This document shows, one piece after another, positions 1 through 64,000 of a DNA stretch of 64,000 bases. This DNA is from Pirellulales bacterium (GTDB taxonomy: Bacteria; Planctomycetota; Planctomycetia; Pirellulales; JAEUIK01). The notes under the pieces were generated by a model that had not been told where the DNA came from, ran no database searches, and saw only the letters and a list, made by a program, of their open reading frames with translations. The stretch's first letter is position 1; each line of letters begins with the position of its first letter. The stretch is from assembly GCA_019745975.1 (NCBI GenBank), contig JAIESQ010000061.1, positions 1-64,000 of the forward strand. Reading direction: 5' to 3'. The translations under genes were made by a program, and so were the position numbers.

Positions 1-158
1 TGTAGGGTGCGTGAAACGCACCAATGCACAACGGCTCCCACAACGCAAAACTGGTGTGCTGCGCACACCCTACAAAGGACCTGTAGGGTGCGTGAAACGC
101 ACCAATGCACAACGGCTCCCACAACGCAAAACTGGTGTGCTGCGCACACCCTACAAAG
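1..158. repeat. Two tandem 77-bp palindromic repeats
   Basis: Two apparently identical 77-bp units occupy 1-77 and 82-158, separated by 4 bp. Each unit starts with TGTAGGGTGCG and ends with CGCACACCCTACA plus AAG. Its outer arms are therefore nearly complementary and could form a long imperfect hairpin. The unit looks like a REP-type intergenic element lying downstream of the minus-strand membrane gene that ends at 190. The first copy starts at the window edge, so more copies may lie to the left. Confidence 0.8.
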
Positions 159-189
159 ATCGCACTCACGAAGATCGCGCGTAGCCACG

Positions 190-1038
190 TCATGCGGGCG
201 ACCTCGTCAGTCGGGTCGCGGCGGCGCGCATCCGCAGTTCGAGTTCCCAACCCTCGCTGCGAATCCGCAAATCGAGGTACGACAGAAAGCGGACCACGGT
301 GAAGTAGCCCACCACAAGCCAGATCCCCGCCTGCAAATAGACCGTGATCAAGGTCGAATCGACTTCCTCATATTCTTCCAACAGGATGCAGCGCAGCACC
401 CACAGCGTCGCCGTAGTCGATGTCACCAGCAACACCGCCAACAACAGCGACCCCAGCCAGCGGGCCAGCAGATCGCCGGCGTTGCTGGCGTGCAGCACGC
501 GGCTCCGCGCCAGCGTGCTCAGCCGCGCGGTCGATTTTCGCTGCCGCCAGGGGTTGTTCTCCAGCAGGATCACTTCGTTCAAGTACGGCCAGAACGAGTA
601 CAAGAAAAACCAGCTAATGACCCAGGGGGCCGCCAGCGCCCGCACGAACAACTGAAAGTACAACAGTTGCGGCAAGTTGCGCACGTAGTCGCGTGCCAGC
701 CGCCGCCAGTCGACCTTTTCAACAAACAGGGCCTGCCCCAGGTAGAGCGTCATGGGGGCCGTCGCCAGCGGAATCTCAATCACCAACAGCACGCACATCA
801 TGTAGGCAAATGCCAGCCACATCGGGACCGTCTCTTCGATCGGCAGCTCCGGATCGAACAGGTACGTGGCGACGTCGGACCCCAAAAACCACTGATTGAA
901 TGCCACCAGCGGCGCCGCTCCCAGCACCAGCAGGCACAACAATTGCCCCGCGTGCTCGCGCGTGACACTCAGCGCCAAGTCGAGCACGTCGGGGTACGTG
1001 CGCTCGCGGATCGGAATGCGTGTGCGATCGAACTCCAA
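190..1038 (-). CDS. Multi-pass membrane protein of unknown function
   Basis: A 282-residue protein with several hydrophobic segments, at about residues 32-50, 72-95, 130-150, 190-215 and 235-255. I recognise no enzymatic motif. It starts one base after the stop of the SpoIIM-family gene, at a TTG codon preceded by GGGAG six bases upstream, so translational coupling is likely. Together with the SpoIIM-like and RDD proteins it forms a three-gene membrane operon on the minus strand. In planctomycetes such trios often neighbour MoxR/DUF58 genes, which would lie beyond the left edge; that context is recalled, not seen. Its function is probably envelope-related, but this is inference. Confidence 0.8.
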   Translation of the reverse strand: MEFDRTRIPIRERTYPDVLDLALSVTREHAGQLLCLLVLGAAPLVAFNQWFLGSDVATYLFDPELPIEETVPMWLAFAYMMCVLLVIEIPLATAPMTLYLGQALFVEKVDWRRLARDYVRNLPQLLYFQLFVRALAAPWVISWFFLYSFWPYLNEVILLENNPWRQRKSTARLSTLARSRVLHASNAGDLLARWLGSLLLAVLLVTSTTATLWVLRCILLEEYEEVDSTLITVYLQAGIWLVVGYFTVVRFLSYLDLRIRSEGWELELRMRAAATRLTRSPA

Positions 1039-1039
1039 G

Positions 1040-1999
1040 TCAATCTCCCGGGCGCTGCCCCAACAGCACGAAATAAAAAACCAGCAGAGCGCTGCACGCC
1101 GTGGCCACCAGCGCCTTAGTCCAATAGGGGAGGCTCGACGGCGAGATCAACCCTTCGATCACCGCCGCGCCGCCGAACAAGAACATCCCCAGGATGATCG
1201 TCGGGAACGCCTCGCGCCCGGCGCGGCGCAGCGATTCGCCGCGGGTGTAACCCCCCGTTGCCACGATCGAGAAGCCCAGCCGCATGCCGGCCGCCGACAT
1301 CACGACAATGCCTGTCAGCTCGAACGGCCCGTGCGCGGTGACAAACTCCCAGAAATCGGTTTCGGTCGTCAGCGTGGCCATGTGACCGAAGACGGTCCCC
1401 AGCCCAACCGCGTTGCTGATCGTGATGAAGATGCCGCCGACGCCGAACAACAGCCCCAAGCCAAAGCACTGCAGCCCGATGCTCGTATTGTGGCGGATAT
1501 AGAATCCGACCGCGCCGAGCCCTTCGTCGACGTCGCGCCCCTGGGCACTGTCGGCATGATCGTCTTCCATTTTCCGCAGTGCTTCCTCGCCCACCACGCG
1601 CTCGGCGAAACCATCGGAGGCATAGCCCAGATACATCGACGCCAGAAAGAATCCCCAGAAGAGCACAAAGGCCAGCCGCAAATAGCCATCGTGAAACAAC
1701 CGCCGCGGCAGGCGATCGAAGATCTCGTCGAACCAGGTGCCAACGTTGAACCCCTGGCTGCGATAGAGCTGATTGTGCGCGCGGCCGACGAGCTGGTGCA
1801 GGTAGTTGACGGTGTTGGGCGGCAGTTGATAAGCATCGGCCAGCGCCAGGTCGGCGCATGCGCAGCGATACAGCGACGCGAAGTGGACCGCCGTCTCGGC
1901 CTCGACCTTGCTGCGCCGGCGACCTTCGAATCGCATGCACAGCGTCTCCAGCTCGCGCCAGTTCTCGCGGCGTTGATCCAGCAGGTCGACAACCTTCAA
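1040..1999 (-). CDS. Stage II sporulation protein M (SpoIIM/DUF95) family membrane protein
   Basis: The 319-residue protein has a soluble N-terminal region of about 110 residues (basic, with the pattern VDLLDQRRENWRELE) followed by several membrane spans, as in the SpoIIM/DUF95 family. The gene opens with TTG; GAGGTG lies six bases upstream and no ATG is available in frame. In Firmicutes, SpoIIM works with SpoIID and SpoIIP during engulfment. Outside spore formers, such as this organism, homologues sit beside RDD proteins and their role is unknown. The next gene follows directly, so the two are cotranscribed. Confidence 0.85.
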   Translation of the reverse strand: MKVVDLLDQRRENWRELETLCMRFEGRRRSKVEAETAVHFASLYRCACADLALADAYQLPPNTVNYLHQLVGRAHNQLYRSQGFNVGTWFDEIFDRLPRRLFHDGYLRLAFVLFWGFFLASMYLGYASDGFAERVVGEEALRKMEDDHADSAQGRDVDEGLGAVGFYIRHNTSIGLQCFGLGLLFGVGGIFITISNAVGLGTVFGHMATLTTETDFWEFVTAHGPFELTGIVVMSAAGMRLGFSIVATGGYTRGESLRRAGREAFPTIILGMFLFGGAAVIEGLISPSSLPYWTKALVATACSALLVFYFVLLGQRPGD

Positions 2000-2017
2000 C
2001 GGGCACCTCGATCGGTT

Positions 2018-2110
2018 AACAGGTCGGGGACTGTCCCGTTTTTCGGCGTTCGATATTGCGTAAATCGTCTAGCGTCGACCGAAAACATTGGACTGTCCCC
2101 CTCCTTCTCG
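2018..2110. repeat. Imperfect inverted repeat with GGGGACTGTCCC motifs
   Basis: Between the RDD and SpoIIM-like genes, the sequence GGGGACTGTCCCG followed by a T-rich stretch and TCGG is mirrored by CCGAAAAC and then GGACTGTCCCC about 50 bases later. The arms match only partly. It resembles the dispersed palindromes elsewhere in this window in size and position, but the arm sequence differs. Confidence 0.5.
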
Positions 2111-2165
2111 CGAACTAGCTCTTCTCGCGTGCTGCATTGTTAACTTTGCAGTTCTCCTGGATCCA

Positions 2166-3074
2166 TTAGCCAACAACGGTCGTGTCGACCGTCGGCAGAG
2201 GTTGTACCGGGGCGCTGCCGCCAGGCGGCGCGTCGGCAAAGGGTGTTGCTCCCAGCGCCACCGCGATTTCGCCCGAGCCGACCGGCCGCGGCGCCGCCTC
2301 CGCTTGACCCATTGCGCCGGCAAAGAACGTGCGATGGTACATCGCGCACAGCAGCATGTCGTAGCTGGTCTGTGGTGGTAGTCCAAACCGCATCCGCAGC
2401 GGCTCCCCCAAGTGTCGGGCGATTTGCACGCGCCGCGTCCACGGGAGCGCTCGCCGCCGCAGCACGTAGCTCGACAGCGCCAAGGCCATGTCGCGCGGCA
2501 CCCGAAAGCCCGCCGGGATCAGCTCCGCCAGCCGCAACGCCTCGGGCTCGGTCACGCGCAGCGCCATCGAGCGATACTGCGGCTCCTCGATCACCACCAT
2601 CGTGCCGCAGACCAGATCGCCCAGCCGCGCGTAGCGTCGATTGCAGGCCGCGACCCACAAGCCGACCTGGTACAGGTAGAACGGCTGACAATCGGCTACG
2701 TGCAGCACGTTGCGCAGGATCGCCTGCACGGGGCGAATCGGTTGCCCGTCGGCCGAAATTACGCGCAGCCGCATCAAGCGTTTGCCGGGAGTTTGCCCGT
2801 TCCAAAGCGCTTCAAACAACCCGGCATAGAACCAACTGATGACGAACTGGATCACTAGTCCAAGGCCGACGCCCACGAAGCCGAGGCGAATCATCCCGAA
2901 GAAGAACAATACCCCCAGAAACAGGATGATGAGCACGGCGTATTGGATCAGCAAGTCGATGAGAAACGCGGGCAAACGCTGGAACGGGCCCGCCAGCCGA
3001 TATTGGAAAGCGATGTTCTCGGGGGTGACGATCTCGAACTGGGTGTCGATCGCCTCCGCGTTGTCGGCAGCCAT
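2166..3074 (-). CDS. RDD family membrane protein
   Basis: From the ATG at 3074 the protein has 302 residues. It contains the RDD-family pattern: an Arg near the first helix in a segment reading YRLAGPFQRLPAFLIDLLIQ, a hydrophobic pair of helices, then WNGQTPGKRLMRLRV, which is the typical GxTxGKxxxxxRV signature. The C-terminal half is soluble and unrecognised. The frame remains open upstream to 3149, but that extension is basic and lacks RDD similarity, so 3074 is preferred. It is the first gene of a minus-strand membrane operon. RDD proteins are of uncertain function; some have been linked to ion or solute transport. Confidence 0.85.
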   Translation of the reverse strand: MAADNAEAIDTQFEIVTPENIAFQYRLAGPFQRLPAFLIDLLIQYAVLIILFLGVLFFFGMIRLGFVGVGLGLVIQFVISWFYAGLFEALWNGQTPGKRLMRLRVISADGQPIRPVQAILRNVLHVADCQPFYLYQVGLWVAACNRRYARLGDLVCGTMVVIEEPQYRSMALRVTEPEALRLAELIPAGFRVPRDMALALSSYVLRRRALPWTRRVQIARHLGEPLRMRFGLPPQTSYDMLLCAMYHRTFFAGAMGQAEAAPRPVGSGEIAVALGATPFADAPPGGSAPVQPLPTVDTTVVG

Positions 3075-3149
3075 GCGGGTATTATCGAGACGGGTCCGGC
3101 GCCGTGCAACCAACGCGGCTGGTGCCCCTGGGCGCCGTAAACCATTCAA

Positions 3150-3240
3150 TTGGGGTCGCCCGGCCCATTCGGATAATAAATCTCAAAAAATATACTAAAG
3201 AGTGGTTGAAATTAGCCACTTCGTTGTTATGATGAACATT
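3150..3240 (-). promoter_or_regulatory. AT-rich probable promoter region of the membrane operon
   Basis: This is one of the few AT-rich stretches in the window, especially 3176-3240, and it lies directly upstream of the minus-strand RDD gene. It contains the short inverted repeat AGTGG (3201-3205) / CCACT (3216-3220), a possible operator. No unambiguous -35/-10 pair was picked, so this is a regional call only. Confidence 0.35.
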
Positions 3241-3929
3241 CCCACTCGGCGATGTCGCCCCGACGCGCCGCCCTGACACACCTCAGTCACGCCCCAGCTT
3301 TCCGGTCCACGTTGCCGGAGAGGCGCGTAACATGCTGCGCACCGGCCGCCACGAACTGCTGGACGCCGAGTGCCGCGGGCTGCCACCACCGCCTTCGATA
3401 TCCAGAAAGGAGAACCCGAAGCTCGCCTCGCGCTGAGCACGAAACGCCCGCCAACTTCGCGCAAAACTCTCGCCCCAAGGGCTTCGCGATTCTGCGGAAT
3501 CGTTTGTCAGAGTCGGGACCGGAGAGCTGCGTCCGCCCTGCGCGCTACGGCGACCGAGTTACTTCAGCGATCGTTAGCCGCGGAGTTTACTCCGCGCGCT
3601 AGTCGTTCGACGCCGCGACGCGACGAGCGTGAACGACGTTGATCCGTCGCACAAACGAGCGCGCGGGACAAGTCCCGCGGCTAACAAGCCGAGCGCCGCG
3701 GCCGTGCTTAGGACGCAAAACACCCGGCGGGACGCAACCGGGACGCAAGGTTTTTTAGTTTGCGTCCCGACGCAACTAGTTCATCGAAAGAAGATTAACC
3801 GCATGTAACACCAGGTCGGGACGGTCGGGACGCAAATTCCCGGGCAATCTTACTTCTGGGGGGTTGCGGCGGACAGCGCCCGAGAAGCCCGTCGTGAGCA
3901 ACGAGCAGCGATCGGTCCGCGCCGTGCAC
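3241..3929. other. About 700 bp with no convincing gene, holding palindromes and GGGACGCAA motifs
   Basis: No open frame here has protein-like composition. Two structures are visible. First, GTTAGCCGCGG at 3573-3583 is mirrored by CCGCGGCTAAC at 3675-3685. Second, GGGACGCAA occurs at 3729-3737, 3740-3748 and 3827-3835 and in reverse at 3760-3768, and 3739-3748 / 3760-3769 can form a perfect 10-bp hairpin with a T-rich loop. The region lies between the start of the RDD operon and the 3' end of the methyltransferase gene. Confidence 0.6.
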
Positions 3930-4709
3930 TCACTCGCACACGGCGATCCAACCGTTGGCGCGCACCCGCGCCAGCAGCCACGGCCGCGCCAGGGGGCGTT
4001 GCCGCTGGGTGTCGAGCGGGATCAGCTTGCGCAGCGCAAAGCCCGCGCCGCGCAAGAGCTGCTTCAGCTCGCCGAGCGTAAACGTGTGCAGGCACATATT
4101 GGGGATGCCGCGATACTCGAACACGCGATCGCCCGGCTCGAGCCCCCCAAAGCGATTCGTCAGCCAGGAGTGGGTCAGCCACCAGCGCCCCTGCGGATCG
4201 AACAAACTGTACCAGCGATTGTGCACGTGAATGATCAACCGCCCGCCGGGCTTGATCATGCGGCGCACGTGAGCGAGCACCTGCTGCCGAGCGCGCGATC
4301 CGCGGATCATGCCCAGCGTGCTGAACATCAACAGCGCGTAGTCGACCGACGCGGGCCGAAAGCACGTCAGTTGGGCGAGGTTCGCCCGCACGCGGTGGAT
4401 CGGCAAATTGGAGTCAGCGGCTTTTTCGCCAACGACGCGCAGCATCGGTAGCGACAAATCGACGCCGACGCAAGTGTGGCCGCGCTGGGCCAAAGGCACG
4501 AGCAGCCGACCGGTGCCGCAGCCCAAGTCGACGACGACGCCCGCGGCCGGCAGTTCGTCGAGCACAACGTCACGGTCGTACTGGAACAAGCTGTTGTAGG
4601 CAAAGTACTCGTCGTAGTCGTCGGCGATGTGATCGGCGTGCGCGTAGTCCCACAGGCTGCGGTTGACGCCCGCGGGCAACTGCCAGTCGGCCAAGCGAGA
4701 AGAATTCAC
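3930..4709 (-). CDS. Class I SAM-dependent methyltransferase
   Basis: A 259-residue protein with a Rossmann methyltransferase core. Motif I reads VVDLGCGTGRLLVPLA at about residues 59-74, followed by an acidic strand end (GVDLS) and motif-IV-like DYALLMFSTLGM. A conserved MIKPGGRLIIHVHN segment matches the post-motif region of UbiE/BioC-like enzymes. The C-terminus contains a WWLTHSW loop and ends in CE. The substrate cannot be told from sequence. The gene stands alone on the minus strand, divergent from the lactonase gene. Start ATG 4709 gives a normal family length. Confidence 0.88.
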   Translation of the reverse strand: MNSSRLADWQLPAGVNRSLWDYAHADHIADDYDEYFAYNSLFQYDRDVVLDELPAAGVVVDLGCGTGRLLVPLAQRGHTCVGVDLSLPMLRVVGEKAADSNLPIHRVRANLAQLTCFRPASVDYALLMFSTLGMIRGSRARQQVLAHVRRMIKPGGRLIIHVHNRWYSLFDPQGRWWLTHSWLTNRFGGLEPGDRVFEYRGIPNMCLHTFTLGELKQLLRGAGFALRKLIPLDTQRQRPLARPWLLARVRANGWIAVCE

Positions 4710-4826
4710 GCAGCGTGATTTACAAGCGGAGATCAGGTGGTGTCAAAGCGAACGTACCGCGGACGGAGGCGACTCAATTTGCGGGCGATTGTAGCTTGTT
4801 TGGCGAAAGGGTGGTCGTGCGACAAG

Positions 4827-4856
4827 GTGGCATGCGACCTGGCGACGACTTACAAT
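4827..4856 (+). promoter_or_regulatory. Candidate promoter for the lactonase gene
   Basis: GTGGCA (4827-4832) and TACAAT (4851-4856) are spaced 18 bp apart. This puts transcription start near 4863, some 65 bases before the proposed ATG at 4928. It also argues against the longer upstream reading frame being translated. Confidence 0.4.
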
Positions 4857-4927
4857 ACGGTGCCCGCGCCGGACATAGTGGCCACACTGTTCCGCCGTTC
4901 TGCAACCCTAACTCGCCGGTGAACTCC

Positions 4928-6097
4928 ATGAGATGCTTCTTCATTTGTCTTTGCCTGACCTCGGCGGTTTGCGCGGCCGAACCTCAAACCGATGCAACGA
5001 AGAAGGATACGCTGCGCATGGCGAACCAACGCGTCTATTTCGGCACCTACACCGGCCGCGGACAAAGCCAAGGAATCTACGTGTGCGAATTGAATGCGGC
5101 CACGGGCGAGCTCACCACGCCGCGCTTGGCGGCCGAAGCCGTGAATCCCTCGTTTCTGGAGATTCATCCCAATCGCAAGTTCGCCTACGCCGTCGGCGAG
5201 ATCAGCGAATTCGCTAACAGGAAGAGCGGCGGCGTCAGCTCGTATGCGATCAACCCGGAGAACGGCGAACTTAAGCTGGTGAATCAGCAGCCGTCGGGGG
5301 GAGCGGGCCCCTGCCATGTGACGGTCGATCGCGCCGGTAAGAACGCATTGGTGGCCAACTACGGTGGCGGCAGCGTCGCGTGCTTCCCGATCAAGCCCGA
5401 TGGCAGCCTCGCGCCGGCCAGCGCCTTCGTGCAGCACGAAGGCTCGAGCGTCGATCCTAAACGTCAGGAGGGACCGCACGCCCATTCGATCAACGTCGAC
5501 GCGGCCAACCGCTTCGCAATCGCGGCCGATCTGGGGCTCGACAAGCTGCTCGTTTATCGGCTTGACGCCGAGCGCGGCAAGCTCACGCCGAACGAGCCGC
5601 CGTCGGTCTCGCTCCCCAGTGGCGGCGGCCCGCGCCATTTCGCTTTTCATCCCGGCGGTGTCTGGGCCTATTGCAACAACGAGATGACGTCGACCGTATC
5701 GGCGCTCAAGTACGATGCGGCTCGCGGCGCCTTCACGGTGCTGCAAACCATCAGCACGTTGCCTGAGGGCTTTGCCGGCGACAACAGCACGGCCGAAGTG
5801 CGCGTCCACCCCAGCGGCAAGTTTGCGTATGTGTCGAACCGCGGGCACAACAGCATTGCGATGTTCGCGATCGACGAGCAGACGGGCAAGCTCACGGCAC
5901 TAGGACACGAATCGACGCGCGGCCAGACCCCGCGCAATTTCAACCTTGATCCTAGCGGCCGCTGGCTGCTGGCGGCCAATCAAGATTCGGGGAACGTAGT
6001 CGTCTTTAAGGTTGACGAAACGTCGGGCCGGCTCACCGCGACCGGGCAAGAAGTGAAAGTCGGCTCGCCGGTCTGCGTGCGGTTTGTGACGCTGTGA
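4928..6097 (+). CDS. Exported lactonase-type seven-bladed propeller (6-phosphogluconolactonase-like)
   Basis: From ATG 4928 the protein has 389 residues with a clear signal peptide (hydrophobic core FFICLCLTSAVC, cleavage likely after AA). The rest matches the YbhE/YkgB lactonase family: VYFGTYTGRG near the start, then repeated strands such as NPSFLEIHPNRKFAYAVGE, GGAGPCHVTVD, PHAHSINVD, GGGPRHFAFHP and TPRNFNLDPSGRWLLAANQDSGNVVVF. Cytosolic members hydrolyse 6-phosphogluconolactone. Here the signal peptide implies a periplasmic or extracellular lactonase acting on another sugar lactone. The open frame extends to 4715, but only the 4928 start gives the leader. Confidence 0.88.
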   Translation: MRCFFICLCLTSAVCAAEPQTDATKKDTLRMANQRVYFGTYTGRGQSQGIYVCELNAATGELTTPRLAAEAVNPSFLEIHPNRKFAYAVGEISEFANRKSGGVSSYAINPENGELKLVNQQPSGGAGPCHVTVDRAGKNALVANYGGGSVACFPIKPDGSLAPASAFVQHEGSSVDPKRQEGPHAHSINVDAANRFAIAADLGLDKLLVYRLDAERGKLTPNEPPSVSLPSGGGPRHFAFHPGGVWAYCNNEMTSTVSALKYDAARGAFTVLQTISTLPEGFAGDNSTAEVRVHPSGKFAYVSNRGHNSIAMFAIDEQTGKLTALGHESTRGQTPRNFNLDPSGRWLLAANQDSGNVVVFKVDETSGRLTATGQEVKVGSPVCVRFVTL

Positions 6098-6118
6098 TCG
6101 CCGACGCGTCGCGCAACG

Positions 6119-6412
6119 TCAGTTGCTATCGACGGGAGTCGCGTGCGGCGCTGAGAGTCGTAGCTCGACGATCCGCGCGTTGTGGCCGGCTGCTAGCAGC
6201 TTGTCGCAACAAGCGTCGGCCTGGGCGCGATAGTTGAACACGGCATACGGTTGCCAGTCCTGGTCTTGCATTACCAGCACGCGAAAGGCGTGGCGGCAAT
6301 TGACGACGGGCGTGTCGACCGCGAGTCGGTCGGCTAGCGTCGAACCAAGCAGCATAAAGAGCTCTCGTGCCTGGGTATCGGTTATGCGGAGCGAACATGG
6401 CCGCCTGACCAT
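6119..6412 (-). CDS. Small conserved-looking hypothetical protein
   Basis: A 97-residue protein with mixed, gene-like composition. The N-terminal half is variable. The C-terminal half reads HAFRVLVMQDQDWQPYAVFNYRAQADACCDKLLAAGHNARIVEL. This alternation of strands and a helix suggests a small alpha/beta fold, a little like SPOR-type domains, though I do not recognise the family. It converges with the lactonase gene (21 bp between ends) and points away from the leu leader region. There is no strong ribosome site; GAGAG lies just upstream of the ATG. Confidence 0.55.
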   Translation of the reverse strand: MVRRPCSLRITDTQARELFMLLGSTLADRLAVDTPVVNCRHAFRVLVMQDQDWQPYAVFNYRAQADACCDKLLAAGHNARIVELRLSAPHATPVDSN

Positions 6413-6580
6413 GGCTCTCGCATGAGGAGGTGAAGGCGCGAGAGCGCAGGACTAGATCGGCAGAACAGGCGGCAAAGTTGAGCAGATTTGGATCCACGCC
6501 GATGTGGGGCTCCAGGCCGATAGCCATGGAAGGCGCTTATCTCGGGAGAATCCTACTAATCGAACCAGGTCGTATCGCCC

Positions 6581-6609
6581 TTGACGCCCCAAAACCCGAC
6601 ACTTAGAGT
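6581..6609 (+). promoter_or_regulatory. Promoter of the leu leader
   Basis: TTGACG (6581-6586) and TAGAGT (6604-6609) are separated by exactly 17 bp, matching 5 of 6 and 4 of 6 sigma-70 consensus positions. The predicted start near 6616 would begin the transcript at the first stem of the leader RNA, about 65 bases before the leader peptide. Confidence 0.65.
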
Positions 6610-6615
6610 GATTGA

Positions 6616-6655
6616 GACGCGGTTCGTGCCAGAACTTTCCCGTTAGAACCGCGTC
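6616..6655 (+). promoter_or_regulatory. 5'-end stem of the leu leader RNA
   Basis: A perfect 10-bp inverted repeat (GACGCGGTTC at 6616-6625, GAACCGCGTC at 6646-6655) encloses a 20-nt loop. It starts where the predicted transcript starts, so it may protect the 5' end or form the first stem of the attenuator. A DNA operator is the alternative. Confidence 0.5.
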
Positions 6656-6680
6656 GCGAAGTACGCGATCGGTGAACCTC

Positions 6681-6743
6681 ATGTTGCGGCTCGTGCTCCT
6701 TCTAGGACTGCGACTACTCGGCCTTACCGTGGCCGGGCCGTAA
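6681..6743 (+). CDS. Leucine-rich leader peptide of the leuA attenuator
   Basis: An ATG with GGTGA five bases upstream opens a 20-codon frame, MLRLVLLLGLRLLGLTVAGP, ending in TAA at 6741-6743. Nine of the 20 residues are leucine, and they are encoded by a mix of codons (TTG, CTC, CTT, CTA, CTG), including runs of three and two. This is the composition expected of a peptide whose translation senses charged leucyl-tRNA, as in enterobacterial leuL. It lies between a good promoter and a perfect intrinsic terminator upstream of leuA. It is too short for ordinary gene finders. The call rests on composition and position and is not proven by homology. Confidence 0.8.
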   Translation: MLRLVLLLGLRLLGLTVAGP

Positions 6744-6787
6744 GGGGATCGTTCGCCGGTTTCGTATACCAAGACATCGCGAACCCC
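6744..6787 (+). promoter_or_regulatory. Candidate antiterminator of the leuA attenuator
   Basis: GGG plus GTTCGC (6745-6747 and 6751-6756, with a 3-nt bulge) can pair with GCGAAC plus CCC (6779-6784 and 6785-6787). This pairing would occupy the 5' half of the terminator stem. A ribosome that finishes the leader peptide at the stop codon (6741-6743) would cover the left half and allow termination. A ribosome stalled on the leucine codons would leave it free and block termination. An alternative stem, CCTTAC (6722-6727) / GTAAGG (6740-6745), could act as the pause or protector hairpin. Confidence 0.6.
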
Positions 6788-6821
6788 AAGGCCCAGCCGG
6801 TTGCCTTGGGGTTCTTTTTTT
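6781..6821 (+). terminator. Intrinsic terminator (attenuator) upstream of leuA
   Basis: A perfect 12-bp stem (GAACCCCAAGGC at 6781-6792, GCCTTGGGGTTC at 6803-6814) has a 10-nt loop and runs straight into seven T residues (6815-6821). It sits 38 bases after the leader peptide stop and 309 bases before leuA, the right order for a regulated terminator. The 6822-7130 stretch between it and leuA shows nothing further that I can name. Confidence 0.85.
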
Positions 6822-7130
6822 GTGATCAGCGTGAGTTGGGTTGTGGACAAGTTCGCCAGTTCGTCAGGCGATGGGATCGCATCGATGAAGTTCGCCCCAT
6901 CACAGAATACTCGGCGCGTGCAGCGCGCCGGCAGGGCCCGCCTGTTGCTACGCGCGCCGACCAGGGGTCGGCCTGCCCAAGCGTGATCAGGTTCTCAATC
7001 TCCAACTTTCAACCGTTCGGCATCGCCAAGCTCTACCCACGACGCGCGCGTCGGAGCGCTGTCTCAGGCCCGCGCGGCGAGTTAAGCTGGCGATGCGACG
7101 GCTGCCAACCTAGAAGGCCCTGCGATAACC

Positions 7131-8693
7131 ATGTCCGACATTCGACCCATCCGCATCTTCGACACCACGCTGCGCGACGGCGAGCAATCGCCTGGCTGCA
7201 GCATGAACATCGCCGAGAAACTGGAAATCGCCCAGGCGCTGGCCGACCTCAAGGTCGACATCGTCGAGGCGGGTTTTCCGATCGCCTCGCCTGGCGATTT
7301 TGAGGCTGTCCGGCAAATTGCCGGCGCCATCCGCGGCGTGACGATCTGTGGCCTGGCCCGCGCCAACAACGAGGATATCGACCGCGCGGCCGAAGCGCTG
7401 CGCGAAGCCGAGCAACCGCGCATTCACGTCTTTCTCGCCACCAGCGCCATTCATCGCGAGTTCAAGCTCAAGATGACGCAAGAAGAGTGCATCGCGCGGG
7501 CAGTCGCCGGCGTGAAGCGCGCCAAGGGCTACGTCGACGACATTGAGTTCTCGCCCGAGGACGCCGCGCGGACCGAAATCGACTTTCTCTGCCGGGTGGT
7601 CGAAGCGGCAATCGCGGCCGGCGCCACCACGGTCAATATTCCTGACACGGTCGGTTACGCCACGCCGGCGCACTATGCGGGAGTGATCCGGTCGTTGATC
7701 GAGCGCGTGCCGAACATCGACCGCGCCGTGGTGAGCGTACACTGCCACGACGACCTTGGCCTGGCAGTCGCCAATAGCCTGGCGGCGGTCGAGGTCGGCG
7801 CTGGCCAGATCGAGTGCACGATCAATGGCATCGGCGAGCGGGCCGGCAACTGCTCGCTGGAAGAAGTCGTCATGGCGCTCAAGACGCGCCAGGACTACTA
7901 CAAGGCCGATACCCGAGTCGTCACGCAGCGCCTCGTGCCCACCAGCCGGCTGGTCTCGAACATCACGGGCATGCAGGTGCAGCGCAACAAGGCGATTGTC
8001 GGTCGCAACGCATTCGCTCACGAAGCCGGTATTCACCAGGACGGCTTTCTCAAGGAGCGCACCACCTACGAAATCATGCGCCCCGAAGACGTCGGCTTCG
8101 GCAAGACCGATCTCGTATTGGGCAAGCACAGCGGCCGGGCCGCGCTGGCCGATCGGGCCCGCGCGTTGGGCTACCACCTCGAGAGCGATCAGCTCGTGCG
8201 CGTCTTCGAACAGTTCAAGCTGCTGGCCGATAAGAAGAAGGAGCTCTACGACAGCGATCTGGCCGCGCTCATCGAGCAGCAAATTCGCGAAGTACCCGAG
8301 CAATGGAGCTTCGCTCGTTACACGTCGGCGGCGGGAACCGATGAGGTTCCTACCGTGCGACTCACGCTGCGTCGCGGCGAGGAAGAAGTGTCGTGCGAAA
8401 TGGCGCGCGGCGACGGTCCGATCGACGCCATGTTTCTGGCCGTCGAGCAAATCACCGGTGTCGAGGTGCGCGTGCGCGATTTCCAGGTACACAGCGTCTC
8501 GGTCGGTAAAGACGCGCAGGCCGAAGTGACTGTGGAGGTCGAGCATCGCGGCAACACGTTTCGCGGTCGTGGCGTGTCGACCGATAGTCTCGAAGCCAGT
8601 GCCCGCGCATTCCTGGACGCGATCAACCGAGCTAGTGCAGGCTACTCGAGCGCCCTGGCGACGGCGGCTGCCCACGCGGCGCCTTCGGCGTGA
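7131..8693 (+). CDS. leuA: 2-isopropylmalate synthase
   Basis: A 520-residue protein catalysing the first committed step of leucine synthesis, condensation of acetyl-CoA with 2-ketoisovalerate. The N-terminal HMGL-type barrel carries [13 protein letters not shown] at about residues 9-21, the metal-site HCHDD at 204-208, and NGIGERAGN. The linker has HEAGIHQDG and LGKHSGR. The C-terminal 130 residues match the LeuA dimer regulatory domain that binds leucine, so feedback inhibition is expected. Length is typical of the full regulated enzyme. Expression is probably also controlled by the attenuator at 6581-6821. No other leu gene follows in this window. Confidence 0.95.
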
Positions 8694-8791
8694 AGTCTCG
8701 AATAGCTGCTTCAAAACTCGTTAGCCACGGAGCTTGCTCACCTCGATTGAGCTCGCCGAAGTCCGCACGCTAGCGGGCGCGACGTCGCGAC

Positions 8792-11700
8792 TCAATCGCC
8801 CCGCAATGCAGGTATGAGCGGCGCGGCCAGGCTGGCGCGCACGGCGAACCAGCCCGCCGCAAGCCCCACGGAGAGCACCAGTGCCAGCGTCGCAGCCAGC
8901 GATAGCCAGGGTACGGCCGCCGTGCGTGCGATGAGATGCGGCGCCACGGCCACCAGCGCCGCGAGTAAACCGATCGCCAACCCGCCCGCTAACAACACCG
9001 CGTTCTCGGCCAGCACCAGCCAGGCCAACGTGCCGGTGCGAAAGCCGACCGCGCGCAAGAGCGCCAACTCACCGCGGCGTTCGAGCACGTTGCGCAGTTC
9101 GACGACGATCAAGCCCAACGTCCCTAGCAATAGCCCCAAGCCCCCCAGACTCTGAAAGGTCGAAAGGTAAGTGTTCTGCACAACCAGAAACGCAGCCAGT
9201 CGATCGCTCGACAATTGCGCATCGAAGCCATAGTCGCCGAGGCTCTTTTCGAGTGTCGTCTCGACGGCGACGCGGCGCTCGGCCGGGCAATCGATCAAGA
9301 AAAAACGGTACCCGCTAAGCTCCGGGAATTGTTCGATGAGCGTCCGTTGGCTCATCAAGATATCCCCCTGGAGAAGACTGTTTTTCAAGAGCCCGACAAC
9401 GAGACAGTGCACGCTCGGTACTTTCGACGCTTGTGGGTTCGCGTCCCAGCGCGGCAAGTCGTAGCGTGCGCCCACGCCCGACAGATGCAAGCTGTAGATC
9501 GCCGTGGCGGCGTCGAGCACCACAGGCACGAGCGGCGCGCCGTCGGCGGCCCGTCCCCAATCGCGTTCCAACAGCAGCCAGGGGTTCGCGCGTTCGGCCT
9601 CGGTCTCGGCGAGCGTTGCGCCCCACTGAAAACCGCCGCGCGCGAGCAATTCGCGCGGCAGCCCCAGCACGCGCGGCTGTTGCGGCTGATAGAGGTTCAA
9701 GCAACTGGCATCGTCGCCTTGTCGCACGCGTATCGGGTAGATCCTGGCGCCGGCCAACACAACGGCTTCTGCTGGAGTCAGGCTCAACGTCTCGGGCGCA
9801 GACAAGTCTTGGTAGATCGGCTGATCGCTTTCGGCCACGAGCGCGAATCCCCCCGTGCCAGACTGTCGATCCGCCGCATCTTTGGGCGCGTCCAAGCGAA
9901 ACGCGCTCACGGCCACGATCAAGAAGACGGCCGCTGCCACCAGGCCGATCGAGAGGACGCTGCGCCCTGGATGGCGTGCGGCGTTGCGCAGCGCCAATCG
10001 CGCAAGGGCTCCGCTGCCGCGGGTCACGAGCGGAGCGGTTTCGCCGCTCCGCAAACGGCTCCAGAGCAAGGCGAGCAGACCGATGAGTACTAGCGCGCCA
10101 GAGCCGAAAAACGCGCCGGCTTGAGCCTCCCCTGAAAGCGTCAAGGCCATGGCTGCCAAGGCGGCCCCAGCAACGAGCGCTCCGATTCCGACGAACCTCG
10201 GCAACGGGCGTGGTGCGGATCGCCCCGGAGCGTCAGAGGCTTCAACCTTGCCGGCCAACAGCGTGCGGGCCTCGCGTTTGGCCAGTCGCCGTAGCGACTG
10301 CGCGATTGCCAACCAAGCGACCACCACACCACTGACGAATCCGATCGCCAAGCTCGCAGGCGTGAAATAGAGGTTGACAAAGGGACTCGTGATCGCGGCG
10401 ACCCACCAGGTGCGCAGGCCGGCGACCATCAGCGCCGCGTAGGCAAGTCCCAGGAGCACGCCCACTGCACCGCCCAGCAGGCTCACGACCAGGCCTTCTG
10501 CTGCCCACAGGCGTCGAATTCTCTTGCTTGGCCATCCCAGTGCCCTGAGCAACCCGATCTGCTCGGCCCGACCATCGACGGCCAGCCGGAACAACAGCGC
10601 CACCAGCATCACCGCGGCGGCGATCAGAAAGAAACTGAAGCCCAAGAACAAACCGTTGAAGGGCGTGGTTCCGGTCGCGGCCTCAAGCGCCAGCGCGCGC
10701 ACCGGCTGAAAATGAAAGCCCAACTCACCCGGATCCAGGTGCAACTTCGCCGCAACCTGTTCGGTCGTGGTTCCGCCCGGCGGCGCCACGCGCACCGAGG
10801 TCGCGTCGCCAAACCGGCTTCCCCATAACTTCTGAGCGGTCGCCAACGACACGAACGCCTTGGGCGTCGGGCCGTGATCATCCCAATAGGCTTCGTCCTC
10901 GCTGCGGATCCGCTTGCCATCGAACGGAAACGGCGGGTTCCAGTCGGCCATCGAAACTTGATCGGTCACCCCCTTGAGCTTGGGAGTCAGCAAGCGATCG
11001 TCGGCCGCCCCCTCGAGCTTCACGATGTGTGCCAGCCGGAAGCTGCGGCGATCTTCTTCCACTCGCCCGTGCGTGCTCTCGGGCTTGAAGTAGACGACAT
11101 CGATCCGGTCGCCGACCTTCGCGGCAAGCTGCTCGGCGGCCCAACTGTTCAGCGCGATTTCGTCGTCGCCGAGGGGCGTCAGGGGCTCGCCCGTCTCGGT
11201 GACAAACGGCCCGAGCGGCGACTCGACGAACGGGTCGATGCCCGTGATCGTCGAATACGGAATCTCACGATCCCCGCTAGCAATCGTGTTCGCCAGATAA
11301 GTGAACGCCACCTGCGTGGGCCACGGCGCGAAACTCTTGCGCGCTGCGCGCACCACTTCAGGCTCCAAGATCATTCGCTCGCTTGACAAATCGAAGTAGC
11401 CGCGCGGCGTCTGCTCGAGCCTTAAGCCATAGTCGACGAACTGGGGATGCAGTGCGGCGTCCAGTTGCTCGACATTGCTTGGACGCGAGGCGGCGTCGGT
11501 CGTCACGGAGTCGTGCGATCCATTCGCGTTCAGGCTGGCAACGATCGCGTTGACATTCGCCGGCTGATCGAGCGCCCGCTGCAGCGTAGGCAGCGATACG
11601 AAAGCGTTTAGCGGCGTGCGCTGCGAAGGATTCAACCCAAAGCGCGCCAGCCCCGCGGCCGGCACGATCTTCGCTACCGTCAAGCGGAGATTGCGTACCG

Positions 11701-12247
11701 TCTCGGTCTTGCGCCCCAGCGGGCTATCGGCCGGCACATCGCCCGGGCTCGGCAACCGCACGATGACGGACGGCAGCTTGCCAGTCGCTCCTCGCTCCGG
11801 CAAGCGGATTCCCAATTCGCGTGCCAACGGCTCGGTGAGGATCACGTGGCCGACGCCGGGCACCCGATCGCCGGCCGGGAACGAGTCGAGCTCCCAGAAC
11901 CGCTCGTCGCAACCGATCATCGTGACGCGCGTCGCTCGACGATGAGTCTCGGGCTCTTCGGCCGAACCTTCGACGAGCACGATGGGGACGACGGACGCAG
12001 TCTGCCGGTAAATGCCAGCCGCGATTTCATCCGCCAGTGCCGCGCGAAAGAACTGCGGCCGAGCCAATACCGCATCGATGCGCCCCAAGCGGTCGAGGGC
12101 CAGGTGTTTCAAGCTTCCACGAACCGAATCGCCCACCAGCAGCGCACCCGTCAGCACCGCGGTGCCCACGGCCACTCCTAGCGCGATGGCGACGTTCATG
12201 CGCCAATGATGGAGGACGCTGCGAATGACCAGCCGCCAGAATGACAC
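8792..12247 (-). CDS. Very large FtsX/MacB-type ABC transporter permease
   Basis: About 1151 residues from a GTG at 12247, chosen because GGGAG lies 11 bases upstream and the protein then begins SFWRLVIRSVLHHWRMNVAIALGVAVGTAV, a typical permease start. Following the first helix is a large extracytoplasmic region of about 450 residues. A first FtsX core lies near 525-690 (LLRALGWPSKRIRRLW motif), with a second periplasmic stretch and a final FtsX core near 1025-1145 (ALLRAVGFRTGTLAWLVLAENAVLL). This duplicated layout matches lipoprotein-release or export permeases fused as one chain. No ATPase gene is adjacent, so its partner lies elsewhere. The frame is open back to 12487, but that part overlaps the metF region. 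Confidence 0.85.
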   Translation of the reverse strand: MSFWRLVIRSVLHHWRMNVAIALGVAVGTAVLTGALLVGDSVRGSLKHLALDRLGRIDAVLARPQFFRAALADEIAAGIYRQTASVVPIVLVEGSAEEPETHRRATRVTMIGCDERFWELDSFPAGDRVPGVGHVILTEPLARELGIRLPERGATGKLPSVIVRLPSPGDVPADSPLGRKTETVRNLRLTVAKIVPAAGLARFGLNPSQRTPLNAFVSLPTLQRALDQPANVNAIVASLNANGSHDSVTTDAASRPSNVEQLDAALHPQFVDYGLRLEQTPRGYFDLSSERMILEPEVVRAARKSFAPWPTQVAFTYLANTIASGDREIPYSTITGIDPFVESPLGPFVTETGEPLTPLGDDEIALNSWAAEQLAAKVGDRIDVVYFKPESTHGRVEEDRRSFRLAHIVKLEGAADDRLLTPKLKGVTDQVSMADWNPPFPFDGKRIRSEDEAYWDDHGPTPKAFVSLATAQKLWGSRFGDATSVRVAPPGGTTTEQVAAKLHLDPGELGFHFQPVRALALEAATGTTPFNGLFLGFSFFLIAAAVMLVALLFRLAVDGRAEQIGLLRALGWPSKRIRRLWAAEGLVVSLLGGAVGVLLGLAYAALMVAGLRTWWVAAITSPFVNLYFTPASLAIGFVSGVVVAWLAIAQSLRRLAKREARTLLAGKVEASDAPGRSAPRPLPRFVGIGALVAGAALAAMALTLSGEAQAGAFFGSGALVLIGLLALLWSRLRSGETAPLVTRGSGALARLALRNAARHPGRSVLSIGLVAAAVFLIVAVSAFRLDAPKDAADRQSGTGGFALVAESDQPIYQDLSAPETLSLTPAEAVVLAGARIYPIRVRQGDDASCLNLYQPQQPRVLGLPRELLARGGFQWGATLAETEAERANPWLLLERDWGRAADGAPLVPVVLDAATAIYSLHLSGVGARYDLPRWDANPQASKVPSVHCLVVGLLKNSLLQGDILMSQRTLIEQFPELSGYRFFLIDCPAERRVAVETTLEKSLGDYGFDAQLSSDRLAAFLVVQNTYLSTFQSLGGLGLLLGTLGLIVVELRNVLERRGELALLRAVGFRTGTLAWLVLAENAVLLAGGLAIGLLAALVAVAPHLIARTAAVPWLSLAATLALVLSVGLAAGWFAVRASLAAPLIPALRGD

Positions 12248-12331
12248 GATGAGTCGGCTCCCACGGAGCAAAACAGGATGAATGAACGACCGCGAACCCA
12301 ACGATCGTAGCGCCGCGATAGGTCGGCCGGC

Positions 12332-12360
12332 CTGCCAGCGACACGTTAGCTGGCTATAAT
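12332..12360 (+). promoter_or_regulatory. Promoter of metF
   Basis: CTGCCA (12332-12337) and a perfect TATAAT (12355-12360) are 17 bp apart. The expected start near 12367 leaves a leader of about 50 bases before the metF ATG at 12418. Confidence 0.6.
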
Positions 12361-12417
12361 CTACCAACTCGCGGGCACCTGCACCGCCGTCGTCGTCGCA
12401 ACCCGTTGGAACCGAGC

Positions 12418-13302
12418 ATGCGCATCGCGGAAGCCTACGGACCAAACAAGTTTGCTCTGTCCTTCGAACTGTTCCCGCCGAAGACACCGGCGGGCGATGA
12501 GGAATTGGACCGGCACCTGGCCGAATTGATGCGCTTCGAGCCGTCGTTCGTCACGTGTACGTACGGCGCGGCAGGGTCGACGCGCGACAAAACTCTCGAG
12601 GTGGTGTCGCGGGTGCATGTGCGGTATGGGACCACCGTCGCGGCGCACCTGACGTGCGTCGGGTCGTCGCGTGACGACTTGCGCGACTACCTCCGCGAAG
12701 CTCAGGCGCGGGGTGTCGAGAACATCGTTGCCCTGCGCGGCGACCCACCGCGGGGAGAGAAGGTCTTCCGCCCTGCGGCCGATGGGCTCCGCTATGCCAA
12801 CGAATTGGTAGCGCTGCTGCGGGCCGAGTTCCCGCAGTTTGGCATTGCCGTGGCCGGCTACCCGGAAACGCACCAGGAGGCGCCCAGTCCCGAAGTTGAT
12901 CTTGAGAATCTCGCCCGCAAAGTGGCCGCTGGCGCGGACGTCGTCATTGCCCAGTTGTTCTACCAGAATGCCGATTTCTTTCGCTTTCGCGACAAGTGCG
13001 CGGCCCAGAAGATTCAGGTGCCGATCGTGCCCGGCGTCTTGCCGATCACCAATCTGGCGCAAATTCGTCGCATTACGGATCTCTGCGGCGCCAAGTTACC
13101 TGCCAGTCTTGTCGCCAATCTTGAAGCTTGCGGCGACTCGACCGACGCGCAGTTCGAGGTCGGCGTCGATTTCGCTACCCGCCAGGTCCAAGAACTGCTC
13201 GATGCCGGCGTGCCGGGGTTGCACTTCTATGTGTTGAATCGTTCGGCGGCCACCGTCCGCGTGCTGGGGAACGTGCGACACTCGGCTCGCGCCGGTTGCT
13301 AG
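12418..13302 (+). CDS. metF: Methylenetetrahydrofolate reductase
   Basis: A 294-residue FAD-dependent TIM-barrel enzyme that reduces 5,10-methylene-THF to 5-methyl-THF for methionine synthesis. Diagnostic segments are FELFPPKT near the start (with the catalytic Glu), FVTCTYGAAGSTRDKT, VENIVALRGDPP, VAGYPETH, and DVVIAQLFYQNADFFRF. The usual length for bacterial MetF is 280-310 residues. ATG 12418 is preferred over an upstream TTG at 12406. It is divergent from the FtsX-type permease gene, and the intergenic region carries a strong TATAAT box. Confidence 0.94.
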   Translation: MRIAEAYGPNKFALSFELFPPKTPAGDEELDRHLAELMRFEPSFVTCTYGAAGSTRDKTLEVVSRVHVRYGTTVAAHLTCVGSSRDDLRDYLREAQARGVENIVALRGDPPRGEKVFRPAADGLRYANELVALLRAEFPQFGIAVAGYPETHQEAPSPEVDLENLARKVAAGADVVIAQLFYQNADFFRFRDKCAAQKIQVPIVPGVLPITNLAQIRRITDLCGAKLPASLVANLEACGDSTDAQFEVGVDFATRQVQELLDAGVPGLHFYVLNRSAATVRVLGNVRHSARAGC

Positions 13303-13524
13303 CAACGGCTCCGCGCGGCGCGTGTGGCCACCTTGGCGCGACGCTCGCCTGGCGTGCCGCGAACAAAGGCCACCTATTGACAGCCTGGGCTGTTAGCAAA
13401 ACCTGGGAATAACGGGGAGAATTCCTCTGGTCGAAGTGCTATCGCGTCGGTAGACTCCTCCGCTTGCGAGAGAGTTCGCTTCTCGCCTCTCCTCAGATCT
13501 TTCCCCGGAACAGTTGGACTCCAC

Positions 13525-15399
13525 ATGGCTGGGCGATGCCCGCGGCGCGCCGCGCCTGCGCATCGGTGCGCACGCTTTGTGTGCGCGCTGGTCATTGTTG
13601 CGTTGTTGGGCGTTGGGTTCGCTGGCACCGCTTTGGCGGGTGAGAAAGAGCAGTGCGGAATCGCGCGGCTTGAGCTCGATCCCGGTTCGCTGCGCGATAT
13701 TCTCGGCCGACAACGGATCGTGGCCGAATTTGATCGCTGCCAGGCGCTCGTGCTCTGTTTTCTCGGCACCGACTGTCCGTTGGCCAACCGCCTCGTGCCC
13801 GGTGTCCTGAAACTGGCCCAACGGTACAGCGGCCAGCCGGTACAGTTTCTGGCCATCTACCCTCACGAGCACGAAACCATCGACCTGGTCGCGGCTCATG
13901 CCGCCGACTACGAGCTCCCGTTTCCGGTCCTTAAGGATGTCGGTCAGAAACTCGCCGACGCCCTCGATGTCAAGCGCACGCCGACGTTTTGCGTGCTCGA
14001 CCACGATCTCGAATTGCGATATCGCGGGCGGTTTAGCGACCAATGTTCCGTCGGCGGGGGACGGCGGCCAGCCGCCTCGCGCGAAGACCTGGCCTCGGCG
14101 ATCGACGACGTCCTGGCAGGCAACGACGTTCGCCTGGCGGAAACACCCGTCGACGGTTGCTTGCTCGACCGCGCGCTCGCGGATGCCGATCGCCAGTCCG
14201 CTGCCCAACCGATTTCGTACGAAGCACACATCGCGCCGCTCTTGGCCAGGCGCTGCGCTACCTGTCATCGCGAAAACAGTGCCGCCCCCTTTGCGCTGGC
14301 TGGTTACGACGATGCCGTACGGTGGGGAGCGATGATGCGCGAAGTGGTCGTCGAGCGGCGCATGCCCCCCTGGCATGCCGATGCCCGTTATGGCCAGTTC
14401 TCCAACGACCGCAGCCTCACGAAGGATGAGATCAAGTTGCTGGTGCGCTGGATCGACGCCGGCCTGCCGCGCGGCGAGGTCGCCGCAGCGCGCGCGGCCG
14501 CCATGCACGTCAGCCATCTCGCGCCGGTAGCCGCCCGGCGATCCTGGTCGTTTCAACCCGAGGCCACGGTGACCACCGAGCGCTCGTTTCAGGTGCCGGC
14601 CGACGGGACAACCGACTACATCTTCAGCCCGGCGCCGCGTGCCGTGACCGACGAGCTGTTCACAAAGACCCGCTGGGTGCAGGCTGCCGAATTGCGGCCC
14701 GCCGAGCCGGGGGTCGTGCATCACGTGATGGTCTTTACGGTCGAGGGGGACCATCCGGGCCCGCCCAAGAGCTTCGCTGGCACGCGCGTCGTGGCGATGT
14801 GGGCGCCGGGCGACCCCTCGTTTGCGTTTCCCGCTGGCACGGCGCTGCGGATACCTGCCGGCGTGAGACTGCTCTTTAACATTCACTACACCCCCAATGG
14901 GCGGGCGGTGCGCGACCGACCCACCTTGGCGCTCAAATTCGCCGCCGAGCCGCCGCAGTGGGAAGTGGCGATGCAAACCTACGAGAATGCTTCGTTCCGC
15001 ATCGCGCCGGGCGATCCGCACGCGCGGGGTGAATACAACTTCGCGATCGCGGAGCACCGCCACGCACGGCTCGTGGGCCTCTATCCGCACATGCACGTGC
15101 GCGGCAAGTCGTTTCGTTTCGAAAACGTGTTGCCAGACGGGAGCCGCGAGACGCTGCTGTCGGTGCCGCGCTACGACTTCAACTGGCAAACGATGTACTG
15201 GTTCAAGGAACCGATCGAGTTGCCGATCGGCAGCACGCTTCGTGGCGTCGCGCGGTGGGACAACTCGCGCCACAACCCCGACAATCCCGATCCCGAGGCC
15301 GAAGTGCGCTACGGCTGGCAAACGAACGAAGAAATGATGATCGCGGCCATGATGTTCATCTTTCCGCGCGAGGACGAGCCAGCCGCCCCGCCGGAGTGA
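13525..15399 (+). CDS. Redoxin / c-type cytochrome / copper monooxygenase-like fusion protein
   Basis: A 624-residue exported protein with a long basic N-terminus and hydrophobic signal (to about residue 38). Domain order is as follows. A thioredoxin-like redoxin comes first, with DCPLAN at 83-88 (a single Cys in the usual active position). A c-type heme site CATCH is at 244-248, followed by a MPPWHAD segment. The last domain resembles copper type II ascorbate-dependent monooxygenases, with His pairs at 399-400 (VHHVMVF), His454 (NIHYTP) and H522/H524 (YPHMHVRG). Similar fusions are known in planctomycetes and acidobacteria, with unknown substrates. The gene stands alone on the plus strand. 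Confidence 0.85.
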   Translation: MAGRCPRRAAPAHRCARFVCALVIVALLGVGFAGTALAGEKEQCGIARLELDPGSLRDILGRQRIVAEFDRCQALVLCFLGTDCPLANRLVPGVLKLAQRYSGQPVQFLAIYPHEHETIDLVAAHAADYELPFPVLKDVGQKLADALDVKRTPTFCVLDHDLELRYRGRFSDQCSVGGGRRPAASREDLASAIDDVLAGNDVRLAETPVDGCLLDRALADADRQSAAQPISYEAHIAPLLARRCATCHRENSAAPFALAGYDDAVRWGAMMREVVVERRMPPWHADARYGQFSNDRSLTKDEIKLLVRWIDAGLPRGEVAAARAAAMHVSHLAPVAARRSWSFQPEATVTTERSFQVPADGTTDYIFSPAPRAVTDELFTKTRWVQAAELRPAEPGVVHHVMVFTVEGDHPGPPKSFAGTRVVAMWAPGDPSFAFPAGTALRIPAGVRLLFNIHYTPNGRAVRDRPTLALKFAAEPPQWEVAMQTYENASFRIAPGDPHARGEYNFAIAEHRHARLVGLYPHMHVRGKSFRFENVLPDGSRETLLSVPRYDFNWQTMYWFKEPIELPIGSTLRGVARWDNSRHNPDNPDPEAEVRYGWQTNEEMMIAAMMFIFPREDEPAAPPE

Positions 15400-15713
15400 C
15401 CCTAGTCGTCTCACGCGCCTTGCGAAGGCAGCGTCCCGGCGGGTGCCACTGCTGGCTTGCGCGTAGGTCATTGCACCCTGTGCATGACAACCACGCCGAG
15501 TAGCGCTTCGTGTCAGGCACCGGAGTGTCTGACCTACCATAGGCTGCCTTGCCCAGCAGTGCTTCTGTTGCCGCGATAATTCAAACACCAGCCCAGGTGG
15601 GATAGGAGATTGGGGAATGGGACAAGTCCCCGGCACGATGTCGCCGCGGTGCTGCGAATCTCCGCGCTGGCCGCGGTGAACTAACAGCTGCCGAGATCGG
15701 AAGGGGCCCGCGC
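15400..15713. other. Intergenic region between convergent genes, filled with palindromic elements
   Basis: The 314 bp between the cytochrome fusion and the K+ channel hold no gene. They contain a split CACTGCTGG palindrome (see 15447-15561) and, near 15613-15640, a GGGAATGGGACAAGTCCCC motif resembling other short palindromes in the window. Confidence 0.6.
15447..15561. repeat. Nested palindromic elements
   Basis: CACTGCTGG at 15447-15455 is matched by CCAGCAGTG at 15553-15561. In the mnmA copy (32096-32118) these arms are separated by 5 bases; here they are separated by 97. The inserted part carries its own inverted repeat, GTAGGTCA at 15463-15470 and TGACCTAC at 15530-15537. It looks like one repeat landed in the loop of another. 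Confidence 0.6.
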
Positions 15714-16724
15714 TCAGGAGCCTGGGCCCCGGCCGCACTCGCCGCGGAAACGCTTGATGTCGTCGACCTTGCCCATCACGATCACGATGTCGTTGGGTGC
15801 GAAAACGAAGCTGGCGTCGGGATTGAACATCAGCTTGCCGTCGGCGCGTTTGACGGCCACAACCAAGAGACCGTGGCGCCGTCGGGCTTCGGCTTGCTCG
15901 ACGGTTTTGCCAACTAATTGAGCCTCGGCGGCGATGACGAACTCATCGAGCTCGACATCCATCGAGCTGTGGCCGGCCACGAGCTCGAGGAATTCGACGG
16001 TCGAAGGGCGCGTGACCATGGCGGCCATGCGCAAACCGCCGATGGCGGCCGGCAGCACGACGCGATCGGCCCCCGCCTGTACCAGCTTCTTTTGCGTGGT
16101 GAGCTGCTCGCCGCGCGCGATGATCCGCAGTTGCGCGTTGAGATTGCGGGCCGTGAGCGTGATGAAGACGTTGGCGGCGTCGTCGGGCAAGGCGGTGACC
16201 AGGCAGCGGGCGCGCTGGATGCCGGCCGCTTCGAGCGTGGCTTCTTCGGTCGCGTCACCGGCGATCACCAGGTAACCGACCTGACGCGCTTCGGCGACGG
16301 CCCGTTCGTCGCACTCGATGACGACGAACCGCTCGCCTTCGCGGTGCAGTTCGTCACTGAGGATGTGGCCCGTGCGCCCGTAGCCGCACAAGATCGTGTG
16401 CTGCTGGAGGTGTTCGATTTCATGCAACATGCGGCGTTGTCCCAGATAATTTTCAACCTCGCCCACCAGGGCCAACTGAAAGAGACCGCCCAAAGCGTAA
16501 CCCGAAGCGGTCAGCCCACAGACGATGACCAGCACAGTGAAAAGGCGGAGGCCGGGGGTCATGGGGCCGATCTCGCCGTAGCCGATGGTCGAGATGGTAA
16601 TCACGACCATGTAGAGCGAATCGGTCCACGACCAGCCGGCCAGCTTATAACCCAGCACCGACAACACGAAGACGATGGCCAGCGCAATCACTCCCCGAAC
16701 GATGCGGCGGAGCGATGGGCTCAT
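15714..16724 (-). CDS. Two-helix potassium channel with RCK (TrkA-N/TrkA-C) domains
   Basis: A 336-residue protein: a first transmembrane helix at about residues 9-25, a pore loop with the selectivity filter TIGYG at 46-50, and a second helix at about 60-85. A cytoplasmic RCK_N domain follows (TILCGYGRTGHILSDEL, nucleotide-binding Rossmann pattern). After it comes an RCK_C domain (about 250-330, ending FAPNDIVIVMGKVDDIKRF). This is the MthK/Kch-like architecture in which ligand binding to RCK rings gates K+ flow. It lies 83 bp downstream of argJ on the same strand, but a functional link is not evident. Confidence 0.9.
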   Translation of the reverse strand: MSPSLRRIVRGVIALAIVFVLSVLGYKLAGWSWTDSLYMVVITISTIGYGEIGPMTPGLRLFTVLVIVCGLTASGYALGGLFQLALVGEVENYLGQRRMLHEIEHLQQHTILCGYGRTGHILSDELHREGERFVVIECDERAVAEARQVGYLVIAGDATEEATLEAAGIQRARCLVTALPDDAANVFITLTARNLNAQLRIIARGEQLTTQKKLVQAGADRVVLPAAIGGLRMAAMVTRPSTVEFLELVAGHSSMDVELDEFVIAAEAQLVGKTVEQAEARRRHGLLVVAVKRADGKLMFNPDASFVFAPNDIVIVMGKVDDIKRFRGECGRGPGS

Positions 16725-16807
16725 GCTGGCGTCATTCCCAAAGGCAGGCGGCGCGGGGCAACTTGTGTCGCTCGCGACGAGGAGCGACCGCCCGCGCGCG
16801 GCGTCAG

Positions 16808-18001
16808 CTACGTATGATAATCGGCGTTAAGGCGCACGTATTCGGCCGTCAGGTCGGTCGTCCAGAATCGCACCCGGCCGTCGCCATCGGCGAGTTGAAT
16901 TTCGAGGTGCGTGTCGCGCTGGTCGCGAATCGAGGCCGAAACGGTCGCGGCGTCGAACGCGACCGGCGCCCCGCGCTGGTAGAGCAGATGGCCGTTGATC
17001 TTGAGGCTGATCGCGGCGGCGTCGAGCGGCACGCCCGAGTAGCCCACGGCCGAGACGACGCGCCCCCAGTTGGGATCGGCCCCGGCGATGGCGGTTTTCA
17101 CCAAGGGGCTCTCGGCGACGGTGCGGGCGATTTTATGTGCGGCGGCGCGGCTGGCGGCGCCGGCCACGTCGATCGTCACCAGGTGCGTGGCCCCCTCGCC
17201 GTCGGCGGGGATCGCTTGGGCGAGCTCGGCGCAGACCTCGCCCAGCGCCGCGCGGAAGGCGGCCAGATCGTCGGCGGCTAGCGCCCCGCCGCCGGCCACG
17301 CCGCTGGCCACCAAGAGGACGGTGTCGTTCGTGCTCATGTGGCCGTCGACACTGATGCAGTTGAAGCTGTCGTCGACCGCCTGGGCGAGCGCGTGCTGGG
17401 CGGTCTGCTCATCGAGCACGGCGTCAGTCAAGAGCACGCTGAGCATCGTGGCCATGTTCGGGCCGATCATGGCGGCGCCCTTGGCCATGCCGGTCAATTG
17501 CACTTCGCGCGCGGTTAGTTTCAGGCGGCGCCCGGCGAGCTTGTGCCGGGTATCGGTGGTGAGCATGCCGCGCGCGGCGTCGAGCAGATGGGCTTCGTCG
17601 CGGCCAAGTTGCCCGGCTGCCGCGGTGATGCCGGCAGCGATCTTGTCCATCGGCAGGAACTTGCCGATCACGCCGGTCGAGAGCACGAGCGCTTCGGCCG
17701 GCGCGGCGCCAACGGCCGCCGCGGCTAGCTTGGCCATCGTGGCGGCGTCTTCGTCGCCGCGCGGCCCGGTACAGGCGTTGGCGTTCCCCGAGTTGACCAC
17801 GATCGCGCGGATCGCGCGGCTGGGAGTGTGGCGGCGATTCCAGCCAACGGGCGCGGCGAAGACCTTGTTCTGCGTGTAGACGCCGGCCGCCACTGCCGGG
17901 GCGTCGCTGACGATCAGCGTCAGGTCGAGCTTGGCGGGGTTGCTCTTGATGCCGCAATGGACACCGGCCAGTCGAAACCCGCTTGGGACCGCAATTGCCA
18001 T
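16808..18001 (-). CDS. argJ: Bifunctional glutamate N-acetyltransferase / amino-acid N-acetyltransferase
   Basis: A 397-residue ArgJ that recycles the acetyl group from N-acetylornithine to glutamate in arginine synthesis. The self-cleavage and nucleophile site is clear: KGAAMIGPNMATMLS, where the Thr after the Ala becomes the N-terminus of the beta chain. IVVNSGNANACTG near residue 70 and the C-terminal DGDGRVRFWTTDLTAEYVRLNADYHT are also diagnostic. Whether it also carries the first (acetyl-CoA) activity cannot be told from sequence. It follows argC by 88 bp on the same strand, so the two are likely cotranscribed. Confidence 0.94.
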   Translation of the reverse strand: MAIAVPSGFRLAGVHCGIKSNPAKLDLTLIVSDAPAVAAGVYTQNKVFAAPVGWNRRHTPSRAIRAIVVNSGNANACTGPRGDEDAATMAKLAAAAVGAAPAEALVLSTGVIGKFLPMDKIAAGITAAAGQLGRDEAHLLDAARGMLTTDTRHKLAGRRLKLTAREVQLTGMAKGAAMIGPNMATMLSVLLTDAVLDEQTAQHALAQAVDDSFNCISVDGHMSTNDTVLLVASGVAGGGALAADDLAAFRAALGEVCAELAQAIPADGEGATHLVTIDVAGAASRAAAHKIARTVAESPLVKTAIAGADPNWGRVVSAVGYSGVPLDAAAISLKINGHLLYQRGAPVAFDAATVSASIRDQRDTHLEIQLADGDGRVRFWTTDLTAEYVRLNADYHT

Positions 18002-18089
18002 TTTGTTTCTAGCTCCGTCAAGGAGACAGGCGCGCCGATTGCGTCCAGCAGCGGATCCCTCCCGCGCGCGCCGGTGCTGGAGAGGAGTT

Positions 18090-19100
18090 CTATACGAGCG
18101 CGGTCGTTTCCGGAAAGCCGCACATCAGGTTGAAGTTCTGCACGGCCGCTCCGGCCGCCCCCTTGATCAGATTGTCGAGGCAACTGATGAGCACGACTTT
18201 TCCGCGCACCAGGCGGATCGTGATATCGCAATAGTTCGTTCCGGCGCTGTCTTTAGTCGCCGGCAAGTGATCGACGACGCGCACAAACGGTTCGTCGGCA
18301 TAGCGGCCGCGCAGCGCCGTCAGCAGTTGCTCCTCGCTGGGCGCGCCGCGCGGCTGGGCATAGCAGGTGCTCAAGATGCCACGATCCATCGGCACCAGGT
18401 GCGGCGTGAAGATGACTTGCGCTGGCTGCCCGCTGGCGCGGGCGAGAACTTGCTCGATCTCGGGAGTGTGCCGGTGCCGGCCCACGTTGTAGGCCGAGAG
18501 GCTCTCGTTGCACTCGGGGAACAGCGTGGTCAGTTTCGGCGTGCGCCCCGCGCCCGAGACGCCACTCTTCGAGTCGATGATGATGCCGTCGGGTTCGATC
18601 AAACCGGCCGCCAAGAGCGGTGCCAGCGCGAGAATCGCCGAAGTCGGGTAGCAGCCGGGGTTAGCCACGAGATCGGCGTCGCGGATTTGCGCGCGAAACC
18701 ACTCGGGCAGTCCGTAGACGGTGCGCCCCAGCCGTTCGGGATCGGGATGCTTCTCGCCGTACCAGGTTTCGTAGGTCTCGGCCGAATCGAGGCGATAGTC
18801 GGCGCTAAAGTCGATCACCCGCCGCCCCGCGCGCAGGAGCTGCGGCACGAGCGTCGCCGTGACGGCATGCGGCAGGCAGCTAAAGACGTAATCGGCCCGC
18901 GCCGCCACGGCCACGGGCCCCAGGTCGTGGCACTCCAGATCGATCCGCCCCTGGAGCGACGGGTGGATGTTGGCGATCGAAGGGTTCCCCTCTTGGCGGC
19001 TGGTGAGGGTGGTGATTTCGGCTTCCGGATGCCGCAGCAGCAGCTTGATCAGCTCGAGAGCCGAGTACCCAGTGGCGCCGAGGATGGCAACGCGTGTCAT
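18090..19100 (-). CDS. argC: N-acetyl-gamma-glutamyl-phosphate reductase
   Basis: A 336-residue ArgC that makes N-acetylglutamate semialdehyde in arginine synthesis. ATG 19100 opens [29 protein letters not shown], the typical NADP-binding start. The catalytic Cys lies in [13 protein letters not shown], and [16 protein letters not shown] and [10 protein letters not shown] are family signatures. The frame is open back to 19331 but has no ArgC similarity there. The gene heads an argC-argJ pair. The 289 bp to the divergent aminotransferase gene should contain both promoters, but I found no clear pair of boxes. Confidence 0.94.
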
Positions 19101-19389
19101 GGTTGTGCCGAGCGGGCGGAATAGGAGGCCGAAATCTTGGGCACGACGGGTCGCGCGCCGCAGAAGCAAGGAGCGAATTGATTGATGGAAGGTGACACAG
19201 CAGGCACCGCGGCGGTTCGCCGGTTTCAACTCGGCGGTCGTCGCGGCGCGGTGGTGCAGGCAATCTTCGGGGCAAGTATAGCGCTGGCGAGCAGGAGGGC
19301 CAAGTGGCCGCAGTGGATCGACAGGCCGCAAACGGGTGGTACGCGGCGGGGTTTCGGCTGCTCGTCGGCGATCGGTCGCGGTGATTAGA

Positions 19390-20589
19390 ATGAGAGGAAT
19401 GGTCCCGTTTCAGAACCTGCAACCGCTTGCCGAGCGCCTGGCCCCCCAGATGGCCGCGGCCGCGGCGCGCGTGCTGGCCAGCGGCTGGTACGTGTTGGGT
19501 CCCGAAGTCGAGGCCTTCGAGCGGGAGTGGGGGGATTACATCGCGCAGGGCGCCGCCGAGCTGGTGACGTCGGCGACAAATTCAAATGGAAACGGCGTCG
19601 CGCATGCGCTCGCGGGGCAGTCGACGCCACAGACCTGGCACGCAATCGGCGTAGCCAACGGCACTGATGCGATCGAGCTCGCGCTGCGCGCGGCGGGCAT
19701 TGGACTGGGCGACGAGGTGATCACCGTTGCGCATACCGCCGTGGCGACGATCTGCGGCATCGAGCGGTCGGGGGCTCGGGTGGTCCTGGTCGACATCGAT
19801 CCGCGCACTTACGCCATCGATCCGGCGGCTGCCGAAGCGGCGATCACTCAGCGCACGCGGGCGATCGTGCCCGTGCATCTGTATGGCCACCCGTCCGACA
19901 TGACGGCGATCGGTCGCCTGGCGGAGCGTCACAAGTTACTTGTCGTTGAGGATTGCGCCCAGGCACACGGCGCGCGGTGGAACGGTCGGCTGGCGGGGAC
20001 GTTTGGTCACGTGGCGACTTTCAGCTTTTATCCGACCAAGAACCTGGCGGCCTGCGGCGACGCCGGCGCGGTCGTCACGCGCGACGCCGACCTGGCCGCG
20101 CGCGTGAGGCGCTTGCGAAGCTACGGCCAGACATCGCGCGATTCGGCGGCCGAGCGCGGCACCAATAGCCGTCTCGATGAGCTCCAGGCCGCGCTGTTGC
20201 GCGTGCGCCTGGCGTACCTCGACGAGCACAACCGCCAACGCCGCGAACTGGCCGCGGCATACCGGGCCGAGCTATCCGAGGTGGAATTGCCGTTTGTGCA
20301 TCCGCTGGCCGAACACGTCTATCATTTGTTTGTCGTCCGGCACGCGGAGCGCGACGCGCTGCGCGCGCGGCTGGCCCGCGACGGCGTCGGCACGCTGGTG
20401 CACTATCCGGTCCCTGTGCATCTGCAGCCGGCCTATCGCGATCTGACGGTGGGAGTCGGTTCGTTGCCGGAGACGGAACGGGCCGCGGCCGAGGTACTGT
20501 CGCTACCGCTGTGGATTGGTTTGGAACGCCGGCAAATCGAGGAAGTCGCGCGGGCCGTGCGCGGGGCGACACCGGAGGTCTGTCGATGA
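19390..20589 (+). CDS. DegT/DnrJ/EryC1/StrS-type sugar aminotransferase
   Basis: About 399 residues, PLP-dependent, expected to aminate a nucleotide-linked ketosugar. The substrate-entry segment is typical ([26 protein letters not shown]), then [44 protein letters not shown], and the PLP lysine in [16 protein letters not shown] (K217). Residues about 53-85 form an extra segment ([15 protein letters not shown] and following) that I would not expect between EREW and the GVANGTDA motif. ATG 19390 is chosen over 19399. The stop overlaps the next start as ATGA, so the two are coupled. Confidence 0.9.
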
Positions 20590-21599
20590 CCGACGCGACC
20601 GGTTCGCCCGCGCTTGCGGCCGCCTTTCGCGGCCGCCGCGCCATGATCACTGGCGGCATGGGCTTTCTGGGGAGCAACCTGGCGATTGCGCTCGTCGAAC
20701 TGGGCGCCGACGTGACCATCGTCGACGCGATGATCCCCGGCTACGGCGGCAATCTTTTTAATATCGCGCCGGTGCGCCAGCGCGTGACGGTCAACTTCGC
20801 CGACATCCGCGACGCGCATGTGATGAACTATCTGGTGCGCGGACAGGACTACGTGTTTCATCTGGCGGGCCAGGTCGATCATATCCTGAGCCTGACCGAC
20901 CCGTTTCCCGACATCGACATCAACGTCAAGGGTACGGCGGTCGTCATGGAAGCCTGCCGGCACCACAACCCCGGCGCCAAGGTGATCTACTCGGGGACGC
21001 GCGGGCAGTATGGCAAGCCGGTTTCGCTGCCGGTGAGCGAAACGGCCGCGACACAGCCGCTGGGGATCTACGAGATCACGAATCTGGCCGCGGAGAAAAT
21101 TGTTGAAGCGTACCACCTGGTGTTCGGCGTGCGGTCGGTGCTATTGCGGATCACCAACACTTACGGCCCGCGAGCGCAGATGCAGCACTCGCGCTATGGC
21201 GTGGCGAACTGGTTTGTGCGGTTGGCGCTCGACGGGCAGGAGATTCCGGTGTATGGCAGCGGCCGCATCCTGCGCGACTTTTTGTACATCGACGATTGCG
21301 TGCGGGCGCTGTTGACGTGCGCGGCCGACGAGCGGGCGTTTGGCCAGGTGTTCAACGTGGGGGTCGACAAACCTTCGACCTTCGCCGAACTGGCCGAGGC
21401 TGTGGTGCGCGCCGCCGGCCAGGGAAGCTGGCAGTTGGCGCCCTTCTCGCTCGAGCGGCAAGCTCAGGAGCCGGGTGACTTTTATTCGGATATCAGCAAG
21501 ATTCGCAATCTGCTGGGGTGGGAGCCGCGGACCCCCTTGGCCGACGGGTTAGCCCGCACGGTCCAGTTCTATCGCGAACATCGGGCCCATTACTGGTAA
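20586..21599 (+). CDS. NAD-dependent epimerase/dehydratase (extended SDR)
   Basis: A 337-residue nucleotide-sugar SDR starting at the ATG that overlaps the upstream stop. The dinucleotide motif GGMGFLGSN lies near residue 22, followed by DVTIVDAMIPGYGGN and YVFHLAGQVDH. The usual YxxxK catalytic pair reads YEITN (Y162, N166), so the lysine is replaced by Asn; the next Lys is five residues on. C-terminal features (DFLYIDDCVRALL, FNVGVDKPSTFAELAE, GWEPRTPLADGL) are standard. It probably supplies or processes the sugar handled by the upstream aminotransferase. Confidence 0.9.
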   Translation: MTDATGSPALAAAFRGRRAMITGGMGFLGSNLAIALVELGADVTIVDAMIPGYGGNLFNIAPVRQRVTVNFADIRDAHVMNYLVRGQDYVFHLAGQVDHILSLTDPFPDIDINVKGTAVVMEACRHHNPGAKVIYSGTRGQYGKPVSLPVSETAATQPLGIYEITNLAAEKIVEAYHLVFGVRSVLLRITNTYGPRAQMQHSRYGVANWFVRLALDGQEIPVYGSGRILRDFLYIDDCVRALLTCAADERAFGQVFNVGVDKPSTFAELAEAVVRAAGQGSWQLAPFSLERQAQEPGDFYSDISKIRNLLGWEPRTPLADGLARTVQFYREHRAHYW

Positions 21600-21626
21600 A
21601 CGCCGTCAGCCTTGCGCGGTACTCGC

Positions 21627-22619
21627 ATGACCACGGCCACGAACGGCCACGCCCTGCCAAAGTTGACTCCGCTGGCGCCCGACCTGGCGCGCGTGCGCAA
21701 GGTGCTGGTCGAGCACTTGCCCTGGTCACCGCACGACTACATCCCGGGTATTTCGCGCAAGGGAGATCGGGTGTTGTGGGCCGAGCAGCTCACGGCGCCG
21801 CTGGCAGAGGAGAATGATCTGCGCTTCGGCTGCACGCTGGCCGGAGGAACTAGCATCGGCTTGTTCGCGGAGTGCCTGCCGTGGGACAGCGAGTTCTTCG
21901 GCTACGGTGTGGCGCGGCTCAACGCGGTCTGGCCGCTGGCGCCGCCGCGGCTCGAGACGGCGCTGAACTACGGCCCGGCCTTGGCGGCGCTCTTACACCG
22001 CGCCGTGCGCCGCGATGTGCGCTACCTGTTCGCGCAGGTCGATCCGCGCGATCTGGCACTGTTGCGCGCGCTGGGCGAACTTGGGTTCGCGCTCATCGAG
22101 ACGCGCTACTATCAGCATGGGCCCGTGATCGTGCCCGAGATGCCCGAGCGCTACCCGGTGCGGTTGGCGCGCGAGGAGGATATCGCGAGCCTGTCGCGGG
22201 CGGCAAGCCAGACCGTGAACGTCTACGACCGGTTTCACGCCGATCCGTTTATTCGCGCCGACGACGCGGCGCGGCTGATGGAGCGGTGGGTCGAACAATC
22301 GGTGCGCGGGCAACTGGCCGACGTGACGATCGTGCCCGATGTGGTCGACCCCGGGGCGTTCGTCACCTATCGCTACCATCGCGACAAGTGGAATCGCTGG
22401 GGAGTGAACCTGGTGCAGGGGGTGCTGTCGGCCGTGGCCCCCGAGTTCATGGGTTGGATGGGCAAGCTCGCGCCCGAGGTGAACTTGCACCTGCGCTCGA
22501 TCGGGGCCGAGTATTCGTTCGGCAGCACGCAAGTGACGAACCGGCCGATCATCTGGTTTGCGCAAGAAGGGGGCGCGCGATTCGGCAAATGCGAGCACGT
22601 GCTGCGAATTGTGCTGTGA
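21627..22619 (+). CDS. WecD-like GNAT acetyltransferase, probably acting on an amino sugar
   Basis: A 330-residue protein. Segments LPWDSEFFGYGVARLN, RAVRRDVRYLFAQVDPRDLALLRALGELGFALIETR and VYDRFHADPFI resemble TDP-fucosamine acetyltransferase (WecD/RffC) and related enzymes, which acetylate 4-amino sugars. The N-terminal 80 residues are an extra domain without a clear match. ATG 21627 is used; a TTG 15 bases upstream is the alternative. It starts 27 bases after the epimerase and completes a transaminase-epimerase-acetylase trio, consistent with making an N-acetylated deoxy-amino sugar for surface glycan. Confidence 0.82.
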   Translation: MTTATNGHALPKLTPLAPDLARVRKVLVEHLPWSPHDYIPGISRKGDRVLWAEQLTAPLAEENDLRFGCTLAGGTSIGLFAECLPWDSEFFGYGVARLNAVWPLAPPRLETALNYGPALAALLHRAVRRDVRYLFAQVDPRDLALLRALGELGFALIETRYYQHGPVIVPEMPERYPVRLAREEDIASLSRAASQTVNVYDRFHADPFIRADDAARLMERWVEQSVRGQLADVTIVPDVVDPGAFVTYRYHRDKWNRWGVNLVQGVLSAVAPEFMGWMGKLAPEVNLHLRSIGAEYSFGSTQVTNRPIIWFAQEGGARFGKCEHVLRIVL

Positions 22620-22767
22620 TCGCGATGGCACGTTTGCTGGGTAGCCGCGGAATTCACTCCGCATTCTAGCAGGTTCGACAACTTGCTAGCCGGGCAGCCC
22701 GCCAACCGCGATAATTCCCTGTGGCGAAAGGCGTACCCGTCGCGTCTTCTTCTGGAGGGAAGCGATC

Positions 22768-24309
22768 ATGGCCGGTCAATCTTCGCGTCGCGATTTCTTG
22801 CAGGCCACGGCTTGGGGGAGCGCTCTGGCAGGCGCGGGGCAACTCGGCTTCTTAGCGCAACTCCCCAAAGTGTCAGCCGCCGAGGCCCGCCTGGCCGCGG
22901 CGAAGGTGCAATTCGACACAGGCATCGAACCGCTGGTGCAATTGCTCGAGGAGACGCCGCGCGAGCGCTTGCTCGAAGAGGTCGGCGCGCGGGTGCGCGG
23001 CGGCTTGTCGTATCGCGATCTGCTCGCGGCGCTGCTCTTGGCCGGCGTGCGCAACGTGCAGCCGCGGCCACACGTGGGCTTCAAGTTTCATGCTGTGCTG
23101 GTGGTGAACTCCGCGCATCTGGCCAGCCTGGCCTCGCCCGACGAGCATCGCTGGCTGCCGATTTTCTGGGCGCTCGATCACTTCAAGGAAGCGCAATCCG
23201 ACGACGTTCGCGAGGGGGATTGGACGATGGGCGCGGTCGACGAGGGGCGCGTGCCGCCGGCTTCGAAAGCCCGAGCGGCGCTCGTCGAGGCGCTTGACAA
23301 GTGGGACGTCGAAGCAGCCGACGCGGCGATCGCTGGCCTGGCCCGCTCGGCGGGGGCCGACGAGATCTACGAGCTGTTGTTCCGTTATGGTGCGCGCGAT
23401 TTCCGCGATATCGGCCACAAGGCGATCTACGTGGCCAACAGCCGGCGAACGCTCGACAGCATCGGCTGGCAGCATGCCGAGCCAGTGCTGCGTTCGCTCG
23501 TCTATGCACTTTTGTGCCACGATGGCACGAACCCGGCCACCGCCGATCTGGAACCCGACCGACCGTGGCGCGAGAACGAGGCTCGCGCGGCGGCGCTTCG
23601 CGGCCAGTGGCTCGATGGCCAGCCCGACGACGCGGCCACGCGCGAGTTGCTGGCCACCTTGCGCACCGCTTCGGCCGGCGAAGCGTGCGATCAGGCCGTG
23701 GCGCTGTTGAACCGCGGCGTAGCTGCGCAATCGATCTGGGACGCGCTGTTCGCAGGCGCGGGGGAGTTGCTCGTGCGTCAGACTGGCATCGTCGCCCTGC
23801 ATGCGGTGACATCGACGAACGCCCTGCACTACGCGTATGCCGCCAGCGACAACGACGATACGCGGCGGCGGCTGTTGCTGCAGAACGTGGCGTTCCTGCC
23901 GCTGTTTCGCCAGGCGATGGGCTCGCGTGGCTCGGTCAAGGAGTGGCCGATCGAGAGCTTCGAACCGCTGGCCGTGACCGCCTCGGGCGGCGAGGCGATC
24001 GGCGAAGTGTTCGCCGAGTTGAGCCGCGACCGTCAAGCGGCGGCCAGCAAAGCACTGGCCTACCTGCAGAGCGACGCGCCGGCGGCGGCCTTGATCGACG
24101 CGGCGCGGTTGTTGATTTTCCTCAAGGGGAACAACTCGCACGACTACAAGTTCAGCTCGGCGGTGCTGGAAGACTACTACCACGTGTCGCCCGCGTGGCG
24201 CGATCAGTATCTGGCGGCCAACGTCGTGCAACTGCGCGGCTCGCGAGGGCCTGACAATCGGCTGGTCGAGCGCATCCGGGCGGCGCTGAGCGGCTCGGTC
24301 CCGGCGTAG
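22768..24309 (+). CDS. Tat-exported protein of unknown function
   Basis: A 513-residue protein with a twin-arginine signal (SRRDFLQATAWGSALAGAGQLGF, residues 6-28). The mature part is mostly helical and rich in Ala, Leu and Asp, with repeated HxxK and DIGHKAIYVANSRRTLD-like segments and several conserved-looking His residues (HVGFKFHAVLVVNSAH, LHAVTSTNALHYAY, NSHDYKFSSAVLED). I know homologues of this style only as hypothetical proteins. Tat export suggests a cofactor bound before secretion. The frame begins 21 bases after GGAGGGA. A 20-bp-arm palindrome lies between it and the next gene. Confidence 0.8.
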   Translation: MAGQSSRRDFLQATAWGSALAGAGQLGFLAQLPKVSAAEARLAAAKVQFDTGIEPLVQLLEETPRERLLEEVGARVRGGLSYRDLLAALLLAGVRNVQPRPHVGFKFHAVLVVNSAHLASLASPDEHRWLPIFWALDHFKEAQSDDVREGDWTMGAVDEGRVPPASKARAALVEALDKWDVEAADAAIAGLARSAGADEIYELLFRYGARDFRDIGHKAIYVANSRRTLDSIGWQHAEPVLRSLVYALLCHDGTNPATADLEPDRPWRENEARAAALRGQWLDGQPDDAATRELLATLRTASAGEACDQAVALLNRGVAAQSIWDALFAGAGELLVRQTGIVALHAVTSTNALHYAYAASDNDDTRRRLLLQNVAFLPLFRQAMGSRGSVKEWPIESFEPLAVTASGGEAIGEVFAELSRDRQAAASKALAYLQSDAPAAALIDAARLLIFLKGNNSHDYKFSSAVLEDYYHVSPAWRDQYLAANVVQLRGSRGPDNRLVERIRAALSGSVPA

Positions 24310-24325
24310 CGTCAGTCGCCGCCAA

Positions 24326-24398
24326 GGGGGCGGGAGTCGTTTCTGGAAATACCTGCCGCATCGGTCGGCGACGCTCGCCAGAAACGACTCCCGTCCCC
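24326..24398. repeat. Palindrome family A, copy 1 (21-bp arms, 31-nt loop)
   Basis: Left arm 24326-24346 and right arm 24378-24398 match at 20 of 21 positions; the core is GGGAGTCGTTTC. The loop is 31 nt. A short T-rich stretch (CTTTT) follows. The copy lies between two plus-strand genes. Copies 2-4 are at 45430, 52262 and 55486. Confidence 0.8.
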
Positions 24399-24444
24399 GT
24401 GCTTTTACCCCCGATCCTAAAAGACTTTGAGGACGAACCCGCAG

Positions 24445-26688
24445 ATGCGCTTGAGAATCGCCGTATCGATTGCCTTGCTGATCGTTCGTTGCGCTGTCGC
24501 ACCGGCGGCCGAGGAGCGCCTGCCAGCGGTCGACGTCTTCGTTTCCGGCCAAGGAGGCTACCACACCTACCGCATTCCCGCGCTGCTGCGCGCTGCCGAC
24601 GGCACACTGTTGGCATTCTGCGAAGGGCGCAAGACCAGCCGCGGCGATCACGGCGACATCGACCTCTTATTGCGGCGCAGCAGCGACGGCGGCGCCACGT
24701 GGAGCCCGAGCGAAGTCGTCTATGAGGAAGGGGGCGACAAAAAGGTCACGATCGGCAACCCTTGCCCCGTGCTCGACAGCGCGACGTGCACGATCTGGCT
24801 GACGTTCTGCCGCGACAACCGCGATGTGCTGGTCACCAGCAGCAGCGACCACGGGCGCACGTGGACGGCGCCGCGCGACATCACGGCCGACGTAAAGCCC
24901 GCCGGCTGGAGTTGGTATGCCACGGGGCCGGGGGTCGGCATTCAACTGTCGCGTGGCGCGCATCGCGGGCGGCTGGTGATCCCGTGCGATCACCGCGAGC
25001 AAGTCGGCGACAAGGGAGTCAAGTGCTCGCACGTCTTTTATAGCGACGATCATGGGCAGACGTGGAAGCTGGGGGGGACCGTCGCGCATCACACCGACGA
25101 GTGCCAGGTCGCCGAGCTGGCCGACGGCGAACTGCTGATCAACATGCGCAACTACCTGGCGCGCGACGGCGGCCAACCCGAGCGCGGACTGATGCGCACC
25201 GTGGCCCGCAGCCGCGATGGCGGCCAGACCTGGGCCGACTTCGACGTCGACCGCGCGCTTGTCGAACCGGTCTGCCAGGCGAGCTTGATCGCGGCGCCGG
25301 CGGCAGACGACGCCAGCAAGGTCGTGCTTTACTTCGCCAATCCGGCGACGCGCGACAAGCGCCAGAACATGACCGTGCGGGCCAGCTACGACGGCGGCCG
25401 CACCTGGCCCGTGGTGCGCGTGGTCGATCCGGGTTCGGCGGCCTATTCGTCGCTTGCTGTGTTGGCCGATGGAAGCGTGGGGCTCGTTTACGAGCGCGAC
25501 GACTATCGAGCGATTTCCTTCGTCGCGCTGCCGCGTGATCTGGCGGCGACTACGCCGGCCGGCGATCGCGCGAATGGCAGCGGCGACGAGTGGACCACGC
25601 GACACATCGGTTTCACCGAATTTCGCACCAATCTGCCGTCGCGCCACGCGAACTGCGTAACAATGCGGGCGGTGATCGCGCGGGCCGACGGTAGCGACCG
25701 GCGCGAAGTCGCGCCCGAGCTGGTCAACAAGCCCGACATGTGGTCGCAGTTCGCGGGTTGGTCGCCCGACGGTACGCAGGCGATTGTCGGCGCCGGCTGG
25801 GAAAGCCCCGAGAACGCGCGCTGGGAGGAGGAACACAAGACGTTTCGCTTTACGCCCGAAGGCTGGTTGTACGACGCGCACCTGGTCGACCTGGCAAGCG
25901 GGCGGGCCTTCAATGCCACCGCGGTCGAGCGGGTGAGTTTCTATAACTCGGGGCTGTTCTTTTGGCCGGGCGATCCAGATCGGCTGGGGTTCACGGCGCT
26001 CATCGAGGGCAACTCGCACCCGTTCAGCATGCGGCTCGATGGCCGCGACAAGCGCGACCTGACGGCCGACTCGCGCGAGTTCGCTTATGGTTTCAGCGCT
26101 TCTCCCGACGGGCGCCGCATCGCCTATCACAAGAGCTACCAGGTTTACATCGCGGACGCCGACGGCAGCAACGTCACGCATGTGACGACCGGGCAGCCGT
26201 TCAACTTCGTGCCGCAATGGTCGAGCGATGGCGCGCATTTGATGTTCGTGGCTGGCGAGCATTACAACTGCCATCCGCACGTGGTGCGTGCCGATGGCAC
26301 GGGCTTGCGGAAGCTGGCCGATCGGCGCGGCTATCGGGGAGTCGTCGAGTTTCTGGACGTGCCCGACTTCCATGGCGGCAGCAGCGACGTGCCGCAGTGG
26401 GCGCCTGACGGGCGCTCGATTTATTTCACGGCGGCGGTCGACGACGGAGTGGCGCTGTTTCGCATGGCGCTCGATGGCCAACCCCAGCAATTGGCCGAGT
26501 GTCGGCCAGGGTGGTTGTTTTACCATCCGCAGCCATCGGCCGACGGCCGTTGGCTTGTTTATGGATCGCGCCGCGACGGCTTGCGGCAACTGTACGTGAT
26601 GCGGCTGGCCGACCAAGTGGAAAAGCAACTGACGTATGTCGCGACCGGCCACGGCGCGATGTGGGCCCATTGGCAGCCGGTGAAATAA
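24445..26688 (+). CDS. Exported sialidase (BNR) fused to a TolB-like PD40 propeller
   Basis: About 747 residues with a signal peptide (LRIAVSIALLIVRCAVAPAA). Residues about 30-370 form a sialidase-type propeller: the catalytic-arginine region YHTYRIPALL, Asp-boxes SSDGGATWSP, SSDHGRTWTA, SDDHGQTWKL, SRDGGQTWAD and SYDGGRTWPV, and YSSLAVLADGSVGLVYE near the end. From about residue 395 a second propeller follows with TolB/PD40 repeats (WSPDGTQAIVG, SPDGRRIAYHKSYQVYIADADGSNVTHVT, WSSDGAHLMFVAGEHYN, WAPDGRSIYFT). Sialidases release terminal sialic or similar acids. The PD40 half may bind or sense cell-surface material. ATG 24445 gives the leader; an upstream TTG is less likely. Confidence 0.85.
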   Translation: MRLRIAVSIALLIVRCAVAPAAEERLPAVDVFVSGQGGYHTYRIPALLRAADGTLLAFCEGRKTSRGDHGDIDLLLRRSSDGGATWSPSEVVYEEGGDKKVTIGNPCPVLDSATCTIWLTFCRDNRDVLVTSSSDHGRTWTAPRDITADVKPAGWSWYATGPGVGIQLSRGAHRGRLVIPCDHREQVGDKGVKCSHVFYSDDHGQTWKLGGTVAHHTDECQVAELADGELLINMRNYLARDGGQPERGLMRTVARSRDGGQTWADFDVDRALVEPVCQASLIAAPAADDASKVVLYFANPATRDKRQNMTVRASYDGGRTWPVVRVVDPGSAAYSSLAVLADGSVGLVYERDDYRAISFVALPRDLAATTPAGDRANGSGDEWTTRHIGFTEFRTNLPSRHANCVTMRAVIARADGSDRREVAPELVNKPDMWSQFAGWSPDGTQAIVGAGWESPENARWEEEHKTFRFTPEGWLYDAHLVDLASGRAFNATAVERVSFYNSGLFFWPGDPDRLGFTALIEGNSHPFSMRLDGRDKRDLTADSREFAYGFSASPDGRRIAYHKSYQVYIADADGSNVTHVTTGQPFNFVPQWSSDGAHLMFVAGEHYNCHPHVVRADGTGLRKLADRRGYRGVVEFLDVPDFHGGSSDVPQWAPDGRSIYFTAAVDDGVALFRMALDGQPQQLAECRPGWLFYHPQPSADGRWLVYGSRRDGLRQLYVMRLADQVEKQLTYVATGHGAMWAHWQPVK

Positions 26689-26706
26689 GTCAGCGTTTTC
26701 ACGCTC

Positions 26707-26783
26707 GTGTGCCACGTCTTGCCTTCACGGCAAGCAGTGCTCGTACTGAATCACCGCACTGCTTCTTCGAAGCAGTGGCACAC
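26707..26783. repeat. GTGTGCCAC palindrome between convergent genes
   Basis: GTGTGCCAC at 26707-26715 is mirrored by GTGGCACAC at 26775-26783. Inner complementary pieces (GCAAGCAGTGC, GCACTGCTTC, GAAGCAGTG) could fold further. It separates the sialidase fusion from glgX, which converge here, so it may act as a two-way terminator. A sister copy is at 37531-37616. Confidence 0.7.
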
Positions 26784-26841
26784 CGACGACCTCACTCTCC
26801 GCGGCGTTACGACTCCTGGGCAGCGGAGGTTGGCGCAACGT

Positions 26842-29082
26842 TTAAGTGCTGCGCGCGATGGCGGCCAGGTCGGGCTCGACCGGCGCCTTCGGTTTGGCTT
26901 CGTTGACGGCCGCCACGATCTCGGCCGCGACGAATGCCGGCGCGAGTTGTTCGGCGACGACAGGCAGGTTCAACCGCAAGAGCGCGACCGAGCGGCCCAC
27001 CAGTTCGTAGGTGTTCTTGTCTCCGTCCTCGGAGAGCTTGCCGGGGAACTGCGCCGTGTCCAAGAGCGGCTCCCAAGTGCCGCCGGCGGCCGGCACTGGC
27101 AAGGTAAAGGGGATCGTCTCGTGATGCGCGTTCAAGAGCAACAGCACCGTGTTGCCTACTAGCGGCTCGCCGTGCACGTCGACTTCGCCGCTCATGTCGC
27201 CATCGAGCCGCAGCCCGAGACACTTCACGAAGCCGGCGTTCCAGGCCTCGTCGCTCATTTCATTGCCGTCGGGCGCGTACCACTCGACGTCCTTGATCTC
27301 TTCGCCGCGGATCAAGCGCCCCTGAAAGAACTTCTGGCGGCGGAAGACCGGCTCGGCCTTGCGCACCGCGATCACGCCGCGGACGAAATCGAGCAACTGC
27401 TGCCGCTCGGGTGAGAGCTCCCAATTGAGCCAGGTGAGCTCGTTGTCCTGGCAGTAGGTGTTGTTGTTGCCGTTTTGCGATTTGCCCAACTCGTCGCCGG
27501 CCAGGAGCATTGGCACGCCCTGGCTGAGGAAGAGCGTGGCCAGCAGATTGCGCTTCTGCCGCTCGCGCAACGAGCGAATCGCCTGGTCGTCGGTTGGACC
27601 TTCGGCGCCACAGTTCCAGCTTTGGTTGTCGTCGGCGCCGTCGCGGTTGCTCTCGCCGTTGGCGTCGTTGTGCTTCTGGTTGTAGCTAACCAGGTCGTGG
27701 AGCGTGAAGCCGTCGTGACAGGTGACGAAGTTCACGCTGGCATACGGCCGGCGGCTGCTCCATTCATATAAGTCGGCCGAGCCGCAGAGCCGGGTGGCGA
27801 ACTCTGAGACCGTGCCGCCGTCTCCTTTCCAGAAGCGGCGGACGTTGTCGCGATACTTGCCGTTCCACTCCGACCACTGCGACGGGAAGTTGCCCACCTG
27901 GTAGCCCCCCGAGCCCAGGTCCCATGGCTCGGCGATCAGCTTCACCTGCGACAGCGTCGGATCCTGGTGCAGGATGTCGAAGAAGGCGCCCAGCTTGTCG
28001 ACGTCGTACAGTTCGCGGGCCAGGGCGCTGGCCAGATCGAAGCGGAACCCGTCGACGTGCATCTCGGTGACCCAGTACCGCAGGCTGTCCATGATCAGTT
28101 GCAACACCCGTGGATGCTGCATGCGGAACGTGTTGCCGCAGCCGGTGAAGTCCATGTAGTAGCGGGGATCTTGCGGGCTGGTGCGGTAGTACGAGGCGTT
28201 GTCGATGCCGCGGAAGGTGAGCGTGGGGCCCATCTGGTTGCCTTCGGCCGTGTGGTTGTAGACCACGTCGAGAATCACCTCGATGCCGACGGCGTGCAGG
28301 GCGCGGACCATGGTTTTGAACTCGCGCACGGCGTCGTCGGCGGTTTTGGCCGCGGCGTAGCGCTGTTCGGGAGCGAAGAAGGCCAGCGTGTTGTAGCCCC
28401 AGTAGTTGCTGCGTCCCGCTTCGACGAGGTGCCGATCGTCGAGATGGTGGTACACGGGCAACAGCTCGACGGCCGTGACGCCCAGGTTGGACAGGTGTTC
28501 GATGGCGGCGGGGGACGCCACGCCGGCATAGGTGCCGCGCTGCTCTTCGGGGACGCCGGGGTGCTGCTTGGTGAAGCCTTTGACGTGCAACTCGTAGATG
28601 ATCGTTTCGTGCCAGGGACGCAGCGGGGGTCGGTCGTCGCCCCAGGTGAAGGCCGGGTCGATCACCACGGCCAAGGGCGCGCTGGCGGCGTTGTCGCGCT
28701 CGTCGAACGACAAGTCGGCGGTGGGATCGCCGAGTTTGTAGCCGAACATTTCGTCGCACCAGCGAACGTCGCGGCCGATCCCCTTGGCATAGGGATCGAG
28801 CACCACCTTGTGCGGATTGAAGCGATGTCCTTTGGCGGGATCGTACGGTCCGCTGACGCGGTAGCCATAGAGCTGGCCAGGGCGAACGTCAGGCAAGTAG
28901 CAGTGCCAGACCAGGTCGCGGCGCTCGACCACCGCAATGCGCTGCGCCTCTTGCTTGGCGTCGGGGTCATCGAACAGACACAGCTCGACGCTGGTCGCAC
29001 ATTCCGAAAACAGAGCGAAGTTCACGCCGCTGCCATCCCACGTGGCGCCGATCGGATACGGTTTTCCTGGCCAGACGCGCAT
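26842..29082 (-). CDS. glgX: Glycogen debranching enzyme (GH13)
   Basis: A 746-residue isoamylase-type enzyme that removes alpha-1,6 branches from phosphorylase-limit glycogen. It has the N-terminal CBM48-like part (GKPYPIGATWDGSGVNFALFSECATSVELCLFD). The GH13 core includes VILDVVYNHTAEGNQ, HVDGFRFDLASAL (nucleophile Asp), KLIAEPWDLG (acid/base Glu) and VNFVTCHDGFTLHDLVSYN. ATG 29082 is preferred because AAGGA ends nine bases before it; the ATG at 29091 would leave no spacing. The gene is divergent from the antiporter, with no other glycogen gene nearby. Confidence 0.94.
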   Translation of the reverse strand: MRVWPGKPYPIGATWDGSGVNFALFSECATSVELCLFDDPDAKQEAQRIAVVERRDLVWHCYLPDVRPGQLYGYRVSGPYDPAKGHRFNPHKVVLDPYAKGIGRDVRWCDEMFGYKLGDPTADLSFDERDNAASAPLAVVIDPAFTWGDDRPPLRPWHETIIYELHVKGFTKQHPGVPEEQRGTYAGVASPAAIEHLSNLGVTAVELLPVYHHLDDRHLVEAGRSNYWGYNTLAFFAPEQRYAAAKTADDAVREFKTMVRALHAVGIEVILDVVYNHTAEGNQMGPTLTFRGIDNASYYRTSPQDPRYYMDFTGCGNTFRMQHPRVLQLIMDSLRYWVTEMHVDGFRFDLASALARELYDVDKLGAFFDILHQDPTLSQVKLIAEPWDLGSGGYQVGNFPSQWSEWNGKYRDNVRRFWKGDGGTVSEFATRLCGSADLYEWSSRRPYASVNFVTCHDGFTLHDLVSYNQKHNDANGESNRDGADDNQSWNCGAEGPTDDQAIRSLRERQKRNLLATLFLSQGVPMLLAGDELGKSQNGNNNTYCQDNELTWLNWELSPERQQLLDFVRGVIAVRKAEPVFRRQKFFQGRLIRGEEIKDVEWYAPDGNEMSDEAWNAGFVKCLGLRLDGDMSGEVDVHGEPLVGNTVLLLLNAHHETIPFTLPVPAAGGTWEPLLDTAQFPGKLSEDGDKNTYELVGRSVALLRLNLPVVAEQLAPAFVAAEIVAAVNEAKPKAPVEPDLAAIARST

Positions 29083-29301
29083 TGCAAACATTCCTTCGAA
29101 GGGTGGCCGTGCGCGGCCGTGTGCTCTGTCGGGCCGCGCGATCCGCGAACCGTGAATTTTAGAACATTTCGCGGGTTAATCGAGCCGGAGATTCGTGATA
29201 GGTTTGCACTGAGAATCGCAATTGGCACGAACTTGCGAACCCCATCCACCCCCGCAGGGCTCCTCTAGGCGGCCGAGCTCCTGGTACTTGCTTGCTTCGT
29301 A

Positions 29302-31116
29302 ATGGCTATGCACGACTTTCCGCTCATCACCACGATTGCCGCCGCGTTCACCGCCGCCTGGGTGTTCGGGCTGTTGACGCAGTGGCTGCGCCTGTCGCCG
29401 ATCGTGGGCTACCTACTGGCAGGCGTGCTGATCGGTCCGCACACGCCCGGCTTTGTCGGCGATATCGAGCTGGCGCAGCAGTTGGCCGAGATCGGCGTGA
29501 TCTTGCTAATGTTCGGCGTCGGGCTGCACTTTCACTTGCAGGACCTGCTGGCCGTCAAGTCGATCGCCATTCCCGGCGCCCTGGGGCAGAGCCTGGTGGC
29601 GACGCTGGTTGCGATTGGCGTGTTCACGCTCTTCGACGTTCCCCCCAAGACCGGTGCCGTGCTCGGCATGGCAATGGCCGTGGCCAGCACGGTCGTGCTG
29701 ATGCGCGTGCTGATGGACGCCGGCGTCTTGAGCGCACCGCAAGGGCACGTGGCAGTCGGTTGGCTACTGGTTGAGGATGTGCTGACCGTCATGGTGTTGG
29801 TGCTCATGCCGGTGCTGGCCACCGAGCCGCTGGCGCCGGGATCCGAGCCGACGATCTGGTCCAACCCGCTGGTCGCGGTGGCCGTGGCGCTGGGCAAGCT
29901 CGCGCTGCTGATCGCGATCGTGATGTTCGCCGGCGCGCGGGTCGTGCCGTGGGCATTGGTGAAAGTCGCTCGGTTGCGCTCGCGCGAACTGTTCACTCTG
30001 ACGGTAATGGTGTTTTCGGTGGCGATCGCGGCCGGAGCGTATGTGTTGTTTGGCGCGTCGATGGCGCTGGGAGCGTTTCTGGCCGGCATGGTGGTGGCGC
30101 AATCGCCCGTGAGTCATCAGGCGGCGGCCGACGCGTTGCCGCTGCGCGACGCGTTTGCTGTGTTGTTCTTCGTTTCGGTGGGGATGCTGTTCGATCCGCG
30201 ATTTCTCATCGAGCAGCCGCTGATGATGGCCGCGGCGCTGGGTGTCATCCTGATCGCCAAACCGCTGGCGGCGCTCGTGATCGTCGCGGCGCTGGGACAC
30301 TCGACGCGCACCGCGCTGACGGTGGCGCTGGGCCTGGCGCAGATTGGCGAGTTCTCGTTCATCCTTTCGGACTTGGCGCGCGAGCTCGGACTGATGGCGG
30401 ACGAGGGGCAAAGCCTGCTGGTGGGGGCCGCGATTCTGTCGATCACGGTCAATCCGCTGGTGTTTCGCGCGATCGATCCTTTCGAGCACTGGCTCGCGCG
30501 CCGCCCTCGGCTGTGGCGCCTGCTTAACGGACGAGGGACGCGGCGGGCGTGCGACACCAATCGCCAGACAGCCGAGCGGATCGCCCAGCAGGAGGACGCG
30601 CGGCTGGCCGTGGTGATCGGTTTCGGCCCGGTGGGGCGCTCCGTGGAGCGCTTGCTGCGCGAGGCCGGGCTAACGACTGTTGTGATCGACATGAATTTGG
30701 ACACGGTCTCCGCGCTGCGGCGACAAGGCCGCACGGCGATCTTCGGCGACGCCACGCGCGAGGCGATCCTCGAACTGGCCGGTGTCGAGCGGGCCACGTA
30801 CCTTGTGCAGACGCTGCCACAGGCGACCGACCGCGCCGCGCTCGTGTCGACCGCGCGGAATCTCAACCCCAAGCTGCGGATCTTCGTGCGTGCGCGCTAC
30901 CTGCGCGAGCGCGAGGAGCTGGAACAGGTGGGCGCGACCGCGGCGGTATTCGAAGAAGCCGAAGCGGCGGTCGCCCTGGCGCGGCTGGTGCTGGCCGACA
31001 CGGGCGCGAGCCGCGAGCTGATCGAGCGCACGGTGCGCGACATCCGCCTGCGGCTCGATGGCGAGAATGGAGCCAGCGAGAAGGCGGCCGACACTTCGTC
31101 GTCGACACGGTTGTGA
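29302..31116 (+). CDS. CPA2-family cation/proton antiporter with RCK domain (KefB/YbaL-like)
   Basis: A 604-residue inner-membrane protein. The N-terminal 390 residues are a Na+/H+ exchanger fold of about 12 helices. It starts ITTIAAAFTAAWVFGLLTQWLRLSPIVGYLLAGVLIGPHTPGF and includes the conserved MVVAQSPVSHQAAADALPLRDAFAVLFFVSVGML region. Residues about 430-560 form a TrkA-N nucleotide-binding domain (VVIGFGPVGRSVERLLREAGL, IFGDATREAILELAGV). This matches the YbaL/RosB/KefB type that moves K+ or Na+ against protons under NAD(H) or ligand control. It is followed 30 bp later by the glycerophosphodiesterase gene, so the two may share a transcript. Confidence 0.92.
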   Translation: MAMHDFPLITTIAAAFTAAWVFGLLTQWLRLSPIVGYLLAGVLIGPHTPGFVGDIELAQQLAEIGVILLMFGVGLHFHLQDLLAVKSIAIPGALGQSLVATLVAIGVFTLFDVPPKTGAVLGMAMAVASTVVLMRVLMDAGVLSAPQGHVAVGWLLVEDVLTVMVLVLMPVLATEPLAPGSEPTIWSNPLVAVAVALGKLALLIAIVMFAGARVVPWALVKVARLRSRELFTLTVMVFSVAIAAGAYVLFGASMALGAFLAGMVVAQSPVSHQAAADALPLRDAFAVLFFVSVGMLFDPRFLIEQPLMMAAALGVILIAKPLAALVIVAALGHSTRTALTVALGLAQIGEFSFILSDLARELGLMADEGQSLLVGAAILSITVNPLVFRAIDPFEHWLARRPRLWRLLNGRGTRRACDTNRQTAERIAQQEDARLAVVIGFGPVGRSVERLLREAGLTTVVIDMNLDTVSALRRQGRTAIFGDATREAILELAGVERATYLVQTLPQATDRAALVSTARNLNPKLRIFVRARYLREREELEQVGATAAVFEEAEAAVALARLVLADTGASRELIERTVRDIRLRLDGENGASEKAADTSSSTRL

Positions 31117-31146
31117 TCAAGCGGTCCTGCTTACGAGGTGCAAGGG

Positions 31147-31863
31147 ATGCTGGTGCTCAGTCATCGCGGCTATCACGAGCGGGCAGCCGAGAATACGCTC
31201 GCGGCCTTCGCGCAAGCGGTTGACCTGGGTGTCGATGGCATCGAAACCGATCTGCGCTTGGCGGCTGATGGCCAGATCGTGCTGTTTCACGATCGCCACG
31301 CTCGCGATGGCCGGGCGGTGCGCGAGCTAACTCGCACAGAGCTCTGCGCGGCGATGGGCTTCGACGTGCCTACGCTCGATGATGCGCTCGACGGCTTCCC
31401 AGGCATCCTCTGGAACCTGGAAATCAAAGTGCCCGAGGCGCTCGATGCGGCGCTCGCGGCCGTGCGGCAGCGGGCGCCGAGCGGCGACCTGGCGGGTCGC
31501 TTCATGCTCTCGTCGTTCTGGCACAACGTGGTGGTCGATGGTTCGCAACGACTGGCTGCGCCCTGGGGATTGCTGACTGCCGATCGGCAGGTCGGGCTGC
31601 CGGCGCCGTTTGCGGAACTGCCCGTGCTGACGTCGCCGGCGCAGCGCGGTGGATCAGGCGCTGCCGGCGCGGCTCTTTCCGTCGGGCTGCGGACGATCGT
31701 CTGGTATTACGAGACGCTCGATCCGACGTTGCTCGGGCAAGCGGGCGAGCGCGGCGTTCACAACTGGGCTTACGGCGCCAAGACGCGCGCCGAACTACAG
31801 CGCTGCCGTGACTTGGGTTGCCAGGCCGTGATCGCGGATCGGCCCGAGTGGGCGCTGGTGTGA
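31147..31863 (+). CDS. Glycerophosphodiester phosphodiesterase
   Basis: A 238-residue GDPD TIM barrel. Key motifs are VLSHRGYHERAAENTLAAF (catalytic HRG with the following E-N) and DGIETDLRLAADGQIVLFHD (E-T-D metal ligands and second catalytic His). The C-terminal ADRPEWAL closes the barrel. It hydrolyses glycerophosphodiesters to glycerol-3-phosphate. No signal peptide is visible, so it is cytoplasmic. ATG 31147 with AAGGG close upstream is preferred to a GTG at 31138. Confidence 0.92.
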   Translation: MLVLSHRGYHERAAENTLAAFAQAVDLGVDGIETDLRLAADGQIVLFHDRHARDGRAVRELTRTELCAAMGFDVPTLDDALDGFPGILWNLEIKVPEALDAALAAVRQRAPSGDLAGRFMLSSFWHNVVVDGSQRLAAPWGLLTADRQVGLPAPFAELPVLTSPAQRGGSGAAGAALSVGLRTIVWYYETLDPTLLGQAGERGVHNWAYGAKTRAELQRCRDLGCQAVIADRPEWALV

Positions 31864-31934
31864 AATCGACTGCCGGTTGGGCCTGCCGCGCCGGCCCATT
31901 GTCGAGGGCCGACGCCTAGGGATAGAGTAACGCC

Positions 31935-33128
31935 ATGGCACGCGTCGTGTTGGCAATGTCGGGGGGAGTCGATAGCAGCGTGGCCGCCTGGCTGTTGCGC
32001 GAGGCCGGCCATGACGTGATCGGCCTGTTCATGCGGCACGGCGAGGCGGAGCCGGCCGCGGTCTGTAAGAGCTCAGGCGCGGACGCCTTGGGTGCCACTG
32101 CTGGCTTGTCCAGCAGTGCGGTAACTGCCACCGCGCTACCGATTGTTTCTGGCGCGGCCGGCCATAAGCAGGGCTGCTGCAGCGCCAGTGATGCTGACGA
32201 CGCGCGGCGGGTCGCCGACCGGCTCGACATCCCTTTCTACGCGGTGAACTTCGCCGACGAGTTCGACCGCATCATCGATTACTTCGTCGACGAGTACACG
32301 GCCGGCCGCACTCCCAATCCGTGCGTCGTCTGCAACAACTGGCTGAAGTTCGGCCGGCTGCGTGAGTTCGCCGACAGCGTGGGAGCCGAGTATGTCGCGA
32401 CGGGCCATTACGCGCGGATCGAAGCGGGCTCGCCTGGCGAGCCGCCGCGGCTGCTGCGCGGCCGCGACCTGGCGAAGGACCAGTCATACGTCCTCTTCGG
32501 CCTGCGGCGCGATGTGCTCTCGCGGGTGTTGCTACCGGTCGGCGACTACGAGAAGCCGGCGATCCGCGAGATCGCGCGTGGGCTAGGGCTGCGCGTGGCC
32601 GACAAGCGCGACAGCCAGGAGATTTGCTTCGTGCCCGACGGCGACTACGCCGCGCTGGTGCGGCGGCGCCAGCAGGGCCGGCAAGCTGAGTACCCTGGCG
32701 ACGACGAGCCCGCTGATCGTGGCGGTGAGATCGTCACGACCGCCGGCGAAGTGGTCGGCCACCACGCGGGGATCGAGCAGTTCACGATTGGCCAGCGCAA
32801 GGGGCTGGGCGTCGCGTTTGGCGATCCACGCTACGTGATCGAGCTCGACGCGGCGAGCCGGCGCGTGGTGATCGGCACGCGCGAAGAACTGGGGCGCACC
32901 GAGTTATCGGCCGCGCGGGCAAACTGGCTCGTCGATCCGCCCGGCGGTTCGTTCCGGTGCGAAGTGAAGATCCGCTACAACAGCCGCTTGGCGCCGGCCG
33001 CGGTGACCGTCGTCGGCGATGATCGCTTCCAGGTGCGCTTGGACGAGCCGCAATTTGGCGTGGCCCCCGGGCAAGCGGCGGTGTGCTACGCGGGGGATCA
33101 GGTGCTGGGCGGGGGGTGGATCGAGTAA
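31935..33128 (+). CDS. mnmA: tRNA-specific 2-thiouridylase
   Basis: A 397-residue enzyme that thiolates U34 of Lys, Glu and Gln tRNAs. The PP-loop SGGVDSS is at about residues 10-16. The two catalytic cysteines lie in CVVCNNWLKFG and DSQEICFVPDGDY. After GLFMRHGE comes a variable insertion of about 35 residues before HKQGCCSASDADDARRVAD, the form with a GCCS motif found in many non-enterobacterial MnmA. In this genome part of the insertion (GATAGLSSSA) is encoded by a palindrome also present in intergenic DNA (32096-32118). Confidence 0.94.
   Translation: MARVVLAMSGGVDSSVAAWLLREAGHDVIGLFMRHGEAEPAAVCKSSGADALGATAGLSSSAVTATALPIVSGAAGHKQGCCSASDADDARRVADRLDIPFYAVNFADEFDRIIDYFVDEYTAGRTPNPCVVCNNWLKFGRLREFADSVGAEYVATGHYARIEAGSPGEPPRLLRGRDLAKDQSYVLFGLRRDVLSRVLLPVGDYEKPAIREIARGLGLRVADKRDSQEICFVPDGDYAALVRRRQQGRQAEYPGDDEPADRGGEIVTTAGEVVGHHAGIEQFTIGQRKGLGVAFGDPRYVIELDAASRRVVIGTREELGRTELSAARANWLVDPPGGSFRCEVKIRYNSRLAPAAVTVVGDDRFQVRLDEPQFGVAPGQAAVCYAGDQVLGGGWIE
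32096..32118. repeat. REP-like palindrome inside mnmA
   Basis: CACTGCTGG (32096-32104) and CCAGCAGTG (32110-32118) form a perfect 9-bp inverted repeat with a 5-nt loop, preceded by GGGTGC. The same GGGTGCCACTGCTGGCTTG string occurs at 15442-15459 in non-coding DNA. Here it is in frame and encodes part of the variable MnmA insertion. Confidence 0.75.
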
Positions 33129-33206
33129 GGCAAACTCGCTGAACTCCATTTGCGAATCGGTAAGCAACCGAATCGGAGCACAGCAAAACTGCACCAAGGG
33201 ACTGAC

Positions 33207-33569
33207 ATGCGCGACCCATGTAAGAAGTCGTTTCGCCTGTTACCCGAACAGATTACTCCAATCGCTACTGGCCGAGGTGGTTGTATCGCAACCGACATGA
33301 TCACCGTCGAGGGGCGTAAAGTTGCGTTCATGTATCGCCAGACGCCTCACAATGAAATTGATAGCGGATGGCGTTTCACGTCAGGGTTTGAGTCAGATGA
33401 GTACATGGACGACGCCAAGAACCACGCCGTCTACGACGTGAATACTATTGCGAACTACGACCCTGAGATTATTCCGTTCTTGGATGCACCAATTGGCTCA
33501 ACATTTGAGCGCCAAAACGGCAATGGGGCATTCTTGAAAGTCGAGTGCTTTCAGCCTGATGGTGAATAG
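33207..33569 (+). CDS. DUF2185-type small protein (Imm33-like)
   Basis: A 120-residue protein. The core GGCIATDMITVEGRKVAFMYRQTPHNEIDSGWRFTSGFESDEYMDDAKNHAVYDVNTIANYDPEIIPFLDAPIGSTFER matches what I know of the DUF2185 family, some members of which are predicted immunity proteins against polymorphic toxins. ATG 33207 has AAGGG six bases upstream. The gene is noticeably less GC-rich than its neighbours, which suggests later acquisition. No toxin-like gene is adjacent, so an immunity role is only possible, not shown. Confidence 0.75.
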   Translation: MRDPCKKSFRLLPEQITPIATGRGGCIATDMITVEGRKVAFMYRQTPHNEIDSGWRFTSGFESDEYMDDAKNHAVYDVNTIANYDPEIIPFLDAPIGSTFERQNGNGAFLKVECFQPDGE

Positions 33570-33787
33570 TCTCCGCAGTAAACTCACCTGAAAGGCGTGC
33601 CTGCGGGCCAAAACCGTGCATCACCGGCCCCCTAGGGCGATTTTTGCTTGCACAGTTTCTCCCGCCTGTCCGTGTGAGTTACCATCGGGGTTTCGGTCAC
33701 GGCCGCCAGCGGGGTATTCGGCGGGTTGGCGGCCAATGTGGGGAGCTCGCAACGAGCGTGTCGTGCCTCAGCAGGAGTTCGCAAATC

Positions 33788-36037
33788 GTGCCAAATCTTC
33801 GCATCTGCTGTCGCGTCGAGATCCATCGAGTCGCTCTGGCTGCCGTAGTCATCGGTGGTATGGCAAGCGGCCGTCCGGCGACCGCCGCCGAGCAAGCTCG
33901 TTCGCTCGATCCGGCGTCGCTGGCCGCCAGCGTGAAAATCTATCGCGACGAGTGGGGCGTGCCGCACATTGACGGGCCGACCGACGAGAGCGTGATCTTT
34001 GGCTTCGCCTACGCGCAGTGCGAGGACTATTTCTGGCAAGTCGAAGATTCGGCGATCTTGGGTCAGGGGCGATATGCCGAGGTGTACGGCAAGAAGGAAG
34101 TCGAGCGCGACTTGTTGCATCGCTCGTTCGAGATCGCGCGCCGTTCGCAAGAGGACTTTCCCAAGCTCGACGACGACACGCGGGCAATGTGCGAGGCCTT
34201 CGTCGCCGGCGTCAACTACTACTTGAAGAAGCATCCCGAGGTGAAGCCGCGGCTCGTCGCGCGCTTCGAACCGTGGATGATCCTGGCCAACGCGCGGACC
34301 GTCACGCTCGAAATGTGCTACGGCAAGCTGCACATCGGCAAGCGCGTGCCGTACAACCTGAACCGCAGCGCCGCCGATCACACCGGCTCGAACGCCTGGG
34401 CGTTGTCGCCGAGCCGCACTAAAGATGGACATGCTTTGCTCTTCATCAATCCGCATCAGCCGTACTACGGCTTCGGGCAGTTTTACGAAGGGCACTTGCG
34501 CAGCGGCGAAGGCTGGAACATGACCGGCGGCACGTTCTTCGGCGGGCCGCTGCCGGGCTTGGGGCACAATGAGCACGTCGGCTGGGCGTTCACGGTCAAC
34601 GAGCCCGATCTGGGGGACGGCTGGCGCGAGGTGTTCGACGATCCGGCCCACCCGCTGAACTACCGTTACGACGGCGGCTACCGCACCGCCACGGAGTGGC
34701 AGGAGACGATCAAATTTAAGACGCTCAAGGGCTTCGACGAGCAGACCTTCACCCTGCGCAAGACGCACCATGGACCGATCGTCGAGAAAGTGGACGACCA
34801 GACGTTCATCGCGGCGCAAATCGCCAAGCTGTACGACGCCTTCATTCCGCGGCAATTGTTGAAGATGGTGCGGGCCAAGAATCTCGGGGACTTCCGCGCG
34901 GCGATGGGCAACCTCGACTTCCACATCTTCAACACGGTGTTTGCCGATCGGGCGGGCGACATTGCCTACTTCTACAACGGCATTGTCCCCAAGCGCGACC
35001 CGAGCTTCGATTGGGCCCGCGCGGTCGACGGCAGCACGCAGAAAACCGAGTGGCAAGGAATTCACCCCTTCGATGACTTGCCCAGCGTGATCAATCCACC
35101 GTCGGGCTTCGTGCAGAACTGCAACCAGAGCCCGTTCACGGTGACCGACGACGGCAACCCTTCGGTCGGCGATTACCCCAACTACATGGTGCAGGAGAAG
35201 AACGACGACAAGCGGCGGGCCAAGGTCAGCCGCATGCTGCTGCGGCAAATGCACGGCGTGACGTTCGACGACTGGCAAAAGTCGATCTTCGACACGACGG
35301 TCTACTGGGCCGTGGTCGAGCTGCCGCGCTACGAGCGAGCGTTCGCCGAACTGAAGTCGAACGATCCGAAACTGGCCGCGGAGGTCGAGCCTTTTCTGAA
35401 ACACTTGCTCGATTGGGACCGCCGCAACGCGATCGAGTGCACGCAGATGCCGCTGTTGGTCACCTGGTACGAAGAGATGTACGGCCAATTCACCAGCGAG
35501 GTGATGAAGCGCGAGCTGGTCGGCGACGAGCCGGCGCACCTCAAGCTGCTGCTATCGGCCGCCGACAAACTCAAGCAGACGTACGGCGACTGGAAGGTAG
35601 CATGGGGAGATATCAGCCGGTTGCAGCGGCACGCCGATGTGGCCGACTTCTTCCAGATTCCCTTTAGCGACGCGGAGCCGAGCTACCCGAGCGCGGGCTT
35701 TCACGGGCCACTGGGATCGGTGTTTGCGATGTACTTCACGCCGACGATCAACCTGCCGCCGCTCAAGGTGGTGAAGAAACACTATGCGGTGGTGGGGGCG
35801 AGCTACCAGTCTGCCGTGGAGTTCGCGCCGCGGATTCGGGCGGGCTCGCTGATTCAGTATGGCTCGAGCGGCGATCCCAAGTCGCCGCACTTCGACGACC
35901 AGGCCAAGCTCCTATCGCAGCGCAAATTGAAGCCGGCCTGGTTCTACTGGGAAGATGTCGAAAAGCACGCCAAGCGAGTGTATCGCCCGGGCGAAGAGAG
36001 CTCGGCGGCGACGGCGCAAGCGGCCGGGGGGCAGTGA
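33788..36037 (+). CDS. Penicillin acylase family N-terminal-nucleophile hydrolase
   Basis: About 749 residues from GTG 33788, which has AGGAG ten bases upstream and opens a signal-like hydrophobic stretch (VALAAVVIGGMASGRPATAAEQ). The alpha-chain start IYRDEWGVPHIDGPTDESVIFGFAYAQCEDYFWQVE is typical. Self-cleavage is expected before Ser201 in DHTGSNAWALSPSRTKDG, giving the catalytic N-terminal Ser. HVGWAFTVNEPD, YFYNGIVPKRDP and PPSGFVQNCNQSPF are beta-chain signatures. Such enzymes cleave amides, including acyl-homoserine lactones and beta-lactams; the substrate here is unknown. Its stop overlaps an alternative start of the next gene. Confidence 0.9.
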   Translation: MPNLRICCRVEIHRVALAAVVIGGMASGRPATAAEQARSLDPASLAASVKIYRDEWGVPHIDGPTDESVIFGFAYAQCEDYFWQVEDSAILGQGRYAEVYGKKEVERDLLHRSFEIARRSQEDFPKLDDDTRAMCEAFVAGVNYYLKKHPEVKPRLVARFEPWMILANARTVTLEMCYGKLHIGKRVPYNLNRSAADHTGSNAWALSPSRTKDGHALLFINPHQPYYGFGQFYEGHLRSGEGWNMTGGTFFGGPLPGLGHNEHVGWAFTVNEPDLGDGWREVFDDPAHPLNYRYDGGYRTATEWQETIKFKTLKGFDEQTFTLRKTHHGPIVEKVDDQTFIAAQIAKLYDAFIPRQLLKMVRAKNLGDFRAAMGNLDFHIFNTVFADRAGDIAYFYNGIVPKRDPSFDWARAVDGSTQKTEWQGIHPFDDLPSVINPPSGFVQNCNQSPFTVTDDGNPSVGDYPNYMVQEKNDDKRRAKVSRMLLRQMHGVTFDDWQKSIFDTTVYWAVVELPRYERAFAELKSNDPKLAAEVEPFLKHLLDWDRRNAIECTQMPLLVTWYEEMYGQFTSEVMKRELVGDEPAHLKLLLSAADKLKQTYGDWKVAWGDISRLQRHADVADFFQIPFSDAEPSYPSAGFHGPLGSVFAMYFTPTINLPPLKVVKKHYAVVGASYQSAVEFAPRIRAGSLIQYGSSGDPKSPHFDDQAKLLSQRKLKPAWFYWEDVEKHAKRVYRPGEESSAATAQAAGGQ

Positions 36038-36066
36038 TCTGGCGCAGAACTGCTGCGGAGATCGCC

Positions 36067-37506
36067 ATGGTCACCAAAACCTCACCGGGCGTGGTGTCAG
36101 TTGCGACGCTCGCCGTTGCGCTTGTCACATTCGCGATGCCGGCCTCGGGGCAAACCGCGCCGAGTGACGCGTCGCGCTGGGAGGGTTTCCGCAATCGGTT
36201 GCTCCCCAATCCGGCGCCGGTTACCGAGCAAGCGTTCGGGTTCAGCCGCACGAATCACGCAGGTGGTCGCGGCATCGGCGAAATCGGCGGCCGCATCCAG
36301 CGCTCGGTCGTGCCGGCGACGTACGCCATGCCGATTCCAAAGTGCTCGCTGGACGAACCGCTTTCGGCATCCGGCAGACTGGCGGTCCGTAGCGCCGAGG
36401 GAGGAAGCGGCGCGATGATCGGCTGGTTCAACGCCGACTCGCGCGGCTGGCGCACGCCCAACTCGCTCGGCATCCGCGTCGACGGCAATGGCGGCAAGTT
36501 CTGGATGTTCTACGAATACGGCACGCGTTCGTGGCAAACCGGTGGCGGCGGCGCATTCGAGGGAAATCGCTACCAGACGACGGCCACACCGCCATTTCCG
36601 GCCAACGGAACACCGCATGCGTGGTCGCTCGACTATCAGCCGGCGGCCGCGGACCAGCCGGGCAAGCTCGTGTTTCGTATCGACGACCGCCGCTATGAAA
36701 TCGAAGTGCCTGCCGAACACCAGCGCGACGGCGCGGTGCTCGATCGCTTCGGCATCTGGAATGTGCAGATTGCCGGCGCGCCCTTGGAGCTGTACCTCGA
36801 CGACCTGGTGGTCGGCGATCGGCAGTTCGGATTCGACGACGATCCCGGCTGGCTCGGGCAGGGAAACCACGCGAAGTTCGCCGAGCGCGTGATCCGCCCT
36901 CATCACGACTATGGCCAGCCGGCGGGCAAGAATCCGCTCTCCGAGGTGGCAATCGGCGGCATCGTCTTTCGCGATGAGCAGCCGAGCTACTACGGGCTGC
37001 CGGTCGGGCCCCATTCGCTCGACGACGGGCTGTACGCCGCCGGGCGATTGGCGGTGGTGTCGGCCGCGTCGGATAGCGGCGTTTATCTGGGTTGGTTTAA
37101 CGCCGCCGCCAAGCAAGCCAACAAGCGCGCCGAGTACGAAGCCCGGCAGCCAGATATTTTGGGCCTGCTGATCGAGGGGCCGAGCCGGATCGGTCACTGG
37201 GTGCGGCCGGCCGTATCGACGAGCGATCGGCGGGGCAACACCGCCGACGGCGACGAGGGATGGCCGATTCTCCGGCCCGACGGCCGCGTGCACACGTGGG
37301 AGCTAAGTTATCGCCCGGCGGCAGGTCGTTCGGGCGGCACGATCGAGCTGGTTTTCGACGGCGCGAGCAAATCGTTCGCTGTCACGCCCGACGAGATCGA
37401 GGCCGGAGCGCGCTTCGACCGCTTTGGCCTGTTCAACCTGCAGGCGGGCGGGCACCACGTCGAGCTTTATGTCGACCAGGTGCGGTTCGAGCGCGAAGCA
37501 AAGTAG
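36067..37506 (+). CDS. Exported protein with two tandem copies of one domain, function unknown
   Basis: About 479 residues from ATG 36067 (GGAG six bases upstream), with a signal peptide (VVSVATLAVALVTFAMPASGQ). The mature part contains two related halves of about 200 residues. Each has a start such as SLDEPLSASGRLAVRSAEGGSGAMIGWFNA or SLDDGLYAAGRLAVVSAASDSGVYLGWFNA. Each then has a HAWSLDYQPAA / HTWELSYRPAA strand, and ends RFGIWNVQIAGAPLELYLDDL / RFGLFNLQAGGHHVELYVDQV. This beta-rich pattern suggests a jelly-roll or concanavalin-like fold. It follows the acylase gene closely and is probably cotranscribed. I do not recognise a named family. Confidence 0.8.
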   Translation: MVTKTSPGVVSVATLAVALVTFAMPASGQTAPSDASRWEGFRNRLLPNPAPVTEQAFGFSRTNHAGGRGIGEIGGRIQRSVVPATYAMPIPKCSLDEPLSASGRLAVRSAEGGSGAMIGWFNADSRGWRTPNSLGIRVDGNGGKFWMFYEYGTRSWQTGGGGAFEGNRYQTTATPPFPANGTPHAWSLDYQPAAADQPGKLVFRIDDRRYEIEVPAEHQRDGAVLDRFGIWNVQIAGAPLELYLDDLVVGDRQFGFDDDPGWLGQGNHAKFAERVIRPHHDYGQPAGKNPLSEVAIGGIVFRDEQPSYYGLPVGPHSLDDGLYAAGRLAVVSAASDSGVYLGWFNAAAKQANKRAEYEARQPDILGLLIEGPSRIGHWVRPAVSTSDRRGNTADGDEGWPILRPDGRVHTWELSYRPAAGRSGGTIELVFDGASKSFAVTPDEIEAGARFDRFGLFNLQAGGHHVELYVDQVRFEREAK

Positions 37507-37530
37507 ACCGCGACTAGGTGTACGTCAGCA

Positions 37531-37616
37531 GTGTGCCACTGCTTCGCAGAAGCAGTGCCTGGCTGATGTGGGCGCGAATCTAACACTGCTTTCCCCGAGG
37601 GCAAGCGGTGGCACAC
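37531..37616. repeat. GTGTGCCAC palindrome, second copy
   Basis: GTGTGCCACTGCTT at 37531-37544 is mirrored by AAGCGGTGGCACAC at 37603-37616 with one mismatch. Like the copy at 26707-26783, it lies between two convergent genes, here the duplicated-domain protein and a sulfatase. Confidence 0.7.
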
Positions 37617-37626
37617 AAGGCTTGCA

Positions 37627-38997
37627 TCACCGTCCTGGCCACCAGGCGTTCAGCGCGGCGTGCAATAGATTGGCGCGCTCAGGATCGGCGTCGGCGAGGT
37701 TCCTTCGCTCGTCAGGGTCGCGCGCCAGATCGAACAGCTCGACTTTGGCTGCCGGCTCATTCGCAGCGTTGGGCACGATCAGCTTCCAACCGCTAGCAAC
37801 GAGCCAACGATAGCGCAAGTTGGCCGCCGGGTCGGCGAGCGTGCGGGCTGTGTGCAAGAAGACTTCGCCGCGGATCGTCTCGCGCCGGGCGACTGCCGCC
37901 TCGTCGAGCAGGTTGATGCCGGGGAGTTGATCGGGAACATTGCCGCCGGCGGCCGCCAGCACGGTCGGCAACACGTCGAGCGAAGTTACCACCTGGTGCT
38001 CGTCGCGCCGCGGTTTCACCTGAGCAGGCCAGCGGACGAGGAGCGGCGTGCGCAATCCCCCGTCGTAGGGCGATTGCTTCGAGCGCGGGTCGGAGCGATT
38101 GGTTTGCGGGTCTTGGATCCAGCCATTGTCGGCCAGGTAGATCACCAGCGTGTTGTCGCGCAGGCCGCCGCTGTCGAGCATCGCCAGCAACTCGCCGCAA
38201 GTTTCGTCGAACCAGGTGATGTTGGCCCAGTAGCGGGCGACCGTTTCGCTGGCGGCGATCGCGCGATATGGTTCGACATATTTCTCTGGGGCGTCGTGCG
38301 GCTGATGCGGCAACATGGGCGCGTACCAGACGAAGAAGGGACGCTTGGCATCTCTTGCCGAGGCGATAAAGTCGGCGATCGGCTGCAGCGAGCGCCGACC
38401 GATCGTCAGCCCTTCGTCGCCGTGGCGACCGCCGCGCGCCAGCTCGCCGTGCGTCATGCCGTGGGTGAAGCCTCCGACCGTGTAGTCGCCTTGCCACCAC
38501 TTGCCGGTTTGCAGAGACTCGTAGCCGCGACCGGCTAACAGCCGCGGGATGGTGGCGGCGCGCGCCATGCGCGCGTTGAGGATTTCACGCCCCGCGGCGA
38601 ACGCTAGGCTGTCGCGCTTGGCCGGTGCGGCGCCTCCTTGTCCATCGGCCATCGGTGGATCGTTGCAGGTGATGCCGTGCACATGGGCATATTGGCCGGT
38701 GATGATCGATGCCAGGCTCGGCGAGCAGAGGCTCGACGGCACATAGCCACGTGTGAACGCCAGGCTCGCGGCGGCCAGGCGATCGAGATGCGGTGTGTGG
38801 ACGTGCGGGTGGCCCATGAAGCCGTAGTCGCGCCAGCCGTGGTCGTCGGCGATGATCAAGACAACGTTGGGGGGCTCAGCAGCGCGGACGGCGGCGTTCA
38901 AGGCGCCGAATGACATGAGCGACACGGCCGCTAGCGAATGAACCAACGTGCGGCGAGTGATACTGAAAGTCCACGGCGGTCGTCGTTGGATTGTCAT
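37627..38997 (-). CDS. Exported sulfatase with CSPSL active-site motif
   Basis: A 456-residue arylsulfatase-fold protein with an N-terminal export signal (RRTLVHSLAAVSLMSFGALNAAVRAAE, Tat-like). Metal ligands DD are at 51-52 (IIADDHGWRDYG). The formylglycine site reads C91-S-P-S-L95, where the canonical CxPxR has Leu in place of Arg. The rest fits: GKWWQGDYT, FFVWYAPMLPHQPHD, and VIYLADNGW with the following arginines. It should cleave sulfate esters from carbohydrates. The Leu is unusual but may mark a subgroup rather than a dead enzyme. It lies head-to-head with a sialidase-like gene. Confidence 0.9.
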   Translation of the reverse strand: MTIQRRPPWTFSITRRTLVHSLAAVSLMSFGALNAAVRAAEPPNVVLIIADDHGWRDYGFMGHPHVHTPHLDRLAAASLAFTRGYVPSSLCSPSLASIITGQYAHVHGITCNDPPMADGQGGAAPAKRDSLAFAAGREILNARMARAATIPRLLAGRGYESLQTGKWWQGDYTVGGFTHGMTHGELARGGRHGDEGLTIGRRSLQPIADFIASARDAKRPFFVWYAPMLPHQPHDAPEKYVEPYRAIAASETVARYWANITWFDETCGELLAMLDSGGLRDNTLVIYLADNGWIQDPQTNRSDPRSKQSPYDGGLRTPLLVRWPAQVKPRRDEHQVVTSLDVLPTVLAAAGGNVPDQLPGINLLDEAAVARRETIRGEVFLHTARTLADPAANLRYRWLVASGWKLIVPNAANEPAAKVELFDLARDPDERRNLADADPERANLLHAALNAWWPGR

Positions 38998-39089
38998 ACG
39001 GTGCTTCCTCGCTTGCGGGCGTATAGAATCTCGCTCACCTGATCACTCAAGTCCAGGCTGTCACAGCCCCATTATCGAGCCTTGTCGCC

Positions 39090-40238
39090 ATGCCACGTTG
39101 CCAGATCGAAGCCCGGGGAGTGGTCTACGATTCCCAGCGGGCGGACCGCGCGGTGCAGGAGCGCGTCGCATCGTTTACCAGTTTGTGCGTACAGCGCAAT
39201 GGGTCGATCCTCTGCGGGTTTCAGCTTGGTAGCGGTAAGCACGCGCCCGACGCGGCCATCCGTTTGTGCAGGTCGCGCGACGGCGGGCTCACCTGGAGCG
39301 AAGCGCCGGCGCGATTTGCGACCGAACTCGGCGGCACGCCTGGCTCGCTGGCCGCGCCGGAACTTGTCGAAGTCGAACCGGGGCGATTGCTACTGTTTGC
39401 CACCTGGTTCGATCGCAGCGATCCTGATCGCCCGCTCTTTGATCCGGTGACCGAGGGCATCTTGCGATCGAAGCAGCTTTGCGCCGACTCGCGCGACGAG
39501 GGCGAAACGTGGAGCCGGTGGCGCGAGCTGTCAACGCCCGGCCTCACGGGTTGTGCTACGACGGGACCGGTGGTCGCCTGGCCCGACGGCACGCTGGTCT
39601 ACGCCTTCGAGAGCTTCAAGGAGTTCGACGATCCTCGCCCGGCAAGGCACGCGGCCTGGATCGTCGTGACGCGCGATGGCGGGCAGACCTTTTCGCAACC
39701 GCTCCCGGTCGCGCAAGACCCCGAGCACCAGGTCTACTACTGGGACCAGCGGTTGTGTGCCACGGATCGGCCCGGCGAATTCTTGGCGCTCTTCTGGACG
39801 CACGATCGCCGGCAAGCGCGCGACCTGGCCGTGCATCGCCGCCGGGCGCGAATCGATGGCGACGCGATCCACCACGAGCCGATGGAGTCGACAAACATTC
39901 CCGGTCAAATCGCCGCGCCGCTAGTGCTGCCCGATGGGCGCGTGCTGGCCTTCGTGGTCGATCGTGCGGGGCCTTGCACGCTCAAACTCTGGGCGAGCAA
40001 CGATGGCGGAGTCACCTGGCCAGCAAGCGACTGCTTGACGATCTACACGCATGAGGAGCGGGCCGCGCTCAGTCAAGGCGTCGAGGATGTCGATTTCAAG
40101 CAGTATTGGGAGGACATGGGCAAGTGGAGCTTTGGGCATCCGGCGATACGATTGCTGGCCGACGGCCGCGCGCTGGTGACCTACTATGCGGGCACGCCGG
40201 GATGCCTCGGTGTACATTGGGTGCGACTTCAACTGTAA
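39090..40238 (+). CDS. Sialidase-family (BNR repeat) protein
   Basis: A 382-residue single propeller with Asp-box repeats SRDGGLTWSE, SRDEGETWSR, TRDGGQTFSQ and SNDGGVTWPA. It carries strands such as GSLAAPELVEVEPGRLLLFATWFDRSD and ATTGPVVAWPDGTLVYAFESFKEFDD. There is no signal peptide, so it appears cytoplasmic. It may be a glycosidase or a non-catalytic BNR protein; the catalytic residues of true sialidases are not clearly all present. Its stop lies 10 bases before the SDR start, suggesting an operon. Confidence 0.82.
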   Translation: MPRCQIEARGVVYDSQRADRAVQERVASFTSLCVQRNGSILCGFQLGSGKHAPDAAIRLCRSRDGGLTWSEAPARFATELGGTPGSLAAPELVEVEPGRLLLFATWFDRSDPDRPLFDPVTEGILRSKQLCADSRDEGETWSRWRELSTPGLTGCATTGPVVAWPDGTLVYAFESFKEFDDPRPARHAAWIVVTRDGGQTFSQPLPVAQDPEHQVYYWDQRLCATDRPGEFLALFWTHDRRQARDLAVHRRRARIDGDAIHHEPMESTNIPGQIAAPLVLPDGRVLAFVVDRAGPCTLKLWASNDGGVTWPASDCLTIYTHEERAALSQGVEDVDFKQYWEDMGKWSFGHPAIRLLADGRALVTYYAGTPGCLGVHWVRLQL

Positions 40239-40248
40239 CGGCGCAGCG

Positions 40249-41049
40249 ATGCAAATCGATTTGAGTGGCAAGCGAGCACTGGTAACCGGCGCCGCGCGCG
40301 GGATCGGGCGTGGCTGCGCGCTGGAGTTGGCGCGATTGGGCGCGGACGTCGCAGTGAACGATCGCGCGGCCAGCGATGACGCGCGCGCGGTCGTGGCCGA
40401 GATCGAGTCACTGGGGCGACGGGCATGCCTGGTGCCCGGCGACGTCTTTGCCCGCGCGTCCTGCGAGCAAGTGGTAGCCAAGGCCGAGCGGGTGCTGGAC
40501 CAGATCGACATTCTGGTCTCGAACCCGGCGTTGTCGCGGCGGGCCGATTTTCTCGACTGTGATCCCACCACTTTCGAACAAGTGATTCAAGGAACGCTGA
40601 CGGGCGGGTTTCACATGAGCCAGTTGGTCGCGCGGCAGATGGTCGCCCGCGGCACGCGCGGCAAGATCGTGTTTATCGCCAGTGTGCATGCCGAAGTTTC
40701 CTATGTGCGCAGCGCCGCCTACAACGCCGCCAAAACCGGGCTGGTGGCGCTTGCGAAAACGATCGCGGCCGAGCTATTGCCGCACCGCATCAACGTGAAC
40801 GTCGTCGCGCCGGGCTGGATCGACACGCCGGGAGAACACGAGACGTTTGGCGGCGAGGCTATCGCGGCGGCCGCTCCGACGCTTCCGTGGGGGCGCTTGG
40901 GCACGCCCGCCGACATCGGCCAGGCCGTGGCATTTTTGGCTTCTGACGCCGCCGATTACATCACCGGCAGCACGCTGGTGGTCGACGGCGGATTTCTGCT
41001 GCAGGCCGCGATACCGCGGAGCATTCCCCCCGTATCAACGCCATCGTGA
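40249..41049 (+). CDS. Short-chain dehydrogenase/reductase
   Basis: A 266-residue classical SDR. The cofactor motif TGAARGIGRG is near residue 13, the catalytic Tyr/Lys are in SAAYNAAKTGLVAL, and the C-terminal SSTLVVDGG-type segment reads GSTLVVDGGFLLQA. D/R usage after the second strand does not settle NAD versus NADP. In this setting (sialidase-like protein before, solute symporter 43 bp after) it probably oxidises a sugar or sugar derivative taken up by the symporter. Confidence 0.9.
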   Translation: MQIDLSGKRALVTGAARGIGRGCALELARLGADVAVNDRAASDDARAVVAEIESLGRRACLVPGDVFARASCEQVVAKAERVLDQIDILVSNPALSRRADFLDCDPTTFEQVIQGTLTGGFHMSQLVARQMVARGTRGKIVFIASVHAEVSYVRSAAYNAAKTGLVALAKTIAAELLPHRINVNVVAPGWIDTPGEHETFGGEAIAAAAPTLPWGRLGTPADIGQAVAFLASDAADYITGSTLVVDGGFLLQAAIPRSIPPVSTPS

Positions 41050-41092
41050 ACCTCAACCGCGCGGCCGCGTACACTTTCAGCGAACGACCTGC

Positions 41093-42565
41093 ATGAGCGC
41101 GTGGGACTATCTGGTACTAGCGGTCTACGCCGCGGCGATGCTGGCCGTCGGGCGCTACTACGCCACGCGCACGCAATCGACCGACGACTATCTGTTGGGC
41201 GGGCGCAATATGAGCCCCGTGATGATCGGGCTGTCGTTGTTCGCCACCCTGACCAGCACGCTCTCCTACCTGGCGATGCCGGGCGAGATGATCAAGCACG
41301 GGCCGATGATGTTCGCGCAATCGGTGGCCTTGCCGCTGGCGGCCATTGTGGTCGGCTGGGCGCTCATCCCGTTCATCGTGCGACTGCCGGTCACCAGCGG
41401 ATACGAGCTGCTCGAAGCCAAATTGGGGCTTGTCGGGCGGCTGCTGGGCTCTGGCATGTTCTTGATGTTGCGGGCCGTGTGGATGGCCTCGATCCTGTAC
41501 GCCACGAGCAATGCGTTCATCGTGCCGCTGTTCGAGCTTGATCCCAAGTGGACGCCTTACCTCGCCGCCGCCATGGGCATCCTCACGGTGATTTACACGG
41601 CCGAAGGGGGGCTACGCGCCGTGGTGGTCACCGACGCCATGCAGTCGATCATCATGTTCGCCGGCGCGATTGCCAGCGTGGCGGTCATCCAGTCGAAGCT
41701 CGGCGGCTTCGATGCCTGGTGGCCGGCGGAGTGGCACGATCATTGGGAGGTTCCCCGCTTCTGGCCGCACATCGACGCCCGGGTGACCTTCGTTACCGCG
41801 TTCGTAAATATGTTCGTGTGGCAAGTCTGCACGGCCGGTAGCGATCAGATGGCGATGCAGCGCTACCTGGCGACGCGCGACGCGGCCGCCGCCCGGCGCT
41901 CCGTCTTCGTGCACGTCATCGCCGAAACGTTCATCATCGCCCTGATGGCGCTCGTGGGGCTGGCGGTGCTGGCCTACTTTCGCGAGCATCCGGAACTGCT
42001 GGCCTCTGGCACGTCGCTCACTGAACAAACCGATAAACTCTTTCCGCGGTTCATCATGATCGGCTTGCCGGCCGGTTTGACTGGGTTGGTGGCCGCGGCG
42101 GTGCTCTCGGCCGCCATGTCGAGCTTGTCGTCGGGCATGAACTCGATCACCGCCGTGGTAACGACCGACTTTATTGGAAGGTTTCGCCGCGAGCCGCTCG
42201 GCCAGGCCGCGCAAGTCAAGCTCGCGCGGGTGATCTCGCTGGCGGTGGGGGCCACGGCGATCGCGCTGAGCATGCTGGTTAGCCAGGTTCCTGGCAACCT
42301 GATGGAACTGTGCATCAAGGTGGTCAACCTGCTGACATCGCCGATCTTCGTGCTGTTTTTTCTGGCGATGTTCGTGCCGTGGGCCAAACCGGCAGGAGCG
42401 GTGGCCGCCACCGCGGCCAGCGTGTCGACCGCCGTGGCGATCGCATTTTATGAGGTGCTCGGCATCCGCTTCATGTGGGCGGGCTTGGGGTCGCTCTTGG
42501 CGGGCATTGCCGTCGGCACGCTGGTGAGCTTGTTGCCGATGCCCCTTCGCGATCGACCACGCTAG
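41093..42565 (+). CDS. Sodium/solute symporter (SSS family)
   Basis: A 490-residue inner-membrane protein with about 13 hydrophobic helices. It has the SSS pattern: VGRYYATRTQSTDDYLLGGRNMSPVMIGLSLFATLTSTLSYLAMPGEM near the start, VYTAEGGLRAVVVTDAMQSIIMFAGA, QVCTAGSDQMAMQRYLATRD, and AAVLSAAMSSLSSGMNSITAVVTTDFI. It imports an organic solute with Na+. ATG 41093 fits family length. It is flanked by a dehydrogenase and an amidohydrolase, so a sugar acid or similar is a reasonable guess. Confidence 0.93.
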   Translation: MSAWDYLVLAVYAAAMLAVGRYYATRTQSTDDYLLGGRNMSPVMIGLSLFATLTSTLSYLAMPGEMIKHGPMMFAQSVALPLAAIVVGWALIPFIVRLPVTSGYELLEAKLGLVGRLLGSGMFLMLRAVWMASILYATSNAFIVPLFELDPKWTPYLAAAMGILTVIYTAEGGLRAVVVTDAMQSIIMFAGAIASVAVIQSKLGGFDAWWPAEWHDHWEVPRFWPHIDARVTFVTAFVNMFVWQVCTAGSDQMAMQRYLATRDAAAARRSVFVHVIAETFIIALMALVGLAVLAYFREHPELLASGTSLTEQTDKLFPRFIMIGLPAGLTGLVAAAVLSAAMSSLSSGMNSITAVVTTDFIGRFRREPLGQAAQVKLARVISLAVGATAIALSMLVSQVPGNLMELCIKVVNLLTSPIFVLFFLAMFVPWAKPAGAVAATAASVSTAVAIAFYEVLGIRFMWAGLGSLLAGIAVGTLVSLLPMPLRDRPR

Positions 42566-42566
42566 G

Positions 42567-43571
42567 TCACTCGCGCGCAGCAACGCCGAACAGCCGCGCG
42601 GCATTATTCCAGAAGATGTCTTCAACCGCCGCGTCGCCGAGGCGCTCGGACCAGCAGGCCCATTTGAGCGAGCGCAGGTGCTCGAGCCCGACCAGCACCG
42701 GCGACACTTGAGCGTGCTTGTCTCCCCACACGGGCGATGATTCGTCGAGCCAGACAAACGAATCGCCGATCCCCACGGCGCGCCCGCGGAAGTGGCTCAC
42801 CGGCAGATCGGAGCCGTACAGCAAGCGCTCATGACCGAAAGTGCGGATGATGGCCTGATGCGCGATGGGTTCACAGTTCGCGCTGGTGTCGAAGTAGAGA
42901 TTGTCCAGTCCGGCGAGATGCGGCAGCCCCGCGAGATTGTGGGCGGGCTGAAAACCGCGCGCCGAGTGGGCCAGGATCAACCGCATGTTTGGAAAGCGCC
43001 GGCAGGTGCGCGTGATCCAGTCGATGTTTTTCGGGTCGGCGACGGCACGCGAGCGCACCAGGTGCAGCGTAATGCACCAGCCTTCCTGGTCGGCCAAGCG
43101 CACGAGCGGTTCCGGCAAAAACTCATCGACTTCGGCTTCCCAAGTCGAAGGGCTGGCGGCCATGGTGTGGTAACATTTGAGCGCGTGCAGCTTCAAGCGG
43201 CGGACTTCGGCCTGCACCCAATCGGGGTCGTCGCCCGGCTGCACAAAGAACGCGCCGCGGCAATCGCTGCGCGTGGCAACCTGTTGGGCGAGCCACTCGT
43301 TCGAGGCGGGGATCAGGTCCTTATGCGCGGCACTAAAGCCCGGCAGAAAGTAGCCAGCCGTGCGCCGGCCGGGGTGCAAGTCTTCGCAAAGTTGCTGGTG
43401 CTCGGCGATGCCGACGCGCGCGGGGAATGGCGCCGCCGGCCAGTCGACTGCCTCGGCCAGCCAGAGATGCGCGTGGGCGTCGAAAACGCGATCGGGAACG
43501 AATGATTCGAGCTCGCGAGCGAAAAACTCGCGGTCGACCTCGCGGGCCAGCGACAAGCGGGCGTCAGGCAT
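42567..43571 (-). CDS. Amidohydrolase-family metal-dependent hydrolase (COG2159-like)
   Basis: A 334-residue TIM-barrel protein. FDAHAHLWLAEAV at about residue 30 holds the first HxH metal site, CITLHLVRSRA and LILAHSARGF supply further His ligands, and LLYGSDLPVSHF supplies the terminal Asp. Family members are lactonases, decarboxylases or uronate isomerase-like enzymes. It is convergent with the symporter (one base between stops). Lactone hydrolysis would fit a dehydrogenase-lactonase-aldolase route, but this is inference. Confidence 0.85.
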   Translation of the reverse strand: MPDARLSLAREVDREFFARELESFVPDRVFDAHAHLWLAEAVDWPAAPFPARVGIAEHQQLCEDLHPGRRTAGYFLPGFSAAHKDLIPASNEWLAQQVATRSDCRGAFFVQPGDDPDWVQAEVRRLKLHALKCYHTMAASPSTWEAEVDEFLPEPLVRLADQEGWCITLHLVRSRAVADPKNIDWITRTCRRFPNMRLILAHSARGFQPAHNLAGLPHLAGLDNLYFDTSANCEPIAHQAIIRTFGHERLLYGSDLPVSHFRGRAVGIGDSFVWLDESSPVWGDKHAQVSPVLVGLEHLRSLKWACWSERLGDAAVEDIFWNNAARLFGVAARE

Positions 43572-43669
43572 GGGCGTAGTTTTCGTAACGGGATGCGGCT
43601 TCGACTAACATACTCGATGTCATGCCCCGATTGGACGCTATAAGCCGCTTGCGCGGACGGGAAATCACC

Positions 43670-44518
43670 ATGCCTACACGACGCGATTTGCTCAGGGCCG
43701 GCACGCTGGCCTGCGGCGGCGCCCTGCTCGGGGCGACTGATCCGGCAAGGCTTTGTGGAGAGGAGACGCCTGCGAAATCGTCGGCCGACACCAGCGACGC
43801 GCGCTGTCTCGACTTTGGGCTATCGTTCATCTGTGGCACGGCCGCGTTCAATGCCGTGCGGTTCTGGATCGAGAGTCGCACGACGATCGTCGACGAGCGG
43901 GCCGGCACGACGGCGGTCTATTATCAATGCGCCTCGTGCAAGAGCGAGAACACGTTCGCGCCCAAGAATCTGTTTCCGGCCGACAATTACGACTTCTTGC
44001 CGATCTTAGGTGACGGCCGGTGGCTGATATTTCGCCGGCACGCCTACCTCAACGCCGACTATCGGCAGGTGCGTACGGTTGAAGATTCGTGGGGGCCGAC
44101 CGTGACGAAGCTGCATTACTCGAAGGCCCTGAGTGAGCTGACGACGTGGGAAGCGATTCGCGACGCTACCGCTGCCGGTTGGCCGATCGTATCGCAAACC
44201 AAGTTGCGAAACGACGAGCTCAGTCTGCAAGCGACGATCGAATGCCCGGTGAAGACGATGAACGTGAGCCTGAAGGATCGGCTCTTTCAAGTCGACACCG
44301 GGCCGGTGGCGCTGCCCGACCTGTCGAAGCGATATGACGAACCGCTCGATGCGCTGCGGCTGGCGTTCGTGGCATTCAACGCGCCAGACTTCGCCGATTT
44401 TGTCGTCGAGCAGCCGACGCCGGTCGTCGAAGGGGGCGCGGAGAAATGCCGTATCTATCACTATTCGTCGCCGATCAGCTTGCCGGCGCGCAACGTGCTG
44501 TTGGCGCTGGAGATTTGA
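43670..44518 (+). CDS. Exported protein of unknown function with twin-arginine-like start
   Basis: About 282 residues from ATG 43670, beginning PTRRDLLRAGTLACGGALLGATDPARL, a Tat or lipoprotein-like leader. The mature part has CASCKSENTFAPKNLFPADNYDFLPI and further beta-rich segments (GDGRWLIFRRHAYLNADYRQVRTVEDSWGP) without a family I recognise. The frame runs back to 43622, but only this ATG puts the RR pair near the N-terminus. Confidence 0.75.
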   Translation: MPTRRDLLRAGTLACGGALLGATDPARLCGEETPAKSSADTSDARCLDFGLSFICGTAAFNAVRFWIESRTTIVDERAGTTAVYYQCASCKSENTFAPKNLFPADNYDFLPILGDGRWLIFRRHAYLNADYRQVRTVEDSWGPTVTKLHYSKALSELTTWEAIRDATAAGWPIVSQTKLRNDELSLQATIECPVKTMNVSLKDRLFQVDTGPVALPDLSKRYDEPLDALRLAFVAFNAPDFADFVVEQPTPVVEGGAEKCRIYHYSSPISLPARNVLLALEI

Positions 44519-44592
44519 AAATGGGACTGGCTCCGAGCGGGATGACGCGGCACCGTCGATAGTGTCTTTCACGAGGTGCCTGTCCCATTTTC
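44517..44592. terminator. Inverted repeat between convergent genes, probable two-way terminator
   Basis: GAAAATGGGAC (44517-44527) overlaps the TGA of the upstream gene and pairs with GTCCCATTTTC (44582-44592) across a 54-nt loop. With T and A runs at the stem ends it could stop transcription from both sides. The loop is long, so a REP-like role is also possible. Confidence 0.5.
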
Positions 44593-44609
44593 ATCGCAAT
44601 GGCAGGCAC

Positions 44610-45398
44610 TCACCACGCCGTCCAGCCGCCGTCGACGACCAGGTTGTGCCCGGTGACGTAGCTACTGGCCTCACTGGCCAGAAAGACAACGGCGCCTTTG
44701 AGCTCGTGGGGTTGGCCCATGCGCCCTAGCGGACTCTTGGTTTCAAGTCGTTCGACGAGTCGCTTGTCGACCTTGGGACTGGGAAACGGTCCTGGGCTCA
44801 GGCAATTCACGCGCACGCCGTCGGCGGCCCAGTAAACCGCGAGATGCCGCATCAGGTGAATTATGCCCCCCTTGAGCGTGTGATAGGCGACAGGGCTTGC
44901 CGCGCAAATATCGGCGTAGGCGTCGGGATAGGAAGCGACCAGTCCGTACATCGAGCCGAGCATGACGACGCTCGCGTCGCCGCCGCGCTCGACAGCATGA
45001 TCGCGCAAGTGTCGGGCCAGCAGAAAATAACCGGTCGCGTTGGCCAGGTGACGCGAAAACTCCGCGGCGGTGACCGTGGTCAGGTCGGCGGCGAGCGCCT
45101 CGTGACCGTTGTTCACCAGGATGTCGATGCGGCCGGCTTGGCGCAGGGCGTCATCAAATCCTTGTTCGACTGACGACGATTCCATGTGGTCGAGCACGAT
45201 GGCGCGGTGCGTCGCGGGCCCCGGCAGTTTCGTGGCGGCGGCCTTCGCACGCTGCAGGTCGCGGCTGGCACAAACGACGCTCGCGCCGGCCTCGGCCAGG
45301 GCACTCGTGAGCGCCGCGCCGAGGTGCCCGCTGGCACCGGTCACAAGCGCGACGCGGCCGGAAAGATCGAAGAGTTGCTGAATGGTGGGTTCGGTCAT
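44610..45398 (-). CDS. Short-chain dehydrogenase/reductase (second)
   Basis: A 262-residue SDR: TGASGHLGAALTSALAEAGASVVCASRD for cofactor binding, ILVNNGHEAL, catalytic AYHTLKGGIIHLMRHL, and SYVTGHNLVVDGGWTAW at the end. ATG 45398 has AGGAGA just upstream; the open frame beyond it has no SDR similarity. It reads in the same direction as the Gfo/Idh/MocA and aldolase genes, with palindrome copy 2 lying between it and them. Confidence 0.9.
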   Translation of the reverse strand: MTEPTIQQLFDLSGRVALVTGASGHLGAALTSALAEAGASVVCASRDLQRAKAAATKLPGPATHRAIVLDHMESSSVEQGFDDALRQAGRIDILVNNGHEALAADLTTVTAAEFSRHLANATGYFLLARHLRDHAVERGGDASVVMLGSMYGLVASYPDAYADICAASPVAYHTLKGGIIHLMRHLAVYWAADGVRVNCLSPGPFPSPKVDKRLVERLETKSPLGRMGQPHELKGAVVFLASEASSYVTGHNLVVDGGWTAW

Positions 45399-45429
45399 CA
45401 GGTCTCCTCGCGCAGCGGCGCTACAGGAA

Positions 45430-45500
45430 GGGGACAGGAGTCCTTTCCGACGATTACGAGCCATCAAGCATGTCATCCATCGGAAACGACTCCCGTCCCC
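45430..45500. repeat. Palindrome family A, copy 2 (20-bp arms, 31-nt loop)
   Basis: Left arm 45430-45449 and right arm 45481-45500 (CGGAAACGACTCCCGTCCCC) match with two mismatches. The right arm and part of the loop lie inside the 3' end of the Gfo/Idh/MocA gene and encode its last residues. Confidence 0.8.
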
Positions 45501-46501
45501 GTCGACATTCCGACGGTCTGCCACGAGTGCGAGTCGGCGGCGGCCAGCACCGCGAGGTTGACGCGCAACGTTTGCAGCCCGTCGTCCAGCGTGCAAAGCG
45601 GCTCCGCCCGACCTTCGACGGCGTCCAAAAACGCTCCTGCCTGAGCGACAAACAACGCGTCGCGTTCCAGCGACCAGGCGGGCTCCTCGTGCCAGGACGA
45701 GCCGGGCTCGGTCATCCACTTCCAGCGGGCGGAGTGCATCTCGAATTTCGCAGTCCCCCGCCGGCAGACGACCGTGATCGACGATTCGTTGGGAGCTTGA
45801 TGCTGGTTGAGGCCATAGCTGCCGAGTACGTCGCCATGCCGGGCCAGCACGTGCACGGTGTCCTCGACAGCGGGCGTTTCCAGCACGCGATGGGCAGCGT
45901 CGGCGGCCACGCGATCGATCTGGCCGACAAGGAATTCGCCGGCATTGAGCAGATGAGTGAGCGCGTCTTGTATCGCGCCGCCACCGGTGGCGCGGTCGCG
46001 ATAGTAGGTCTCGCGATAGGCGGGCCGATAAGTCGGAAAGTGCTGCCCTGCCTGGACGACAATCTCGACCGGCTCGCCGAACCGCCCGGCCGCGATCGCG
46101 GCACGCATGGCCTGCAGCGCGGGATGGGCGCGATAAACGTAGGCCACCGCGGCCACGCGGGAGCGCTCGTCGATCGCGCGGCGCAATTCGTCGATCCCCT
46201 CGAGCGACGTGCTCAGTGGTTTTTCGATCAACAAGTGGCAGCCGGCCGCGGCCAATCGCAGCGCTTGCTGGATGTGCAAGTGTGCCGGCGTGGCGATCAC
46301 GGCGGTGTCGAATGGTGCGGCCAACGCGGCGTCGAGGTCGGCGAAAGCAGCTTGAATGCAGTATCGCTCGGCGACCTCGCGACGACGTTCGGCCAGCGGT
46401 TCGCAGATCGAGACGTCGGCCCGCTCGGCTTGCTGGAAACAGCGGACGTGGCGTTCGCCGATCGAGCCGACGCCGACGACCAACACACGATGCATGGGCA
46501 C
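45473..46501 (-). CDS. Gfo/Idh/MocA-family oxidoreductase
   Basis: A 342-residue NAD(P)-dependent sugar dehydrogenase-like protein. The Rossmann start VLVVGVGSIGERHVRCFQQ and the consensus LLIEKPLS (Lys-Pro site, residues near 95) are clear, followed by YVYRAHPALQAMRAAI and the substrate-domain GGGAIQDALTHLLNAGEFLVG. The final nine residues (TGTGVVSDG) come from a palindrome arm and the stop codon lies in its loop, so the ancestral end was probably altered. It likely works with the adjacent aldolase and SDR. Confidence 0.9.
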   Translation of the reverse strand: MPMHRVLVVGVGSIGERHVRCFQQAERADVSICEPLAERRREVAERYCIQAAFADLDAALAAPFDTAVIATPAHLHIQQALRLAAAGCHLLIEKPLSTSLEGIDELRRAIDERSRVAAVAYVYRAHPALQAMRAAIAAGRFGEPVEIVVQAGQHFPTYRPAYRETYYRDRATGGGAIQDALTHLLNAGEFLVGQIDRVAADAAHRVLETPAVEDTVHVLARHGDVLGSYGLNQHQAPNESSITVVCRRGTAKFEMHSARWKWMTEPGSSWHEEPAWSLERDALFVAQAGAFLDAVEGRAEPLCTLDDGLQTLRVNLAVLAAADSHSWQTVGMSTGTGVVSDG

Positions 46502-46545
46502 AAGCTCCTCTGGCTCTCAGAGGCGGACAGTCCCCGGCCGGAGGC

Positions 46546-47352
46546 CTAGATCTTCAGCCCCGCAATGCGCTTGTCGAACGTGAAGCCCAGCGGCGCGAAC
46601 TCTTGCTGCACGCGCGTCATGCCTTGCATGACCATCAGCAGGTCGCAGCCGTGCGCCAAGTACCGCGCGCCAAGTTGCATGAGCTTCTTGGCGTGCTCAG
46701 CCGATCCGCAGGGCATGCCCCAATGGACGCCGGCCGCGCGAGCCGCCGCGGCCACGCGCTCGATGGATGTTTGCATGCGCGGATGATCGTATTGGCCGGC
46801 GATCCCGCTGAGGATCGACAAATCGGCCGGACCGATGAACAGGATGTCGACCCCCGGCACGCGTGCGATCGCTTCGACGTTTTCGACGGCTGTCGGGTCC
46901 TCGATTTGCACGACGACGAAGGTCTGCTCGTTGGCCTCGCGCAGGTAATCGGTGAGCGGCATGGAGCAGTAGGGCATGTCAGGGTTGCCGCCGTCGATGC
47001 CGCGCGTGCCCAGTGGATGGAATTTGCACCAGCGCACGACTTCGGCCGCTTCGGCCGCCGATTCGCAGCGCGGATACATGATGCCCTGGGCGCCAGCTTC
47101 GAGCAGGCGGCTCATCCGCATGAACTCGCCTTTAGCGGGGCGGGCCATGATATCGGACACACCCACCCGGGCCGCGCGCATCAACGCGTTGGCCGTTTCG
47201 ACACTGTAGGCGTGATGTTCGAGGTCCATCCAGATCGCGTCGTAGCCCAGCAGGCTCGTCATTTCGTAGAGCGATGGATCGGTGAGGTGCAGACAGGTGA
47301 CGAGCACAGGTTCGTTTCGGGCGAGCTTGGCTTTGACCACGCTGGGGCGCAT
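46546..47352 (-). CDS. HpcH/HpaI aldolase family protein
   Basis: A 268-residue class II pyruvate-type aldolase of the HpcH/HpaI/YfaU group, from ATG 47352 with AAGGAGA seven bases upstream. The metal and base residues are in AIWMDLEHHAYSVE, MARPAKGEFMRMSRLLEAGAQGIMYPRCESAAEA, VVVQIEDPTAVENVEAIARVPGVDILFIGPADLS and GVHWGMPCGSAEHA. Such enzymes cleave 2-keto-3-deoxy acids or related compounds to pyruvate and an aldehyde. It precedes the Gfo/Idh gene by 44 bp on the same strand. It is the most likely final step of the local degradation route. Confidence 0.9.
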   Translation of the reverse strand: MRPSVVKAKLARNEPVLVTCLHLTDPSLYEMTSLLGYDAIWMDLEHHAYSVETANALMRAARVGVSDIMARPAKGEFMRMSRLLEAGAQGIMYPRCESAAEAAEVVRWCKFHPLGTRGIDGGNPDMPYCSMPLTDYLREANEQTFVVVQIEDPTAVENVEAIARVPGVDILFIGPADLSILSGIAGQYDHPRMQTSIERVAAAARAAGVHWGMPCGSAEHAKKLMQLGARYLAHGCDLLMVMQGMTRVQQEFAPLGFTFDKRIAGLKI

Positions 47353-47506
47353 CGAGTTTCTCCTTGGGTTTGCGGCAGGGCAGATCATAGCACACCACGC
47401 GGGGGAGCTGCTGCGTCGAGCACGCGAAACTGTTTGCTACGAGCAACGACGCGGGCTAACGTATGCGCAGCGCGAAAGCCGCGTAACGTTTCTTGGGAGC
47501 ATCGTC

Positions 47507-48994
47507 GTGACTGGCCAACGATTGCGGAACTGGATGGTCGACCGAACACGTTGGCGACGCGCGTCTGCGCCCCTGGTCAGCGGCGTGTTGGCAATGTCGT
47601 GCGTGCTGGCCGCGTCGATACTTCGCGCCGAAGATTGGCCGCAGTTCCGCGGGCCCGACGCCAGCGGCGTCAGCCGCGCCGAGCGCGCACTGCCCACCGA
47701 GTTTTCGCTCGATCAGAACCTAGTCTGGTCGGTCGAGCTGGGCCCTGGCATCGCCTCGCCGGTGATCTCTGGCGAACGGGTGATTACAACAGCCATGACG
47801 GGCGCCGAAGAGTTCGCCGTCGTGGCCTTGGATCGCACGACCGGCCGCGAACTGTGGCGCCGCACACTCGCTACCGGCAAGCTGCCGCCGATCACGCTGC
47901 CGAACAACGCTGCCTCGTCAACCCCCGCGACCGACGGGCAGCGCGTGTATGTCCATTTCTGCACGCTCGGGCTGTTGGCGCTGGAGATCGAAACTGGCGA
48001 CCTGGCCTGGCAATTGAAACTTGACGAGCCGCAGTACCTGATGGACTGGGGAGCGGCCTACTCGCCGATCGTCTATGAGAACCTGGTGATCTACTGCCAG
48101 GACGACGACCTCAGTCCGTTCATCGTGGCCGTCGATCGCCAATCGGGGCAGGTCCGCTGGCGAACCGAGCGGCCCGACATGCTAGCCGGCTACGCACTGC
48201 CGGTGATCTGCGACGTTGGCGGGCACAAGGAGCTGATCGTCGCCGGTACCGGCAAGCTCAAGGGTTACGATCCGGGGTCCGGGCAGGAACTGTGGACGTG
48301 CAACACGCTGGTGCGCACGATCATGACCTCGCCCGTCGTGCGCGACGGCGTGATCTACATTTCGGTGCAAAGCTACGGTGACACCGACCGCGTGCTCAAG
48401 TCGGCACTGCTGGAATGGAAAGACACCAACCAGGACAAAGCCCTCACGCGCGACGAAGTGCCACCGGCGTTTGCCGAGCGCTTCGCCAAGGGAGATGCCA
48501 ACGGCGACGGGCGGCTCGAAGGGGACGAGATCGACCAGGCGTTTCAAGCGCCCACGAACATGGTCGGCGGCGGCAGCATTATTCAGGCGATTCGCGCCGG
48601 AGGTTCGGGAGACGTGACCGCCACGCACCTGCTGTGGAACCTGAAGAACCGCGCGCCGTCGAACCTCGCTTCGCCGTTGTTGGTCGGCGATCAACTGTTC
48701 GTCGTCAAGCGCGGCGGGCTGGCGAGCTCGTTTGATCCCACGACCGGCGACAAGCATTGGGAGATTAAACGGATCAACAACCTTGGCGAGTACTACGCCT
48801 CGCCGGTGGCCGGCGACGGCAAAATCTATGTGACTGGCGAGAATGGCTTCGTGGTGGTGCTGGCCGCGGGGCCCGAGCTCAAAGTGCTGGCCAAAAACGA
48901 CTTGGGTGGCACCTGCATCGCCACGCCGGCGATCGCCGATGGGCGGTTGTACTTTCGCACCACCGAGAAGCTGCTGTGCTTTGGGCTCAAGTGA
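47507..48994 (+). CDS. Exported PQQ-type beta-propeller with two EF-hands
   Basis: About 495 residues from GTG 47507 (GGGAG seven bases upstream), with a signal region (SGVLAMSCVLAASILRAED). DWPQFRGPDASGVS and then repeated propeller strands (VVALDRTTGRELWRRTL, LLALEIETGDLAWQLKL, IVAVDRQSGQVRWRTERP, GYDPGSGQELWTC, SSFDPTTGDKHWEI) mark it as a PQQ/BamB-like protein. Two EF-hand calcium loops are inserted: DTNQDKALTRDE (306-317) and DANGDGRLEGDE (330-341). It probably binds ligand or calcium in the periplasm. No catalytic PQQ site can be assigned. Confidence 0.85.
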   Translation: MTGQRLRNWMVDRTRWRRASAPLVSGVLAMSCVLAASILRAEDWPQFRGPDASGVSRAERALPTEFSLDQNLVWSVELGPGIASPVISGERVITTAMTGAEEFAVVALDRTTGRELWRRTLATGKLPPITLPNNAASSTPATDGQRVYVHFCTLGLLALEIETGDLAWQLKLDEPQYLMDWGAAYSPIVYENLVIYCQDDDLSPFIVAVDRQSGQVRWRTERPDMLAGYALPVICDVGGHKELIVAGTGKLKGYDPGSGQELWTCNTLVRTIMTSPVVRDGVIYISVQSYGDTDRVLKSALLEWKDTNQDKALTRDEVPPAFAERFAKGDANGDGRLEGDEIDQAFQAPTNMVGGGSIIQAIRAGGSGDVTATHLLWNLKNRAPSNLASPLLVGDQLFVVKRGGLASSFDPTTGDKHWEIKRINNLGEYYASPVAGDGKIYVTGENGFVVVLAAGPELKVLAKNDLGGTCIATPAIADGRLYFRTTEKLLCFGLK

Positions 48995-49017
48995 TGCCAC
49001 CGTTAGGATCGCGAGCG

Positions 49018-51273
49018 ATGCGTGACTGTCGTCTGCTGCTGGCCGCTGCACTGGGCGTGCTTGGGTACTGCGCGGGCAGCGGCGACGGTTTCGGCATTCG
49101 CGTCGTGGCGGCCGACAGGATTACGGTCGTGGTGGGGACCGACCCGCCGCGGCTCGAGCGGTTCGCGGCCGAAGAACTGGCCCGTCAATTCAAGCAACTT
49201 TTCGCGTGCGAGATGGCAATTGTCGAAGCGGGAAGCGATGGGGCCGCGGTCGATGCCACCGCGGTGCTCGTCGGCAATCCGCAAACGAATTCGGAGGTTC
49301 GCAAGGTCGTCGGCGACGCCTGGCCGAAGTTGAGCGACCAGGGTTTTGTCATCAGGAGCATCGAGCGCGATGGGCAACCGGTGCTGGTTGTCGGCGGCGA
49401 TCGACCGGTGGCCACGCTCTGGGCGGCGTACGAATTGGGACAGCAGTTTGGCGTACGGTATCTCTTGACAGGGGACGTCTATCCGGCCGAGGCGCCGAAG
49501 TTAAGACTTTCGGGCTTCGACTTCGTCGCCGAGCCCGAGCTGCGCACGCGGGCCTGGCAGGCGATCGACGATTTGCCGATCGGTTCGTCGGCCTGGGGGC
49601 TCGACGAACACCGACGCGTGCTGGGACAACTGGCCAAGCTCAAATTCAATCGCGTGATCTTGAACGTTTATCCGTGGCAGCCGTTCGTCGATTTCGAAAT
49701 CGATGGCACGCGCAAGACCACCGCCGAGCTGTTCTATGGCTGGAAGTTTCTGATCGACGGCGACACGGCCGGCCGCGCCGCGTTCAAGGGGGCGCACGAA
49801 TTCACAAACCCTGATCTGGCCGGCAAATCGTCGCCGGCAGAGCGTGTCGCCGCGGGCAAGCTGCTCATTAACGGCATCATCGCCACGGCGCACGAATTGG
49901 GAATGACCGTGGGCTTGTGCGTGTCGCCGCTGGAATTTCCGCCCGAGTTCGCGTCGCTGCTGCCAGGCGCCGAGCCATGCGGCCCCGAGAAGCTGACGGT
50001 CGGGCCGGGATCGCAGCAAATTCCGCACGACGAGCGTGTGCGTCAGCCGGCCGCAGCGCAGGTGCAGGCGTTTGTCGCGACCTATCCACAAATCGACGCC
50101 ATCTACCTTTCGCCCCCCCGCGTCGCGACCTGGACGGGCTATGCGCTGACGGCTTGGGAGCGGATGCTGCGACAGATCGCCACAGAGCGACGCTCGGCGC
50201 TCGACGAACTGCTCGATCGGGTAAAGTCAATCCGTGCGGGCGGCGCCGGCGAGGCTGCCGTCGCTCGCGTCAAGACGCAGCTCGCGGCGATCGACGCTCT
50301 CGATCGACTGCCGATCGAGGGCGTTCTCGAGCGGCCCGATGGTTCGCGGCGCGAAGCGCAAGTCGCCGGCATCGATCCGGCGCTGGCAGCCGTGTTGGCC
50401 AGAATCGAGTCGCTCCACGTTGGCATGCTGTTGGGATTTGGCGATTCGGCCCAGCGGGCTGCCGAAGTAGAAGCTTGGTTCGAAGAACTTCCCGACGGCG
50501 CCAAGGACGAAGCGGCGGGGCCGGAAGCCAACCCCAAATGCCTCGTGTTGCCATTGGCGGCCGACGGTGCTGGCGCGTTGCCGCAAACTGCCGCGATGTC
50601 GTTACAAAAACTGATCACCGATCTGACGAAGCACGGCTGGAGCGGCTACGCGGTTAGCTCGCGAATGCCAGGCGATCTCGATTATCAATTGCAGTTCTTG
50701 TCGCGCGCCGCCTGGAAATCGGGCGCCGCGCCGGATGCGGCGCTCGAAGAGCTCGTCACGCCGATGTGTGGGCCGGGGGTCACCGCGCGCGTGGCGCTGG
50801 CGTTTTCGCAGCTCGAACAGGCGACCGCGTTGATCGACGAACAGGATGCAGGATTCGCCGCCGTCGCGCCCGACATGGTGATAAAGCACTACGCGGCTGC
50901 CGAGGCGCCTCCGGAGCGATGGCAGAAGCTGCAGGACCTGTACGTCGTCGCCATGAACGAGATGTACCGGGCGCACGACCGTTCGCATCCGCGGGGTCGG
51001 CCTTATCTGCGCTACTACTGCAAGCGGCTTGAATTTGCCGTCGAGTACGTGGGGAGCGTGCAAGCGCTGCGCCGCGCCGGCGCGGCCAAGAAGTCCGCTG
51101 ATCAGGAAACGCTCATCGCCGAGCTCGAAAAAGCAATCGAGTCGATGTACAACGCCCTGTCGGCGCTGTCGGAGGTGGCCCGCGATTCCGGCGATCGGGG
51201 AGCGATCGCGATGCTCAACGCCTGGGGCTACCGTCCGCTGCAGCAGGCGCTGGCCGACGCCGACGCGCAGTAG
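49018..51273 (+). CDS. Exported GH-like protein of unknown activity
   Basis: A 751-residue protein starting with a signal peptide (LLLAAALGVLGYCAGSG). Residues about 30-150 (ITVVVGTDPPRLERFAAEELARQFKQLF, AVLVGNPQTNSEV, VVGGDRPVATLWAAYELGQQFGVRYLLTGDVYP) look like the N-terminal domain that precedes GH20, GH67 or similar barrels. The middle (LKFNRVILNVYPWQPFVDFEIDG, HELGMTVGLCVSP, YPQIDAIYLSPP) fits a barrel, but the acid/base residues cannot be fixed. ATG 49018 follows AGGA. It starts 23 bases after the PQQ gene, suggesting cotranscription. Confidence 0.78.
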   Translation: MRDCRLLLAAALGVLGYCAGSGDGFGIRVVAADRITVVVGTDPPRLERFAAEELARQFKQLFACEMAIVEAGSDGAAVDATAVLVGNPQTNSEVRKVVGDAWPKLSDQGFVIRSIERDGQPVLVVGGDRPVATLWAAYELGQQFGVRYLLTGDVYPAEAPKLRLSGFDFVAEPELRTRAWQAIDDLPIGSSAWGLDEHRRVLGQLAKLKFNRVILNVYPWQPFVDFEIDGTRKTTAELFYGWKFLIDGDTAGRAAFKGAHEFTNPDLAGKSSPAERVAAGKLLINGIIATAHELGMTVGLCVSPLEFPPEFASLLPGAEPCGPEKLTVGPGSQQIPHDERVRQPAAAQVQAFVATYPQIDAIYLSPPRVATWTGYALTAWERMLRQIATERRSALDELLDRVKSIRAGGAGEAAVARVKTQLAAIDALDRLPIEGVLERPDGSRREAQVAGIDPALAAVLARIESLHVGMLLGFGDSAQRAAEVEAWFEELPDGAKDEAAGPEANPKCLVLPLAADGAGALPQTAAMSLQKLITDLTKHGWSGYAVSSRMPGDLDYQLQFLSRAAWKSGAAPDAALEELVTPMCGPGVTARVALAFSQLEQATALIDEQDAGFAAVAPDMVIKHYAAAEAPPERWQKLQDLYVVAMNEMYRAHDRSHPRGRPYLRYYCKRLEFAVEYVGSVQALRRAGAAKKSADQETLIAELEKAIESMYNALSALSEVARDSGDRGAIAMLNAWGYRPLQQALADADAQ

Positions 51274-51308
51274 TTCAATTCTTCTCTCCGCTTGATATCG
51301 ATTCGCCC

Positions 51309-52250
51309 ATGTCCGAACCGCTCGTTTACCTGAACGGCCGCCTGGTGCCGGCCTCGCAGGCGCACCTGGCGATCTACGACGCCGGGATCGTCCTGGGCGC
51401 AACCGTCACTGAGATGACGCGGACGTTCCGGCACGAGCCGTTTCGTCTCGAAGATCATTTGGCGCGGCTGTTTCGGGCCTTGCGGTACGTACGGCTCGAC
51501 ATCGGCATGTCACGCGAGGAGTTTGCCGCCCGCTCGCGCGAGCTGCTTGCACACAATCTGCAAGCGATCGAACCGCGCGACGATCTCGGTCTGATTCATT
51601 TTGTCACGGCGGGGGAGTACGCCACGTATGCAGGCTCGGCCGGCGGTGCCGCGCGCACCACGCCGACCGTGTGCATGCACACCTTCCCGCTGCCGTGGGA
51701 GCTGTGGGCCGGCCGCCTGCAAACCGGCGTACACCTGGTCACGCCGTCGATCCGTCACGTGCCGCCGCAGTGCTTCGATCCCAAAATGAAGTACCGCAGC
51801 CGCATGCACTATTTTCTGGCCGATCAGGAGGCCCGGCTCGTCGATCCCGAGACGTCGGCCTTGCTCTTGGATCTAGACGGCAATCTGACCGAAACGAGCG
51901 GCGCGAACTTTCTGCTCGTCGAACGCGGCACGATCGTTTCGCCCACCTTGCGCAACATTCTGCCGGGCATCAGCCGCGCGACCGTGATTGATCTGGCGGC
52001 GGAGCTAGGCATCCCGTTTGTCGAGCGCGACCTGCAGGTCTATTCGGCGATCAACGCCGACGAGGCGTTTGTCACGAGCACCCCTTACTGCCTGCTGCCG
52101 GTCACGAAGGTCAACGGCGTGGCGATCGGCGATGGGCGGCCGGGGCCCGTGTTTCGCAAACTACAGGCGGCCTGGAGCCAGCGCGTCGGCCTCGACATCG
52201 AAAAACAGATTGTCGAAGGGGCCGCGCGGCGGCAAACGGGCGCTCGATAG
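51309..52250 (+). CDS. Class IV aminotransferase (branched-chain / D-amino-acid type)
   Basis: A 313-residue PLP enzyme of the IlvE/Dat/PabC fold. YLNGRLVPASQAHLAIYDAGIVLGATVTEMTRTF opens it, the PLP lysine is K161 in DPKMKYRSRMHY (K159 is also possible), and NLTETSGANFLLVERGTIVSPTLRNILPGISRATVIDLA is the characteristic C-terminal motif. Substrate is not determined by sequence. It begins a plus-strand run of aminotransferase, deacylase, aminomutase-like and PhyH genes. Confidence 0.9.
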   Translation: MSEPLVYLNGRLVPASQAHLAIYDAGIVLGATVTEMTRTFRHEPFRLEDHLARLFRALRYVRLDIGMSREEFAARSRELLAHNLQAIEPRDDLGLIHFVTAGEYATYAGSAGGAARTTPTVCMHTFPLPWELWAGRLQTGVHLVTPSIRHVPPQCFDPKMKYRSRMHYFLADQEARLVDPETSALLLDLDGNLTETSGANFLLVERGTIVSPTLRNILPGISRATVIDLAAELGIPFVERDLQVYSAINADEAFVTSTPYCLLPVTKVNGVAIGDGRPGPVFRKLQAAWSQRVGLDIEKQIVEGAARRQTGAR

Positions 52251-52261
52251 CGGCGATAGAC

Positions 52262-52334
52262 GGGGGCGGGAGTCGTTTCCGGCCAATCGCCATACTTGCA
52301 GCGGAACAATCGATCGGAAACGACTCCCGTCCCC
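52262..52334. repeat. Palindrome family A, copy 3 (20-bp arms, 33-nt loop)
   Basis: Left arm 52262-52281 and right arm 52315-52334 (CGGAAACGACTCCCGTCCCC) match at 19 of 20 positions. It lies just after the class IV aminotransferase stop and overlaps the proposed start of the next gene, which has no ATG in this region. Confidence 0.8.
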
Positions 52335-53252
52335 TTCGAGGCCCCAATCGGCGTGCAACTGGCGACGACAACCATCTGCGGAACTTCGCCCGGGCCGCAT
52401 TTGCTGGTGACCGGTGGCGTGCACGGCGACGAGTACGAAGGCCCTGCGGCGATCCGCCGGCTGGCCGACGAATTGTCGCCCGATCGACTTCGCGGCCGCG
52501 TGACGCTCGTGCCTGTGGTGAACGAGCCGGCGTTGGCGCTCCGTGACCGCTGCGGTCCCGATGGCCTGGACCTCGCGCGCACTTGCCCAGGCAAGTCGAC
52601 AGGCACCGTCACCGAGCAAATCGCGGCCGCACTATCCGACTTGATCCGTGCGGCGGAGTACTACATCGACTTGCACTCGGGCGGAGTGCGGATGCGGGTG
52701 TCGCCGCTGGCCGGCTACATGTTGCACGCTGATGAAGCGGTGCTGGACGCGCAGCGCCGGATGGCCTGGGCCTACAATCTACCGATCGTGTGGGGAACCG
52801 ATGCAGCGCTGGAAGGCCGCTCGCTCTCGGTCGCGCGCGATGCCGGCGTGCCCGCGATCTATGCCGAGTATCAAGGGGCTGGCCAGTGTGATCCGGCCGG
52901 CGTGACCGCCTATTTCGAGGGTTGCCTGAACGTGTTGGCCGAGCTTGGGATGATCGATCGCGCGCGGCCGGCGTCGCGCGTCGAGCACGTAGTAGAAGAC
53001 TGCCGCGCGGGCTCGGGGCACATGCAGGTCTGCTATCCCGCGCCGCTGGCCGGAGTTTTCGAGCCCGCGGTGAAATTGGGACAGCGCGTGCAAGCGGGCG
53101 ACGCGCTGGGCACCGTCGCTGATTCGTTCGGCCAGCAGCGACAGACGATATACTCCGAGCAGTCGGGTTTGGTGATCGTGCTCAGGTGCCTGGCGCGAGT
53201 CGACATCGGTGAGAGCCTGGCCGTGATTCTCGAACTGGATGAAAAAGGTTAA
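52296..53252 (+). CDS. Succinylglutamate desuccinylase/aspartoacylase-family deacylase
   Basis: Up to 318 residues. Zinc ligands are H43 and E46 (GGVHGDEYEG) and H127 (DLHSGG); the C-terminal domain ends GESLAVILELDEKG. Family members deacylate N-acyl amino acids. The start is uncertain: no in-frame ATG exists between the upstream stop at 52257 and the conserved region. The options are TTG 52296 inside the palindrome loop or GTG 52353 after it. The first coding residues (SETTPVPFE) come from the repeat arm. It overlaps the following gene by 14 bases. Confidence 0.85.
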   Translation: MQRNNRSETTPVPFEAPIGVQLATTTICGTSPGPHLLVTGGVHGDEYEGPAAIRRLADELSPDRLRGRVTLVPVVNEPALALRDRCGPDGLDLARTCPGKSTGTVTEQIAAALSDLIRAAEYYIDLHSGGVRMRVSPLAGYMLHADEAVLDAQRRMAWAYNLPIVWGTDAALEGRSLSVARDAGVPAIYAEYQGAGQCDPAGVTAYFEGCLNVLAELGMIDRARPASRVEHVVEDCRAGSGHMQVCYPAPLAGVFEPAVKLGQRVQAGDALGTVADSFGQQRQTIYSEQSGLVIVLRCLARVDIGESLAVILELDEKG

Positions 53253-54648
53253 TCGTCGCCCGGAAACTGAAACCGCGCAGCGATCAAGCAGGTGTCGTGT
53301 GTCTCGCAGTAGTGATCGCTCGTCGCGCGTCCCCCGATCGATGGAGCTGTATCGCCGCGCGCTAGAGCTCCTGCCGGGCGGAACGCAGTTGATCAGCCGC
53401 CGCCCCACGCGGTTTGCTTGCGGCGTATCGCCGGTTTACGCCGCGCGTGCCCGTGGGGCGCGCTTCTGGGATGTGGATGGTCACGAGTACATCGACTGGG
53501 TCAGTGGCATCGGCGCAATCGTGTTGGGCTATGCCGATCCCGTGGTCGACGAGGCGGTCCACGAGCAGATCAGCCTGGGGACGATGTACTCGATCAACCA
53601 TCCTTTGGAACTCGAGCTGGCCGAACTGCTCTGCTGCCTGCTCCCTTGCGTCGAGATGGTTCGCTACGCCAAAACCGGCGGCGAAGCCTGCGCCATGGCC
53701 GTGCGGATCGCTCGCGGCGTGACGGGGCGCGACAAGATTCTGGTCTGCGGCTACCACGGCTGGCACGATTGGTATCTGGCGGCGAATCTGACGGCCGAGT
53801 CGAACTTGAACACGCATCTCTTCCCTGGCATCGAGCCGATCGGGGTGCCGGCGGCGCTGGCCGGCACAACGATTCCCTTTGCTTATGGAGACATCGCGGC
53901 GCTGGGCCAATTGCTCGACGATAACCGCGGCCAAGTGGCCGCCGTGATGATGGAGCCACTGCGTTCCGAAGCTCCTCCCGAGGGTTATCTCAACGCGGTT
54001 GCCCAACTGGCGCGCGAGCACGGCGCGGTGTTGATCTTCGACGAGGTTTCGACTGGTTTCCGCTATGGACTGGCCGGCGCGCAAGGTTATGTCGGCGTAA
54101 CGCCCGACCTGACCGTGCTGGCCAAGTCGATCTCGAACGGCTATCCGATGGCGGTCGTCGCCGGCCGCCGCGAGGTGATGGAGCCCTCGGCCCGCATGTT
54201 CATTTCGAGTACCTACTGGAGCGACACAATCGGCCTGCGGGCGGCGCTCACGACGCTAGAGGAAATCCAGCGGCGCGACGTGCCGGCGGGGCTGTGGGAT
54301 TTCGGTGCGCGATTGCAAGCGTGGCTCAACACCGTAGCCGCCGAAGTAGGGCTCGACGTGCGCTGTGGCGGGCTGGCCATTCACCCGCACCTGCACTTTG
54401 CCGCGGTCGATGACCTCGCGCGCCGCAAGCTGGCGACCCTTTTCATTCAGGAGATGGCCAAGCGTGGCTGCCACGGCTACGCTTCGTTTTATTTGAACGC
54501 CGCCCAGCAAGACGCCGAGCTCGAACAGACAATTGCCGCCGCCCGCGAGACGTTCGCGATCCTGGTCGAGGGGTTAGCCCGGGGCTCGCTCGACGAACTG
54601 TTAGAATGCCAGGTGCAAGAGGAGCACTTCCGCCGCCTGGTGCGGTGA
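53239..54648 (+). CDS. Class III aminotransferase, glutamate-1-semialdehyde aminomutase-like
   Basis: A 469-residue PLP enzyme. Key parts: ELLPGGTQLISRRPTRFACGVSPVYAARARGARFWDVDGHEYIDWVSGIGAIVLGYADP, CGYHGWHDWYLAAN, LIFDEVSTGFRYGLAGAQGYVGVTPDLTVLAKSISNGYP with K296, and SSTYWSDTIGLRAALTTLE. It resembles HemL and related mutases or transaminases; since it sits between a deacylase and a dioxygenase, a role in a specialised pathway is more likely than tetrapyrrole synthesis. The start ATG lies within the end of the deacylase gene. A start nearer to SMELYRRA (53341) is possible. Confidence 0.88.
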   Translation: MKKVNRRPETETAQRSSRCRVSRSSDRSSRVPRSMELYRRALELLPGGTQLISRRPTRFACGVSPVYAARARGARFWDVDGHEYIDWVSGIGAIVLGYADPVVDEAVHEQISLGTMYSINHPLELELAELLCCLLPCVEMVRYAKTGGEACAMAVRIARGVTGRDKILVCGYHGWHDWYLAANLTAESNLNTHLFPGIEPIGVPAALAGTTIPFAYGDIAALGQLLDDNRGQVAAVMMEPLRSEAPPEGYLNAVAQLAREHGAVLIFDEVSTGFRYGLAGAQGYVGVTPDLTVLAKSISNGYPMAVVAGRREVMEPSARMFISSTYWSDTIGLRAALTTLEEIQRRDVPAGLWDFGARLQAWLNTVAAEVGLDVRCGGLAIHPHLHFAAVDDLARRKLATLFIQEMAKRGCHGYASFYLNAAQQDAELEQTIAAARETFAILVEGLARGSLDELLECQVQEEHFRRLVR

Positions 54649-54692
54649 CGAATTCTGACGTGCAGGGCGCAACGACAAATCAAGGTGACGCG

Positions 54693-55457
54693 ATGATGCA
54701 ACGGCCCGATTGGAATACTGCGAAGCAAGCGTTCGACCGCGACGGTTTTGTAATCGTGCGCGAGTTTTTGGACGCGGATGAACTGGCCACGCTTCGCCAC
54801 GAGCTCGATCGCTACATTCGCGAGGTGGTGCCCGGCCTGCCGGAGACATCGGCCTTCTATCAAGACCGATCCCGCCCCGAGACGCTCAAACAAATGCAGC
54901 ACATGGGGGTCGATCCGTTTTTTCGCGACTATGCGCGGCACAACAAGTGGACTTCGCTGGCCGCGGCGCTCGTCGGCGAGACGGCCACCTGTGAACAGCC
55001 CGAGTGGTTCAACAAGCCGCCGGGCGTGGCCCATTCGACTCCACCACACCAGGACAACTACTATTTCTGCTTGAAGCCAGCCAACGTGGTGACGATCTGG
55101 CTGGCACTCGACGCGGTCGGCGACGAAAACGGCTGCCTGCGCTACGTGCGCGGGTCGCACCTGGCGGGCCTGCGGCCGCACGCCCGCTCAAGCGTGCTCG
55201 GTTTCTCGCAGGCGATCAGCGACTACGACGCAAACGACGAAGGGCGCGAAGTCGCCATCCATCTGCAGCCGGGGGACGCCGTCGCGCATCACGGCGAGAC
55301 GATACATCGCGCGGAAGCAAACCGCTCGGCGAATCAGCAGCGAAGAGCCTTTGCGATGGTCTTCCGCGGCGCCAGTTGCCAGCGCGACGAGGAGGCCTTC
55401 GCGCGCTACCAGGGGGCACTGCGGCGCCAGCACGAGTCGCTGGGCGTGGGGGGCTGA
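54693..55457 (+). CDS. Phytanoyl-CoA dioxygenase (PhyH) family protein
   Basis: A 254-residue Fe(II)/2-oxoglutarate oxygenase. Ligands are H119 and D121 (PPHQDNYYF) and probably H205 (GETIHRAEANRS), with the Arg in SANQQRRAF for 2-oxoglutarate. DGFVIVREFLDADELATLRHELD at the start is typical. It lacks the EctD ectoine-hydroxylase signature, so an ectoine role is unlikely. It likely hydroxylates a product of the upstream aminotransferase and deacylase genes. ATG 54693 follows AAGGTGA. Confidence 0.9.
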   Translation: MMQRPDWNTAKQAFDRDGFVIVREFLDADELATLRHELDRYIREVVPGLPETSAFYQDRSRPETLKQMQHMGVDPFFRDYARHNKWTSLAAALVGETATCEQPEWFNKPPGVAHSTPPHQDNYYFCLKPANVVTIWLALDAVGDENGCLRYVRGSHLAGLRPHARSSVLGFSQAISDYDANDEGREVAIHLQPGDAVAHHGETIHRAEANRSANQQRRAFAMVFRGASCQRDEEAFARYQGALRRQHESLGVGG

Positions 55458-55485
55458 GCAGGCTTTAGCCGACGCGAAGCAGGAA

Positions 55486-55558
55486 GGGGACGGGAGTCGT
55501 TTCCGGGCGTCGATGTCGCTGATGGTTATTGCGTTGATCGGAAACGACTCCCGTCCCC
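55486..55558. repeat. Palindrome family A, copy 4 (perfect 20-bp arms, 33-nt loop)
   Basis: Left arm 55486-55505 and right arm 55539-55558 are perfectly complementary over 20 bp. The copy lies between the convergent PhyH and sulfatase genes and ends 18 bases from the sulfatase stop, so it could serve as a two-way terminator. Confidence 0.85.
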
Positions 55559-55576
55559 GTCACGGTTGCGCGCACC

Positions 55577-57103
55577 TCATGGGTCCGTCAAATCAGGCGC
55601 CCAAGTGGCCGGGCGGATCGGCGGGATTTCGCCCGACGCCGGCAGCGTGGTTTTCACCGCGTCGCGCAGTTGCGTCGAGAGTTCGGCGATCGTCGTGGCC
55701 AGGGCCGGATCCTCGGCCAGGTTCTTGAGCTCCTTTGGATCGGCATCGTGATCGTAGAGCTCGCGTCCTTCGCGCCCCTCGTCCCACTCGGTATAGCGCC
55801 AGCGTGGCGTGCGCAAGCTGTAACCATAGAACGGCTCGGGATCGCCCCCCGCGCGACGCGCTCGGCGCCCGCCGCGGGTGACTTGCGTCAGCGCCCAACC
55901 GCGGCCCGTGGCGGCCGGATCGCGCAGCATCGGCGCCAGGCTTTGGCCCGCAAGATTCTCAGGCGTTTTCACCGCACACAGTTCAGCCAGCGTGGGGAAC
56001 AAGTCGATCTGCGAGACAGGCGTCGACACGACCGTCCCTTTGCCGGCGACTCCGGGCGCCGCGATCAACAACGGCACGCGCGAGCTTTCCTCGAACAAGC
56101 TCATCTTCTGCCACAGACCGTGCTCACCCATGTGATAGCCGTGATCGCTGGTGAAGACGATGATCGTGTTGTCGGCCAGCCCCGTCCGGTCGAGCGCGTC
56201 GAGCACACGGCCCACCTGCGCGTCCATGAAGCTGATCGCCGCGTTGTAGGCTTGCCGCGCCTGCCGCCGTTGGTCGTCGGTCAGGCGATCCTGCTCGGGC
56301 TTGCCGCTGGCCAGGCCGGCTGGCGGAATGTCGGCGCGGTCTTCCGACACACCCTGCACCACGGGCATGTCGCTGGCAGGATGTATGTCGAAATACGCCT
56401 GCGGCGACACGTACGGCGTATGCGGGCGAAAGAACCCGACGCCCAAAAAGAAAGGTCGATCCTTTCGCGTCGCGCAGCGCTCCAGCACCCAGACAGCGTC
56501 CTCGGCGCTCAAGGCGTCGGTATGATACTCGTCGCTCTTGGGCGAGGCATACCAGCTCAGCGTGCCGCCGAAATTGCCCGGCGTCAGCGTGAAGATGTGC
56601 GGCTCTTCCTCCAGCCGATCGACGCCGGCGGGGTTCAGCTCCAGTTCCCAGGAGCCGGGATCGTCGTGCCCATTGGTGCCGATCGAGCGCGGCACGTTGT
56701 AGTGGAAAAGCTTGCCGACGCGGCCGGCGAAGTAGCCCGACAAGCGAAACGCCTGCGGCATGCTGTGCTGCTTGGGGATCGTCTGACGAAAGACGACGCC
56801 GTTGGTGTGGATGCCCGTGCTGTTGGGATACAAGCCGGTGAGAAACGAGTTGCGGCTCGGCCCGCAGAGAGGGAACGCGCAATAGGCGCGATCGAAGCGC
56901 GTACCGCGGGCGGCCAGTCGATCGATGTTGGGCGTCTTGGCCAGCGGGTCGCCGTAGCAGCCGAGCAAGTTGTTCAGGTCGTCGGCGATCAGAAACAGCA
57001 CGTTTGGCCGCGAGGCGTCGGCGGCGCGGGCTCGCGACTCAAATCCGTTCGACAGGGAAGCGAACAAGATCGCGACCAGCAACATGCGCAGCGAAGTGAT
57101 CAT
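55577..57103 (-). CDS. Exported sulfatase (iduronate-2-sulfatase-like)
   Basis: A 508-residue enzyme with a signal peptide (ITSLRMLLVAILFASLSNGFESRARA). Metal ligands DD are at 41-42, and the formylglycine site is canonical, C80-G-P-S-R84. TNGVVFRQTIPKQHSMPQAFRLSGYFAGRVGKLFHYN, FFLGVGFFRPHTPYVSP and IIVFTSDHGYHMGEHGLWQKMSLFEESSRVPLLI match iduronate-2-sulfatase-type members common in planctomycetes. It removes sulfate from polysaccharides. It is divergent from the LamG-phosphoesterase gene. Confidence 0.93.
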   Translation of the reverse strand: MITSLRMLLVAILFASLSNGFESRARAADASRPNVLFLIADDLNNLLGCYGDPLAKTPNIDRLAARGTRFDRAYCAFPLCGPSRNSFLTGLYPNSTGIHTNGVVFRQTIPKQHSMPQAFRLSGYFAGRVGKLFHYNVPRSIGTNGHDDPGSWELELNPAGVDRLEEEPHIFTLTPGNFGGTLSWYASPKSDEYHTDALSAEDAVWVLERCATRKDRPFFLGVGFFRPHTPYVSPQAYFDIHPASDMPVVQGVSEDRADIPPAGLASGKPEQDRLTDDQRRQARQAYNAAISFMDAQVGRVLDALDRTGLADNTIIVFTSDHGYHMGEHGLWQKMSLFEESSRVPLLIAAPGVAGKGTVVSTPVSQIDLFPTLAELCAVKTPENLAGQSLAPMLRDPAATGRGWALTQVTRGGRRARRAGGDPEPFYGYSLRTPRWRYTEWDEGREGRELYDHDADPKELKNLAEDPALATTIAELSTQLRDAVKTTLPASGEIPPIRPATWAPDLTDP

Positions 57104-57452
57104 CGTCTAGGCCGATTATCTCAAGTGTTCTTCAGGCGAATCGCACGGCACCCTGTCAGGGAGGACGCCGTGTAGTCGCCCCATCATGCCCACCAGCGCC
57201 GTGCGATTCAAACAAAAAGAGCGGCGTTTTCGCAAGCGAACTCGACGTTGACCGAAAACGCATACTGCGTGTCGCAGCACGTGGCGCGGCGGTCGAGCCC
57301 AGCAGCGGCGCTCGCTAGCACTTGGCCTTATGTCGAGCCGCGAGGCCAAGGAAACTGGACCTAAAAACCAGTTGTCGATCGATGCTCAACAGAGTCCAAT
57401 GTAACGGCGCCAGTGAAACACCGAGCTTGAGATTCAGCGGAGACCATCGATC
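57104..57452. other. Divergent intergenic region with two inverted repeats
   Basis: This stretch of 349 bp without a gene separates the sulfatase and LamG-phosphoesterase starts. GAATCGCACGGC (57138-57149) pairs with GCCGTGCGATTC (57198-57209), a perfect 12-bp match 48 bases apart. GCGTTTTCG (57224-57232) pairs with CGAAAACGC (57253-57261). These may be operators or leader stems for either gene. No clear promoter boxes were found. Confidence 0.6.
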
Positions 57453-59384
57453 ATGCAAGCGATTTGGACGGCGGCACTATTGGCCGGGGGGTTGCTCGGG
57501 CATCCCGACCATCACGAAGATCGGCTGCTGTTCCACTTCGCGGTGGGCACGCACCCGATTCGCAATGGCGCCTGGGAAGACGTCTCGCATCAGGCCACGG
57601 CGATTCTGGTTGGCAAGCCCGAGGTGACTCAGCACGGTCCGACCGAGTGCCTGCGATTCGCCGGCGCCGAGCGGCTGTCGCTGGCGCGCTCGCTCGACGA
57701 AGCCCGCACCATTCTGCCGACGCGCGAGTTCTCGGTGTCGGCCTGGGTGAGCATCGCCCGGACGCGTGAGCACGGCGGGCTCGTCGGCTGTTTCCAGAAT
57801 AACGAGGGCGCCGAGCAGGGCTGGCTGTTGGGCTACGCCGGTGGGCGGTTCACGTTTTCGCTGGCGACCACCGGCACCGACGATGGCGACGGGCGGTTTA
57901 CCCATTTGACGGGAGGCTCTGAGATTCGCCTCGGCGGCTGGCACTATGTCGTCGGCACCTACGATGGCGAGACGATGAAGCTCTTTGTCGACGGGCTGTT
58001 ATCGGCCCAATCGCGCGAGCAGTCGGGCGATATCCTCTATCCCGACGAGGCCGACTATTCGATTGGCGCCTATCTCGACCGCGACGAAAACCATCCGCTC
58101 AACGGCGCACTCTTCGAGGCCAAGGCCTACCGCCGCGCGCTGTCGGCCGACGAGATCGGCAAGGTCGCCGACAAAAACGGCAACCTGCTGGCCTGGCTGC
58201 CGGCCGCCGAGGAGCTGACGTTTCTGGTGCGGCCCTACTTGCAGTTCGGTACGCTCGACTCGATGACGATTCTCTGCGAGACGTCGCGGCCCACCAGAAT
58301 GGAAGTCCGCTACGCCGAAGTTCAGCCGCTGGAGAAGACCGCGTCCACGGCCGAGTTCAAGCCGATCAGCGAACTGACCTTGTCGGAGCTCAAACCGCAC
58401 ACGCGCTACTTCTATCAAGTGGTGTGTACCGATGAGGCAGACGTCAAGCTCGAAAGCGAGATCTATTCGTTTCAAACGGCGCCGCCGGCCGACCGCCCCT
58501 GGGCGTTCGCCATCATTGGCGACACGCAGCGCAACCCCGAGGTGACCCGCAAGTGCGCCGAAGGGGCGTACGCCTTGCGGCCGAATTTCTTATTGCACTG
58601 CGGCGACGTGGTTGACGACGGATTCGCCAAGAACCAGTGGCTCAAAGACCTGTTCGAGCCGTGCGCGCGGTTGATGGCGCACGTGCCGACGTTTCCGGTG
58701 ATCGGCAATCACGAGAAGGACTCGCACTGGTACTACGACTACTTCTCGATGCCCAAGCCGGAGTACTGGTACACGTTCCGCTACGGCAACGCGCAGTTCT
58801 TCATGATCGACACGAACCGCCCGCTGGAACCCGACAGCGAGCAGTTCAAGTGGCTAGAGAAGGAACTGGCCGCGTCAACGGCGGCCTGGAAGTTCGCCGC
58901 GCACCATCATCCCTGTTTCAGCTCGGACGAAGACGACTACGGCGATCACATCCGCGGCAACCCCAAGCGCGGGGCATACACGTTCGGTTACCCCAACGCG
59001 CAGCATGCGATCCCCTTGTACGAGAAGTACGGTGTCGACATCGTCTTCAACGGACACATCCACGTTTACGAGCGCACCTGGCCGATCTTCGCCATGGCGA
59101 TCAACCAGGACAAAGGCATCCGCTACATCACCAGCGGCGGTGGCGGAGGGCGGCTCGAATCGCCCGCGCCGCAGCGGACCTGGTTCAGCCTGCACGTGCA
59201 GCGGGCGTTCCATTGCTGCCAGGCGGCGATCCACGACCGCACGATCGTCTTCAAGGCGTTCGACATCGAGGGGCGGATGTTCGACTCGTTCGAGCTGAAG
59301 AAACCAGCCCCGCCGACCAGCAGCGAACAAGCGGCGGCAGCCGGCAGTCGAGTTGAAAGGGCTGCGGCCACGGCCGCGAACTAA
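57453..59384 (+). CDS. Exported LamG-domain / metallophosphoesterase protein
   Basis: A 643-residue protein with a short hydrophobic leader (IWTAALLAGGLLG). Residues about 20-240 form a LamG-like jelly roll (FSVSAWVSIAR, GGWHYVVGTYDGETMKLFVDGLL, FEAKAYRRALSADEIGKVA). A fibronectin-like linker follows (MEVRYAEVQPLEK, PHTRYFYQVVC). The C-terminal half is a calcineurin-type phosphoesterase: AIIGDTQ, LHCGDVVDDG, VIGNHEKD, FAAHHHPCFS, DIVFNGHIHVYERTWPI. This order is like secreted purple-acid-phosphatase proteins and should release phosphate from organic matter, perhaps held to carbohydrate by LamG. Confidence 0.88.
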   Translation: MQAIWTAALLAGGLLGHPDHHEDRLLFHFAVGTHPIRNGAWEDVSHQATAILVGKPEVTQHGPTECLRFAGAERLSLARSLDEARTILPTREFSVSAWVSIARTREHGGLVGCFQNNEGAEQGWLLGYAGGRFTFSLATTGTDDGDGRFTHLTGGSEIRLGGWHYVVGTYDGETMKLFVDGLLSAQSREQSGDILYPDEADYSIGAYLDRDENHPLNGALFEAKAYRRALSADEIGKVADKNGNLLAWLPAAEELTFLVRPYLQFGTLDSMTILCETSRPTRMEVRYAEVQPLEKTASTAEFKPISELTLSELKPHTRYFYQVVCTDEADVKLESEIYSFQTAPPADRPWAFAIIGDTQRNPEVTRKCAEGAYALRPNFLLHCGDVVDDGFAKNQWLKDLFEPCARLMAHVPTFPVIGNHEKDSHWYYDYFSMPKPEYWYTFRYGNAQFFMIDTNRPLEPDSEQFKWLEKELAASTAAWKFAAHHHPCFSSDEDDYGDHIRGNPKRGAYTFGYPNAQHAIPLYEKYGVDIVFNGHIHVYERTWPIFAMAINQDKGIRYITSGGGGGRLESPAPQRTWFSLHVQRAFHCCQAAIHDRTIVFKAFDIEGRMFDSFELKKPAPPTSSEQAAAAGSRVERAAATAAN

Positions 59385-59392
59385 CAGTCAGA

Positions 59393-59420
59393 TTGCCCAG
59401 GATTTGGATACCTGCATAAG
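59393..59420 (+). promoter_or_regulatory. Weak candidate promoter of the SNF2 gene
   Basis: TTGCCC (59393-59398) and CATAAG (59415-59420) are 16 bp apart, each matching four of six consensus positions. The start would lie about 15 bases before the ATG at 59442. Low confidence. Confidence 0.25.
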
Positions 59421-59441
59421 TCTGCGACGGAGCGCACAAAG

Positions 59442-62400
59442 ATGAGCCTGGTCAAGCGTTGTCAGCGGCAGTTCAGCCAAGGCGACTGGCAGAAAGGCCT
59501 GAGTTACGAGCGGACGAATCGCGTTTCGATTCTGGATGCGTCTGGTGATCGGCTCTATGCCGACGTGGTTGGCACCCGACCGCAACCCTACGAAGTGCTG
59601 CTCGACTGGTCCGGGGCACGGCAAGGCGTGCTGGCCGTCGATTGCTCGTGTCCAAGGTTTGCCGAGGTAGGCGTGTGCAAACACGTGGCGGCCGCGATCA
59701 TTGCGGCCGACCAGCAGGGCTATGGCGGCCAGGCGTTGGGTTCGGGCCAACTCTATTTGGAAGCGCTCGACGACTTTGCTTCGACACGCGAAGTTGACGC
59801 CGACGTTGCGGACTACATCGCGATTGCCAAGCAGATGGCGCAGGTGGCCGACAGCTCGGGCATGTCCCTCGACCAGGTACGGCGATTGGCCGCGGCGCGC
59901 GGCGGCGAGTTTTCCGGCGGTCGCTCGCGAAAGCAAAGCAGGCGTCGCCGGCCACGCCAACGCGCGCCGGATTGGCAGCAAAAGCTGGCCGGCATCCGTG
60001 GCGCGCAAATGCATCAAGTCTCCGAACGGTTGAACGCCAGGGAGGGCACCGCGAAATCCGCGCAGCTCTGGTACGTAATGTCGCTGGGCGCGACTCGCGA
60101 GCACGGTGTCCCTTGCATCTCGATCTATCAACGCAAAATCAAGAAGAACGGCGCTCTCGGCAAATTGACTTTTGCCAAGCTCGATCGCGATGAAATCGAT
60201 TTGCTCGCCGATCCCCAAGAGCGCCGCCTGGTGAGCATGCTCGCCGGCAACCAGGTGCGTGAGACTTACGGGTCTTCGTTTGGCAACTACGGGACTCGCT
60301 CCGATTTCACCGACGTGTTCTTGCGCCCCGCGTTGTTCGACTCCGTGTTGCCGGCGCTGTGCGCTTCGGGACGCTTCGGCTGGCTCGAAAACGATGGCGC
60401 CAATCGCGAGCAAGAAGTACACCTGCTCGCCTGGGATGACAGTCCGCCCTACCGTTTCGAACTTGAGGTGAGTCGATCGGCCGACGGCCAGGCTTGGCAA
60501 TTCGTTGGTGGATTGCGCCGCGGCGATGAAGTCGTTGCGCTGCAGACGCCGTTGCTGCTCCTGGCGCACGGCTTGGTGATTTTCGCCGATCGGATCGCGC
60601 TACTGGATTGCAAAGCGGAGTTCTCCTGGATCGCGGCGCTACGCGCGGGCCCGTTGACGGTGCCGGTGAAGGACGAAGCACTGCTCGTCGAGCACTTGGC
60701 GACCCTGCCTGAGCCCCCTAGCGAATTGCCATCCGAGCTCAACTGGCAGGAGCGAACGGTCGCGCCGGTCCCCTGCCTGCGAATCGTCAAGCCGAAAGAG
60801 AAATGGAAGTGGCAGCTCGAATGTCACTTGAGCTTTCGATATGGCGATCAGGTCGCGCGCCCGGACAGTCCGCTGGCCTGGTTCGACCGCGCGTCGCGTA
60901 GCGTCGTGCGGCGCGATCTGGAAGCCGAGGCCGCGGCGCTCGCTCAGTTAGGACGGGTCGGCGTTGAGGACGGCGAGCGGTACGGCTACGACGCGGACTG
61001 CTTGCTGGCCCCCGCGAGCTTGAACAAGGCCGTGCTCGAACTTTCGCGCGCGGGTTGGCACGTCGAAGCGGAGGGGCGAACCGTCCGCCGGCCCGGCAGT
61101 TTCGAGATCAGCGTCACCAGTGGTGTCGACTGGTTCGACCTGGTGGCGGATTGTGATTTTGGAGGGGTCAAAGCCAGCCTGCCGCAATTGCTCGCCGCGG
61201 TTGAGGCCGGGCAGCATTACGTGCAACTGGGCGACGGCTCGCAAGGGATGCTCCCCGACCAGTGGCTCAAGCGTTTTGCGCCGCTGGTGGCCCTCGGCAA
61301 GCCGCACGAGCAGGCCCTGCGCTTCGTGCCGAGTCAGGGGGCGCTGCTCGACGCGCTTTTGGCCGCGCAACCGCACGACCAGGTTCGAGTCGATCGGCAA
61401 TTTGCCGCGCTGCGCGAGCGGCTGCGGCAATTTGAAGGCATCCAACCGCGCGAAGCGCCGCCGTCGTTTGTCGGCCAACTGCGCCCCTACCAGCGCGCCG
61501 GTCTGGGTTGGCTGCACTTTCTCGACGAATTCGGTTTCGGCGGCTGCCTGGCCGACGACATGGGCCTGGGCAAGACTGTGCAAATCCTGGCCTGGCTCGA
61601 ACAGCGCCGTCGACAGCGCCTGGACAAGCGGGGGCGCAAGCGACAGAGCTCGGAGCCGACCACGTCGATTGTCGTGGTCCCCCGCAGTCTCGTCTTCAAC
61701 TGGCTGGAAGAAGCGCGACGGTTTACGCCCGAGCTAAGGGTGTTGGACTACACCGGCCTGGAGCGCCGCGGCGCTTTGGAGCTGTTCGCCGACCACGACT
61801 TGGTGGTTACCACGTACGGCACCTTGCGCCGCGACATCGCCAAGTTGCGCGAGCTCGAGTTCGACGTCGCCATTCTCGACGAGGCCCAGGCCATCAAGAA
61901 CGCCGGCTCGCAGGCCGCCAAAGCCAGTCGCTTGTTGCCGGCGCGGCGCCGCCTGGCCGTGACCGGCACGCCCGTCGAGAACCACTTGGGTGAGTTGTGG
62001 TCGCTGTTTGAGTTTCTCAATCCCGGCATGCTTGGCCGCCACGAGAGACTCAACAACCTGCTGGCCGCCGGCCGCAACGGGAAGCGCGCCGCCAATTCCG
62101 ACGACACGCGCGAAGACGTCGCGCTCTTGGCCCGCGCGCTGCGCCCCTTTCTGCTACGGCGCACCAAGCAGCAGGTTCTCACCGATCTGCCGCCGAAGTC
62201 CGAACAGACGCTCTACTGCGAGCTCGAAAACGATCAACGCGTTAAGTACGACGAGCTGCGCGAGCACTATCGCCGCACCTTGTTGGCGCGGGTCAGCGAT
62301 GTAGGCGTCAACAAGGCAAAAATCCACGTGCTCGAAGCCCTGCTCCGCCTGCGCCAGGCGGCATGCCACCCCGGATTGCTCGACAAGAAACTGGCCAAGA

Positions 62401-62912
62401 GCTCCAGCGCCAAGCTCGAAACGCTTCTCGACCAGCTCGACGAAGTGCTGGCCGAAGGGCACAAGGCGCTCGTGTTCTCGCAGTTCACCAGCCTGCTGGC
62501 GATCGTCCGCGAACACCTCGACGGCCGCGGCATCGTCTATGAGTATCTCGACGGCCGCACCGTCAAACGACAGGCCAAAGTCGAGCGCTTTCAGACCGAC
62601 CCCGCTTGTCCGCTGTTTCTCATCAGTCTCAAGGCGGGCGGGCAGGGTTTGAATCTCACCGCGGCCGACTACGTGTTCATTCTCGACCCCTGGTGGAATC
62701 CCGCAGTCGAGGCGCAAGCGGTCGACCGCGCGCACCGCATCGGCCAACAGCGGCACGTGTTCGCTTACCGTTTGATCGCCCGCGACACCGTCGAGGAGAA
62801 AATCCTGCAACTCCAGGATCAAAAGCGCGACCTGGCCGAGGCCATCATCACGGCCGACAACAGCCTGCTCCGCAACCTCACGACTGAGGACTTGCAGGTG
62901 TTGCTGAGTTAA
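59442..62912 (+). CDS. SWIM zinc-finger SNF2-family helicase
   Basis: A 1156-residue DNA-dependent ATPase. A SWIM zinc finger lies at residues 68-81 (CSC...CKH). The middle 450 residues are variable, as in bacterial SNF2 proteins. The ATPase core follows: DDMGLGKT at 705-712, DEAQ at 813-816, TGTPVENHLGELWSLFEFLNPG, the LALVFSQFTSL-type motif IV, LKAGGQGLNLTAADYVFILDPWWNPAVEAQAVDRAHRIGQ and the closing EEKILQLQDQKRDL. It probably remodels DNA-bound proteins or RNA polymerase, as RapA does, or acts in DNA repair. GGAG nine bases upstream supports ATG 59442. Confidence 0.94.
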   Translation: MSLVKRCQRQFSQGDWQKGLSYERTNRVSILDASGDRLYADVVGTRPQPYEVLLDWSGARQGVLAVDCSCPRFAEVGVCKHVAAAIIAADQQGYGGQALGSGQLYLEALDDFASTREVDADVADYIAIAKQMAQVADSSGMSLDQVRRLAAARGGEFSGGRSRKQSRRRRPRQRAPDWQQKLAGIRGAQMHQVSERLNAREGTAKSAQLWYVMSLGATREHGVPCISIYQRKIKKNGALGKLTFAKLDRDEIDLLADPQERRLVSMLAGNQVRETYGSSFGNYGTRSDFTDVFLRPALFDSVLPALCASGRFGWLENDGANREQEVHLLAWDDSPPYRFELEVSRSADGQAWQFVGGLRRGDEVVALQTPLLLLAHGLVIFADRIALLDCKAEFSWIAALRAGPLTVPVKDEALLVEHLATLPEPPSELPSELNWQERTVAPVPCLRIVKPKEKWKWQLECHLSFRYGDQVARPDSPLAWFDRASRSVVRRDLEAEAAALAQLGRVGVEDGERYGYDADCLLAPASLNKAVLELSRAGWHVEAEGRTVRRPGSFEISVTSGVDWFDLVADCDFGGVKASLPQLLAAVEAGQHYVQLGDGSQGMLPDQWLKRFAPLVALGKPHEQALRFVPSQGALLDALLAAQPHDQVRVDRQFAALRERLRQFEGIQPREAPPSFVGQLRPYQRAGLGWLHFLDEFGFGGCLADDMGLGKTVQILAWLEQRRRQRLDKRGRKRQSSEPTTSIVVVPRSLVFNWLEEARRFTPELRVLDYTGLERRGALELFADHDLVVTTYGTLRRDIAKLRELEFDVAILDEAQAIKNAGSQAAKASRLLPARRRLAVTGTPVENHLGELWSLFEFLNPGMLGRHERLNNLLAAGRNGKRAANSDDTREDVALLARALRPFLLRRTKQQVLTDLPPKSEQTLYCELENDQRVKYDELREHYRRTLLARVSDVGVNKAKIHVLEALLRLRQAACHPGLLDKKLAKSSSAKLETLLDQLDEVLAEGHKALVFSQFTSLLAIVREHLDGRGIVYEYLDGRTVKRQAKVERFQTDPACPLFLISLKAGGQGLNLTAADYVFILDPWWNPAVEAQAVDRAHRIGQQRHVFAYRLIARDTVEEKILQLQDQKRDLAEAIITADNSLLRNLTTEDLQVLLS

Positions 62913-62956
62913 CGGCCTTGGTTCGCCGCCCACCGCCGCAACGCGTTCGGGGCGAA

Positions 62957-64000
62957 TTACTTCTCCAGCCTCCAGCCCGACGGATTGACGCTCACGGCCG
63001 TGTGCCCCTGGTAGCGATCGTACGTCTGGTGCATGGCCTCGATCGTGTCGAAGTAACCGACGATGTGGGCCGCGCTAAACGACTGGCCTGCCTTGATCGG
63101 CCGGCCGTAGACCTCTTCGATCATCACGATGATGCCGCCGGGACGCTGGCTGCACCACGCTTCGTAAACGATCGACGGATCGAGGGTCAGGCCAGCCAGC
63201 CAGGGGCCATCCTTGCCGGTCGCCTTGTCGCGCAGGTGATACGCGCGGATGAAGCTCTTGGGCAATTGATGCATGTCACGGCGATAGCCGAACTTCAAAT
63301 CGGGCGGAAACGGCGCGAAGAACTCGCTCGACGGAATCCGCAGCCCCTGGGGGCCACTCAAATAGCTCAAGTACATTTCGCTGAAGGTATCCCCCTGTTC
63401 GTGGCGCACGCAGCCCGGCGTGTCGTTGCGCAGAAACATCTCTTCGGAGGCGTTAACGCTGTCGATCTTATCCATCAGCACGAAAAATCGCTGGCCTTTG
63501 GGAAACACGACCAACTGCGTCCAGCGCGAGCCGGGCTTGCGTCCTGGCGCGGCATATTCGAACTGATATGTTGTCTTCACGGCGACATAGTCTTTCCCGC
63601 GGATAATCTCGGGCTCGACCGGCTTCATGCGATGGCAGAGCTGCGGCCCCTCGACCATCCGCTTGCGATGGCTGGTGCCGTGCGCCATACGAACATATTC
63701 ACGGCGCGCGGGATCGGTCTCGTTCTCATACCAGCTATAGCGGCCGACTCCGTTGCCGTCGGTGGCGATCACCTGTTGGCTCCACTCGGCGTCGCTGCCG
63801 GCCTCCATCAGCCAGTCGACGACCATCAGCCCATCCCCGACTTCGTGAAAGCCGGTCGCCTTGTCGACGAATGACCCCTTTTCGATGCCGGTCATCCAGT
63901 GCTTGGGATCGTGCTTGGGAATGACCGCTTCGAGCTCGGCAGTCTCGATCCTGATGGCGCGGGAGTCCTCGGTGACCTTGGCCCACGAGTCGTCGCCGGC
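62957..64000 (-). CDS. Unrecognised protein, 5' end beyond the window
   Basis: The reading frame stays open from its stop at 62957 to the right edge, so at least 348 residues are present and the start lies outside. Visible segments include AIRIETAELEAVIPKHDPKHWMTGIEKGSFVDKATGFHEVGDGLMVVDWLMEAGSDAEWS, RMAHGTSHRKRMVEGPQLCHRM, QLVVFPKGQRFFVLMDKIDSVNASEEMFLRNDTPG and GRPIKAGQSFSAAHIVGYFDTIEAMHQTYDRYQGH. An internal ATG at 63895 is not the start, because 35 coding-like codons precede it. The beta-rich pattern recalls exported sugar-binding or lyase-associated proteins, but no family is certain. Confidence 0.75.
   Translation of the reverse strand, partial: AGDDSWAKVTEDSRAIRIETAELEAVIPKHDPKHWMTGIEKGSFVDKATGFHEVGDGLMVVDWLMEAGSDAEWSQQVIATDGNGVGRYSWYENETDPARREYVRMAHGTSHRKRMVEGPQLCHRMKPVEPEIIRGKDYVAVKTTYQFEYAAPGRKPGSRWTQLVVFPKGQRFFVLMDKIDSVNASEEMFLRNDTPGCVRHEQGDTFSEMYLSYLSGPQGLRIPSSEFFAPFPPDLKFGYRRDMHQLPKSFIRAYHLRDKATGKDGPWLAGLTLDPSIVYEAWCSQRPGGIIVMIEEVYGRPIKAGQSFSAAHIVGYFDTIEAMHQTYDRYQGHTAVSVNPSGWRLEK

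Follow-up and report, generated by a model that had tools for sequence, protein, structure and literature searches.

We identified upstream of leuA in a planctomycete genome an element that is very probably a ribosome-mediated transcription attenuator reporting the supply of charged leucyl-tRNA, as judged from its sequence and from its conservation among relatives. The element lies on the forward strand of the window, that is, the whole stretch of 64,000 nucleotides that was analysed, and its parts are collected in Table 1.

The initial annotation had listed a promoter with 17-bp spacing, a 5′ stem, a 20-codon leader peptide with nine leucines, and a perfect 12-bp terminator followed by seven T residues, and we located all of these in the window. 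The leader, MLRLVLLLGLRLLGLTVAGP, was verified base by base, with nine Leu among 20 codons from the ATG at 6681 to the stop TAA at 6741-6743; the promoter-like site TTGACG-17-TAGAGT was found at 6581-6609, and the terminator with its T-run occupies 6781-6821. The RNA from 6612 to 6823 folded far better than shuffled sequences (z -5.85), and none of 200 shuffles reached its stability. The 5′ stem was present in the window both by direct reading and in the fold, but it was not general, as an unusually stable 5′ segment was found in 8 of 49 relatives; the 5′ stem is therefore probably dispensable for the attenuator. The downstream gene was assigned to leuA by profiles NF002086 (761 bits, cut-off 532) and TIGR00973 (726 bits, cut-off 599). 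It starts 309 bases after the T-run and about 390 bases after the leader stop.

Table 1. Coordinates of the leuA leader element and of leuA in the window
Feature	Positions	Strand	Basis
Promoter-like site TTGACG-17-TAGAGT	6581..6609	+	Sole sigma-70-like match in 6200-7300
5′ stem, 10-bp outer inverted repeat gacgcggttc...gaaccgcgtc	6616..6655	+	Direct reading, MFE fold
Shine-Dalgarno-like GGTGA, 5 bases 5′ of leader ATG	6671..6675	+	Direct reading
Leader peptide ORF MLRLVLLLGLRLLGLTVAGP + TAA	6681..6743	+	Direct reading
Predicted antiterminator left arm GGCC gTAA GGGG atcg TTCGC, spanning the leader stop codon	6736..6756	+	Fold; conserved in relatives
Predicted antiterminator right arm GCGAACCCCaaGGCC, common to terminator left arm	6779..6793	+	Fold
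Intrinsic terminator hairpin GAACCCCAAGGC/GCCTTGGGGTTC, perfect 12-bp stem, 10-base loop	6781..6814	+	Direct reading; -25.0 kcal/mol
T7 run of terminator	6815..6821	+	Direct reading
leuA, 2-isopropylmalate synthase, putative regulated gene	7131..8693	+	NCBIfam NF002086, TIGR00973

Between the terminator and leuA, another hairpin, GCCGACCnnGGGTCGGC, was seen at 6945-6975. A similar hairpin together with the preceding sequence TTGgTgcTaCccGG also occurs at loci L003, L008, L022, L031, L056 and L064, some of which were read without correction for strand, and the exact pattern occurs a single time in the window's genome. This hairpin may be a second element conserved 5′ of leuA. Both neighbours of the leuA unit are encoded on the minus strand. 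One (6119-6412) is a 97-aa ORF that gave no Pfam match, and the other (8792-12487) is a gene for a large FtsX/MacB-type permease.

It had also been proposed that a pairing could hide the left half of the terminator and that the geometry fits control by a ribosome, and folding of the leader RNA bears out both points. In the predicted antiterminator, the left segments GGCC (6736-6739), GGGG (6744-6747) and TTCGC (6752-6756) pair with GGCC (6790-6793), CCCC (6784-6787) and GCGAA (6779-6783), respectively. With a ribosome placed at the last Leu codon, the freed RNA up to the terminator loop folded as the antiterminator (-21.4 kcal/mol), and with a ribosome at the leader stop codon this pairing was lost and the terminator hairpin formed. 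The left arm overlaps the stop codon, and the last Leu codon usually lies three to six codons upstream of the stop (at least three in 67 of 71 leaders), so that by geometry a ribosome at the stop masks the arm and one at the control codons does not. When the right arm was present, the equilibrium fold favoured the terminator even under a stalled ribosome. Given that the terminator is favoured in both ribosome states at equilibrium, the switch would have to be co-transcriptional and kinetic, as is switching in classical attenuators. A strong 1:2 pairing that would hide the antiterminator arm and the leader start region in untranslated RNA was predicted in the window (duplex -47.5 kcal/mol, z 4.7), but this part of the four-segment trp-type layout was unsupported across the 71 loci (mean z 0.48, above 2 in 7 of them), and we rejected it as a general feature.

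From this arrangement we infer the following course of events. RNA polymerase would initiate near 6616, and a ribosome would translate the Leu-rich leader behind the polymerase. When Leu-tRNA is ample, the ribosome would reach the stop at 6741-6743 and cover the left arm of the antiterminator, the 6781-6814 segment would fold as the terminator, and transcription would end near 6821. Under a shortage of Leu-tRNA, the ribosome would stall upstream and leave GGCC...GGGG...UUCGC exposed, which may then pair with GCGAACCCC..GGCC once this has been made, so that the terminator would be pre-empted and leuA transcribed.

Conservation of the element was studied at the leuA loci of relatives. Each of the 58 relatives searched yielded a LeuA, in two cases only a distant homologue, and 80 named leuA loci, nearly all from planctomycetes, were included in the comparison. 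A leader was scored when it carried five or more Leu, with a Leu frequency of 22% or more, and lay shortly 5′ of a terminator. By this criterion, Leu leaders followed by a terminator were present at 82 of 135 leuA loci, including 42 of the 56 loci from the relatives, with both strands correctly oriented, and two shuffles of the whole set that preserved dinucleotide content gave none; a covariance model added a few more loci. The conserved Leu-rich frames that the initial annotation had expected upstream of leuA in relatives were thus recovered. At about 50 of the 135 loci, mostly belonging to a few clades, the element was not detected, and on the LeuA tree its presence changes five times, with absence concentrated in few clades. 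At least one member with the element was found in 18 of the 20 families sampled from the order, and MAG records named Rhodopirellula and Thermogutta are among those that have it. The closest relative (L002) carries the leader MILTSALLLASLLPLLPAGRP 5′ of the same terminator.

Across the leaders all six Leu codons occur, indicating that what is conserved is the amino acid, not the DNA. The leader stop is TAG in 58 of 71 cases, and in most relatives the last codons and the stop read GGCC[GT]TAGGGttcG, so that the end of the ORF doubles as the antiterminator arm. The promoter is also shared: a site matching at least 9 of 12 positions was found within 140 bases 5′ of 73% of the 71 leaders, compared with 4% in shuffles, and in the relatives it mostly reads TTGACC-17-TAnAnT. 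One record, L102 (JAHDXS010000002.1), is titled Alphaproteobacteria bacterium; its LeuA falls among planctomycetes on the tree and its leader, MTSSLGLLLLLLPAEAGR, is of the planctomycete type, and the record is probably a mislabelled or contaminated MAG.

A covarying stem had been anticipated as well, and the terminator provides it. In an alignment of 39 sequences, 8 of its 11 pairs showed pair-keeping changes on both sides, a number reached by none of 500 shuffles, and 33 double-change cells were counted against 7.9 in shuffles. The antiterminator pairs at the leuA loci form in 72.8% of cells, above any slid version of the pairing. Their covariation did not go beyond that of shuffles, in part owing to the near-invariance of both arms. 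Across 71 loci the antiterminator arms of the same locus scored higher than swapped arms (mean 24.0 vs 19.9, P 1e-7), a difference to which relatedness contributes.

We found the same chassis at genes of other amino acid pathways. The window's own genome was searched with a model built from the leuA leaders alone (R1). Besides leuA, this model matched C186:34770-34849 (E 4e-8), just 5′ of citramalate synthase (TIGR00977, 654 bits), where the leader MIARIAIIGDHLRP carries Ile codons, and C100:7351-7441 (E 1.7e-4), 5′ of DAHP synthase (NF006421), where the leader MQSTFVTRYWFWFTPSGHGAGGGL carries Phe, Tyr and Trp codons. We took the matches on C124, C162, C195, C48, C41 and C115 of the same genome to be either noise or ordinary 3′ terminators and rejected them. 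In the relatives, Ile/Val-rich leaders were found at 19 of 30 cimA loci (8 under a stricter criterion that counts Ile alone), and Phe/Tyr/Trp leaders at 21 of 30 DAHP-synthase loci, for example MNSVPAYAFGFWFYFTPIGRGAGGGS. When leaders were counted as Leu, Ile or aromatic, the numbers were 82, 3 and 6 at leuA, 2, 8 and 1 at cimA, and 1, 0 and 21 at aroF, a table close to diagonal. No leader was found at trpE (0/24), ilvB (0/24) or pheA (0/23) of the order, 0/71 in all. A second DAHP synthase paralogue of about 50% identity exists besides the attenuator-linked copy (G000:C200:64877-65875, and in many relatives), near a prephenate dehydratase gene.

In the DAHP-synthase version, the left arm of the predicted antiterminator is contained in the leader ORF, a few codons 5′ of the stop, and here the outer antiterminator pairs do covary (61 of 85 vs 49.1 in shuffles, with 0 of 10,000 shuffles as high), through the compensatory pairs GTC/GAC, GTT/AAC, ACC/GGT and ATC/GAT; relatedness may contribute to these figures. 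Phylum-wide, the model's matches to leuA leaders extended to another order of the class and to distant families. In distant families aromatic leaders (MKHYAVFYYFKYYRGGS) were also found 5′ of DAHP synthase, the genes there being named by eye from sequence, and many weak matches were rejected because they had no leader. A single case of a Phe leader, MHLSGRFFFFSNFTTGQVAGGGVS, with the same terminator type was seen in a distant family (L255, genome G068, family f33), 5′ of a gene that by eye resembles chorismate mutase/prephenate dehydratase. The exchange of codons on a fixed chassis fits ribosome stalling and not an aptamer or a protein-binding site, and the chassis with these other codons would be expected to control citramalate synthase through isoleucine and DAHP synthase through the aromatic amino acids. 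As evidence for codon sensing, the swapped codons at cimA and DAHP synthase are stronger than anything in the initial annotation.

The codon exchange also bears on whether the leader could instead be an RNA element bound by a protein or a small molecule, in which the Leu codons would be important as part of the RNA and not for what they encode. Such a role has been suggested for the actinobacterial LEU element, mutations of the leader codons in Streptomyces had effects on ilvB and leuA that are inconsistent with classical attenuation (PMC1262725), and the stop-codon region of the planctomycete leaders is nearly invariant in sequence. However, the leaders use all six Leu codons, these codons become Ile/Val at cimA and Phe/Tyr/Trp at DAHP synthase on an unchanged chassis, and the conserved parts that we saw are the terminator and the antiterminator, with no Rfam match; we consider a bound RNA element very improbable.

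It is extremely improbable that the hairpin only ends an upstream transcript, with the Leu-rich frame arising by chance and a leuA promoter lying within 6822-7130. The distance of 309 bases between the T-run and leuA speaks for this arrangement, but that interval contains no sigma-70-like site on either strand, the conserved promoter sits 5′ of the leader, and leader-terminator pairs at 82 of 135 loci stand against none in shuffles. Another way to use the leader would be for its translation to act on leuA translation, or through Rho-dependent polarity, with the hairpin being secondary. In a study of leader genes, re-initiation was proposed at short spacings in several phyla, among them Planctomycetes (PMC4833913). 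The leader stop here is about 390 bases from leuA, far past such spacing, and the intrinsic terminator with its T-run is present and covaries, so that this mode is hardly credible as the main one. A ribosome-mediated attenuator remains our preferred reading of the element.

That stalled ribosomes control amino acid synthesis is textbook knowledge for Proteobacteria, and so are the Leu leaders of enterobacteria. The planctomycete element resembles the leu attenuator of Escherichia and Salmonella (leuL; Rfam Leu_leader) in having a leader with Leu codons and an antiterminator competing with a terminator 5′ of leuA. In contrast to leuL, it has no Rfam match, its own left antiterminator arm overlaps the leader stop, its many Leu codons are scattered and of all six kinds, and the set lacks a conserved 1:2 pairing. 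The overlap with the stop and the lack of 1:2 pairing also set it apart from the trp-type scheme, as does the reuse of the chassis at three pathways. T-box riboswitches likewise respond to the charging state of a specific tRNA and govern termination 5′ of amino acid genes, whereas the planctomycete element carries a translated-type Leu, Ile or aromatic leader and not a specifier loop, and no T-box was matched by Rfam at 20 loci. The actinobacterial LEU element and the ilvB leaders share with it a Leu-rich leader ORF 5′ of leuA (PMC1262725). The LEU element, however, has a pseudoknot and a pairing of its Leu codons with the leuA Shine-Dalgarno sequence, and attenuation by it is doubtful (PMC1262725), whereas in the planctomycete element the terminator and antiterminator are of the standard type and lie far from where leuA starts; because of the distance of about 390 bases between leader and leuA, it is unlikely to be of the LEU type. 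In Staphylococcus aureus, a leucine-rich attenuator peptide controls branched-chain amino acid synthesis, according to the accessible part of the report (PMC5794164); this case belongs to another phylum and is likened to ours by description only.

The initial annotation had called for an Rfam search and was aware of no Leu leader in planctomycetes. The search returned no matching family: in 6200-7300 no amino acid leader family was among the matches up to E 10, weak matches to groES and suhB were rejected as far below their gathering scores, and at 20 loci tRNA was the only family matched, with no leader family. A 2010 survey described leader peptide systems as then known in Proteobacteria and Actinobacteria and added his leaders in bacilli (PMC2965389), and the accessible part of the leader-gene study that includes Planctomycetes deals with spacing and re-initiation and names no planctomycete attenuator (PMC4833913). 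We found no planctomycete attenuator in a literature search that did not cover the Lopatovskaya 2010 survey, which could contain a prediction, so that novelty is likely but not proved. The element is very probably an attenuator of a known kind in a phylum for which no description was found.

A further lead, which we do not count as a result, comes from the DNA downstream of leuA in some relatives. At 20 loci (L062:4085-4171, L064:4097-4182, L100:4122-4208, L079:3286-3373 and 16 more), leuA is followed on the same strand, at a distance of 14-859 bases, by a tRNA-Leu(UAA) gene, and all 20 have the leader. The UUA codon is read only by tRNA-Leu(UAA). UUA was present in 17 of 18 scorable linked leaders compared with 9 of 44 unlinked ones, and made up 31 of 120 leader Leu codons at linked loci against 8 of 306 elsewhere. 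Among linked loci with GC3 above 0.6, UUA accounted for 16 of 92 leader Leu codons but for 4 of 460 in the adjoining leuA genes; at unlinked loci the figures were 7 of 281 in leaders and 20 of 1338 in leuA. On the LeuA tree the tRNA linkage changes eight times, and in independent tree pairs the UUA trend was concordant in 3.2 on average and never reversed, too few for significance. The association of linkage with attenuator presence (18/64 vs 0/39) was rejected as independent evidence on the tree, because attenuator absence is confined to few clades. The window's own leuA locus has neither the downstream tRNA-Leu(UAA) gene nor the UUA trait. We tentatively suggest, while leaning somewhat against it, that in the linked relatives leuA and tRNA-Leu(UAA) may form one transcription unit whose UUA-containing leader would sense the very isoacceptor that the unit makes. 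If true, a tRNA gene would here be under feedback control exerted through stalled ribosomes.

Taken together, these results extend a single window to a family, in which one terminator/antiterminator chassis is found in most of the 20 families sampled from the order and recurs elsewhere in the phylum, with its sensing codons exchanged according to whether the gene encodes the first committed enzyme of leucine, isoleucine or aromatic synthesis. The swap of codons allows the mechanism to be tested, and in the tRNA-Leu linkage there may be an instance of a tRNA gene whose regulation runs through its own codon. The elaborate internal membranes of these bacteria have kept open the question of whether transcription and translation are coupled in them, and an attenuator of this kind would imply that the coupling is tight.
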